From assembly GCA_937961455.1 (NCBI GenBank), contig CALGNN010000142.1, forward strand, positions 1-42,567: a stretch of 42,567 bases of DNA, written 5' to 3'. The notes below the pieces were generated by a model. That model had not been told where the DNA came from. It saw nothing but the letters and a program-made list of their open reading frames with translations, and did not search any database. The stretch is from an uncultured Saprospiraceae bacterium. GTDB lineage: Bacteria; Bacteroidota; Bacteroidia; Chitinophagales; Saprospiraceae. The position numbers and the translations under genes are program-made. Shown one piece after another: positions 1-42,567 of this stretch (position 1 is the first letter of the stretch; every line of letters begins with the position of its first letter).

Positions 1-328
1 GCCACTTATTAGACGACGCTTTTAGCTATTACATATGGGTTGTAGGTTTGTACTGTAATTGAAACATGATACAATAAGTAATCACACATCCCTCTTATCA
101 TTTTCATTTGCCATTAATCAAAATATGCATGAGTCTTTTTATAAAGCGAAAGATTCATGTCTTGAGACATAAGTTTGAATTCTAATAATAGCACATGGCA
201 CAGATTAGCAATTCAATAGTCCATTTTCCAAAATTTAGAAATTAAAATATAAGCAGGTAAATAGTCTGCAATAAAAGAAATATGCGTAGTCCGAAATACA
301 CATTATTTAAACTTTAAAAAAATTTACA
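1..328. other. Gene-free AT-rich stretch
   Basis: I find no convincing coding region here. The stretch is AT-rich and leads into the S74-tailed surface protein gene. The only structure of note is a perfect 6-base inverted repeat, ATGTCT-TG-AGACAT, at 157-170, about 160 bases upstream of that gene's ATG. It may be a regulator site or chance. A gene running off the left edge cannot be excluded. Confidence 0.4.
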
Positions 329-1672
329 ATGAAAACTCTCAATGTCAAAGTGTTATACACTTTAATAATTTTCTTTACCTCTTTTCTGGGATTAGGGGCC
401 CAGCACACTCACATTATATCTGACGGTACAGTTCTCAATCCACAATTACAATTGGAAGAGGAAGTAGAAGATCAGTATGCAAGAATTAAATATGCCAATT
501 CAAATAGTGCTGATTTTTGGGCATTATCTGGTAGAACGGGTAATGGCGATCTCGATATCTTTGGAGCATTTTTTAATAATTCTCCAAGGTTTCTTTATAT
601 CAATGAAGATCAAAATTTTCAAGTATCAGATAATGTTTTAATTAAACCAGTACAAGGATCTGCTCCTTCTTTAACCTTGGATATAGAAGAACATGACAAC
701 GCCAATATTAATTTTACTTCTAATGACGGAGACCTTGGCAGTATAAAAGCAGTCACGAATCAAAATGGATCTGCCCATCCTGATCGAATAAGTATGATAA
801 GTCCTGGAAGCACTAATTTTATGTCTCTTACTGCAAGCAATACGAGATTTGCTGATCAAGAAATAGCCTATTGTATTAATTGTAGCGGTGAGCCAAGAGT
901 TTCTATTTACCAAAATTCGACTAGTACAGATCAGCATTTAAGACTTGTTGAAGATGTAGCCAATAGTTACGCTAGAATAGGTTTTTATAATTCTGGTACA
1001 TCAGATCGATGGAATTTAGGAGGGCGAGCTACTACTGGATTTGCTGATATGGTATTTTCTTACAATGGAGATCATACCCTCTACTTAAAAGGTGAAGCAA
1101 ATAGAGTAGCGGTAAATACTGCTAACCCAGATGCGCACTTTCATATCAAGCAACTCAATAATGGACTTGGTGCTTTATTGATTGAAAATGACAATAACAC
1201 AAATACTTGGTCATGGAGAATAAACAATAGTGACATGAGGATTTATTATAACGGCACTTACAAGGGATACTGGGATGATGCTGACGGATCATACGTTGAA
1301 CTTTCTGATAAGCGCTTAAAACACGATATCAATAAACTTTCTGATGGTGTGCTGCCAAAGCTTTTAAACTTAGAGGCAACGAGCTATAATTATAATGATA
1401 ATAAAGAAAGTGACGCTAAATCAATTGGATTTATAGCACAAGATGTCCAGAAAATTTTTCCTGAAATCGTGACTCAAATGGATGATGATGCAGAAGTTCT
1501 TGGTATAAAATATAGCAAGCTTGCAGTATTGGCAGTAAAGGCAATTCAGGAGCAACAAGATATTATCAATCAACAAGCAGCCTCTATCAAAGAAAAGGAA
1601 GTAGAACTTTCAAAAGTTAAACTACAGATGGATGCTATGTTGGAAAGAATAGAAAGATTAGAAGAATTGTAG
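329..1672 (+). CDS. Exported tail-fibre-like protein with C-terminal S74 chaperone domain
   Basis: Probably a trimeric surface or secreted fibre-like protein. A Sec signal peptide (residues 1-24, ending GLGAQ) is followed by a beta-rich region containing an apparent internal duplication: a QYARIKY block near residue 49 matches a SYARIGF block near residue 213. The C-terminus matches the intramolecular chaperone/auto-processing domain of peptidase family S74: it opens with SDKRLKHDI, with the expected nucleophile S326 and lysine K331, followed by IGFIAQDVQ and a terminal coiled coil (about residues 405-447). In phage endosialidases this domain guides trimer folding and then cleaves itself off; in Bacteroidota it often ends secreted adhesin-like proteins. 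It stands alone, with a strong hairpin terminator after the stop. No phage genes flank it, so prophage origin is not supported. The binding target is unknown. Confidence 0.85.
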   Translation: MKTLNVKVLYTLIIFFTSFLGLGAQHTHIISDGTVLNPQLQLEEEVEDQYARIKYANSNSADFWALSGRTGNGDLDIFGAFFNNSPRFLYINEDQNFQVSDNVLIKPVQGSAPSLTLDIEEHDNANINFTSNDGDLGSIKAVTNQNGSAHPDRISMISPGSTNFMSLTASNTRFADQEIAYCINCSGEPRVSIYQNSTSTDQHLRLVEDVANSYARIGFYNSGTSDRWNLGGRATTGFADMVFSYNGDHTLYLKGEANRVAVNTANPDAHFHIKQLNNGLGALLIENDNNTNTWSWRINNSDMRIYYNGTYKGYWDDADGSYVELSDKRLKHDINKLSDGVLPKLLNLEATSYNYNDNKESDAKSIGFIAQDVQKIFPEIVTQMDDDAEVLGIKYSKLAVLAVKAIQEQQDIINQQAASIKEKEVELSKVKLQMDAMLERIERLEEL

Positions 1673-1700
1673 GTTAAAAGTTTCTTCTTGTATTCGATTA

Positions 1701-1730
1701 AGGGTTCTAATTATTAGAACCCTTTTTCTT
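1701..1730 (+). terminator. Rho-independent terminator after the S74 gene
   Basis: A perfect 10-base stem (AGGGTTCTAA at 1701-1710, TTAGAACCCT at 1714-1723) with a TTA loop is followed by a T-rich tract on the plus strand. It lies 29 bases after the S74 stop and overlaps the last codons and TAG stop of the convergent gene at 1707-2243. Confidence 0.85.
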
Positions 1731-2243
1731 TTGGTCTAACATTTTTCTAACGAGCTTGCATCGTCCTTTCATAGCTGCTGAAGGCTCTAGCTCTAATTCT
1801 TCTAAGACGAGTAAAATTTCTTGTTGTAGTTCTGTGTAGTTGCATGCAATTTTAGCAGCTACGTGTATGGCATTAGCCCGAATAGCAATAGCATATTTTG
1901 GTATGGCTGCAAACTTTAAAGCACAATCGTAAATTAAACCCTCGAAGTCTTCCGGAATAGTCAAGTCGACATACACTCGAAAGATGTTTCGATATATAGC
2001 ATCATGTACATCAGTTCTATTCAACATGCTAATCAACGCCTCATGATGTTTTTCAAATAGATTAAAACTTGTTTCTGGAAAATGGGTGAGGGTCCATGCT
2101 GCTCTTTGACATATACGATAGTCACTTTCTAAGAAAATTCGAATGAGTTCGTCAAAGCGCTTTTGATTCTTGCCAATATAATCGATGATGCGCATCGTTT
2201 GCGCTTTGGAATGTTCATCAATTAAGGCTTGTTCAATATTCAC
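1707..2243 (-). CDS. HEAT-repeat-like helical protein
   Basis: A cytoplasmic, all-helical protein of 178 residues with no signal peptide or membrane segment. The pattern resembles short HEAT/ARM-type repeats: a pair of helices around CQRAAWTLTHFPE (about residues 45-57) and another around AIRANAIHVAAKIACN (about residues 119-134). Such proteins usually act as protein-binding scaffolds, but no partner can be named. The ATG at 2241-2243 gives a compact protein. The gene is single, convergent with the S74 gene, and its upstream region is the repeat-rich spacer at 2350-2636, so its promoter must lie in or next to that repeat. Function unknown. Confidence 0.7.
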   Translation of the reverse strand: MNIEQALIDEHSKAQTMRIIDYIGKNQKRFDELIRIFLESDYRICQRAAWTLTHFPETSFNLFEKHHEALISMLNRTDVHDAIYRNIFRVYVDLTIPEDFEGLIYDCALKFAAIPKYAIAIRANAIHVAAKIACNYTELQQEILLVLEELELEPSAAMKGRCKLVRKMLDQKKKGSNN

Positions 2244-2352
2244 TTTGTATGATTGAGCTAGCGGTCATTATTTTTTGAAAGGACGCTAATTATTTTATTG
2301 AGGGTATAAAAGTAAAACTCATCATCGTAAAACTTTGATTAAACGGTGTGTA

Positions 2353-2416
2353 TTTTTTTTAGCTTTTTAGCTATTTAGCTATTTAGCTATTTAGCCATTT
2401 AGTCTTTTAGCTTTTT
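2353..2416. repeat. Tandem array of a degenerate 8-base unit (TTTAGCTA)
   Basis: About seven tandem copies of an octamer, consensus TTTAGCTA. The AGC core recurs at 2361, 2369, 2377, 2385 and 2393, becomes AGT at 2401, and returns at 2409, so the period is exactly 8. A related array with unit TTTGGCTG/TTTAGCTA occurs at about 37128-37216. In both places the octamers are followed, in the same orientation, by GC-rich hairpin units. Confidence 0.85.
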
Positions 2417-2424
2417 ATTTAATT

Positions 2425-2625
2425 GCACTGTCGTGCTTTACTCACTTACTGAGCAGTTGCTAAATATCAGGTTTGTGGATTGTTCGTTTACGTTCGCATT
2501 AGCGCAAAACTCAGTTACATGGGTAGTCGCTTAAAACATGATTACGTGCGCATTCGCGCAAAACGCGATTACGTGCGCAGTCGCGCTTCACTCACTTAAA
2601 GCACTGTCGTGCTTTACTACTTCGT
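2425..2625. repeat. Diverged GC-rich hairpin-like repeat units of about 25-28 bases
   Basis: Several imperfect direct repeats whose cores can fold on themselves: GCACTGTCGTGC at 2425 and again, identical over 18 bases, at 2601; GCGCATTCGCGC near 2549; and GCGCAGTCGCGC at 2575. Linkers such as CTTTACTCACTTA or AAAACGCGATTAC recur. The GC content stands out from the AT-rich surroundings. The same motif family recurs at about 37235-37290. The block ends just before the stop codon of the LEA-like gene at 2637. It may be a REP-like intergenic element; no transposase is nearby. Confidence 0.7.
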
Positions 2626-2636
2626 AGATCGTTCGT

Positions 2637-3608
2637 TTATTCTTCTTCGCTTATGATGATAGCGTCGTCAACTAACTCGTTGCCATCGCCGTCTAAATCC
2701 TGAAATCCTGCAGCTTTAGAATCTTGAATTTTTTGTTTCTTGATTTCAGCTACCTCTTCCTTATTTTGAATCAGTTTATTTTTTTCTCCACTATAATTTC
2801 CTTTAGCATATTGGTCAGCTCTAGAGAAAAAATCATCCGAACCATCAAGTAAACTGGTTTTGGCATCAATAGGTGTATCTGCAAAACCTTCCGTACCATC
2901 TTTTACAATGGCATCAGACTCTGCAGCCATTTTTTGCGCTTTCTCCATGGTCTCATCTAATTTTTCACCTAAATCTGCTGTTACCTCTTTCGCTCGATCC
3001 ACCATTTTATCTTTGACATCCAAGACCTTCGATCCAACATTTTCTGAAAGATCTCCCGCCTTATCCATTAACTCACTGCCTTTTTCTATGACTTTTTCAC
3101 CAACATTCTCAGAAAGATTTGCTGCTTTATTTGCAAGCTCACCGCCTGTTTCAAGTACCTTTTCTCCAACGGATTCTGAAACATCTGCTGCTTTATTTAC
3201 AGCGTCTGATTCCATGATTTTACTTCCCATTGCTCCTAAACTTTCTTTGGCTTGATTCAATTTTTCATCTAAACCCGTTTTTTCTAATAAGTCAGATGCG
3301 GAGTCTTTAGCTGTTTCAAAGGCTGAAGTAGCCATATCTTTTGCTTGATCTAGCTTATCAGTAAGATTGGCACTCTCTGCAAAATCTGTGGCTTTATCTT
3401 TCGCTGTGTTGAAAAGATCACCTGCTTTATCAAAAGCTTTTGCCCCAACATCAGTGACTACATCTTTTGTTTTATCTAGCATTTCACCAGATTTTTCTAA
3501 TAATTCCTCGCCAGCTTCTTTTGCAAAATCACCTGTTTTTTCAGCTCCAGACTTAGCTAAAGATTCAGCACCAAAGAATATTTTTTTAAGATCTCCAAAT
3601 AATCCCAT
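2637..3608 (-). CDS. LEA-like amphipathic repeat protein with EF-hand-like tail
   Basis: A 323-residue, highly charged protein rich in Ala, Lys, Asp and Glu, built from imperfect repeats of the type DKAGDLxENVGEKVxEKG over about residues 40-230. The pattern suggests long amphipathic helices like those of group 3 LEA or apolipoprotein-like proteins, which can coat membranes or protect proteins during desiccation or osmotic stress; this function is inferred from composition only. There is no signal peptide. The C-terminus carries DLDGDGNELVDD (residues 304-315), which matches the first half of an EF-hand/dockerin calcium loop (DxDxDG), then an acidic ISEEE end. It is transcribed divergently from the coiled-coil gene at 3669 with only 60 bases between the starts, so the two may be co-regulated. 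Long open frames on the opposite strand are by-products of the repeated codons. Confidence 0.7.
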   Translation of the reverse strand: MGLFGDLKKIFFGAESLAKSGAEKTGDFAKEAGEELLEKSGEMLDKTKDVVTDVGAKAFDKAGDLFNTAKDKATDFAESANLTDKLDQAKDMATSAFETAKDSASDLLEKTGLDEKLNQAKESLGAMGSKIMESDAVNKAADVSESVGEKVLETGGELANKAANLSENVGEKVIEKGSELMDKAGDLSENVGSKVLDVKDKMVDRAKEVTADLGEKLDETMEKAQKMAAESDAIVKDGTEGFADTPIDAKTSLLDGSDDFFSRADQYAKGNYSGEKNKLIQNKEEVAEIKKQKIQDSKAAGFQDLDGDGNELVDDAIIISEEE

Positions 3609-3668
3609 GTTGTTTTTTTTATTCGTGTTATGTATTATCTAACTTCAATTTCATAAAATTAGTTTATT

Positions 3669-4610
3669 ATGTCTCTTTATAAAAACGATCTTCTAAAAAC
3701 TATTGAAGAATTTCATCAAATTAATAAGGTGCAAAAACACTTTAAATCCCTTGAAATTCAATTAGAAGAAGCCTATAACACGATGGAAAAGTTGGGTAAG
3801 CTGCTTGATGACAAGTATGGCAACTTTGAAAATATGGAAGGCAAATCGGTAAAAGGACTCTTTTATAAAGTCTTAGGATCAAAAGAAGAGCAAACTGAAA
3901 AAGCCAGACAAGACTATCTTGATGCTGCTTTGAAATATCAAGAAGCTAAAAAAGAGGTAGATCTTTTAGAGTTTGAAAAGAACCTTTTAAAAGACAAATT
4001 GGAACAGCGTGTAGGAATAGAGCACAAAATAAAGACCTTGATGCAAAAACGAGAATTGGAGCTGAAACGAACAGATCCTAAAGTTGCATCAAAACTGAGA
4101 GCTATTGGAGCCGAACAAGAAAATCTGCAAAGAGTGAAAGTTGATATCGCAGAGGCCCTCGAAGCTGCAGAAAAAACAATGGCTAATTTACAACGCATGA
4201 TCATGGAATTAAAGAAAGCAAGTGATTGGGGGCAATGGGATATGTATGGAAGAGGTTCACATGCTTCCTATAATAAACATTCACATATAGATCGTGCAAG
4301 AGAATTGTCGCTTACAGTAAAACACAATCTTCGTCGTTTTGAAGAAGAACTTAGTGATGTATATGAAACTGGTAAAATGGAGTTGCATTTTCAATTAGAA
4401 CCATTCAATCGATTTACGGATGTATTTTTTGATAATCTAATTTCAGATTGGATTATTCAACAAAAAATTAATAATGCACTTAATAATGTGGTTTCAATTC
4501 ATGATAAAGTGAAAAGATATTATGGTTCATTGAAATCAGATTTTCCACGAGTTGATAGTGAGTTGCAAGCGTTGGAAGATGAGCGAAAAACTTTAATTGT
4601 GAACAATTGA
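3669..4610 (+). CDS. Coiled-coil protein of unknown function
   Basis: A 313-residue soluble protein without signal peptide or membrane segment. Most of residues 10-180 show heptad-like coiled-coil patterns rich in Glu, Lys and Leu, interrupted by a G/H/Y-rich linker (WGQWDMYGRGSHASYNKHSH, about residues 187-206). A C-terminal helical region (210-310) contains a conserved-looking FNRFTDVFFDNLISDWIIQQ block. I do not recognise a named family. Divergent pairing with the LEA-like gene across a 60-base spacer suggests shared expression, possibly envelope or stress related. The gene ends convergently 35 bases from the next gene. Confidence 0.65.
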   Translation: MSLYKNDLLKTIEEFHQINKVQKHFKSLEIQLEEAYNTMEKLGKLLDDKYGNFENMEGKSVKGLFYKVLGSKEEQTEKARQDYLDAALKYQEAKKEVDLLEFEKNLLKDKLEQRVGIEHKIKTLMQKRELELKRTDPKVASKLRAIGAEQENLQRVKVDIAEALEAAEKTMANLQRMIMELKKASDWGQWDMYGRGSHASYNKHSHIDRARELSLTVKHNLRRFEEELSDVYETGKMELHFQLEPFNRFTDVFFDNLISDWIIQQKINNALNNVVSIHDKVKRYYGSLKSDFPRVDSELQALEDERKTLIVNN

Positions 4611-4645
4611 CACCTTGGCTTCCAACAATCAGTTAGGCTCTAATC

Positions 4646-5848
4646 CTAATTAAGCTTTAATATTTTTTCAACACTCATAGATCCATAATTTTGGTGACGC
4701 ACTCTTAGGAAATAAGTTCCTGCGGGCAATCCATTTATATCTATAGTTAATGTACTTTGATTTACGTCTAAACTCTGATATACATTGCCATTGGCATCTA
4801 GAATGTCAATTATATATTCACTGAGTGCACCAGAGATTTGAAATAGCCCTTGTGTAGGATTTGGGTAAAGCGTCAAATCTAAGGCTGATAATTCTAAGTC
4901 AGTTTGAGCAGAAATATCGCTAAAGAAAACTCGACTCTCTCCATTATCATCGTTGAAATCTAAGAGTTCGGCCCAAATAAAATCAACGATGTCTACATAG
5001 TTGTTTTGAATAGCGCTGTGCACTATTGTTGGCACGTTGTAGCTACTTGGTGCTTTTTGTTCATTCACAGCCATATACGTAATTAGACCAGCTAAAAAGT
5101 AAGTCGTAGCCCTTCCATGAGGTGCATCATCTTCATATAACTCGGTGGTTGGAATAGCTAGTGGAAGAAGATCTGTATGTAGCTTGCTCATTATTGGCCC
5201 TACTGGAATCATCTTGATATTCTCATCAGGGCGCGAAAGCAATAGTGCATCGTGATAGCTAATCCACCAATCATGGAAGGCACCATTTGTTTCAGCATTA
5301 TATGAATCAAATTCTGTTTCAGATGGAGGAAATCCGTTATTGAGAAATCCTGCCATATCAGGCCAATTTTCATAAATGTAAATCCTTAAAGAATCTTCTT
5401 GTTGCCCTAGCCAATCTATAATAGTTTCTGTTGCGGAAATTGGTGTAATACCTGGATCGGAATAATATTCTTCATCGGGTGCTTGCCATTGGATGAAATT
5501 TCCTGCAGTAATCATGATCGTATTAATGTCAGCATCAGCAAAAGCTTCTGTATCACTTTCCCAAACACCTGGAACAATGTCATATCCCCATTGTGAAATT
5601 GGAGGCACATTCGCATGCTGAGGTAAAAATCCATATTGACCTCCTCCTGCATAATTTTTGTTAGCCTCTTGAGATAGTAAATAGAGCCAGTGTGGAACGG
5701 TGGTTTCATCACTAGGTGTCGGATTAATAGGAGGGCGATGATCAATTAAGCTATGCCCAAAAATGAACATCTTCATCGTATCTGACTGGCCAAATAAATT
5801 CATACAAATGGTCAATCCAAAACATATTGGGATTAAAATAAACTTCAT
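4646..5848 (-). CDS. T9SS-exported SGNH-hydrolase-like protein
   Basis: A secreted protein: signal peptide (residues 1-20, ending MNLFGQ), catalytic-type domain, then a type IX secretion type A sorting domain starting near LYPNPTQG (about residue 325) and ending with the usual GTYFLRVRHQ and VEKILKLN strands. The central domain resembles an SGNH/GDSL hydrolase. Block I is FGHSLI with candidate nucleophile S33 (GHS in place of GDS), AGNF around N117 could be the oxyanion Asn, and DDAPH (D241, H244) supplies the DxxH pair. Substrate unknown; esters on polysaccharides are a common target of such enzymes. Monocistronic by layout. The family call rests on three short blocks in the right order. Confidence 0.75.
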   Translation of the reverse strand: MKFILIPICFGLTICMNLFGQSDTMKMFIFGHSLIDHRPPINPTPSDETTVPHWLYLLSQEANKNYAGGGQYGFLPQHANVPPISQWGYDIVPGVWESDTEAFADADINTIMITAGNFIQWQAPDEEYYSDPGITPISATETIIDWLGQQEDSLRIYIYENWPDMAGFLNNGFPPSETEFDSYNAETNGAFHDWWISYHDALLLSRPDENIKMIPVGPIMSKLHTDLLPLAIPTTELYEDDAPHGRATTYFLAGLITYMAVNEQKAPSSYNVPTIVHSAIQNNYVDIVDFIWAELLDFNDDNGESRVFFSDISAQTDLELSALDLTLYPNPTQGLFQISGALSEYIIDILDANGNVYQSLDVNQSTLTIDINGLPAGTYFLRVRHQNYGSMSVEKILKLN

Positions 5849-5927
5849 GTTTTATTTATTAATGGAACAAAAATTAATCGAGTGGTAGAATTTCGATAGC
5901 TAATTGAGCAGAATTAAAAGTAGCTAG

Positions 5928-8708
5928 CTAAACGTTATCAGACTTAAATTTATAAATAAAAAATATAAAAATCATCAATAATGGTATTCCAATCCAAATC
6001 CAATTTAAATTAAAGTTTGATTTTGTTTTAATATCACCAGTGTAGTAAAAACCAGCCCAAAAATATGGATGTGCAAAATTGGCATCCTTCATCAACTTTC
6101 TTTTTGAAATACCGATGGCTTCCGGTTTATTTGATCCAGCATGAATGAGTCTATAAAATTCGGTTGTCAATAAGGCTGTGCTTTTATCAGAAACTGACCA
6201 AAGACTTGATAAGACTCCTTGAGCTCCAGCTTGAATGAAAGATCTTCCCAAACTCATTACACCTTCACCTTTTTCAAAAGAGCCTATGCCTGTTTCACAA
6301 GCACTTAAAACTACTAAATCAGCATTTAATTTATAGTTCCTTATCTCATGTGCTTTTAAACGACAACTATCATCGATATGTGCTTTTGCATTATCGAGAG
6401 CAATGTAGGAGTTTCTACCTTTTTCCAAATCTGCAACTGCATGAGAAGAAAAATGAATCATTGAATAGTTTTCAATAATTCTATCCAGTTGGTTTTTTGT
6501 AGCATATGTAGAGGATAATACTCTTGCATTAAATTCATCATCTAGAAAATTGATCTCTTGCTGGGAAAAACCTAATGGTTGAAAATCTTCATTATTAGAA
6601 TAATCAGGATGAATGGCCAAAACATTTTTGTTTTTTATTTCAATCTTATTTTGCTTGACCATAGAAAGAAATAATGCTGAATTTATCAAAGAAACATTGC
6701 TAGATTTAATAATGAAAGGGTAGTCCTTTAGTCTTGTTTGCTTTTCTACTTCTTCAGTGCACAGTGCATCAAATGGAAGGACATTTAATTTCCCATCAGG
6801 AACAATCAATATTTGTCTTTTTAATAGATGCTCATGTGGTTCTAATAAATTTTGATAAAGCAAATACGTTAAAGCTCTAAATTGGTTGTTCCCCTCTGCA
6901 ATGCTAGAATAAAATGCTTCAATATCATTTAATAATTTATCCGTGATTTTTAATCTGCTTAAGTTGCTTTTGTGTTTAGTTACACTTAGACTATATAAGT
7001 ATTCTTTTCCTTGGAAAAATTCAATAAAGCAACTCTCTCTATCAATAAGTTTTTTCTGTAATTGATTAAGACTGATTCTTTTTTTATTTGATGTTTTTGA
7101 CGCATCAGAGCTTGCATAGATTTTACCTTCAAAAATTTCTTTTTCATTTTGTAGAGAGTCTAAAGTTCTACTCAGAGACTTTAATTGAGAAATGTCAATA
7201 TTGAATTCATCAAGTTTAGCTTTAGTGTAATTAATGTATCCATTAATCTTTTTATGATTTTTTAATAATTCTTCATCCACATCAATCTGACTAAACTTAT
7301 CCGCTTGAACTAGTTCATCAATAAGATTTAGGGCTTTACTTTGTTCCATCAATTCTAATATCCTTGCATGTTTATCTTTATATTCTGATTGATAAAGGAG
7401 TTCAATACCTTGTTCAAAGATTGGATAAGCAGCTTCAATTAATAATTGTCTATCCTTTTCTAAAAACACATTATTTCGCTCTATCCCTATGAGCTCAATT
7501 GCTTTTTCATTAAAGTGAATGGCTGATATAATATTATTATTTTTTGCAATTTCTAGATTAGAATACAATGCAAATATTTCTAACAATTCAAATTTTTGTG
7601 CTCCTAGAAATTTATGATTAATTGGATCAAGTATAGATTTGCCTTCAATTAAATTAAGGGCGCTCATTAATGATGCTTCAGCCTCTTTAAATGCTTGAAC
7701 CGCTATGAAACTCTTTGTTAAATTTATGTAGTTTTTTATAGTGTAAATAATGGCATTACTATAATAATTACTATTTACATTAAAGTTTTTATTAAAATAG
7801 GCTATCGCCTTTTTGTGTTCGTTGATTGCTGCATAATATAATCCGTACTGCGTATTAAATTTAAATTGAAACTTTTTCACCTCACTTGCTTCAAGATTTT
7901 CTTCATATCCTGGAGCGATCTTTTCTAAATAAAAATGAGCTTGTTCAAAATTATTATCCAACAAGTATAGTTCAACGAGTTTAAGCCAACTCTCATACCT
8001 TTCTTCTTTTCTTATTGCATTAATCGCACGTGATAATTCCTGGGAATATTTAAATTTATCCCCAAGTTTAAAATGTATCTCACTGAGATTTACAATTGAA
8101 TGAAAATTTAGATTTCCTTGAGTATAGGTAGTTTCTATTTCCCCAAAAAACTTGTTAAAAGTGATTTTTGCTTTTTCTAGATTTCCTGAATTCTTTAAAA
8201 CTTGCCCTGTAAGTACAATGGCTAAATCTGCTAAAAAATTGAAGTAGCTATCTTCAAGATTAGGATTGTAATGAATAAAGTCTTTTCTAGCTTCATCCAT
8301 GTCCATTTTATTTAAAAACTTTATAGCTTCTTCATAATCTCCTAAGGCAATTTCAAGTTCAGCATATAGTAGCCAAACCATATTCTGAAAAAAGGATTTA
8401 GGCAATTGAGAATTTTCTTGCCAATCTTCCTCATCTAAATATTCTTGCATTTTTTGCAAAAGCAAAATGCTTGAATTAAAATATCCAGCTCTATTAAATG
8501 TGCCAATCACATAGGATAGCGCCATAGGGTATGGATCATTCTCTTTTTTGCTACGCTCTTCTTGTTTTATTAAAGCTAGAGCATCAAGAGCTATTTCTAA
8601 TCTGTCGGGCTCTGATTGTGCAATAGTCACATTTTTATACCATTCATCTGAATACTGCCTAAGCCTCTGTGCATTTGCAGAAATCTGAATGAATAAAATA
8701 TTAATCAA
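5928..8708 (-). CDS. TPR-CHAT caspase-like protease with C-terminal membrane anchor
   Basis: A large protein with an N-terminal signal-like segment ending ISANAQ, helical TPR-type repeats over roughly residues 20-430, a coiled-coil linker (about 440-540), a CHAT peptidase domain (about 560-890) and one transmembrane segment near the C-terminus (about 902-920). The CHAT dyad is visible: His756 in HFSSHAVAD and Cys804 in LVVLSACETG, followed by GVLSSLWSVSD. CHAT proteases are caspase relatives (clan CD) that cut specific partner proteins. The TPR part would lie outside the inner membrane, with a short cytoplasmic tail. There is no ATG: the proposed start is TTG at 8706-8708. The frame stays open upstream to about 8755, where Asn/Lys-rich codons would give a better signal-peptide n-region. 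It follows the 209-residue gene by 19 bases, so the two are probably translated together. Confidence 0.85.
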   Translation of the reverse strand: MINILFIQISANAQRLRQYSDEWYKNVTIAQSEPDRLEIALDALALIKQEERSKKENDPYPMALSYVIGTFNRAGYFNSSILLLQKMQEYLDEEDWQENSQLPKSFFQNMVWLLYAELEIALGDYEEAIKFLNKMDMDEARKDFIHYNPNLEDSYFNFLADLAIVLTGQVLKNSGNLEKAKITFNKFFGEIETTYTQGNLNFHSIVNLSEIHFKLGDKFKYSQELSRAINAIRKEERYESWLKLVELYLLDNNFEQAHFYLEKIAPGYEENLEASEVKKFQFKFNTQYGLYYAAINEHKKAIAYFNKNFNVNSNYYSNAIIYTIKNYINLTKSFIAVQAFKEAEASLMSALNLIEGKSILDPINHKFLGAQKFELLEIFALYSNLEIAKNNNIISAIHFNEKAIELIGIERNNVFLEKDRQLLIEAAYPIFEQGIELLYQSEYKDKHARILELMEQSKALNLIDELVQADKFSQIDVDEELLKNHKKINGYINYTKAKLDEFNIDISQLKSLSRTLDSLQNEKEIFEGKIYASSDASKTSNKKRISLNQLQKKLIDRESCFIEFFQGKEYLYSLSVTKHKSNLSRLKITDKLLNDIEAFYSSIAEGNNQFRALTYLLYQNLLEPHEHLLKRQILIVPDGKLNVLPFDALCTEEVEKQTRLKDYPFIIKSSNVSLINSALFLSMVKQNKIEIKNKNVLAIHPDYSNNEDFQPLGFSQQEINFLDDEFNARVLSSTYATKNQLDRIIENYSMIHFSSHAVADLEKGRNSYIALDNAKAHIDDSCRLKAHEIRNYKLNADLVVLSACETGIGSFEKGEGVMSLGRSFIQAGAQGVLSSLWSVSDKSTALLTTEFYRLIHAGSNKPEAIGISKRKLMKDANFAHPYFWAGFYYTGDIKTKSNFNLNWIWIGIPLLMIFIFFIYKFKSDNV

Positions 8709-8727
8709 CAGACATAAATAAATATGC

Positions 8728-9357
8728 TTATTTATTCCTTGCAGGTTCTTTTTGTTTTATTGGAGCTAATTCTTGAGTCCAAGATAATTCTGTAAGTCTA
8801 AATGTATAACGATAAGTAACAGGTTCTAACTGCGGATAATCAACAAATCTGTCTACAATAGTTAATAAAACTTGTTGGCCAATAAATGATTTTGGCACCT
8901 CTTGTTCTAATCTATAAACTCCTATTGGTTGAGAATAGCCCAAATGAATATCTGACTTTTTGTAGGGAATATTTGTTCCATCTTCAAACTGCAGGCTAAT
9001 ATGATATTCGTGACCGTCAGAATCATCCACCAATAAGGGGAATTTGATACAGTCATGCTGTAATCTGTGTGGATCATCCTCCAATTTAGACATTTTGCAA
9101 GGCGGTGTTTGGGTCTTAGGATTACACCTAGGCGCACGTTCCGTTCCTTGATATAATTCTCTATTTAAGTCTTGTGAAATAGCTAAAAAGAAGTCGTATT
9201 GAGATGCAGTAAGAATATTGTCTAATTCATTAGTGGGAGATTCTACCAAATCAAAATAACTTGATCTAGCTATGAGTTCATATAAGTTAAAAGATTTGTC
9301 ATACTTGAATTTTTCTTTGAACAGTTTGTGCCCAACTCTGGCAATAATGTTTCCCAT
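8728..9357 (-). CDS. Unrecognised 209-residue protein, partner gene of the CHAT protease
   Basis: I do not recognise this protein. It lacks a signal peptide and membrane segments. The N-terminal half is helical (residues 1-75, IARVGHKLFKEKF onward). A central stretch has three cysteines and histidines (RCNPKTQTPPCK, later HRLQHDC; about residues 98-126) that could bind a metal or form a crosslink. The C-terminal half is beta-rich (HISLQFEDG, VLLTIVDRFVDY, YRYTFRLTELSW). It is the first gene of a two-gene minus-strand unit, with its stop 19 bases before the CHAT gene start, so it could be a substrate, regulator or sensor for the protease; this is inference from position only. Confidence 0.6.
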   Translation of the reverse strand: MGNIIARVGHKLFKEKFKYDKSFNLYELIARSSYFDLVESPTNELDNILTASQYDFFLAISQDLNRELYQGTERAPRCNPKTQTPPCKMSKLEDDPHRLQHDCIKFPLLVDDSDGHEYHISLQFEDGTNIPYKKSDIHLGYSQPIGVYRLEQEVPKSFIGQQVLLTIVDRFVDYPQLEPVTYRYTFRLTELSWTQELAPIKQKEPARNK

Positions 9358-9485
9358 GTTTCAATAGTTTTTCTGTAAGTGTTTTTAGTAATTGTGGTTA
9401 TCAATAATTGGTGTTATTCAAATAGAATATGTTACTAAATAAAAGTATTTAATTAAATTTAATCACAATTAGTAAAGATAATAAT

Positions 9486-10937
9486 ATGATTAGAAATAAG
9501 CAGCTGATTTTCATGATGCTCTTTTTAACGCTTTCTTGTACGGCACAAAAGCTCAGCATTGATCCAAATAATATAGATGAAAGCCTAACAAAAAATGAGG
9601 CTCAATATGCAGATATCGCTTTGCAAATTTGGGATTTAGCTGAGCTGGGTTATCAAGAATATAAAAGCTCAAATCTTCTAAAAGAATTATTAAAAGGAGA
9701 AGGTTTTAGAATCAATTCAGGAGTTGCAGAAATCCCCACAGCATTTACCGCCGAATATGGATCAGGAAAACCCATCATTGCAATTATGGGTGAATTTGAT
9801 GCGCTTCCTGGTGTAAGTCAAAGTGCCAATCCATTTAAAGAACGGAGAGAAGAAATTAATGCTGGACATGCCTGTGGTCATCATTTGTTTGGGACTGGCT
9901 CAGCTGCCGCATCCATAGCTATAAAAAATTACTTACAAAAAACAGGAACAAAAGGAACCATTAGATTTTATGGTACCCCTGCAGAAGAAGGTGGAGCTGG
10001 AAAAGTTTATATGGTTCGAGCGGGTCTATTTGAAGATGTAGATGCAGTATTACATTGGCATCCATCCTCTGGCAATTCTGCCCCAGCTGCTTCATCCTTA
10101 GCTAATAAGTCTGCTAAATTTAGATTTTATGGAACGGCTTCTCATGCTGCAGGCGCTCCTCAAAATGGACGTTCTGCCTTAGATGGAGTGGAGGCTATGA
10201 ACTACATGATCAATTTACTAAGAGAACATATTCCCCAAGAGTCAAGAATTCACTATGTGATTACCAGTGGTGGTGAAGCACCCAATGTCGTTCCGGAATT
10301 TGCTGAGGTATTTTATTATGTGCGACATCCACAGGCTGCACAAGTGCAGAAAAATTTTGCATGGGTAGTTGAAGCTGCGGAAGGAGCTGCCAAAGGCACT
10401 CAAACTAAAATGGAATATGAAGTCATTCACGGACTTTATAATTTATTACCCAATGAAAGTCTTTCAAGAGTTATGCATGGCAATCTTGAGAAAGTTGGAG
10501 GCGTGCATTATGATGAAAAAGAAGCAGCTTTTGCAAAAGAAATAGCATCAACATTAGTAAATCCTGATGTTGATTTAACCATTGCAAAACGCGTAGCTCC
10601 CTTTGCGGTGTATGAGACAGGCAAGGGCGGATCTACAGATGTAGGAGATGTAAGCTGGGTTGTTCCCACAGCAGGTTTAAGGACTGCTACTTGGGTGCCT
10701 GGCACCTCTGCACATAGTTGGCAAGCTGTCGCAGCTGGAGGAACTTCAATTGGGATTAAAGGAATGATGAATGCGGCAAAGACAATGGCCATGACTGCGA
10801 TTGAATTGTATCATAGTCCTGAAGTAATTGAGAAAGCTTGGCAAGAGCTAGAAAGAAGAAGAGGACCTGGCTATGAATATGAACCTATTTTAGGGGATCG
10901 TCCACCACCACTTGATTATAGAAAACTTAGGGAGTAA
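9486..10937 (+). CDS. M20-family amidohydrolase lipoprotein (AbgB-like)
   Basis: A zinc-dependent amidohydrolase of the M20 peptidase family, closest in look to the p-aminobenzoyl-glutamate hydrolase/indole-acetyl-amino-acid hydrolase group, which remove an acyl group from an amino acid. A lipoprotein signal peptide with lipobox LTLSC (Cys18) predicts anchoring in the envelope. Visible motifs are MGEFDALPG (D105), GHACGHH (H128, C130, H132, H133) and the catalytic PAEEGG (E166, E167); the dimerisation domain follows (KFRFYGTASHAAGAPQNGRS). Length (483) suits the AbgB type. It is divergent from the CHAT unit, and its TAA abuts the convergent hydrolase stop without a gap. Substrate not determinable. 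A second, more hippuricase-like paralogue lies at 37366-38670. Confidence 0.9.
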   Translation: MIRNKQLIFMMLFLTLSCTAQKLSIDPNNIDESLTKNEAQYADIALQIWDLAELGYQEYKSSNLLKELLKGEGFRINSGVAEIPTAFTAEYGSGKPIIAIMGEFDALPGVSQSANPFKERREEINAGHACGHHLFGTGSAAASIAIKNYLQKTGTKGTIRFYGTPAEEGGAGKVYMVRAGLFEDVDAVLHWHPSSGNSAPAASSLANKSAKFRFYGTASHAAGAPQNGRSALDGVEAMNYMINLLREHIPQESRIHYVITSGGEAPNVVPEFAEVFYYVRHPQAAQVQKNFAWVVEAAEGAAKGTQTKMEYEVIHGLYNLLPNESLSRVMHGNLEKVGGVHYDEKEAAFAKEIASTLVNPDVDLTIAKRVAPFAVYETGKGGSTDVGDVSWVVPTAGLRTATWVPGTSAHSWQAVAAGGTSIGIKGMMNAAKTMAMTAIELYHSPEVIEKAWQELERRRGPGYEYEPILGDRPPPLDYRKLRE

Positions 10938-11963
10938 TTATTGAGGAACTAGCTCCAAGATGTCCTCTTGTTTTACAGCTTTCATATTTAATATTTCATC
11001 AGCAAAGTCGTAACAAGCCTTTTCTACATTGTCGACATCTTTGCTGAATATGCTATTGGCAATAACATGGTGCCCCGTTTCTGCCAAGGCAATAGCTCTT
11101 TTTTTATCCTCAGGAGTCCCTAATTGTTGAAACATTTTTTTCATTGCATCAACTGACACTGTTTGATCTTGTTCTTCTTCATTTTTATAATAATAAAGCA
11201 TGAGAAAGGCTTGCTTCACTTTATTGAAATTTTCAACTGTCATGGTTTGGTCGATCAAAGATTGTAAAGCTACAAGACCTTCAATCTTTTGTTTTGTGTA
11301 CCAGTATTGAGCAGCTCCTTCAGGTGGATCCCAGGTATGGTAATCACCAGAAATCTTTTTAGCAATTTGCAAGCCCCAAGGCTTAGTTAGTAATTTTGCT
11401 GTAGGTGCCGCTATGGCAATGTTGGGTGATAAATTAATAATCGCGTAGATGTCAGGATCGCCAGCAGCGATTGGAATTGCATAGGTGCTGCCTGTACTAC
11501 ATGCCATAATGATCACCTTTTCGCCAAGTTGCTTTGCTATGGCAACTGCCTCTAATGCAGAATCCAACAATTTCTTCGGAGTAAGTTCCGCAAATACATC
11601 GTTTTGATCTAGACCATGATCAGCGATTCTAGCTAAGTACAAATTTGCCCCATATCGATTGGCAAAGTTTCTGTGTAATTCTCCTCCCTCAGCTTGACTT
11701 GCTCCAAAGCCATGTAGGTAAACAATGCTGTATTCCGTTCTCTTAAATCTATCATTATTGTACCAGACAATTCTTGCTTCATTATCCTCTTTTACTGGCA
11801 AGGTGGCTTCCCAATTATTTACATATGACTCGACATATTTCAAATCATCCGATATCCAAGGATAGACATAACTTAATTCTTCAAATTCTGCTTTAGGGCC
11901 TAAGAGATAGGTGCAAAATCCAGCTAGCAATACGACAATAAAAACAATAAATACTTTCTTCAA
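10938..11963 (-). CDS. Alpha/beta hydrolase, membrane-anchored
   Basis: A serine hydrolase of the alpha/beta fold. Residues 5-22 form a signal anchor or signal peptide, placing the enzyme outside the inner membrane. The oxyanion HG motif is at YLHGFGAS (84-85), the nucleophile elbow at MACSTGS (Ser156, with Ala and Cys before it instead of the more usual GHS), and the catalytic histidine probably at ETGHHV (H297/H298); the acid is not certain. It resembles monoglyceride-lipase-like hydrolases, but the substrate cannot be named. The start lies 4 bases after the stop of the ankyrin gene, so the two form an operon. The stop abuts that of the convergent M20 gene. Confidence 0.8.
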   Translation of the reverse strand: MKKVFIVFIVVLLAGFCTYLLGPKAEFEELSYVYPWISDDLKYVESYVNNWEATLPVKEDNEARIVWYNNDRFKRTEYSIVYLHGFGASQAEGGELHRNFANRYGANLYLARIADHGLDQNDVFAELTPKKLLDSALEAVAIAKQLGEKVIIMACSTGSTYAIPIAAGDPDIYAIINLSPNIAIAAPTAKLLTKPWGLQIAKKISGDYHTWDPPEGAAQYWYTKQKIEGLVALQSLIDQTMTVENFNKVKQAFLMLYYYKNEEEQDQTVSVDAMKKMFQQLGTPEDKKRAIALAETGHHVIANSIFSKDVDNVEKACYDFADEILNMKAVKQEDILELVPQ

Positions 11964-11967
11964 ATGC

Positions 11968-12480
11968 TCATCTTTTATTCCAATCAGGTTGAGATAGATC
12001 TATTTTATCTTTGTTGAGGCCTTTTTCTTGAAAATATTCCAAGAGTTTAAGTCCATCATTATCTGCTTTTTTTGCATGGTGTAAAAGCGTAAAGCCATGT
12101 GCCCCGTAGGAATAAAGCAAAAATGGAAATTCTTCAACTAATGCTTTTACAATTTTTGTTTTACCTAACATGGTAAGGACAAATACATTTGGTCGTCCTC
12201 CTTTGTTGATTAAATAATTAGCTACGCCTTTGTTTCCAACATGAGCTGCAGCTTCCAAACCAGACTCAAAATCTCCGTTACCCCAGTCCCATGAAGCATA
12301 TATCAAGTTTGGATATCTAATTAAAAGTTTACTCACAGGTTGGAGATCGCTATGTGATGCACTTACGAAATCATGCACTGCTTCTGGTGGAATATTATTA
12401 GAATAGGTATTGGTCTTTTTTGAAAAAACATATCCTGCTGCGGCACTCGCTCCATATCTTATAAACGCTTTTCTATTCAT
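11968..12480 (-). CDS. Exported ankyrin-repeat protein
   Basis: A 170-residue protein with an N-terminal export-like segment (MNRKAFIRYGASAAAGYVF) that resembles a weak Tat signal (NRKxF in place of RRxF), then ankyrin-type repeats (about residues 35-155) visible as GNGDFESGLEAAAHVGN..ANYLINKGG and GFTLLHHAKKADNDG..LLEYFQEKG. Ankyrin repeats bind proteins; similar small proteins are common in Bacteroidota. It is the first gene of a two-gene unit with the alpha/beta hydrolase (4-base gap), and so may hold or chaperone that enzyme in the periplasm (inference). It diverges from the DUF885 operon across 108 bases. Confidence 0.7.
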   Translation of the reverse strand: MNRKAFIRYGASAAAGYVFSKKTNTYSNNIPPEAVHDFVSASHSDLQPVSKLLIRYPNLIYASWDWGNGDFESGLEAAAHVGNKGVANYLINKGGRPNVFVLTMLGKTKIVKALVEEFPFLLYSYGAHGFTLLHHAKKADNDGLKLLEYFQEKGLNKDKIDLSQPDWNKR

Positions 12481-12546
12481 AAATTAAATATATGATAAAT
12501 CCATATATATTTTACTTATGCTGCATTTTGATTGTCAGTTTATATC

Positions 12547-12562
12547 GTAAATTGTAATTTAC
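12547..12562. promoter_or_regulatory. Candidate operator: perfect inverted repeat upstream of the DUF885 operon
   Basis: GTAAATT-GT-AATTTAC is a perfect 7-base inverted repeat centred 34 bases upstream of the ATG at 12589, within the divergent spacer between the ankyrin gene and the DUF885 gene. Its position fits a repressor or activator site. The sequence is AT-rich, so chance is possible, and no regulator gene is adjacent. Confidence 0.3.
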
Positions 12563-12588
12563 CTTATGACCAACTTCAATGAAAATTT

Positions 12589-14340
12589 ATGCAATTAAAA
12601 TATCTAACAATAATTTCTTGTGCTTTTTTAAGTTCTGTTTTATTCCTTGTTGCTTGCACAAGCACAAGCCCAACTGAAAATGAAAAAGAAAGCCCTCAAT
12701 TACACCGCTTGTTTGAAGAAGCTTGGTCACATTATGATTCTTCAGCGATCGAAAATCCAACAAGGTTTATATCAAAGGAATTTAAGGAAGAACAACGGAC
12801 ATACTACAAACAGGTTTTAGAAGAATTAGCCAAATATGAGCTCAATTCACTGAGTCGAGAAGATCAAATTAATTTGAGAATTTTTAAATTTTTGATGGAA
12901 GATAAAATCTCTCAGATTGAAAATGAATCTTATCTCATACCTATAAATGCTGAAGGTGGTTTTCATACTTCTTTTGCCTTTGCTCCATCAAGAGGAAATT
13001 ATAAAAGTGAAGACGACTATGAGCAATACATTGCAAAACTAGATTCTTTTAAAACTGTAGTGGCATTACAAATTGCCATGATGGAAGAAGGCATCGAAAA
13101 AGATAAAACGCTATCCTCTGTAGTCATGCCTACTTATACCAAGACTATTGAACCTTACATATCAGATAATCTTGAAGAAAGTCCTTTTTATAAACCTTTT
13201 AAAAGTTTCCCAGAAACCATAGATCAGGCAACAAGAAAACGGATTGAACAGAAAGGGAGAGATGCAATTAGTAACAGTGTAATTCCAGCTTATCAGCATT
13301 TACTTAATTTTTTTGAAGAGGTATATATTCCCAAAGCAAGAAAGACGGTTGGCATTGGTGAAACTCCAAATGGTCAAGAGTGGTATGAACAGCGTGTGAA
13401 TTATTATACCACTTTGGATATGAGTCCAGACGATGTATTCAATAAAGGCCAATCGGAAGTTAAACGAATTAGAGCGGAGATGGATGAAATCATAAAGCGA
13501 TTAAATTTTAAAGGTTCATATGCTGACTTCCTAAATTTCTTAAGAACTGACCCACAGTTTTATCCAAAGTCTGGTGACTTCCTTTTAAAAGAAGCCTCAT
13601 GGTTGGCAAAAAAAGCTGAAGCTGAGTTGCCCAAATATTTTAAACATCTACCCCGAAACCCTTTTACTGTTGAACCTGTTCCAGATCATATCGCCCCTCG
13701 TTACACTGCTGGTAGATATGTTCAAGGAAATCTCGAACAAGGTAGACCTGGGATTTATTGGGTGAATGTATATAATTTACCTAGTCGCACTTTGTATAAT
13801 TTGCCTGCACTTACTTTGCATGAGGCAGTTCCTGGGCATCATTTGCAAATTACCCTCGCTCAAGAGATCGAAGGTATGCCCAAGTTTAGGAAAGATATCT
13901 ATTTAAGTTGTTATGGAGAAGGCTGGGGCTTGTATTCAGAATACCTAGGGAAGGAGATGGGTATGTATCGAACCGATTATGAGGACTTTGGTCGATTGAC
14001 TTATGAGATGTGGAGAGCTTGTCGATTAGTAGTTGATGTAGGGATGCATGCAAAAGGGTGGACAAGAGAACAAGCAATTGAATTTATGGGTTCGAATACC
14101 GCATTGTCCTTGCATGAAGTTAATACTGAAATTGATAGGTATATTGGTTGGCCTGCCCAGGCTGTTTCATATAAAATAGGTGAATTGAAAATCAGAGAAT
14201 TACGCAAACGAGCTGAAGATCAATTGGGAAAAAAATTTAACATTAGGGATTTTCATGATGTCGTATTACGGAATGGTTCTGTTCCCTTATTCATATTGGA
14301 AGAAGAAGTAGATCATTATATTCAAACTGTAAATAGTTAA
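12589..14340 (+). CDS. DUF885 metallohydrolase lipoprotein
   Basis: A member of the DUF885 family of putative zinc-dependent hydrolases/peptidases. The lipobox LVACT (Cys23) predicts a lipoprotein. The family's metal motif is clear: LTLHEAVPGHHLQ with H411, E412, H417 and H418, followed by GEGWGLYSEYLG (E444, E451). Length (583) is normal for the family. The substrate is not established for most members; peptide or amide hydrolysis is the usual assumption. It is the first gene of an operon with the SGNH esterase (3-base gap) and an exported protein, suggesting a shared envelope or nutrient-scavenging role. A perfect inverted repeat sits just upstream. Confidence 0.9.
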   Translation: MQLKYLTIISCAFLSSVLFLVACTSTSPTENEKESPQLHRLFEEAWSHYDSSAIENPTRFISKEFKEEQRTYYKQVLEELAKYELNSLSREDQINLRIFKFLMEDKISQIENESYLIPINAEGGFHTSFAFAPSRGNYKSEDDYEQYIAKLDSFKTVVALQIAMMEEGIEKDKTLSSVVMPTYTKTIEPYISDNLEESPFYKPFKSFPETIDQATRKRIEQKGRDAISNSVIPAYQHLLNFFEEVYIPKARKTVGIGETPNGQEWYEQRVNYYTTLDMSPDDVFNKGQSEVKRIRAEMDEIIKRLNFKGSYADFLNFLRTDPQFYPKSGDFLLKEASWLAKKAEAELPKYFKHLPRNPFTVEPVPDHIAPRYTAGRYVQGNLEQGRPGIYWVNVYNLPSRTLYNLPALTLHEAVPGHHLQITLAQEIEGMPKFRKDIYLSCYGEGWGLYSEYLGKEMGMYRTDYEDFGRLTYEMWRACRLVVDVGMHAKGWTREQAIEFMGSNTALSLHEVNTEIDRYIGWPAQAVSYKIGELKIRELRKRAEDQLGKKFNIRDFHDVVLRNGSVPLFILEEEVDHYIQTVNS

Positions 14341-14343
14341 AAG

Positions 14344-15054
14344 ATGATTCAAAGAGTTGTGTTTGGTTTTATATTGCTGTGTTCTATCGCTTCTTGCAAA
14401 AATTATAATGAAGCCATAAATCCCAATAATGCCATTGACCTAAATCGCTTTATTAAAGAAATTGAAGTATTTAGAGAGATTGATACGAGGGCTAACTATA
14501 ATAAAAATAGTTTTGTTTTTGTGGGAAGTTCAAGCATTCGGATGTGGAATAGTCTAGAAGAAGATATGAGCCCGATTCCAATAATTAATAGAGGCTTTGG
14601 AGGATCCACCATTCCTGAACTTATTTATTTTTTAGACGATCTGGTTATTAAATATCAGCCTAAGGTTGTTGTTATTTATTCTGGTGAAAATGACATGTGG
14701 ATGGAGGAAATCGATGATAAAGACACCTACCATAATTTTAGAGTTTTAATTGAACAACTTAAGATCAAATTACCTGAATCTGAATTCTACTATATTGCTG
14801 CTAAGCCTAATGTGGCAAGGTGGTCAGCTTGGCCAGAATATCAAGCAGCCAATAAAGCCATCGCTTCTTATTGTGAAGAAAAGAGCTATTTGCACTTTCT
14901 TGATGTATCCAAGGTAATGTTAAATGAAGACGGCACTGCTGATAGTACTATATTCATCAATGATATGCTACACATGAATGAAGAGGGTTACAGGCGTTGG
15001 AATAAAATGATAAGACCTGTGATGATAGAGGCTTATGAAAAATACAAAGAATGA
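14344..15054 (+). CDS. SGNH/GDSL-type esterase lipoprotein
   Basis: A lipoprotein (Cys18 in IASCKN) of the SGNH hydrolase superfamily. All four blocks are visible: VGSSSIRMW with the nucleophile about S63, GFGGST (block II glycine), YSGENDMW with N116, and INDMLHMNEEGY with D207 and H210. Enzymes of this kind remove acyl esters from lipids, peptidoglycan or polysaccharides; the specific substrate is unknown. Length 236 suits a single-domain member. It follows the DUF885 gene by 3 bases and overlaps the next gene by 4 (ATGA), indicating translational coupling. Confidence 0.9.
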   Translation: MIQRVVFGFILLCSIASCKNYNEAINPNNAIDLNRFIKEIEVFREIDTRANYNKNSFVFVGSSSIRMWNSLEEDMSPIPIINRGFGGSTIPELIYFLDDLVIKYQPKVVVIYSGENDMWMEEIDDKDTYHNFRVLIEQLKIKLPESEFYYIAAKPNVARWSAWPEYQAANKAIASYCEEKSYLHFLDVSKVMLNEDGTADSTIFINDMLHMNEEGYRRWNKMIRPVMIEAYEKYKE

Positions 15055-16205
15055 AACGACTAGTAAAAATTTTAATTGGGATCCTAATGTTCTTTCAATA
15101 TCCTTTGCTTTCCCAATCGATTGTTGACATTGCCTCTGTCAAAATTCATGGAAATGTACATGAGGTATATACGCACAGCTTTATTGATATTGCTATGGAT
15201 TCAATGGGTTATCCTATTATTGAAGGTCCTCCAATGTCTACCGTAAAAACAACCATCGAAAATGGTTGGCCTGTCGAAATTCGCACCCATTTAGAGGGTC
15301 AATCTAGAGATCGAATGAAAATGACTTTAGCTTATGAGGGAGAAAATTTAGTAAAAGTTAAACTATTCAGCAACTACGGTACAAAGATGAAAATGTGGAA
15401 GTGGTATGAGATGTTTTATGATAATAATGTATTAACTCATGAAAATATTTACTATGATCAAAGCGAATTGAGAGCATCAGTAAAATACCATTATGCAGTT
15501 AATGAAAGAGGAAATAAAACGTGCAGTGTAGATATGTTCAAACCAGATGAAGAAGGTGTGTATGGAAATTATTTTTTTGAATATGACCAAGAAGATCGAA
15601 TTATATATAAGCAATCAACTGTTGGCAAAGATACAGGTATGATTTTTCGGCTGAAACATTTTGAAGATGATACTTTGACGATCACTACAACAGAACGGAC
15701 CTTCGGAGGATATGGAAGTGAGCGATTCCCCAGCGAATTAACTACCAAATTATTAAGGGATGATTATGGCAATATCTTTTCAATGTATACACTACTCAAA
15801 GCCATTGATCCAAAAACAAAGGATACCATTTTTCATAACAGTTTACATTATTCTGAGATATTTTACAATGAAGAGGAATATCCTTCGCGGATAAATCTGG
15901 GTGAATTGAAGGGTCAATATCAAAATGAAAAACTACGATGTATCATGAACCTAGGTGAAAACGGTATTTGCAGTTTTACTAAAATTCCAATTGATGGAGA
16001 TGAATCAGAAAAACCGGCAGATGAAAAAGATTGGCTTTATATGCTTTTTGGAAAAGAACAATATAGCTATGATGAAGAACTGGGAATACTACATATTGAT
16101 GGAATTCTTGAAGAAGGCATAAAAGTCAGATCTATAGGACTAGCCATTGTATTAACACCCGTTAAAGCAGGATATAATGAGCTCTATTTTCCTATTAGAA
16201 AATAA
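15051..16205 (+). CDS. Exported protein of unknown function with YD-like strands
   Basis: A 384-residue protein with a signal peptide (residues 1-22, ending FQYPLLSQS). The body is beta-rich with recurring short motifs such as FEYDQEDRIIYKQ and LRDDYGNIFSM that recall YD/RHS-type strands, but I would not assign a family. The C-terminal 100 residues look like a separate small domain (LGELKGQYQNEKLRCIMN to the end). The start overlaps the SGNH esterase stop as ATGA, so it is the last gene of the three-gene operon. Function unknown; a secreted or periplasmic role is likely. Confidence 0.65.
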   Translation: MKRLVKILIGILMFFQYPLLSQSIVDIASVKIHGNVHEVYTHSFIDIAMDSMGYPIIEGPPMSTVKTTIENGWPVEIRTHLEGQSRDRMKMTLAYEGENLVKVKLFSNYGTKMKMWKWYEMFYDNNVLTHENIYYDQSELRASVKYHYAVNERGNKTCSVDMFKPDEEGVYGNYFFEYDQEDRIIYKQSTVGKDTGMIFRLKHFEDDTLTITTTERTFGGYGSERFPSELTTKLLRDDYGNIFSMYTLLKAIDPKTKDTIFHNSLHYSEIFYNEEEYPSRINLGELKGQYQNEKLRCIMNLGENGICSFTKIPIDGDESEKPADEKDWLYMLFGKEQYSYDEELGILHIDGILEEGIKVRSIGLAIVLTPVKAGYNELYFPIRK

Positions 16206-16319
16206 TTTTAAAAGTTTTATCCGAAAACTGTCTCCCTTTTATGATTTGGTTTCGTAATAAGCTTGAAATACAGTAGATAGCTAAAATCTACTATTAATTA
16301 AAAATTAAAAATTTGAAAA

Positions 16320-16673
16320 ATGAAAGATTTTATGATGCTATTCTTAGGTGCGGATTATGAAAAACTAGGATTCTCTCCAGAACAGATTCAAGCAAGAATG
16401 GGTAAGTGGTTTGCATGGAATAACAAAATGTATGAACAAGGAATTGTAAAAATGGGAGAGGCTCTTGCGCCAGGTGGCAAACGAATTTCTGGGGAAAATA
16501 AAACGGTAACAGATGGGCCGTTTGCGGAAAGCAAAGAAGTAGTAGGTGGATTTTATGTCATTACGGTAGAAAATTATGAGGCAGCTTTAGTTGTCGCACA
16601 AGACTATCCAGATTATGATGCAGGAGGTACAGTAGAAATTCGAGAAGTCATGGTTTACGATACTAATGGATGA
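16320..16673 (+). CDS. YCII-related DGPF-domain protein
   Basis: A 117-residue member of the YciI/DGPF (YCII-related) family. The family signature TDGPFAESKEVVGGF is at residues 64-78. The protein is small, soluble and predicted to be dimeric with a ferredoxin-like fold; its biochemical role is not well established. DGPF proteins are the hallmark neighbours of group ECF42 sigma factors, and here the gene overlaps the sigma gene by 8 bases, so the two are coupled. A short hairpin (AGTAGAT at 16272-16278 with ATCTACT at 16286-16292) lies in the leader. Confidence 0.88.
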   Translation: MKDFMMLFLGADYEKLGFSPEQIQARMGKWFAWNNKMYEQGIVKMGEALAPGGKRISGENKTVTDGPFAESKEVVGGFYVITVENYEAALVVAQDYPDYDAGGTVEIREVMVYDTNG

Positions 16674-17916
16674 TAAACTTATAGACCATCTTTTCAGACA
16701 TCAGTATGGAAAGATGGTCTCTATTCTTACTCGAATTTTCGGATTTTCACATTTAGAAATTATTGAAGATGCTGTCCAAGATAGTTTCATCTCAGCTATT
16801 CAAGCGTGGAAAAAAAAGGTGCCTGATAATCCAAAGGCATGGTTGACCAAGACAGCAAAGAATCGAGTAATAGATATATTTAGAAAAATAAGCGCCGAAG
16901 AAAATCGAAGAAACAAAATTACTTCAGGATCTAGCAGTTTAAAGATTGACGAATTATTTCTAGAACATGAAATAGCAGACAGTCAATTGCGAATGATTTT
17001 TACTTCATGCCACCCAAAAATTTCAACTCAAGATCAAATCATTTTTGCTCTTAAAACCATTTCTGGTTTTAGTACGAAGGAAATTGCTGCAGCAATGATG
17101 ATGAAAGAGTCGACGGTAAAGAAACGTTTTCAAAGAGCCAGAAAAACCATAATTGAAAAAAATATTGCCTTTGAAATTCCCCTTGGCGCTCAATTGAAAA
17201 TACGCTTGGATAGCGTAATGGAAGTTATTTATTTAATTTTTAATGAAGGCTTTCATTCATCAAACAAAAATCATTTACTAAGATTTGATCTTTGTTTTGA
17301 AGCTATAAGGCTTTGTAAGAAATTATTGCAGAAAGAAAATTTGAGAACACCAAAGCTATATGCCTTGCTTGCACTTCTTTGCTTTCATGCAGCAAGATTT
17401 CATAGCAAAACTGATACAGATCAAAATCTTATAAATCTCCAAAATCAAGACAGAAGTTTATGGAATTATGAATTATGTGGCATCGGTAATAATGCGATGG
17501 ATAAAGCGCTAGAAAATAACGAGCCATTAAGCTCCTACCATTTTGAAGCTGCTATTGCATCAGAACATTTAAGAGCACCTTCCTTTGATAAAACCAATTG
17601 GCAAAATATTTTGCACTGGTATCAACTCTTGGACAATAATGCTCCGTCAGATTTCACTAAATTAAATATTGCAATAGTCTATCTTCAGCTAAAGAATTAT
17701 TCTCATGCGCTACATATCTTAGACCGAATAGAAGTTGAAGAGCTTGGTGCGCGAGCTTATTTATATTTCAGCACCTTGGCTGAATTTTACGCTAAAAATA
17801 AAGATTTCAAATTAGCCCTAAAGCATATCGACAGAGCTATTGAATTAGTGAATAATTTGTCAGAAAAGGATTATTTAATTTCAAAGAAATCAATTTATCA
17901 AAACCAACTAGCTTAA
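16666..17916 (+). CDS. ECF42-type RNA polymerase sigma factor with C-terminal TPR-like extension
   Basis: A 416-residue sigma factor, more than twice the length of a plain ECF sigma. Sigma region 2 is at about residues 8-75 (EDAVQDSFISAIQAWKKK; PKAWLTKTAKNRVIDIFRK), region 4 at about 110-165 (KTISGFSTKEIAAAMMMKES as the DNA-binding helix-turn-helix). A long helical extension follows: a DUF6596-type block (YLIFNEGFHSS near 187; LLALLCFHAARF near 227) and TPR-like repeats to the end. This arrangement and the DGPF partner match group ECF42, which lacks a classical anti-sigma factor and is thought to be controlled through its own extension. The input signal is unknown. An SRPBCC protein follows 39 bases later. 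Confidence 0.9.
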   Translation: MDDKLIDHLFRHQYGKMVSILTRIFGFSHLEIIEDAVQDSFISAIQAWKKKVPDNPKAWLTKTAKNRVIDIFRKISAEENRRNKITSGSSSLKIDELFLEHEIADSQLRMIFTSCHPKISTQDQIIFALKTISGFSTKEIAAAMMMKESTVKKRFQRARKTIIEKNIAFEIPLGAQLKIRLDSVMEVIYLIFNEGFHSSNKNHLLRFDLCFEAIRLCKKLLQKENLRTPKLYALLALLCFHAARFHSKTDTDQNLINLQNQDRSLWNYELCGIGNNAMDKALENNEPLSSYHFEAAIASEHLRAPSFDKTNWQNILHWYQLLDNNAPSDFTKLNIAIVYLQLKNYSHALHILDRIEVEELGARAYLYFSTLAEFYAKNKDFKLALKHIDRAIELVNNLSEKDYLISKKSIYQNQLA

Positions 17917-17955
17917 AAAGTTTTATTCCATGTCAATAACAATTAAAAGTATGAA

Positions 17956-18399
17956 ATGAAAGTTTCTGAGGGTCCAATAATAATTGAACAAGAATTTAGT
18001 TGCAAGAAGGAAATACTTTGGAAGGCAATAACTGAGCTGGAACAGATGCGTGAATGGTTCTTCTCCCAGATTGAATCGTTTGAGGCAAGAATTGGATTTA
18101 GATGCAGTTTCAATGTGTATTCTGAGGGCATTTTATTTGTACATCAATGGAGGCTCATAGAATTAGAAGAACTAAAATCGTACACATTAGAATGGAATTA
18201 TGCTGGAATTGATGGTAATTCAGAAGTTCGCTTTGAGATACAAGAATTCCTTGGAGGAACACGATTAGTGGTACATCATAAAGTTCTTAGAGATTTCATA
18301 TCAGATCTAACTCAGTTTGAAAGAAAGAGCTGCGAAGCTGGGTGGAATTATTTAATTAAAGAAAGTCTTGTTAAGCATTTGAATCAGTTCATGAAATAA
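17956..18399 (+). CDS. SRPBCC/AHSA1-like protein
   Basis: A 147-residue protein of the START/SRPBCC fold, AHSA1-like group. It opens with the typical IIIEQEFSCKKEILWKAITE and REWFFSQIESFEARIG blocks and has the later YAGIDGNSEVRFEI and TRLVVHHK strands, then a closing helix (SCEAGWNYLIKESLVKHLNQF). Such proteins bind hydrophobic ligands in a deep cavity; the ligand is unknown. It is the third gene of the ECF42 module and is plausibly part of the sigma factor's response. The spacing of 39 bases allows co-transcription. Confidence 0.85.
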   Translation: MKVSEGPIIIEQEFSCKKEILWKAITELEQMREWFFSQIESFEARIGFRCSFNVYSEGILFVHQWRLIELEELKSYTLEWNYAGIDGNSEVRFEIQEFLGGTRLVVHHKVLRDFISDLTQFERKSCEAGWNYLIKESLVKHLNQFMK

Positions 18400-18615
18400 T
18401 TTTGGTGATCACATGATCATGCGATAGCAATGGAAAGTAGGATGTTTTATCTTTAGGATATAATCAAAAGGGTTATTAGAAAAATTGAAATTCAAAGATT
18501 GAGCCCGTTATCCTGCATAACCCCAAATTATATTGCAGCATCCATGGGAAAAACTACTATGAAATTAATCTCAATGAATTTTAATAAAAGATTAAAATCT
18601 TAAATAGCCCTTTAT
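18400..18615. other. Spacer between ECF42 module and the paired hydrolase genes
   Basis: Non-coding as far as I can see. TGATCA occurs twice near 18406-18419, and part of it (ATGATC) recurs in the terminator stem downstream. The stretch ends in a strong terminator 220 bases after the last stop, which leaves room for either a long 3' UTR or a small RNA. I see no promoter that would decide between them. Confidence 0.3.
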
Positions 18616-18648
18616 AAAAGGTCGTGCCCCCGCATGATCTTTTTTTTT
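18616..18648 (+). terminator. Rho-independent terminator before the paired hydrolase genes
   Basis: GGTCGTGC (18620-18627) pairs with GCATGATC (18632-18639), two of the eight pairs being G-U, around a CCCC loop. It is flanked by AAAA on the left and nine T on the right, so the stem can extend. It insulates the pair at 18754 from the ECF42 module. Confidence 0.75.
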
Positions 18649-18704
18649 GCTATGAATTAAGCTGGAATTAAAATGGAAATTAGAAATAGCATAGCTCATT
18701 AAGT

Positions 18705-18729
18705 TACATTTGGTGATGAGATTATCTCA
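18705..18729 (+). promoter_or_regulatory. Candidate -7 element and overlapping inverted repeat for the paired genes
   Basis: TACATTTG at 18705-18712 matches the Bacteroidota -7 consensus TAnnTTTG. Directly after it, TGAGAT-T-ATCTCA (18717-18729) is a perfect inverted repeat that would overlap the transcription start, as a repressor site would. The ATG follows 24 bases later. No good -33 TTTG is seen at the right distance, so the promoter call is tentative. Confidence 0.4.
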
Positions 18730-18753
18730 CTTTCCATTCAATAGAATTCGTTT

Positions 18754-19278
18754 ATGAGCACAAGTGCATTTGTTTTAAAACTTCAATCTGCCATAGTAAA
18801 AATTCAGAAAGCTAAGAGTCAATTAATTTCGGACTATAGTTACCAACAACACCAAACTGAAGATCGATTAGCCGCCTTAAGCGAAGATCCTCGAAATGAA
18901 AGATTACTTGAAAAAATAATAAATCCTGATACAGGCTCTCCATATACAGATGCTCAAATCCAACAAGCCATCTTAAATTCACAAATTAGAGCTTCAGAGA
19001 ATCACCTTTTAGATTTGGTAAATGAAGGAGCACATCCTATTGAATTGCTAAATGAAATAAATCCTGCAACAGGATTTCCTTACACCTTGGATGAAATTAA
19101 TTTAGCCATTCAAAATGCAGAAATAAGGATCGAAGTTGAGGCTGTTGAAGATCGGCTCTATCAAATGAGTCTTGATCCTAGGAATGAAAGATCATTAGAA
19201 CATATCATTAATCCTGAAACAGGCAGTCCTTATACAGACAGTGAATTGCAAGATGCAATTAACAATGGAAGAATCAGA
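18754..19278 (+). repeat. Duplicated N-terminal module, copy 1
   Basis: This coding block (residues 1-175) is duplicated at 20010-20534. Over residues 36-74, 21 of 39 codons differ between the copies but only one changes the amino acid, so the duplication is old and the protein sequence is strongly conserved. Homology stops near residue 177, where the two C-terminal domains diverge. Confidence 0.9.
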
Positions 19279-19983
19279 TCTGAAGAAGCCGCTATTATTG
19301 AAGCTCGGAATCAAAGCACGATCGAAAATATGTACCCATTGGGATCATTGTCAACATTATATGAGACAGGAAATAATGGCCCTGGAACCGTTTCTTCCGG
19401 TAGAGGAGATAGTGGTGGTGCATCATATGGTTCATATCAATTGACAAGCCAATTTAATGGTATAAATGGCGGTCGAGTAGCTGAGTTTATTGGATCGACC
19501 TATGGAGCGGCATACGCTTCTGAATTCGCAGGATTGAGACCTGGCTCGCAAGCATACACAGATGTTTGGAAAGATATTGCACAGAGGGATCCAGCAGGAT
19601 TTGAAGCTGCACAGCATGACTTTATTCAAGCAACACATTACGATCCCGCTGTGGTTAATATTAGCAATCAATTAAACTTTGATATTACCACAAGATCCCA
19701 AACATTACAAAATGTACTATGGTCAACCTCTGTGCATCATGGCCCAGGAATTCCTCCTATTTTAAACGCATTTAATGGAGTTGATATGAATCAATTGAGT
19801 GATGAAGAAATCATTAACATGATCTATACCGAAAGGGAAGCCAATAATGCAAATGGCGAACTTAAATACTTTTCAAATAACTCAATTGAAGTACAGAATG
19901 GTGTTAGAAATAGATTTATTCATGAAAGAGCTGATGCACTTGATGCATTGACAAATGAAAATGCCATTTTAACTACTACTTAG
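18754..19983 (+). CDS. Repeat-domain protein with C-terminal lysozyme-like domain
   Basis: A 409-residue protein without a Sec or lipoprotein signal. Residues 1-35 form a helical lead. Three repeats follow, marked by INPDTGSPYT (56-65), INPATGFPYT (102-111) and INPETGSPYT (152-161), each followed by a helix (IQQAILN, INLAIQN, LQDAINN). The C-terminal domain (about 195-400) resembles lysozyme-like domains of phage tail and secretion-spike proteins: LYETGNNGPGTVSSG with candidate catalytic E204, SYGSYQLTS, then AAQHDFIQATHYDP and LQNVLWSTSVHHGPG. It would cut peptidoglycan or a related glycan (inference). The next gene shares the N-terminal region but not the C-terminal domain. With no leader, delivery must be by another route or by lysis. 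No immunity-like gene is adjacent. Confidence 0.75.
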   Translation: MSTSAFVLKLQSAIVKIQKAKSQLISDYSYQQHQTEDRLAALSEDPRNERLLEKIINPDTGSPYTDAQIQQAILNSQIRASENHLLDLVNEGAHPIELLNEINPATGFPYTLDEINLAIQNAEIRIEVEAVEDRLYQMSLDPRNERSLEHIINPETGSPYTDSELQDAINNGRIRSEEAAIIEARNQSTIENMYPLGSLSTLYETGNNGPGTVSSGRGDSGGASYGSYQLTSQFNGINGGRVAEFIGSTYGAAYASEFAGLRPGSQAYTDVWKDIAQRDPAGFEAAQHDFIQATHYDPAVVNISNQLNFDITTRSQTLQNVLWSTSVHHGPGIPPILNAFNGVDMNQLSDEEIINMIYTEREANNANGELKYFSNNSIEVQNGVRNRFIHERADALDALTNENAILTTT

Positions 19984-20009
19984 AATTTGATAAAATAAAT
20001 TACTTTAGA

Positions 20010-20534
20010 ATGAGTACAGGAGCTTTTATTTTAGGTCTTCAATCTGCAATAGCAAAAATACAGCGTGCGAAAGCATCTTTAATATCAGATTACAGTTATG
20101 CACAACATCAAACAGAAGATCGACTAGCTGCCTTGAGTCAGGACCCAAGAAATGAAAGGCTACTTGAGAAAATAATTAATCCAGATACGGGCTCACCATA
20201 TACTGATGCACAAATTCAACAAGCTATTCTAAACGCTGAAATACGGGCGTCTGAAAATAGTATTCTCGAGGAAATAAATAACGGTGCTCAACCAGTTGAT
20301 TTATTAGGAGAAATAAACCCAGCTACGGGTGAACCATATACCTTGGTAGAAATAAATCAAGCGATAGAAAATGCCAACACACGAGTGGATGTCGCCTCAG
20401 TTGAAGATCGATTATATGAGATGAGCCTGGATCCTAGAAATGAGAGATCTCTAGAGCATATTATTAATCCAGAGACGGGTTCACCATATACTGATAGTGA
20501 ACTTCAAGACGCGATAAACAACGGACGACTGAGG
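20010..20534 (+). repeat. Duplicated N-terminal module, copy 2
   Basis: Second copy of the block at 18754-19278. Only 9 of the first 75 residues differ between the copies, while synonymous codon changes are frequent. The boundary with the unrelated C-terminal domain lies after NNGRLRAEAA. Confidence 0.9.
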
Positions 20535-21146
20535 GCAGAAGCTGCAGCAGCTAATATACCCGCAGGATCTGTTCAATTAGATGCAGAAATACCTGAAAGA
20601 TTTATTGACTCAGCCAATGAGAATATTCTTGTTAATGTAAACAGTTTGAGTGAGCCAATTAAAATTACCGGTGGTTATATGGAGCCCTCTGGGCATGGAT
20701 ATAAAAATCAAACGGCACTATTTATTGGTGGTTCTGATCCTACAGATATCCAAAGTATTGGGCCAGGGAGTTATAACATCGGAATTGATTATGTCCTTAA
20801 TTCTGATCCTCCTGTTGTTGATTCATGGTTTAATGGAACAGTTATTTCAGCTGATAGAGAAGGTGGATATGGCAATCGTGTGAGAATTGAAACTGACCAA
20901 ACATTTACTTATAATGGAGAGGAGTATACCATCTATACTGCATATGCGCATTTAGATTCTATTGAACCAGGTTTAAAAGCTGGAGACCCTGTTGATGCGA
21001 GCACTTCCATCGGAATCATGGGTGGCGATGGTGCGAGCGGTCCAAATTCATATCCACCTCATGTCGACTTACAAATATGGATAGAGGTAGATGGCGTTGG
21101 GGTTATCAATATATCCCCTAATCTGTTAAACACTTCAGCACCTTAA
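20010..21146 (+). CDS. Repeat-domain protein with C-terminal M23/LytM-like domain
   Basis: A 378-residue protein whose first 175 residues match those of the preceding gene, including the three INPxTGxPYT repeats, and which also lacks a signal peptide. The C-terminal domain (about 205-378) has the order of an M23 peptidase: GSYNIGIDY, then GYGNRVRIE, AYAHLDS (H314), GIMGGDG and PPHVDLQIW (H351). The two zinc-ligand histidines of LytM are replaced: the HxGxD motif reads NIGID (N256, D260) and the HxH motif reads HVD (H351, D353). The catalytic histidines are kept. It may use a different metal, be a binder without activity, or act on another substrate. It starts 26 bases after the stop of its partner, so the two form one operon. 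Its stop faces the DUF423 gene. Confidence 0.75.
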   Translation: MSTGAFILGLQSAIAKIQRAKASLISDYSYAQHQTEDRLAALSQDPRNERLLEKIINPDTGSPYTDAQIQQAILNAEIRASENSILEEINNGAQPVDLLGEINPATGEPYTLVEINQAIENANTRVDVASVEDRLYEMSLDPRNERSLEHIINPETGSPYTDSELQDAINNGRLRAEAAAANIPAGSVQLDAEIPERFIDSANENILVNVNSLSEPIKITGGYMEPSGHGYKNQTALFIGGSDPTDIQSIGPGSYNIGIDYVLNSDPPVVDSWFNGTVISADREGGYGNRVRIETDQTFTYNGEEYTIYTAYAHLDSIEPGLKAGDPVDASTSIGIMGGDGASGPNSYPPHVDLQIWIEVDGVGVINISPNLLNTSAP

Positions 21147-21147
21147 C

Positions 21148-21534
21148 TTAAGACTTTTTCAGACCAAGAAATAAACAAATCCAAGTCACTATCAGAAGGA
21201 GACCACCGAAAGGGGTAACAGGCCCTAAAAAAGAGACCGATAATTGGCTAATGGTCTTAGTAGAAAGTAGGTAGATTGAACCACTGAATAGTAGTACTCC
21301 TATGATGCAGCAATAAGCGGCTATTTTGAAATAGGTATCTTTAAATCGATTTTTAAAAAAGCCCATCAATAATAACAGGAAGGCATGATACATTTGATAT
21401 CGAATTCCAGTTTGAAATGATTCCAAAGAATTTTGAGATAAAGCCTCTTTAAGTGCATGTGCTCCAAAAGCACCTAGGAAGATAGAAGTAAGCCCAAAAA
21501 AAATTCCAAATTGAATGATTCTATGTGCCTTCAA
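21148..21534 (-). CDS. DUF423 small membrane protein
   Basis: A 128-residue inner-membrane protein with four predicted hydrophobic segments. It opens with the family pattern FGLTSIFLGAFGAHALK and continues with FQTGIRYQMYHAF; the loop LGPVTPFGG precedes the last segment. DUF423 members (YwdK/YgdD-like) have no established function. It sits just downstream of the CotH gene on the same strand (6-base gap) and may be co-transcribed with it. Its stop almost meets that of the M23-like gene on the other strand. Confidence 0.88.
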   Translation of the reverse strand: MKAHRIIQFGIFFGLTSIFLGAFGAHALKEALSQNSLESFQTGIRYQMYHAFLLLLMGFFKNRFKDTYFKIAAYCCIIGVLLFSGSIYLLSTKTISQLSVSFLGPVTPFGGLLLIVTWICLFLGLKKS

Positions 21535-21540
21535 TATTTT

Positions 21541-23796
21541 TTATTGAACGATTAATTTTATAACAGAATCTTCTGATCTTAAAATGTATAATCCTTTTTC
21601 ATTGCTGGATAAATCAATAATATTTGAATTTTCCGCAGTAGATACCATTCGACCTTGAGCATCAAATATTTGAAAATCTATTGGACTTGACAATTGAAAA
21701 AATCCTGTTATACTAGGGTTTGGAAAAGCTTTAATTTCGTCCTTATCGATGGGTTCAATTGAATCTAAATTGTTTGATTCGCAAGGGGTCGAAGTACCAA
21801 TTGAAAACACCTGCCAATTTGGATTACCGTCTGATTCTCTTCCTAGAGATTCATCCGTGGCCATAGGCCCGAAAATAATTTGATCGATGAGTCTAAAATT
21901 AGTACCCGTATTTTCATGCAAGAAGACAGCCTCACCTGCAGCATTTAATTTAAAGTTTGCATGCGCAGGTCCTTGACTACCGTTTTCATCTGCCCAGATA
22001 CACAGAAAATCATTGCTGGCTAATGTAATTGAGGGTAATTTGAATTTTCCAGGATTATCAATATCATCACTAGCATAAATATTGCTAAGATCAATTCCAA
22101 CATTGGAACCGTTGTAAATTTCAAACCAGTCATCAAACTCACCAAAATCATCAGCTATAGCCGTTGTATTAGAAGCCATTAATTCATTAATAAATAGCGG
22201 AATATCACTCACACTTAAATCCAGGCTAATGGGATTACAAGGTTCTGTTTTTACTATACCATTTTTAATGGCTGATGAAGTGTAATCAATAGAGGTAATA
22301 CTCCCGTCCGTTATATCTAAGCTATTGGCATATAATCCATCTCCACTCAATCGATCCTTGTGCATACCATCATCATAAAGAATAAGTTGCTGTACAGTAC
22401 TTCCATTCAAGGTTAAATTTATTTGAACTTGATCAGGATTTCCATCAACAAAAACTCTAAATCTTATGGAATCTAATTCTGGATAATTATCTCTAGTATG
22501 ATTGACATAGAAATTGTCCGTATCAGCACTAATCTGGCTAGTTATCGTATTTCTTCTTTTATCCATATAAGATACTAAACCATAATCTACATGTTGAGCT
22601 CCAGTAGTCGCACTGGCCGAATTTAAAAAATCATTATAGCTAAAACCATAGTCAAGAGGGTAGAGTGGGTCATCTTCAACATATGGACCTATGAGTGCAA
22701 TTAGATCTGCAATTCTTGTTGACAAATCAAATTCATTTTCGATAACATCCGAAATTTCATGCAGATAGTTTTCAAATTGCTCTTTCCAAATGGCGTTATT
22801 CATCAATGCAGAAACTAATGGTCTAGATCCGCTTAACTGCCAACTAAATGGATCCCTTTCTGTCCAATCAACACTACTGATCCAATTTATGCCCCAAGTG
22901 TTATCTAAATCAAATGGGAAAAAAGCCATTCTTCCATCTGAAGGGTTTTCATATAAATAGTAATTATTCATATTGCCATAATAGCCATCCCAGTTGGAGG
23001 TAATAATATCAAAAGCCAAATATTTTAAATAGTCATCTGAGTTAAAAATAGACTCAAGCGCACAATACATATTTGATGCAGAAGTATTATTTATGGTGCT
23101 AATGAAATTCGCCAGATTGGTATAATCATCTGTAGAATTATTGGTTTTCAAATCATATACTCTATCTCCACCATCTTCTAATTTATATGAATCTGGATTG
23201 TTACTTATGTAATCTAAATCAGCAGGCCAAGTACATTTGTAAAGATTACCATTGTCATCACCAAAATAGTTATCCAAAAATTCTTTGTCTACTTGTTCCG
23301 TATTGGCATAGACACCATAATAATTTCCATTGATATAAAGTCTTGCATGACTAGTTCTTATAGAGGGTAATCCTAAAGTACGCAATAAGTCATGAGACAG
23401 TTTTCTTCTAATTAATGATGGATCATTATGCTCTCCATTAAGATTCATCTTCTTTTGATCTAACAAATGTCTGCCAGGAACATATTCATTAAATGAAACT
23501 TTAAATGATTTTTTGTCGGCGTTAAGTGAAGTGTTGCCTCTTAGTCTGAATCCCACATTCTCCATAGTATCCTTGAGGACGCTGCTTTCGAATATAAACT
23601 TAGCTAGGAAATAGTGAGAAGAACCTATGCCATTTGGATTATTGAGCATTAAGTTCAAACTATCCGCAGGCATTTCAATATGCACGGCAATGACTTCATC
23701 TTGATTAAAAAAGGCATTGTAAACGGGAAGTGTAGATTGGGCGTAAGCATTCAAATATAAAAATAGAATGCTGGCTAAAGTATAAATCTTTTTCAT
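21541..23796 (-). CDS. CotH-kinase-like, lamin-tail T9SS surface protein
   Basis: A secreted protein of about 751 residues. I place the start at the ATG of MKKIYTLASILFLY (23794-23796), which gives a clean signal peptide ending NAYAQS; an in-frame ATG 17 codons further upstream would spoil it. An N-terminal CotH-type domain follows (about residues 25-420: GFRLRGNTSLNADKKSFK, NGNYYGVYANTEQVD, FFPFDLDNTWG), resembling spore-coat kinase CotH. Next come a beta-domain, a lamin-tail domain (LFINELMASN..FDDWFEIYNGS, about 540-650) and a T9SS type A sorting domain (KAFPNPSITGFFQ to the end). CotH domains can phosphorylate proteins; whether this one is active is unknown. It probably acts on the cell surface. 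Confidence 0.88.
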   Translation of the reverse strand: MKKIYTLASILFLYLNAYAQSTLPVYNAFFNQDEVIAVHIEMPADSLNLMLNNPNGIGSSHYFLAKFIFESSVLKDTMENVGFRLRGNTSLNADKKSFKVSFNEYVPGRHLLDQKKMNLNGEHNDPSLIRRKLSHDLLRTLGLPSIRTSHARLYINGNYYGVYANTEQVDKEFLDNYFGDDNGNLYKCTWPADLDYISNNPDSYKLEDGGDRVYDLKTNNSTDDYTNLANFISTINNTSASNMYCALESIFNSDDYLKYLAFDIITSNWDGYYGNMNNYYLYENPSDGRMAFFPFDLDNTWGINWISSVDWTERDPFSWQLSGSRPLVSALMNNAIWKEQFENYLHEISDVIENEFDLSTRIADLIALIGPYVEDDPLYPLDYGFSYNDFLNSASATTGAQHVDYGLVSYMDKRRNTITSQISADTDNFYVNHTRDNYPELDSIRFRVFVDGNPDQVQINLTLNGSTVQQLILYDDGMHKDRLSGDGLYANSLDITDGSITSIDYTSSAIKNGIVKTEPCNPISLDLSVSDIPLFINELMASNTTAIADDFGEFDDWFEIYNGSNVGIDLSNIYASDDIDNPGKFKLPSITLASNDFLCIWADENGSQGPAHANFKLNAAGEAVFLHENTGTNFRLIDQIIFGPMATDESLGRESDGNPNWQVFSIGTSTPCESNNLDSIEPIDKDEIKAFPNPSITGFFQLSSPIDFQIFDAQGRMVSTAENSNIIDLSSNEKGLYILRSEDSVIKLIVQ

Positions 23797-23936
23797 TTTA
23801 AAATATTCAAATAAGTTAAGAGCGGATTTTGGAATTGTTGATTTCACGCCAATTTGGATGTTAACTCAATGTAAAATCAATGTAAATATAAACTCTTTTT
23901 GACAGACATTATTATTAAATAAGTATTGGTCAGCTA

Positions 23937-24671
23937 CTAGCTAAATGTCTTAGTCAAATCATCCATGTTGAAACATCCTTTATTTTTGACAATATATCTA
24001 GCAGCCATTAAAGCTCCTTCAGCAAAACCATTTCTTGTGAATGCTCTGTGGGTAATCGAGATTTCATCTATTTCAGATACAAATTTTATAGTATGCGTGC
24101 CTTTCACATCTTCAACTCTTTGACTGTTTATTGCAATTTTATTTTCCTCTTTTGATTCGTTAGTCCAACCATCGTATTGTGATTGCTCGTTTATAATGAT
24201 TTCAGCTGCTGCAATAGCAGTACCTGAAGGAGCATCTTTTTTTTCCGTGTGATGGATTTCTTCAATTTCTATTTGATATTCTAAATCATTTAATCCTTTT
24301 GCTAACATTTTGTTTGCTTGGAAAAAATAATGCACACCTAAACTGAAATTATTAGCATGGAAAAATGAAACATTTAATGATTTGCTTAAATTTTTGGCTT
24401 CTTCCAATTGATCATTCCAGGCAGTAGTTCCAGAGACGATGGGAAGACCATTTTCAAGGCAAAATTTCACATTTTGAAAGGCTGCCGAGGGTTTTGTAAA
24501 CTCAATTGCCACATCAGAGGCAAGCAATGAATCTTTTTTTAAAAATAATTCATCTGGAGTCTTAATTATTGCTCCAATTTCAAAACCCTTATTTTTACTG
24601 AGTTTTTCAATGATTTTGCCCATTTTTCCGTAGCCAATAATGGCAAGTTTTAAGACTTCTTTCTTTTCCAT
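23937..24671 (-). CDS. dapB: 4-hydroxy-tetrahydrodipicolinate reductase
   Basis: DapB reduces 4-hydroxy-tetrahydrodipicolinate to tetrahydrodipicolinate with NAD(P)H in the diaminopimelate and lysine pathway, feeding peptidoglycan synthesis. The nucleotide-binding loop is GYGKMGKI (13-20), the SGTT motif is at 80-83, and the catalytic signature is EIHHTEKKDAPSGTA, with H140/H141, the adjacent lysines and the PSGT loop. Length 244 is normal. It diverges from accD across 82 bases. Isolated from other lysine genes here. Confidence 0.95.
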   Translation of the reverse strand: MEKKEVLKLAIIGYGKMGKIIEKLSKNKGFEIGAIIKTPDELFLKKDSLLASDVAIEFTKPSAAFQNVKFCLENGLPIVSGTTAWNDQLEEAKNLSKSLNVSFFHANNFSLGVHYFFQANKMLAKGLNDLEYQIEIEEIHHTEKKDAPSGTAIAAAEIIINEQSQYDGWTNESKEENKIAINSQRVEDVKGTHTIKFVSEIDEISITHRAFTRNGFAEGALMAARYIVKNKGCFNMDDLTKTFS

Positions 24672-24753
24672 TTTGCAAATTGATAGTTTTGTCTAATTTT
24701 AAGCACGATTTTTTCCATGTGAACATATCAAACCTATAAAATTAATAGGAAAC

Positions 24754-25611
24754 ATGGGATGGTTTAAAAGATTGAAGGATGGTATACAAACTGCCACCAA
24801 GTTTAAGAAGGAAACACCAGATGGGCTTTGGCACAAGTGTAAGAACTGTAGTCATACTAATACGGTAAAGGAATTACGAGAAAATTTTTACAAGTGCCCT
24901 AAGTGTAATTATCATGAGCGCATTGGCTCATATGATTATTTCGAGCTTATTTTCGATGGTAAATTTAAAGAATTATTTGAGGGGCTCAAGTCTTATGACT
25001 TTTTAGAGTTCTCGGATTTAAAGTCTTATAGTGATCGTTTAGAATCTGCTCAAGAAAAAACGGATTTAAATGCCGCAATTACTGTTGCTGAGGGAAAAGT
25101 AAATAAAAAACCTTTAGTTATAGCGGCAATGGATTTTAGTTTCATTGGAGGATCTATGGGATCAGTAGTCGGTGAAAAAATAGCACGGGCTATTGACTAT
25201 TGTATAGAGAAGGGTATTCCCTTTATGATCATCTCTAAATCTGGTGGTGCCAGAATGATGGAATCAGCTTTTTCATTGATGCAAATGGCAAAAACAGCTA
25301 CTAAACTTGCTCAATTAGCTAAGGCCAAAATTCCGTACTTTTCTTTTCTCACGGATCCAACTACAGGAGGAGTTACTGCTTCTTTTGCCATGTTGGGCGA
25401 TATCAATTTTGCCGAACCCAAAGCTTTAATTGGATTTGCGGGACCTAGAGTGATTAAAGAAACCATTAAGATGGATCTACCGGAAGGCTTCCAACGTTCA
25501 GAGTTTTTACTTGAGCATGGATTCCTGGATTTTATCATAGATAGAAAGGATTTAAAGCAGCGACTAGATGAAATGCTAAGCTTTTTCCAAGTCTCTGCGA
25601 AGGCTTCTTAA
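24754..25611 (+). CDS. accD: Acetyl-CoA carboxylase carboxyltransferase subunit beta
   Basis: AccD with AccA forms the carboxyltransferase that moves CO2 from carboxybiotin to acetyl-CoA, giving malonyl-CoA for fatty acid synthesis. The N-terminal four-cysteine zinc ribbon is complete (C29, C32, C48, C51) and the crotonase-like core shows AMDFSFIGGSMGSVVGEKI, SKSGGARMMES and DPTTGGVTASFAMLGD. Length 285 is typical. The ATG at 24754 follows a short CCTAT/ATAGG inverted repeat. The stop abuts the convergent bshC stop. Confidence 0.96.
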   Translation: MGWFKRLKDGIQTATKFKKETPDGLWHKCKNCSHTNTVKELRENFYKCPKCNYHERIGSYDYFELIFDGKFKELFEGLKSYDFLEFSDLKSYSDRLESAQEKTDLNAAITVAEGKVNKKPLVIAAMDFSFIGGSMGSVVGEKIARAIDYCIEKGIPFMIISKSGGARMMESAFSLMQMAKTATKLAQLAKAKIPYFSFLTDPTTGGVTASFAMLGDINFAEPKALIGFAGPRVIKETIKMDLPEGFQRSEFLLEHGFLDFIIDRKDLKQRLDEMLSFFQVSAKAS

Positions 25612-27207
25612 TTAGAGTTCAAACACATACATCTTCTTCTCCAAAGGATCTAAATGTTCTTTTAATGCCTTGATAAAATTTGGGCCATTGAATGCATAAT
25701 GCTCAATGATGTTTTCCTTGCGTTCTTGAAGTGAATTAGCGGGAAAAAGTTTAGACTGAATTTTAACAGCTTTATTTATAGCAGTTTCATTTCTCCTTTT
25801 TTCTGCTTTTTTCATTTTAGCTAAAATCATTTCCAAGGATTTTATCTGTTTAGTTTTTTCAGATTCAATACTAGCTTTTAATGTTGGATCTAGCTGTTTG
25901 GCCTTTTCACCTAATTGATCATATATCGAAATTAATTCTTGTTTTTCTTGATCTACATTTAACTCAATGCTTGCAGTTGATTTTACAAAATGATCAATAA
26001 GTTTGTGTTCGTGTTGAAAAAGATCATCAAGACTTAAATCCAGTTTTGCCAATTGGCTTAGTTCTTTTTCTTTTATCAAGCCCACAGAATTTCTTCTAAT
26101 CAAAACAGGAAAATTTATGTTGTAATGTTCAAACAAATTTTTCAATTGTATCCAATAATTTAATTCTCCGCCTCCACCTATATAAGCCAGATTTGGGAGA
26201 ATGCTATCTTGGTATAAGGGTCTCAAAATTACATTTGGGCTGAAGTATTCAGGAGACTTGTGAACCAATTGTATGATCTCATCAAGAGACCAAGTATAAT
26301 CCGTATTTAGCGCTTTATAAGCGCCATTCTCAAAAGTGATCCTTTCTCTGATTCCATTGTCCAAATAAAACAGATTTATTTCTCTTGGAGCTGCTTGTAC
26401 TTTTAATCCACTAGTTTCAATTTGGGCATTGGTTTTATTTACAATCTCAAAAGAACTTTGATGCTTGAGTTCGCTTTCAATTACAGGAATAAATTTTCTT
26501 TTAAGCCTAGGATCATCCATGCTTAAAATGACCAAACCATAATCTTTAAAAAGAGCGTTTACAAAATAACTCGTTGCTTGTCCATAATTTTCTCTTTGAT
26601 ATGCAGCCCTTAGATGATCTAATATTTCATTGCCAAAAGGAGTATTCTCAATCCTTGGAGCAATCTCTTCAATAATCTTGTCAATGCCTGAAGTTGTCAT
26701 TCTTCCCAAAGGACCTGTTTGAGGAGTATCCCAAACCATTTGTTGCTTGAAAAACTGAAAGTGATTGAGTTCTTCCAAGTCATGATCTTCCGACCCAAGA
26801 ACAAAAACAGGGATGATTTTTTGGCCTAAGTGTGTACTTAATTTCTCAGCCAAATTTATTGTGCTGAGAATTTTATAAATAAAATATAGAGGCCCTGTAA
26901 AGAGATTGGCTTGATGTGCAGTAGTCAAGGTGAAGCTTTGTGAATCGAGCAAAGCATTTATATTATCGATTGATTGACTAGAAGCATCATATTCTTTGTA
27001 TTGATCTAAAAGTACTTCTACTAAGATTTCTCGGTCAATTTCTTGTTTTGATTTGTCTTTAAGAGCTTGCTTAAATGAATTGAGTTCGGGCAAATATTTT
27101 AAATAGTCTTTGAATGTCTCAGGATTACTGGCATACATTTTATCAAAATCAGAAAATTGATCAACTTCACTAAATGCTTTCAAACTAAAATTCATATTCT
27201 TTTTCAA
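25612..27207 (-). CDS. bshC: Bacillithiol synthesis cysteine-adding enzyme
   Basis: BshC joins cysteine to glucosaminyl-malate, the last step of bacillithiol synthesis, so this organism probably uses bacillithiol as its main small thiol. Recognised by overall pattern: TTAHQANLFTGPLYFIYKILSTI and VFVLGSEDHDLEELNHF (HIGH-like nucleotidyltransferase fold), RPLYQDSILPNLAYIGGGGELNYW, and the C-terminal coiled coil and helical tail. Length 531 is close to the usual size. No bshA or bshB lies nearby. Genes end to end with accD and start 37 bases from the isomerase stop. Confidence 0.93.
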   Translation of the reverse strand: MKKNMNFSLKAFSEVDQFSDFDKMYASNPETFKDYLKYLPELNSFKQALKDKSKQEIDREILVEVLLDQYKEYDASSQSIDNINALLDSQSFTLTTAHQANLFTGPLYFIYKILSTINLAEKLSTHLGQKIIPVFVLGSEDHDLEELNHFQFFKQQMVWDTPQTGPLGRMTTSGIDKIIEEIAPRIENTPFGNEILDHLRAAYQRENYGQATSYFVNALFKDYGLVILSMDDPRLKRKFIPVIESELKHQSSFEIVNKTNAQIETSGLKVQAAPREINLFYLDNGIRERITFENGAYKALNTDYTWSLDEIIQLVHKSPEYFSPNVILRPLYQDSILPNLAYIGGGGELNYWIQLKNLFEHYNINFPVLIRRNSVGLIKEKELSQLAKLDLSLDDLFQHEHKLIDHFVKSTASIELNVDQEKQELISIYDQLGEKAKQLDPTLKASIESEKTKQIKSLEMILAKMKKAEKRRNETAINKAVKIQSKLFPANSLQERKENIIEHYAFNGPNFIKALKEHLDPLEKKMYVFEL

Positions 27208-27244
27208 TTTATTTTGCCGGCTTTAATAAGTATATTTTTAAATG

Positions 27245-28114
27245 TTATGATTCTTTTATAGAGGACAAGAGGTTTTCAAATTTTTTCGCAAATTGAAAAT
27301 AAATTTCATATTGCTGTTCTACTTTTTCATCTTTATTTGCCTCATGAAAGACTTTACCCATGTGTGGCTCAATGGCAACAAAACCATCATAATTTGATTC
27401 ATGTAAATCTTTCATGATGGCTTTAAGATTTCCATTTCCCTCACCTGCAAAGGTATAGATTGGCTGTTCATCATTTTCGTCCATGATGGCATCTTTGACA
27501 TGAATATGTGCTATGGCATGTTTTATTTTATGATAAAATTCTAAACTATCTTGCCAGGGATAAGGTGCTTCTTTAGATCGATCTTTTTGAAAGAGTGGAT
27601 TGCCTGTGTCAAAGACTAATCGGAGTCCAGGGACTTCTTCTAAAAGCCGCAAGGTGTGATCAGCAGAAAACCCTCCCCAATTCATACAGTTTTCATGCAA
27701 CGCTTCTAATCCTTCATCAGAAAATAGTTTGGTGATTTTTCTTAATCGTGAAAAGCGCTCTTCTTCATGTTGATCCATTCCCCAAGGTTCTTGAGCATAA
27801 GACATAATTCTAATGAATTTTACATCCAATCTTTTCATTCTAGAAATGGCCCTTTCAATCTCATTTTCAGTTACGCTCCATTCTGATTTTATAGACTTAG
27901 ACCAATTTCCTATTAGGCTACCAAATTCAGCGACCTTAACTTCAGCTTGTTGTAGCTTTTCAACAACACGTTTAAATGCATCATCGGAAATATCATGGAT
28001 ATTTAGATCACCGACCGTTCTTGCGGATAAGTATTCCCAGCCTAATGCTTTTGTCAAAGTGATTTGAGTGTCAATATCATTTGAAGCCTCGTCAGTAAAA
28101 CCAGTTAATTTCAT
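27245..28114 (-). CDS. Sugar phosphate isomerase/epimerase-like TIM barrel
   Basis: A 289-residue xylose-isomerase-like TIM-barrel protein. The expected metal ligands are visible at E141 (EALHENCMNWGG), D169 (LVFDTGNP), H205 (HIHVKDA) and E249 (VAIEPHMG). Such proteins isomerise or epimerise sugars or inositols, or act as 3-dehydroshikimate-type lyases; this one cannot be made specific. Its ATG shares one base with the TAA of the oxidoreductase gene upstream (TAATG), so the two are translationally coupled. Together with that enzyme it likely works on an oxidised sugar or cyclitol. No signal peptide, so cytoplasmic. Confidence 0.88.
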   Translation of the reverse strand: MKLTGFTDEASNDIDTQITLTKALGWEYLSARTVGDLNIHDISDDAFKRVVEKLQQAEVKVAEFGSLIGNWSKSIKSEWSVTENEIERAISRMKRLDVKFIRIMSYAQEPWGMDQHEEERFSRLRKITKLFSDEGLEALHENCMNWGGFSADHTLRLLEEVPGLRLVFDTGNPLFQKDRSKEAPYPWQDSLEFYHKIKHAIAHIHVKDAIMDENDEQPIYTFAGEGNGNLKAIMKDLHESNYDGFVAIEPHMGKVFHEANKDEKVEQQYEIYFQFAKKFENLLSSIKES

Positions 28115-29160
28115 TAGCTAATATTAATCCATGCTCCGTTTTGTGAAGCACTTTTATAAATGTGATTGATAAGTGAAACAGATTTCATTGCTTCATCTCC
28201 ATTAATAAATGGTTGGGTGTTTTCTTTAATAGAGCTAACAAGATTTTGAAAATTAAGTTGGTGCCCTTTTGCATTAATTGCTTTTGGATCATTTGCACCA
28301 AGAGCCTTAGCATTTGAATCGACCATATTCTCTTTGACGATTTCATCCATTAAGGAATTATCTTGAAATTCCCATCGCTTAAATTTTTCATCCAATAGAC
28401 AAACATTACCCTGCGACCCTAGAATACTGATTTCAGCAGGTATGCCTTCTTTTGACCAACAGGCTGTACTTGCATTTATGCTACCTAATGCACCATTCTC
28501 AAATTCTAAAATAGCTACTGCAGTATCTTCAACTTCAATACCTTCATGTGCTATCAATGCTGTAGATGCTGACAATCGTTTGACAGGTCCCATAAAATAT
28601 AGTAGTAGATCTATGGTGTGAATGGATTGATTCATTAAAACCCCACCGCCGTCTAAAGCAAGCGTTCCTCTCCAAGCCCCCGAATCATAGTAAGCTTGAT
28701 CTCTATACCAATGGATATTGGCTTGTGCCATAGCGATCTTGCCAAAAGAATTAGATGCTATTGCAGTTTTTACTTTTTCAACTGCCGGATTAAATCGTCT
28801 ATTGAAAATACCTGAAAGCACAACTTGATGTTCTTGGCAATGCGCAATCATTTTTTTAATTCGTTCGGCTGTAATTTCCAAGGGCTTTTCACACAAGATA
28901 TGTTTGCCATTTTCTGCAGCAGCTAATACTGGTTCAAGATGAGCGCCTGAGGGAGTTGCTATAGTCACAATATCGATGTTGGGATTTTCTAAAAGCTCAT
29001 CCAATGTCCCAAAGGAAGTGCAATGATGCTCTGTAGCAAAACTTTTACTTGTTATTTGATTTCTACCATACACTCCGATGAGTTGAGCTCCAGAAATTCC
29101 CTTGATTGCTTCAGCATGAAAATGCGAGATCATCCCTGTACCTATAATTCCAAAGTTCAT
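28114..29160 (-). CDS. Gfo/Idh/MocA-family oxidoreductase
   Basis: An NAD(P)-dependent sugar or cyclitol dehydrogenase. I set the start at the ATG 29158-29160, giving MNFGIIGTGMISHFHAEA, which places the Rossmann GxGxxxxxH motif at the N-terminus as in the family; the 16 codons upstream look like read-through. ATPSGAHLEPVLAAAENGKH and the ILCEKPLEI motif (EKP, catalytic lysine) are present, as is GGGVLMNQSIHTIDLLLYF. Length of 348 is normal. It starts 7 bases after the transporter stop and overlaps the isomerase, forming a three-gene operon. Confidence 0.92.
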   Translation of the reverse strand: MNFGIIGTGMISHFHAEAIKGISGAQLIGVYGRNQITSKSFATEHHCTSFGTLDELLENPNIDIVTIATPSGAHLEPVLAAAENGKHILCEKPLEITAERIKKMIAHCQEHQVVLSGIFNRRFNPAVEKVKTAIASNSFGKIAMAQANIHWYRDQAYYDSGAWRGTLALDGGGVLMNQSIHTIDLLLYFMGPVKRLSASTALIAHEGIEVEDTAVAILEFENGALGSINASTACWSKEGIPAEISILGSQGNVCLLDEKFKRWEFQDNSLMDEIVKENMVDSNAKALGANDPKAINAKGHQLNFQNLVSSIKENTQPFINGDEAMKSVSLINHIYKSASQNGAWINIS

Positions 29161-29167
29161 ATAATAA

Positions 29168-30739
29168 TTAGGTAACTTTTTGTTTTTTATAAAATCCCAT
29201 GATTCCAATGATGCTTAATGCAGCTAGTAGAACCAGTCCAAATATTCCAAAATAATTTTGATAGGCATTGGTCTCTGAGAGTTTGCCAATGAGTGCCCAA
29301 CAAGCCGCAAAATAAGAAATTGCTAAGGCAAAAATCAATGCAAAATTGATCCATCTTCTTTTTCTTATATCAGATACTCCTTCTATATTTTTTGAATTCA
29401 TAAGCAAGAAAAATGCTAAGTAGGCAATAGGCAATAAAGTAGTTGCAATTACTGAAGCCGGAATAACAATAGCAGCCTTGACAGAACCTTGCCAAATAAT
29501 AGGAGATAGGGCTCCACTGAGTGCAGGCAATACTGCTCCAAAAATGAACCATTTGTGATTTCCAGGTTTGCCTATGGATTCACTTAAGGCATATCCATTG
29601 ATGATCATGTGCACCATCATAGTACTAATCGCCATTGCTAGGATACCAATACCAAAAATTAATTGAGACCATTTACCTAATAAGGGGCGTAAAGACTCGG
29701 CTAAATCATGAGAACTTCTTTTTGCAAGCATTTTTGCAAACATTTGATCTCTTTTAATAGTAGCCGCGTTTGGACTTAGCTGATTTGTTTTGTCATAATT
29801 TTGCTTCTTCTCTAATACTTCTAAATAGGCAGTTTCGCTTACTCTCCCGTCTTTATTAGCATGAAATTGGGAAGCTGAAGCCATCACAAGACAGGACGCA
29901 GTTAAAATAAATGGAATTAATAAACCAATTATTAAGTCAAACCGAGCTAGTGATCGTTCTCCTTTTTTCCATTTTTTACGATAGTAGGTATAAGGTAATA
30001 AAAAGGTCATATTGATTCCAACCGCAGTACCAAAAGCTCCGATAATTACATTTCTTTGGTTAGAGACAATATGATTTGTCCAATAATCTGTGGCGACAGA
30101 AGTTTCATTTAATAATAATTGAAATTCGTTTGCAGGCTGGAACAGCATTTTAAACTTTGGAACAAAACCTTCTAATATCCCAATGAAATTTAAATCACCT
30201 TGAGCAATTAATATCACCACAACTACCATAAATGAAATCACAATTGTAGCAACTAAAAATTTTATGACATTTTGTATGCGTAAGTAAGCTTTCCCACCTT
30301 TAGCGTAAAGGCTGACTAAGTAAAGAACAAGGCAAGCTAAAATAAAGCAAATTAAGAAAGGGTTCCAATTACTTCTTCCAAGATTACCTTGAATGGCATC
30401 TGTTGCCAAAGCAAATTGAGAAGCGCAGAATACAATATTTGCTAGCATGGTAGCAATGAGCCATGACCAGGCAAGGCCAGATCCTATGTGTTTGATTACC
30501 AATCTAAAAGGTCTATCTTCTTCATTTGATTGACTAAGGGTGAGATGACTTAAAGCCATAAGCATGATGACACCCGTAATCATTGAAAGAGGCAGCAACC
30601 ATAAAAATGATAGCCCTCCGATGACCCCTAAATACAAGGCACTTACCAATGTGCCACCACCAAGGGTTACCGCAGCTTGTATCCAAGCAGGCCCGCTTTT
30701 AGCGCTATTCTCTCTGAATCTTTTAAATAAAGTAGACAT
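29168..30739 (-). CDS. Divergent Nramp-like transporter
   Basis: An inner-membrane transporter with about eleven hydrophobic segments, similar to the Nramp (SLC11) family, which carries Mn2+, Fe2+ or other divalent metals with protons. I use the ATG at 30737-30739 (MSTLFKRFRENSAKSGPAW); the 21 codons upstream run through the terminator of the gene behind. The metal-binding motifs are altered: the TM1 position of DPGN reads LGGGT (residues 26-30) and the TM6 position of MPH reads GINMTF (241-246). So classical metal transport is doubtful. The adjacent oxidoreductase and isomerase suggest a transported organic substrate, or a cation they need (inference). Its stop is 7 bases before the oxidoreductase start. 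Confidence 0.8.
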   Translation of the reverse strand: MSTLFKRFRENSAKSGPAWIQAAVTLGGGTLVSALYLGVIGGLSFLWLLPLSMITGVIMLMALSHLTLSQSNEEDRPFRLVIKHIGSGLAWSWLIATMLANIVFCASQFALATDAIQGNLGRSNWNPFLICFILACLVLYLVSLYAKGGKAYLRIQNVIKFLVATIVISFMVVVVILIAQGDLNFIGILEGFVPKFKMLFQPANEFQLLLNETSVATDYWTNHIVSNQRNVIIGAFGTAVGINMTFLLPYTYYRKKWKKGERSLARFDLIIGLLIPFILTASCLVMASASQFHANKDGRVSETAYLEVLEKKQNYDKTNQLSPNAATIKRDQMFAKMLAKRSSHDLAESLRPLLGKWSQLIFGIGILAMAISTMMVHMIINGYALSESIGKPGNHKWFIFGAVLPALSGALSPIIWQGSVKAAIVIPASVIATTLLPIAYLAFFLLMNSKNIEGVSDIRKRRWINFALIFALAISYFAACWALIGKLSETNAYQNYFGIFGLVLLAALSIIGIMGFYKKQKVT

Positions 30740-30781
30740 GGTGTATTGTTTGGATCTGAATACACTCAAAATACAGAAAAT

Positions 30782-30811
30782 AAAAAAAGCAGTCATAGAC
30801 ATGACTGCTTT
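30782..30811 (-). terminator. Rho-independent terminator of the 30874-31521 gene
   Basis: A perfect 11-base stem (AAAGCAGTCAT at 30786-30796 and ATGACTGCTTT at 30801-30811) with loop AGAC. Read on the minus strand it is followed by a run of seven T. It lies 63 bases after the outer-membrane protein stop and 43 bases before the transporter start, so it separates the two. Confidence 0.88.
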
Positions 30812-30873
30812 ATATCAATTGATATTTCAATTTGCAAAAATGCTATAAAAGCTTCGCAAATATTGACTTAGTT

Positions 30874-31521
30874 TTAGAATACCCAAGCAGTTCTCAATCC
30901 TAAAGAAGATGGAGCTGTATTAAATCCTAAGTTTTTACCATCATAACTGTTCTCTTGTCCTAAGTGACCCATAAATGATTGCATAGTTAAATCAATCTTT
31001 AAATGGTTTAAAACAGTAACACCTATGTTAAGATTTAAGCCTAAACGTAGGCTAGAAGCATCAGATGATAAACTTTTCATTTGTTCTAGTTCAGAGTCGT
31101 TTCTGTAATTGGTTTGCACTATTGGACCTGTTTGAAGATGAAACATTTTGTGTTTTACTCCTATGTTTCCTGACAGGTTTATTAAGTGATTTTTCACGCT
31201 ATAATTTTCTTCATTTCTTTCTTCAAGATGTGATTTATCTAGTGTGAAATTTTGCTTATTTATTTCATGTGATAAATTAGCATTTAGATAAAATTGGTTT
31301 TTCAATGGTTTGATTAAACCCATTCCAACATAAGTAGAGCTATTTTCAGTCATGCTCATTTTAAATTGATCAATCCCCGCATCGTTATATACAAGTAATG
31401 TTTGATTGGGAGTTACTCCTGAATTAAGACCGGCAAATACTTCAAAATTCATATTTCCGGTCTGTGCCCTTGTAGCAAAATGGCTTAAGCAGCAGATAAT
31501 TAGTATTAAAATGTTTTTCAT
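30874..31521 (-). CDS. Small outer-membrane beta-barrel protein (OmpX-like)
   Basis: A 215-residue exported protein with a signal peptide (residues 1-19, ending CLSHFATRAQ) and alternating hydrophobic strands typical of an eight-stranded barrel. The final aromatic is F in GLRTAWVF, as needed for barrel insertion. It resembles its upstream neighbour at 31671-32303 in size and layout: both share the GLNLNIGVTV/GGIGVKLGS strand and a FNxAPSxxxLxxxxxF end, so they are probably paralogues. No specific function can be read from it. It has its own terminator. Confidence 0.8.
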   Translation of the reverse strand: MKNILILIICCLSHFATRAQTGNMNFEVFAGLNSGVTPNQTLLVYNDAGIDQFKMSMTENSSTYVGMGLIKPLKNQFYLNANLSHEINKQNFTLDKSHLEERNEENYSVKNHLINLSGNIGVKHKMFHLQTGPIVQTNYRNDSELEQMKSLSSDASSLRLGLNLNIGVTVLNHLKIDLTMQSFMGHLGQENSYDGKNLGFNTAPSSLGLRTAWVF

Positions 31522-31582
31522 CGCGATAATTATATTTAATATTTAAAATTTATTGTTTCAGTTATATATGTCTTGAAACCAA

Positions 31583-31638
31583 AAAACGCATCCCCTAAAA
31601 GATTAATTTTTTTCAAAATCACTCTTTTGGAGGATGCG
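31583..31638 (-). terminator. Rho-independent terminator of the 31671-32303 gene
   Basis: GCATCCCCTAAAAG at 31588-31601 pairs with CTTTTGGAGGATGC at 31624-31637, with one mismatch and one G-U pair, around an AT-rich loop. On the minus strand it is followed by G and six T. It lies about 35 bases past the stop of the barrel protein gene. Confidence 0.8.
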
Positions 31639-31670
31639 CGATGGTCGAATATGTTTCTTTTTTTACTTCC

Positions 31671-32303
31671 TTAGAAGGTGTATCCTAAACCAAGTCTAAA
31701 AGTACTTGGAGCAGAATTAAACTTTACAGGTGTTTCAAAGATGCTCATGTGATCACCTTGACTACCAATCAAAGTTTCATAATGAGCCGCTAATTTCATA
31801 TTTGATCCTAGTTTTACTCCAATTCCACCTTTTAAGCCAAGAGAAGTAGTGTTAAAATCACTTGAATAAGCATCCAGTGTAGAAATATCTCCTGCTGAAG
31901 CCAAATGGAATCTCACCACTGGACCTGATTCAAAAAATATTCTTTTTCCTTCAAGTCCAAACATAAGTGGAACTTGTACTGAGTGCGTTGTTTCTGTTTT
32001 ACTTATATCTGTTGCACCATCTTCACTGTAGAAGTTGATTGCATAGTCAGTTGAATAGTATCTGTACTCTGCACCAGGTTTTACATAAAAAGGCCCTACA
32101 GGGATCTGCGCATTAACTCCTGCAAAATAGGAGTTTGCTTTTGTTTGTGTCAGCTTGTAGGTTGGTACACTATTGTTTAATACAATGGCACTATTTGGTG
32201 CTACATTTTCAAAACCCTTTGAAATAGTAAATTCGTAATTAACCTGAGCATTTAATCCAAAGCTCAAAATTATTATCGATGTTATTAGAATTGTCCTGAT
32301 CAT
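31671..32303 (-). CDS. Small outer-membrane beta-barrel protein, paralogue
   Basis: A 210-residue protein with signal peptide (1-19, ending FGLNAQ) and barrel-like strands (FAGVNAQIPVGPFYVKPGAEYRY, HSVQVPLMFGLEG, FFESGPVVRFHLA), closing with the C-terminal aromatic of FRLGLGYTF. It shares the FNSAPS-type end and similar length with the gene downstream, so it probably arose by tandem duplication. Located in the outer membrane; ligand unknown. A 215-base spacer separates it from the third barrel gene. Confidence 0.8.
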   Translation of the reverse strand: MIRTILITSIIILSFGLNAQVNYEFTISKGFENVAPNSAIVLNNSVPTYKLTQTKANSYFAGVNAQIPVGPFYVKPGAEYRYYSTDYAINFYSEDGATDISKTETTHSVQVPLMFGLEGKRIFFESGPVVRFHLASAGDISTLDAYSSDFNTTSLGLKGGIGVKLGSNMKLAAHYETLIGSQGDHMSIFETPVKFNSAPSTFRLGLGYTF

Positions 32304-32518
32304 TTACTTAAAATTTAATGTATTCGCAATTTATTTACATATAAGACGGCCACAAGTGTTAATAATGTGGTATCTAAATGTTAAAAATTTAATAAGGTGG
32401 GTTTTGATCCTATCTGAGACTATAACCCATCTAAATCAAATTTTGTTCGGTTAAAAGCTAAAAAACTTAATTTAAAAGTAAAATATTGTCTATAAGAGGT
32501 GTTTTACAAGATAAAATT

Positions 32519-33145
32519 CTAAAATTTTAATCCTATCGATGCTACAATTCTTGAAGGATCGTTGCTATAAGTGTACTCAGTTGAGCCAATTGTTATGCTT
32601 CCTTCATCATTTTTAAAGCCATTTTCATATCTAAGATCTAGTGTTATGAAGGCAAGATTTAATCCTGCTCCAATTTGATAACCGTAAGTAAGTTGCTTAA
32701 AAGTATCTACAAGTACTTCTTTATCAACAAGTTCTGCCTTTGAATTAACAAACACATGACCAATTGGACCTCCTCCAAATCTAAAAGGACCTAGTTTATA
32801 TTGAAATAAAATCGGGATATCCAAGTGCTGGAATTTAATATCTAAATCTTGATCGGGATCAATTTGACTCGGATCTTCATAAACAAAAGTTGTTTTATTA
32901 GAATTAAAAACAATTTCTGGTTGAATTATCAACTTCTTCGCTGTTATTTGAGCGAAAACGCCATAATGCAAGCCATATTCTGAAGTTTTTAAGATATCTA
33001 ACAATTGTCCTTCTTCATTATTTATAAGTTGTTGGACGGTCAAATCTTGATTGTGAACACCAGCTTTAATTCCAGCTTTAAATTGTGCAGTTAAAAAATT
33101 ATGAGAGAGGAGGAGAACAAAAACGAGGATGCATTGTTTTTTCAT
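32519..33145 (-). CDS. PorT-like outer-membrane beta-barrel protein
   Basis: A 208-residue exported barrel protein, distinct from the two downstream. Signal peptide residues 1-20 (ending FLTAQ); then FKAGIKAGVHNQDL and YGLHYGVFAQITAKKLIIQPEIVFNS, typical of the PorT/OMP_b-brl_2 type, followed by LDIPILFQYKLGPFRFGGGPIGHVFV and a C-terminal ASIGLKF with terminal F. PorT proper is part of the T9SS apparatus, but this broad family has many unrelated members, so I do not claim that role. It diverges from engB across 131 bases. Confidence 0.82.
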   Translation of the reverse strand: MKKQCILVFVLLLSHNFLTAQFKAGIKAGVHNQDLTVQQLINNEEGQLLDILKTSEYGLHYGVFAQITAKKLIIQPEIVFNSNKTTFVYEDPSQIDPDQDLDIKFQHLDIPILFQYKLGPFRFGGGPIGHVFVNSKAELVDKEVLVDTFKQLTYGYQIGAGLNLAFITLDLRYENGFKNDEGSITIGSTEYTYSNDPSRIVASIGLKF

Positions 33146-33276
33146 ATATTCTATATTTACTATCTATAAGATTGCAGTATAAACGGTGTTATTTTATTTT
33201 CTATTGAAAATATGCCGTTAATACTTTGTTAATATGTATATATAGCATCAATTTTTTAGCCAAACTTTATAATGTG

Positions 33277-33879
33277 GTGATAAAAGAAATGTCATATCTC
33301 GGTAGTTTTACGACTTTGCAAACTTGTCCAGAGTTGAAACTACCTGAATATGCCTTTATTGGTAGATCTAACGTTGGGAAATCAAGCTTGATAAACTTTC
33401 TGGCTAATAGAAAGAATATGGCTCGAACATCCAAGTCTCCCGGAAAAACGCAAGCCATGAATTATTATCTGATTGATAAATCATGGTGTATTGTTGATCT
33501 GCCCGGTTACGGTTATGCAAAAGTTTCAAAAACCAAGAGACGACAATGGCAACAAATGATAGAAAGATATTTAGGCCAAAGAGAAAATCTTCAGGTTGCC
33601 TTCATTCTTGTTGACTCAAGCATCAATCCACAAGAGATTGATATTGAATTTATCAACCTTATGGGTAGATTATCTGTACCTTATGTAATCGTTTTTACTA
33701 AAACTGATAAGGCAAAAGATAGTGTTGTTGACGAAAATATATCTAAATTTAAGTCTAGGTTGCATGAATATTGGGAGGATTTACCTCAAACATTTATTAC
33801 AAGTTCAATAAAAAAAGAAGGAAATGAACCTTTGATGGACTTTATTAAAGAATTGAACGAGCAATTTACCGTTCAATAA
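33277..33879 (+). CDS. engB: Ribosome biogenesis GTPase EngB (YsxC/YihA)
   Basis: An essential GTPase of large ribosomal subunit assembly. G1 is GRSNVGKSS (29-37), G3 DLPGYG (74-79) and G4 TKTD (141-144), the usual EngB order. I place the start at the second of two GTG codons (33277), which gives 200 residues and an N-terminus (VIKEMSYLGSFTTLQTCP) that fits the family. An ATG 51 bases upstream would add a hydrophobic stretch not seen in relatives. It leads an operon with the broken acyltransferase (11-base gap) and an exonuclease. Confidence 0.93.
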   Translation: MIKEMSYLGSFTTLQTCPELKLPEYAFIGRSNVGKSSLINFLANRKNMARTSKSPGKTQAMNYYLIDKSWCIVDLPGYGYAKVSKTKRRQWQQMIERYLGQRENLQVAFILVDSSINPQEIDIEFINLMGRLSVPYVIVFTKTDKAKDSVVDENISKFKSRLHEYWEDLPQTFITSSIKKEGNEPLMDFIKELNEQFTVQ

Positions 33880-33890
33880 TTATTTTAAAA

Positions 33891-35606
33891 ATGCGACTAC
33901 CCGTTAGGAAAATATATAAAGACCTGTATCCAGATGTAAACGACTTTCCCATAAGTCGGCTATATTCCAATAGAGATAAGTTTGTTGCAAAAATTAAAGA
34001 ACGCGCCTTGTCAAAGGTCATGGCTCGCTTTGATGGAAAATTGGAAGAAATCATTGCAAGAACGATATACTATGAACAAAAACGTGTCAAAGAAAACCCT
34101 TGGAAAGTAGACCCAAGGCGTGAAGATAAATACTGGAAGAAATTAAAATCAGAACTAAAAGATTTAAAGAATAGTGTCAACGCTACAAAAAGAGAAGAAC
34201 AGGCTGATAAATTAATTAAGAAGATCATCAATTTGTATGCTGAAGAGATCATCGGTGGCTTCAAACCTAAGTCCTATTTGAAAGCGCGAGTCTACCTGAA
34301 ATTTTTATTCAATAGACTTTTGGATACGGCTACAGGAATTAGGAAAAAGAAGTTTTGGGGATTGGAAAGTTCCTTGGAAGATCGCTTGAGATTGTATGGT
34401 GATATTGATAGAATTAGGGGCTTGTTTAAAGATCATACAATAGTAGTTGTACCTACACATTTTAGTAATCTAGATAGTATTTTAATAGGCTATGCACTTG
34501 ATCATATTGCCGGCTTACCTGGCTTTTCATATGGAGCGGGTCTTAATTTATATGATTCAGAAATTGTAGCCTATTTCATCAATAGGTTAGGAGCTTATCG
34601 TGTCGATCGTAGAAAGAAGAGCCCAGTTTATATTGAAACATTGAAGTCGATGTCTACTATTTCATTATTAGAGGGAACTAACAGCTTATTTTTTCCAGGA
34701 GGTACAAGATCAAGATCATGAAAAATTGATCAAAAATTAAAATTAGGTTTATTAGGTACAGCTATCGAATCTCAAAGGATACTACTGCAAGAGGGAAGTA
34801 ATAAGAAAATTGTAATTGTTCCATTGATATTGAGTTACAATTTTGTTCTTGAAGCAGGAGATCTTATTGAAAATCATCTTAAGAAAGTAGGAGAAGAAAA
34901 GTACCTCTTAGAAAGGGGGCAAAGCTTTACCGCATCGAATGTACTCTCGTTTGCATGGAAAGTATTCAAAGAGGAATCAGAAATCATTCTTTCCTTAGGA
35001 GACCCTATAGACGTTCTTGGAAATAAAATAAAAGAAAATGGAGACAGTGTTAGTGAAAATGGAGATGTGATTGATATTAAGGACTACTTTGCTACAAATG
35101 AAGTTGTTGATTACAATAAACAAAGAGAGCTGGTATACACTTCTGAACTATCAGAGGCTATTGTTAAATCTTTCTTTAAATATAATGTTGTCGTTTCAAG
35201 CCAAATTGTAGCTTACGCTGCTTTCAAAATCTTTGAAAAACAATATGGGGACAGAGAATTGATGGATATGATGAATATGTCTCCTGATGAGTTTATTATT
35301 CCCATTAACGATTACATAAACTATGTAGAAGAGTTGAGATTAGAGTTGTTAGAAATGGAACAACGTGAAGAGATTATTTTGTCCGAAAATATCAGAACAA
35401 ATACGAATTCCGTAATTGAAGAAGGACTCAGAAAATTGGGGAGCTATCACGTGAAACGCCCATTGCTAAAAGATGAAAACGGGAATATTATTTCAAAAGA
35501 TTTAAAGGTGTTGTTGTATTATCATAACAGATTGGAAGGATATGAATTAGACGAGCGAATTAGCTTATCTAAGAAAAAAGCCCAACTCGTCTCACAAAAT
35601 AATTAA
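33891..35606 (+). pseudogene. Lysophospholipid acyltransferase (PlsB/AGPAT-like) interrupted by one in-frame TGA
   Basis: The two open halves, 33891-34721 and 34722-35606, are in the same frame and make one protein of about 571 residues if the TGA at 34719-34721 is read through. Motif I of the acyltransferase is PTHFSNLDS (H190, D195), motif II lies around GAYRVDR, and motif III reads FFPGGTRSRS directly before the stop. In relatives this motif continues with a glycine; GGA to TGA is one base change. Downstream sequence (KLKLGLLGTAIESQR, IVIVPLILSYN) continues the domain, followed by a long helical C-terminal region with no decay. So the cause is a recent nonsense mutation, a sequencing error or read-through. 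The role would be acyl transfer in phospholipid synthesis. The upstream half alone lacks part of the catalytic domain. Confidence 0.8.
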
Positions 35607-35607
35607 T

Positions 35608-36150
35608 GTGAATTTTATTGTTTTTGATTTAGAAGCTACTTGTTGGAGAGGTCGTCCACCTGGAGATGCAAATGAAGTAATTGAAATTGGAGCTTACAAA
35701 ATTTCTGCTTTAGGGCAAGTTGTATCCATATTCAACAAGTTTATTAAACCCACAGTCAATCCCAAATTATCCAAGTTTTGTAAAGAGTTGACCAATATCA
35801 AACAAGTTGATGTGGATCGCTCAAATAAATTCCCTGTTGTGCTTGAGCAATTTCAAGACTGGATCAACATTTATGATGAAGATTATTTATTGTGTAGTTG
35901 GGGAGATGCTGATATTCGTTTATTGAGAAATGATTGTATCCTGCATGATCTAGAACATGATTGGTTGGTTAAAAACATTGATGTCAAAAATCAATATCAT
36001 GAAATTAAAGGCAAAGTTAAATATGGTGGCTTGAAAAAGACAGTAGAAAAAGAAGGTTTTGAATTTACTGGATTACAACACAGAGCCATTGCGGATGCTG
36101 AAAATTTAGCAAAAGTCTTTATGAGATATATTGACGAATGGATGTTTTAA
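35608..36150 (+). CDS. DEDDh 3'-5' exonuclease (ERI1/KapD-like)
   Basis: A 180-residue exonuclease with the DEDDh set: D7 and E9 (FDLEATCW), the second Asp in CSWGDADIRLL (D100 or D102), H158 (QHRAIADAENLAKVF) and D163. It resembles the KapD/ERI1 type in having the ATCW opening and a C-terminal histidine. Likely trims RNA or DNA 3' ends. The start is GTG at 35608, one base after the preceding stop, since the ATG overlapping that stop is followed at once by TGA. It is translationally coupled and last in the engB operon. Confidence 0.9.
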   Translation: MNFIVFDLEATCWRGRPPGDANEVIEIGAYKISALGQVVSIFNKFIKPTVNPKLSKFCKELTNIKQVDVDRSNKFPVVLEQFQDWINIYDEDYLLCSWGDADIRLLRNDCILHDLEHDWLVKNIDVKNQYHEIKGKVKYGGLKKTVEKEGFEFTGLQHRAIADAENLAKVFMRYIDEWMF

Positions 36151-36248
36151 TTAAACGTTTAAAGAATTTAAAATGAATTTTGTCGATAAAAAATGAAATA
36201 TTCTAAACTATAATCGATGTTTATAGTGTTATCAATAAAAATTATCAA

Positions 36249-36980
36249 ATGAAAAATCTATTCCTTATTTGTTTTAGTTTACTTTTTATCCAATCAAGCT
36301 TTGCTCAAAATACTATGCAAGAAGGTCAGTTGACTTTTGAAGTAGTAGATGTTGATTTGCCAGAATCAGATGATCCTAATATGAAAATGATGGCTGGTGC
36401 ATTAAAAGGTACAAAACTCAAAATATCATTTGATCAGGATATGTTTAGAATGAGCATGAATATGATGGGAGGTATGATGAAGATGGGAAATATCTATAGC
36501 GATTCAGATGCAAGTAAAAATTATATGCTCTTCGAAACTTTCGGAAAAAGAATCAAAGTCCATATGGATGAAGAAACCATGCAAACTCAAGAGGATATGA
36601 AAAAGGAAGCTATGGGTAATAATGATTTCGAACTTTCCGAGGATTTTAAAGACACCAAAGAAATTGAAGGTTATAAATGCCACAAAGTAACCCTTACATC
36701 AAAGTCTAACCCTGATTTGAAAATGAGTGCATATGTTACAAAAGAAATCAATCTAGAAAGATCCATAATTGAAACATTTGATTCAACATTGTATGGAGGT
36801 GTTCCTTTAGAATTTACCATGGGAGATAAAAATATGGGCGCTCAAATGAAAATGCTCGCTAAGAAAATAAATACATCGGTTCCAAAAGATGCTTTTGATA
36901 TTGCTGATAATTATGAAGAAATGACGATGGAAGAGTTTCAAGAAATGATGGGCGAAATGTCTAAAATGGGAGGATTTTAA
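36249..36980 (+). CDS. DUF4412-like exported protein
   Basis: A 243-residue exported protein with a signal peptide (1-20, ending SSFAQN). It contains the DUF4412 pattern: a beta-rich domain beginning GQLTFEVVDVDLP, MFRMSMNMMGGMMKMGN, then NYMLFETFGKRIKVHMDEET and EGYKCHKVTLTSK. It is unusually rich in Met (more than 30 residues, concentrated at 46-80 and near the C-terminus). Met-rich segments can bind copper or other soft metals, but this is only a possibility. Probably periplasmic or surface located. Monocistronic with its own terminator. Confidence 0.75.
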   Translation: MKNLFLICFSLLFIQSSFAQNTMQEGQLTFEVVDVDLPESDDPNMKMMAGALKGTKLKISFDQDMFRMSMNMMGGMMKMGNIYSDSDASKNYMLFETFGKRIKVHMDEETMQTQEDMKKEAMGNNDFELSEDFKDTKEIEGYKCHKVTLTSKSNPDLKMSAYVTKEINLERSIIETFDSTLYGGVPLEFTMGDKNMGAQMKMLAKKINTSVPKDAFDIADNYEEMTMEEFQEMMGEMSKMGGF

Positions 36981-37003
36981 AAATCACTCACAATAAAAAT
37001 AAT

Positions 37004-37036
37004 AAGGGATTCACTGCATAGTGGATCCCTTTTTTG
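37004..37036 (+). terminator. Rho-independent terminator after the DUF4412-like gene
   Basis: AAGGGATTCAC (37004-37014) pairs with GTGGATCCCTT (37021-37031), one G-U pair, loop TGCATA, followed by a T run. It lies 23 bases after the stop. Confidence 0.88.
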
Positions 37037-37127
37037 TTTGCTGTTATAGGTCACTTAGTTGTGGTAAACAGTCTTGCTTTAGACTCTTGTTAGAATGTTT
37101 TTGCCAATGCGTTGTAGGTTGTTCTTA

Positions 37128-37219
37128 TTATTGGCTGTTTGGCTGTTTGGATGTTTAGCTATTTGGTTGTTTGGCTGTTTAGCTATTTGGCATTTTCGCT
37201 ATTTGTTTATTTGGAATTT
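37128..37219. repeat. Second tandem array of an 8-base unit (TTTGGCTG/TTTAGCTA)
   Basis: About eleven degenerate octamers: cores GGC at 37133 and 37141, GGA 37149, AGC 37157, GGT 37165, GGC 37173, AGC 37181, GGC 37189, CGC 37197, GTT 37205 and GGA 37213, a strict period of 8. It matches the array at 2353-2416 in period and in the TTTAGCTA units, but most copies carry GG in place of AG. Confidence 0.85.
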
Positions 37220-37230
37220 TTATTGTGCTT

Positions 37231-37292
37231 TGTTACATGTGCACAGTCGTGTTTTACTCACATAAAGCAATGGCTGCTTTACTGCTTCGCAA
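37231..37292. repeat. Second copy of the GC-hairpin repeat block
   Basis: TGTTACATGTGCACAGTCGT and the following CTCACATAAAGCAATGG.. CTGCTTTACTGCTTCGCA resemble GTGCGCAGTCGCGC.. CTCACTTAAAGCACTG at 2573-2625, in the same order and orientation after an octamer array. So the two arrays plus hairpin units form one composite repeat present twice in this window. The remaining bases to 37365 are AT-rich and show no gene. Confidence 0.65.
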
Positions 37293-37365
37293 ACTTTTAA
37301 TTGGCTTGTAGTTTATGCTTAAATCTACTTTGATTAAGATTTATTATATTAAGTAAAATTTTAAC

Positions 37366-38670
37366 ATGAGGTATCTAGGCTTAATATTCTTTTCATTGAT
37401 TTTTACACAATGTAGTGTTTCACAAAATGCTTTGAGCAGCAATCTTTCTGTTGATCAAGCTGCTTTAGAAATTGACCAACAAGTCATTGATTGGAGAAGA
37501 CATTTCCATAAATTTCCAGAATTATCCAATAGAGAGTTTGAGACTGCAAAACGCATTGCAGAAGAATTGGAAAAAATGGGACTCAAACCTGAAACAGGAA
37601 TTGCAAAAACAGGTGTAGTCGCTGTCTTAGAAACAGGACGACCAGGTCCTACAATAGGATTGCGTGCGGACATAGATGGTCTACCTGTCACTGAAAGAGT
37701 AAAGTTAGATTTTGCCTCTAAACAGACAACAGAATTTTTAGGTAAAAATGTTGGAATCATGCACGCTTGTGGTCATGACACGCATGTAGCAATGCTATTG
37801 GGTGCGGCAAAAATTCTTATATCAAAGAAAGATGAGTTAAAGGGCAAAATTGTATTCGTATTTCAACCTGCAGAAGAAGGACCTCCTCCAGGAGAAGAAG
37901 GCGGTGCCAAACTCATGGTAAAAGAAGGTATGTTAGAAAAATATGGAATTGATGTAATGTTTGGACAACATATCTCTTCAGGATTAGAAGTTGGTAAAAT
38001 CACCTATAAGTTGGGAGGAGCCATGGCAGCAGCTGATCGTTTTGAAATAAAAGTCAAAGGAAAGCAAACACATGGATCAAGACCTTGGGGTGGAGTAGAT
38101 CCTATTGTTACCAGTGCTCAAATAATTATAGGACTTCAAACCATCATAAGCAGACAAACGGAATTAACCAAAGAGGCTGCAGTTATATCAGTGGGTAAAA
38201 TTGAAGCAGGTGTTAGAAATAATATCATTCCTGAAGAGGCAATTATGATCGGAACGATCAGGACTCTTGACACAGAAATGCAAAAAATCATTCATGATAA
38301 AATCAGAAAAACTGCAAAGTTGATTGCAGAAAGTCAAGGAGCTGAAGTTGAAGTAAATATAACCAATGGAGCTCCTGTTACTTTTAATGATCCGACTTTA
38401 AGCAAAAGCATGATTCCTTCTTTGTACAAGGCAGCTGGAGAAGAAAAAGTTTTAGTTGTAAAAGCAAGAACCGGTGCTGAGGACTTCGCCTATTTTGCGA
38501 ATGAGGTGCCAAGTTTTTATTGGTTTGTTGGTGGTATGGCAAAAGGCACTGACGTTTTCAACGCACCTCCACATCACACACCTGATTTTTACATTGATGA
38601 ACTTGGATTGAAAACTGGCGTAAAAGCCATGGTTAACGTAGCTATGGATTACCTTTCAAATCAGCCTTAG
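37366..38670 (+). CDS. M20-family amidohydrolase lipoprotein (hippurate-hydrolase-like)
   Basis: A 434-residue zinc amidohydrolase of the hippuricase/IAA-amino-acid hydrolase group. The signal peptide ends in a lipobox FTQCS (Cys16), so the enzyme is probably lipid-anchored in the envelope. Motifs: LRADIDGLPV (D, first metal face), MHACGHDTHVAMLLGAA, FVFQPAEEGPPPGEEGG (catalytic Glu pair) and HGSRPWGGVDPI in the dimerisation domain. It removes acyl groups from amino acids or peptides; the exact substrate is unknown. It is a distant paralogue of the gene at 9486-10937. The stop is followed by a 10-base hairpin without a T tract. Confidence 0.92.
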   Translation: MRYLGLIFFSLIFTQCSVSQNALSSNLSVDQAALEIDQQVIDWRRHFHKFPELSNREFETAKRIAEELEKMGLKPETGIAKTGVVAVLETGRPGPTIGLRADIDGLPVTERVKLDFASKQTTEFLGKNVGIMHACGHDTHVAMLLGAAKILISKKDELKGKIVFVFQPAEEGPPPGEEGGAKLMVKEGMLEKYGIDVMFGQHISSGLEVGKITYKLGGAMAAADRFEIKVKGKQTHGSRPWGGVDPIVTSAQIIIGLQTIISRQTELTKEAAVISVGKIEAGVRNNIIPEEAIMIGTIRTLDTEMQKIIHDKIRKTAKLIAESQGAEVEVNITNGAPVTFNDPTLSKSMIPSLYKAAGEEKVLVVKARTGAEDFAYFANEVPSFYWFVGGMAKGTDVFNAPPHHTPDFYIDELGLKTGVKAMVNVAMDYLSNQP

Positions 38671-38683
38671 CTAATTTGAAAGG
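38652..38683. other. Strong hairpin across the end of the M20 gene
   Basis: CCTTTCAAAT (38652-38661) and ATTTGAAAGG (38674-38683) form a perfect 10-base stem spanning the last codons and the stop. There is no T tract on either strand, so it is not a classical terminator; it may stabilise the RNA end between the convergent genes. Confidence 0.4.
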
Positions 38684-38713
38684 GTCCATCCTATGAAACT
38701 TTCATTCTTATTC

Positions 38714-39226
38714 TTATGCCTTATCTGGCAATTGATCTAGGTGTTCTTTTCCATTAAAGTCAATGTCCAACTCTTTGAGGTCTTCATATTTAAAGAGTCC
38801 TTGTATTGATAATAAAACAAAATCATCGTCTTCTTGATCTTGGACAACTAAGAGTAGATCTGTTATTCCTTTTTTAGAATCCCTTACTAGAATTTGCACT
38901 CTGCTTAAGCCATCTCTAACGTTAATAAGATCTTCAAACTTTTCTTTCTTAACAGACTTCATCAAGCTTGTCAAGTCAGATGGATTTACAATTTTTGCAT
39001 CTTCTATTACTAAAAGTTGAACCTTTGAGAATTTCTTTAGCAAATCACTTGTCTCATCATCCATGAAACTTCTACTGATATCAATAATGAAAGAGTTAAG
39101 TTTGATATTCCGAGCTTCAGCTTCTTTCTTATACTTTTTGTAAAAACTATTAACACTCTTGGACTGCGCTTGCATTTGTGTACTAAACAGGAGCATTAAT
39201 AAAATGATATTGATTAGGTATTTCAT
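38714..39226 (-). CDS. DUF4252 exported protein (second copy)
   Basis: A 170-residue DUF4252 protein with signal peptide (1-20, ending MQAQS). The domain is recognisable by FYKKYKKEAEARNIKLNSF, LLVIEDAKIVN and the VQILVRDSKKGITDLLLVVQDQEDDDFVLLSIQG block. DUF4252 proteins are common in Bacteroidota next to ECF sigma and anti-sigma genes and may be envelope proteins; no activity is known. It follows its paralogue by 11 bases and is last in the operon. Confidence 0.85.
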   Translation of the reverse strand: MKYLINIILLMLLFSTQMQAQSKSVNSFYKKYKKEAEARNIKLNSFIIDISRSFMDDETSDLLKKFSKVQLLVIEDAKIVNPSDLTSLMKSVKKEKFEDLINVRDGLSRVQILVRDSKKGITDLLLVVQDQEDDDFVLLSIQGLFKYEDLKELDIDFNGKEHLDQLPDKA

Positions 39227-39237
39227 ACGGCTGTTTT

Positions 39238-39768
39238 TTAATTTTTATCTAATTCATCTAAGTGATCAAGGCCATCTATATCAACGGAGTCAGAAAGCTT
39301 AGCTAACTTGTCCAAATCAATATTGCCTACGAAACTCATCAAAGCAAAATCCTCATCTCCACCAACCAACATTAATAACTCATTAATAATATCTCCACTT
39401 TCTTTGACAAGAAATCTCACATTATCTCCTTCAGATCTAACCGTCATCAAAACTTCATATTCTTTGGTATTAATCTTTCGCAATGCCTCTTCATAAAAGC
39501 CTTGTGTATTGTGCTCTGTGGTCAAAATTCTGAGTCCTTGAAGATCAGAAATGGCTTCTCGCAACTCATCTTCCTCATCTTCAGCGATTTTTGCAATCAT
39601 TTGAAACATTTTAGGACTGATATAAACTACAGAGAATCGCTCATCTTCAACATACTGCTGAAAATATTTATCAATAGCATCAGCTTGGGCTGACAGGGTG
39701 CTCGTATTTACAAATGCAAACAAACTTATAATTACAATTAGATATTTCATTTTTACTTTTTTAATCAT
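39238..39768 (-). CDS. DUF4252 exported protein (first copy)
   Basis: A 176-residue paralogue of the gene downstream, with the same FxxYVEDERFSVVYISPKMF and VRFLVKESGDIINELLMLVGGDEDFALMSFVG layout. The start at 39768 overlaps the TGA of the anti-sigma-like gene (ATGA); an ATG six codons later (39750) gives a more typical signal peptide (MKYLIVIISLFAFVNTS). Both are possible. Acidic C-terminal tail (DSVDIDGLDHLDELDKN). Likely controlled by the sigma factor at the head of the operon. Confidence 0.85.
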   Translation of the reverse strand: MIKKVKMKYLIVIISLFAFVNTSTLSAQADAIDKYFQQYVEDERFSVVYISPKMFQMIAKIAEDEEDELREAISDLQGLRILTTEHNTQGFYEEALRKINTKEYEVLMTVRSEGDNVRFLVKESGDIINELLMLVGGDEDFALMSFVGNIDLDKLAKLSDSVDIDGLDHLDELDKN

Positions 39769-40229
39769 TTGATAATAAGAAGTGCCTTTTCGACCTTCTT
39801 GATTTTTCCTTTGGTGATTTTTTGCGATTCATCAATCGAAACTGAAACCCGCACCAAAACTTCTTTAAGCTTTGCTAAAGCCTCCTCAGGTGTTTGAAAT
39901 GTGTCTTCATACTTCAACTCGGCCAAAGTTTGTTTTGGCTTTGACTGTTGAATAAAAAACATACTTACTACTAGAAGGAGCACAGCAGCTGCAGCCTGCA
40001 TGCTAAAATTTATCCTTCTTATAGGTTTTTTAAACTTAAATGAACTTGGTATTGTAGTAGAGGCTTGAATAGATAGATACTTAAAATAATCAGTGTATTT
40101 TTCTAAGCTAGAATCAATTTCTGCTTGATTAAAATAAGTTTTTAATTTACGCTCTTCTTCTAAACTAGTTTCTCCATTCCAATACCGTTGAATTAATACA
40201 TGTATATTATTTAATTCCATAATCATCAT
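39765..40229 (-). CDS. Membrane anti-sigma-like protein
   Basis: A 154-residue protein with a cytoplasmic N-terminal helical region (about 1-55: IQRYWNGETSLEEERKLKTYF, a zinc-less anti-sigma-like pattern), one transmembrane segment (about 74-94) and a 60-residue periplasmic tail that ends in a Lys-rich helix. Its place directly after the ECF sigma gene, with a 23-base overlap, fits an anti-sigma factor that holds the sigma factor at the membrane. An ATG three codons later (40220) is equally possible. Sequence evidence for the anti-sigma fold is weak, so the call leans on context. Confidence 0.7.
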   Translation of the reverse strand: MMIMELNNIHVLIQRYWNGETSLEEERKLKTYFNQAEIDSSLEKYTDYFKYLSIQASTTIPSSFKFKKPIRRINFSMQAAAAVLLLVVSMFFIQQSKPKQTLAELKYEDTFQTPEEALAKLKEVLVRVSVSIDESQKITKGKIKKVEKALLIIK

Positions 40230-40719
40230 TTTTAATAAGTTCTTCTTGGATCTTTTTCCTGCCTCTATGTATTCCAGATTTCACGTCGTTGAGTGATATG
40301 TTTAAAACATCACTAATTTCTTTATAACTAAAGCCTTCTATATCTCTTAAGCTCAGTATGGCTCTTTGCTTCTCAGGTAGACTTGCTATGATATTTTGCA
40401 CATGTGACATTTTATCTTTTAAGTCAAGCTTCTTTGCAATATCAATATTAGGGTCTGTTAAATTTGTATGTTGTTCAATTTCAGAATATAATCTTCCTTT
40501 TCTCTTTAATTTGTCAAGGCACAAATTTCTAGTTGCTCTCATCGACCAAGCTTCGATATTTTCAATCTCATCTAGTTGAGATCTACGATTCCAAATCTTT
40601 ATGAAAGTATCTTGTACGATATCCTCTGCATCTTTTATATTCCCTAAAATGCTTAAAGAGAAGCGGTACAACTTATCTTTGAGTGGATATATATTTTTTT
40701 CAAAATCTATTGGCATCAT
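40207..40719 (-). CDS. ECF RNA polymerase sigma factor
   Basis: A 170-residue sigma-70 family factor of the extracytoplasmic function type. Region 2: LYRFSLSILGNIKDAEDIVQD and TFIKIWNRRSQ with IEAWSMRATRNLCLDKLKR; region 4: LPEKQRAILSLRDIEGFSYK and EISDVLNISLNDVKSGIHRG. It would direct transcription of its own operon (anti-sigma and two DUF4252 genes) and possibly other genes, as is common. The spacer to the divergent permease gene contains a perfect AAGAC-GATT-GTCTT repeat at 40729-40742, just ahead of the start. Confidence 0.92.
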   Translation of the reverse strand: MMPIDFEKNIYPLKDKLYRFSLSILGNIKDAEDIVQDTFIKIWNRRSQLDEIENIEAWSMRATRNLCLDKLKRKGRLYSEIEQHTNLTDPNIDIAKKLDLKDKMSHVQNIIASLPEKQRAILSLRDIEGFSYKEISDVLNISLNDVKSGIHRGRKKIQEELIKNDDYGIK

Positions 40720-40821
40720 AACACTCCAAAGACGATTGTCTTGTAAATTTGTTACAGCAAGTATGGAATTGTATGAATTTTGTTTTTCATTCGTTATCTA
40801 TTACATAAGTTATTCTAGGAT

Positions 40822-42357
40822 TTGAAGCGTATAGACAAACTATTGATCAAGAGTTTTATTGGCCCATTCATTTTGGCCTTTTTCATTGCGATTTTCGTTT
40901 TGATCATGCAGTTTCTATGGAGGTATATTGATGACATGGTTGGCAAGGGTTTAGAGCTAAGCATTATTTTTGAATTACTCTTTTACAAAGCTTTAACCAT
41001 TGTTCCTTTTGCATTACCTATTGCGGTGTTAATTAGCTCTGTCATGGTGTACGGAGGCCTCTCAGAACGCTATGAATTATCTAGCTTTAAATCAGCAGGA
41101 GTTTCTTTAAATAGGATACTGTTACCTATTCTTGTTTGCAGCATTATGATTGCAATATTTTCCTTTTTCTGTAACAATAATTTCATCCCTATTGCTAATA
41201 AAAAGTTTTCTTCAAGGCTTCATGATATAAGAAAACAAAAGCCTGCATTAAGCCTTGAGGAAGGTATCTTCAATGAAGATTTCAGAGGCTTTTCCATAAG
41301 GATTGGCAAAAAGAATACAGAGAAAAATGAGATCGAGGATGTCCTAATTTATGACCATACAAATAATTCTAAAGGAGAGACCTTTATTATCTCTGCTGAA
41401 AGAGGCAAAATGTTTCCTTCTACAGATGAGAGATATTTCGTAATGAACCTATACAATGGGACACAATATCAAAAGCTTCCTGATAATAAGTCAAATGTCT
41501 ATCCTTTTTCAAGAACTAAATTTAAAGAGTGGCGGAAGGTTTTTGATCTAGGAGAATTTGAAATGAATCGCACAGATGAAGAATTGTTTAAAAATCATTA
41601 TGCCATGTTAAGTGTGTCAAAGTTGGCAAATGAAATTGATACGCTCGTTAATAAAAAAGAGGAAACCATAAAAAGAATTCACATACCCTTTAATGGATAT
41701 TTTCCAAAAACACCAATAAAAACCAATGCACCAAAAAATGATAGCATCACAGATGCCATGATTAAAAAGCTTAATGATGCAGGTGATACAAAATTGAAGA
41801 AACCAAAAAACAAACTTCGGTCATTCAAAAAACCGGACCCTGTCTTTCAGAGTAGAGATATCGAGATTAGTCCTGACACTAGATTTTATACGCTTTATCC
41901 GAAGAAAGATCGAATTAAGTTATTTAAGACAGCTCATCGTGCTACTAACAATCAAAAAGATCGAGCATTCAGTATTATTAAATCCAATGCAGCTTTAAAA
42001 ACATCCATCATAAAGCATAAATATGAACTGCACTACCGCTTTAGCATTTCAATTGTTTGTTTGGTTTTTCTTTTTATTGGCGGCCCTATGGGTGCTATAG
42101 TGCGTAAAGGAGGTTTCGGTTATCCTTTACTAGTTTCAGTAATCTTTTTTACCGTTTTTATCATGCTAAATATTTTTTGTAAAAGACTTGCGGAGGGGGC
42201 TACCTTGTATCCAGTCTTTGCTGCTTGGTTGCCAACTATCATCTTAGCAATAGTCGGGACATTTTTAACAAAAAAAGCCATTGATGATTCTAAAGTTTTA
42301 GATATTGGATCATATTTAGCACCTATTCGAAGACTTTTTCAAAAACTCAAATCCTAA
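40822..42357 (+). CDS. LptF/LptG family permease (YjgP/YjgQ)
   Basis: A 511-residue inner-membrane permease of the LptF/LptG family, part of the ABC system (with LptB and LptC) that extracts lipopolysaccharide for transport to the outer membrane. Three N-terminal membrane segments (about residues 13-35, 50-72, 98-120), a periplasmic beta-jellyroll-like region that here includes a long Lys/Pro-rich insert (about 290-345), and C-terminal membrane segments (about 400-425, 433-455, 465-490). F and G cannot be separated from sequence alone. The start is TTG at 40822: an in-frame TAG lies two codons earlier, and an AGGA is close upstream. The next gene begins directly after the stop. Confidence 0.88.
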   Translation: MKRIDKLLIKSFIGPFILAFFIAIFVLIMQFLWRYIDDMVGKGLELSIIFELLFYKALTIVPFALPIAVLISSVMVYGGLSERYELSSFKSAGVSLNRILLPILVCSIMIAIFSFFCNNNFIPIANKKFSSRLHDIRKQKPALSLEEGIFNEDFRGFSIRIGKKNTEKNEIEDVLIYDHTNNSKGETFIISAERGKMFPSTDERYFVMNLYNGTQYQKLPDNKSNVYPFSRTKFKEWRKVFDLGEFEMNRTDEELFKNHYAMLSVSKLANEIDTLVNKKEETIKRIHIPFNGYFPKTPIKTNAPKNDSITDAMIKKLNDAGDTKLKKPKNKLRSFKKPDPVFQSRDIEISPDTRFYTLYPKKDRIKLFKTAHRATNNQKDRAFSIIKSNAALKTSIIKHKYELHYRFSISIVCLVFLFIGGPMGAIVRKGGFGYPLLVSVIFFTVFIMLNIFCKRLAEGATLYPVFAAWLPTIILAIVGTFLTKKAIDDSKVLDIGSYLAPIRRLFQKLKS

Positions 42358-42567
42358 TTGGAGGAAATTCTAAATATTTATAAAAAGCATAAATTTTATT
42401 TTAATTTATATGCTTTCATCTTCATGATAGGTTTAATCCTAAATCTATTTTTTAGCAAAGGAGAAATTCTCATTTACATCAATCAATTTAGAGGAGAATT
42501 CTTTGGTCAAAGCATTAAGTACATTACGATGTTTGGAGAAGCACCTATGTATTTATTCCTTGCCTTA
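42358..42567 (+). CDS. PAP2-like membrane phosphatase, 5' part only
   Basis: Seventy codons are visible before the window ends, with no stop. The likely start is TTG at 42358-42360, immediately after the permease TAA, which implies translational coupling. The visible part has a basic lead, a first hydrophobic segment (about residues 14-32) and the pattern YITMFGEAPMYLFLAL, which fits the N-terminal part of PAP2/phosphatidic acid phosphatase-like proteins. The active-site motifs would lie beyond the edge. Co-transcription with an LptF/G permease would suit lipid A or undecaprenyl phosphate work (inference). Confidence 0.6.
   Translation, partial: MEEILNIYKKHKFYFNLYAFIFMIGLILNLFFSKGEILIYINQFRGEFFGQSIKYITMFGEAPMYLFLAL

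Follow-up and report, generated by a model that had tools for sequence, protein, structure and literature searches.

A lone stop codon inside a gene of a draft assembly is a common occurrence, and by itself it would be unimportant. The enzyme family closest to the gene treated here is the glycerol-3-phosphate acyltransferase PlsB/GPAT1, which NCBIfam describes with an equivalog model, TIGR03703, of 799 positions and a cut-off of 618.5 bits. UGA can also have another meaning than stop: in Gracilibacteria it is reported to be read as glycine (PMC8629427).

Here we describe an in-frame TGA at 34719-34721 of the window, by which we mean the whole stretch of DNA analysed, a contig of 42,567 nucleotides from an uncultured Saprospiraceae bacterium. 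Like other single-base nonsense codons in draft or metagenome assemblies, it is one in-frame stop accompanied by no other lesion and shared by none of 49 relatives; it differs from them in falling within the apparent sole enzyme of a metabolic step. The weight of the site comes from this: the gene looks like the one enzyme with which the group begins phospholipid synthesis, so that the TGA offers a clear-cut way to tell an error from a true loss. We consider that the TGA reflects a consensus error, or else a variant that is minor or very recent, and not a new mode of gene reading, with a probability of roughly 0.6.

A conserved acyltransferase gene interrupted by one TGA

Read as an open reading frame in the given sequence, the gene (Table 1) has TGA as codon 277 of 571, and no further stop is found within those 571 codons. 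The in-frame TGA is thus real in the given sequence. The surrounding frame is open for 290 codons on the 5′ side and 294 on the 3′ side, and the codons just 5′ of the stop encode FFPGGTRSRS, which together with HFSNLD upstream we take to be the FFPGGTRSRS and HX4D motifs of acyltransferases. When the part before the stop is scored alone against PF01553 it reaches 34.1 bits, and reading across the stop with an X raises this to 43.7 bits (Pfam cut-off, 23); this gain, together with alignments to relatives that span the site, indicates that both halves belong to one protein. In the part after the stop the earliest in-frame ATG, GTG or TTG is a TTG at 34824, 34 codons in, and the earliest ATG comes only 180 codons in, so that a plausible restart is absent.

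Table 1. Features of the acyltransferase locus, in window coordinates.
Feature	Position	Strand	Basis
GTPase (Pfam MMR_HSR1), upstream neighbour	33289..33879	+	Pfam; relatives' loci
PlsB/GPAT1-like acyltransferase gene, 571 codons and TAA, one TGA inside	33891..35606	+	ORFs, Pfam/NCBIfam profiles, alignments, fold of intact homologue
Part before the stop, 276 codons, with HX4D and FFPGGTRSRS motifs	33891..34718	+	ORF, Pfam
HFSNLD, an HX4D acyltransferase motif (His 190, Asp 195)	34458..34475	+	sequence reading
GGTRSRS motif abutting the stop	34698..34718	+	sequence, relatives' alignment
In-frame TGA, codon 277	34719..34721	+	sequence, relatives' alignment
Part after the stop, 294 codons and TAA	34722..35606	+	ORF
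RNase_T-type exonuclease, downstream neighbour	35608..36150	+	Pfam; relatives' loci

Across the site, 49 relatives (L003-L031 and L038-L057) could be aligned at 35-47% identity. The column of the TGA holds glycine in 47 of them, asparagine in two (L047, AAT; L057, AAC) and a stop in none. Stops occur within the alignments of only two relatives, and both are terminal (position 3 in L013, position 568 in L007). The gene is present in 358 of 398 family genomes, our own included, and has no match in the other 40 (15 of the 275 good ones); among the matches listed for these 398, an internal TGA occurs in our genome only. TGA was flagged at five other places across the relatives' genomes. Four of these genomes are among the 49 and have no stop inside the site-spanning alignment, and the fifth flag is a fragment on a contig (C7) of genome G040 that covers residues 412-558 only, leaving the site outside. 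Eight named relatives, metagenome-assembled genomes (MAGs) titled Bacteroidetes, Saprospiraceae or Saprospirales, match the gene at 41-43% identity.

The gene carries few marks of decay. Of the columns conserved to 90% or more across 57 relatives, 54 of 58 are retained on the 5′ side of the stop and 35 of 37 on the 3′ side (lowest retention among the rows, 0.88 and 0.84), and two residues invariant in all 57 relatives are altered (Trp 19 is now Phe, and Glu 280 is now Asp). The first tree comparisons gave a long branch, with ranks of 50 and 54 among 58 in the two halves of the gene. When the 58 aligned genomes were narrowed to the 28 whose two neighbour genes were also recovered over 75% of their length, our branch was the longest for both parts. 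It measured 3.2 times the median in one and 2.5 times in the other, as compared with 1.25 and 1.54 times for our neighbour genes; that set included close relatives, which lowered the median. The effect shrank once five of these close relatives were dropped and mean distances used: the rate of our acyltransferase relative to its two neighbour genes is 1.14, the fourth of 23 genomes, and the two parts evolve alike before and after the stop. There has been no long decay of the gene, although there may have been a mild relaxation of constraint. We therefore rejected an old, decayed pseudogene, given one stop only and the conserved columns kept on both sides.

These results bear out what the initial annotation had read from the letters: a single TGA directly after GGTRSRS, both halves in one frame with good family sequence on each side, no other damage, a glycine expected at the stop, and an acyltransferase of the PlsB/PlsC type.

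The apparent sole enzyme of the first acylation

The likeness of the gene to PlsB/GPAT1 lies in its PF01553 domain with HX4D and GGTRSR motifs, in its intact homologues and in its company. The PlsB model matches eight of eight intact homologues, all far under the cut-off, and it ranks first among NCBIfam models in the single homologue examined for this. Our gene scores 42.7 bits and the intact homologue L058 scores 50.5 bits, neither reaching the equivalog cut-off. The gene's family is also shorter, at about 560 residues against the 799 positions of the model, and on these grounds we place it as a shorter branch outside curated PlsB. A PDB sequence search (E up to 0.001) gave a single match, 9vuq, a glycerol-3-phosphate acyltransferase. 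The predicted structure of L058 has a mean pLDDT of 64.4, dropping below 50 just before the glycine; against the PDB (E up to 0.001) its sole fold match is human GPAT1 (8e4y; E 5e-9, probability 1.00, 565 columns, TM 0.41, rmsd 11.3). Given this moderate quality, the GPAT1-like fold of the homologue may serve as a lead, not as proof.

Comparison of related loci gives the gene a recurrent setting. Of 37 related loci (L003-L031 and L058-L065; L026 and L061 are one near-identical record, so the pooled counts contain one repeat), 34 have a gene for a GTPase, which we take to be EngB/YihA, immediately before the acyltransferase gene in the same orientation.

A profile search of our genome returned no match to PlsX or PlsY, with a Bacteroides control genome not among the controls that gave matches. 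The PlsX search covered our genome and the PlsY search also covered 59 relatives. In these 60 genomes PlsY never co-occurs with the acyltransferase: it was found in none of the 51 genomes with the acyltransferase gene and in seven of the nine without it (Fisher p 9e-8, kinship uncorrected), all seven lying outside the window's family and six in families of their own. Two genomes, G015 (99% complete) and G052, have neither. A congener of G015, G144, does carry the acyltransferase gene, so some absences of the gene may be assembly gaps. Tested in this way, the acyltransferase gene is found to stand in for PlsX/PlsY in our genome.

No second gene of the window's acyltransferase family was found in the genome. 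Four other proteins there exceed the PF01553 cut-off (a pair on contig C28, and one each on C23 and C53); among NCBIfam models they score best against AGP_acyltrn, which is of the PlsC type, though under its cut-off, and they have no match to PlsB models at E up to 1e-5. By their sequence these four paralogues appear PlsC-like.

Taken together, the PlsB matches, the GPAT1 fold, the absence of PlsX and PlsY matches, the exclusion of PlsY and the GTPase-adjacent locus lead us to infer that the gene encodes the group's glycerol-3-phosphate acyltransferase, which would catalyse the first acylation of phospholipid synthesis and would be essential. With PlsX and PlsY undetected, and PlsY found only in genomes that lack the gene, a fixed loss should be harmful or lethal. 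This gives substance to the earlier remark that, barring a second copy, a loss would come as a surprise.

A probable consensus error or rare variant

The window is one contig of a genome of 4.62 Mb in 250 contigs, 96.27% complete. A comparison of 80 end stretches, 79 of which are real contig ends, revealed two exact overlaps of 141 bases: the window start with the start of contig C96, and C38 with C191 (L110 and L111), which splits the release factor 1 gene. Such overlaps fit a de Bruijn assembly at k=141, usually the largest k-mer used by a common metagenome assembler, and suggest that the genome is a short-read metagenome assembly, and so presumably a MAG. It is also incomplete, since tRNA-Asn is missing among the 31 tRNAs found.

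How often TGA interrupts a frame in this genome was surveyed in 975 kb (61 stretches, 21% of the genome), on a mechanical selection of stop-to-stop ORFs spanning 80 codons or more. The 772 ORFs end in TAA (520), TAG (154) and TGA (98, the TGA at 34719 included), and 21 of the TGA stops overlap the ATG of a downstream ORF as ATGA; TGA is an ordinary terminator here. The TGA at 34719 makes the only TGA-split pair in the same frame without a start beside the stop, and, with 290 and 294 open codons on its two sides, the split is beyond chance. One other TGA-split pair of at least 80 codons in the same frame has an ATG immediately after the stop. Four same-frame pairs are split by TAA or TAG in the 975 kb, with first starts 15-33 codons in; inspected by eye, two are complete neighbouring gene pairs (L118, L188) and two are shadow frames of a repeat (both in L193). 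When the limit was lowered to 50 codons over 685 kb, three more late-start TGA pairs appeared (L117, and L161 twice) with 54-73 codons each; by eye their frames appear to fall in non-coding or antisense DNA, and we set them aside as noise.

Our preferred reading rests on an isolated stop, a conserved gene, the apparent sole enzyme of its step and a short-read draft assembly. The TGA would be an isolated single-base anomaly of that assembly, arising either as a consensus error or as a nonsense variant that is minor, or has appeared very recently, among the organisms sampled, and the living population would most likely carry an unbroken acyltransferase gene. We thus regard the anomaly as probably technical or rare rather than fixed. 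In its support stand the stop in none of 49 relatives, the little decay, the lack of PlsX and PlsY matches and the single TGA split in 772 ORFs. Against it count the position of the site in mid-contig, the one gene copy found in the genome, the changes at Trp 19 and Glu 280, and the long branch in the first trees. The initial annotation had left the choice between an error and a true loss open; the evidence now leans to an error or a rare variant.

Fixed loss, an unlikely alternative

Of the readings that remain, the order of falling likelihood is fixed loss, readthrough and recoding. Fixed loss, which we consider unlikely, would be a very recent nonsense mutation that has killed the gene, with a PlsC-like paralogue (the C28 pair, C23 or C53) or an unseen enzyme making lysophosphatidic acid instead. 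The genome does hold those four other PF01553 proteins over the cut-off, but PlsB models give no match to any of them (E up to 1e-5), and the best model of each is AGP_acyltrn, itself below its cut-off. Also in favour are the 40 of 398 family genomes (15 of 275 good ones) without a match to the gene, and G015, in which neither the gene nor PlsY was found; yet the gene is present in the congener G144, and some of the absences may therefore be gaps of assembly. The long branch and the two altered invariant residues speak for a fixed loss, and the 35 of 37 conserved columns kept after the stop speak against it.

Readthrough and recoding, improbable alternatives

Less likely again, and in our judgement improbable, is a real TGA at which readthrough by a near-cognate tRNA (such as tRNA-Trp) would supply enough enzyme. 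The conservation of the remainder of the gene would agree with it, as would a column that accepts a residue other than glycine (asparagine in two of 49) and the failure to find an RF2 gene in the assembly. It is opposed by the rest of the survey, with no other such TGA split in 772 ORFs and 21 TGA stops in ATGA overlaps, by the absence of TGA from the column in all 49 relatives, and by the RNA: the 85 bases from 34716 to 34800 show no SECIS-like hairpin, folding no better than their shuffles (z 0.75; an equal or better fold in 153 of 200 shuffles).

The RF2 result deserves a separate word. No RF2 match over the cut-off was found in our genome, while 36 of 40 genomes (ours among the 40) have one; the long match that the search did return is RF1, with 446.5 bits to prfA. 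Genome G003, given as 100% complete, likewise has no RF2 match, yet TGA ends 12 of its 31 sampled ORFs, which means that a missing RF2 match does not imply reassignment. Since TGA is a regular stop in both genomes, the missing RF2 match, at first sight a sign of reassignment, was set aside. If the lineage has recently lost RF2, if UGA is ceasing to serve as a terminator, and if readthrough now lets the sole glycerol-3-phosphate acyltransferase tolerate a UGA, this would be a code change in its earliest phase; the combination seems to us a long shot. Separately, the missing RF2 matches in our genome and in G003 are possibly assembly gaps.

Programmed recoding, with TGA read as selenocysteine or as glycine in the manner of Gracilibacteria, is even harder to credit. 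The expected residue is indeed glycine, the meaning reported for UGA in Gracilibacteria (PMC8629427), but the machinery for either version was not found in our genome. Of 346 first-look tRNA candidates 150 were scored, and the 31 tRNAs found include none with a UCA anticodon, in a genome 96.27% complete. For tRNA-Sec 150 of 229 candidates were scored; the best of them coincides in position with a tRNA-Ser and stays at 43.5 bits, under the cut-off of 47, and the best SelB match reaches 188.8 bits against a cut-off of 242.25, at an ORF read by eye as EF-Tu. A search of the window with Rfam at the gathering score gave nothing. A selenoprotein gene was accordingly rejected, with SelB and the scored tRNA-Sec candidates under their cut-offs and no hairpin seen after the TGA, and so was a UGA-reassigned genome, with TGA ending 98 of 772 ORFs and no UCA tRNA found among the 31.

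Least credible of all is a working split enzyme with one polypeptide per half, which the conservation of both halves would favour but which none of 49 relatives has at this site, and whose second half would have to begin at the TTG 34 codons in, inside the conserved block VPLILSY, or at the ATG 180 codons in.

Other features of the window

In 27 of the 37 related loci an exonuclease gene lies downstream of the acyltransferase gene, in the same orientation and no more than 1300 bases away, and in 20 of them the distance is no more than 130 bases. Seven more stops lie under a match of 28% identity; these are antisense to the exonuclease gene, and we rejected them as chance. Upstream, at 30874-33145 on the minus strand, three adjacent ORFs of 208-215 residues have starts that by eye resemble signal peptides, and they possibly encode outer-membrane barrel proteins.
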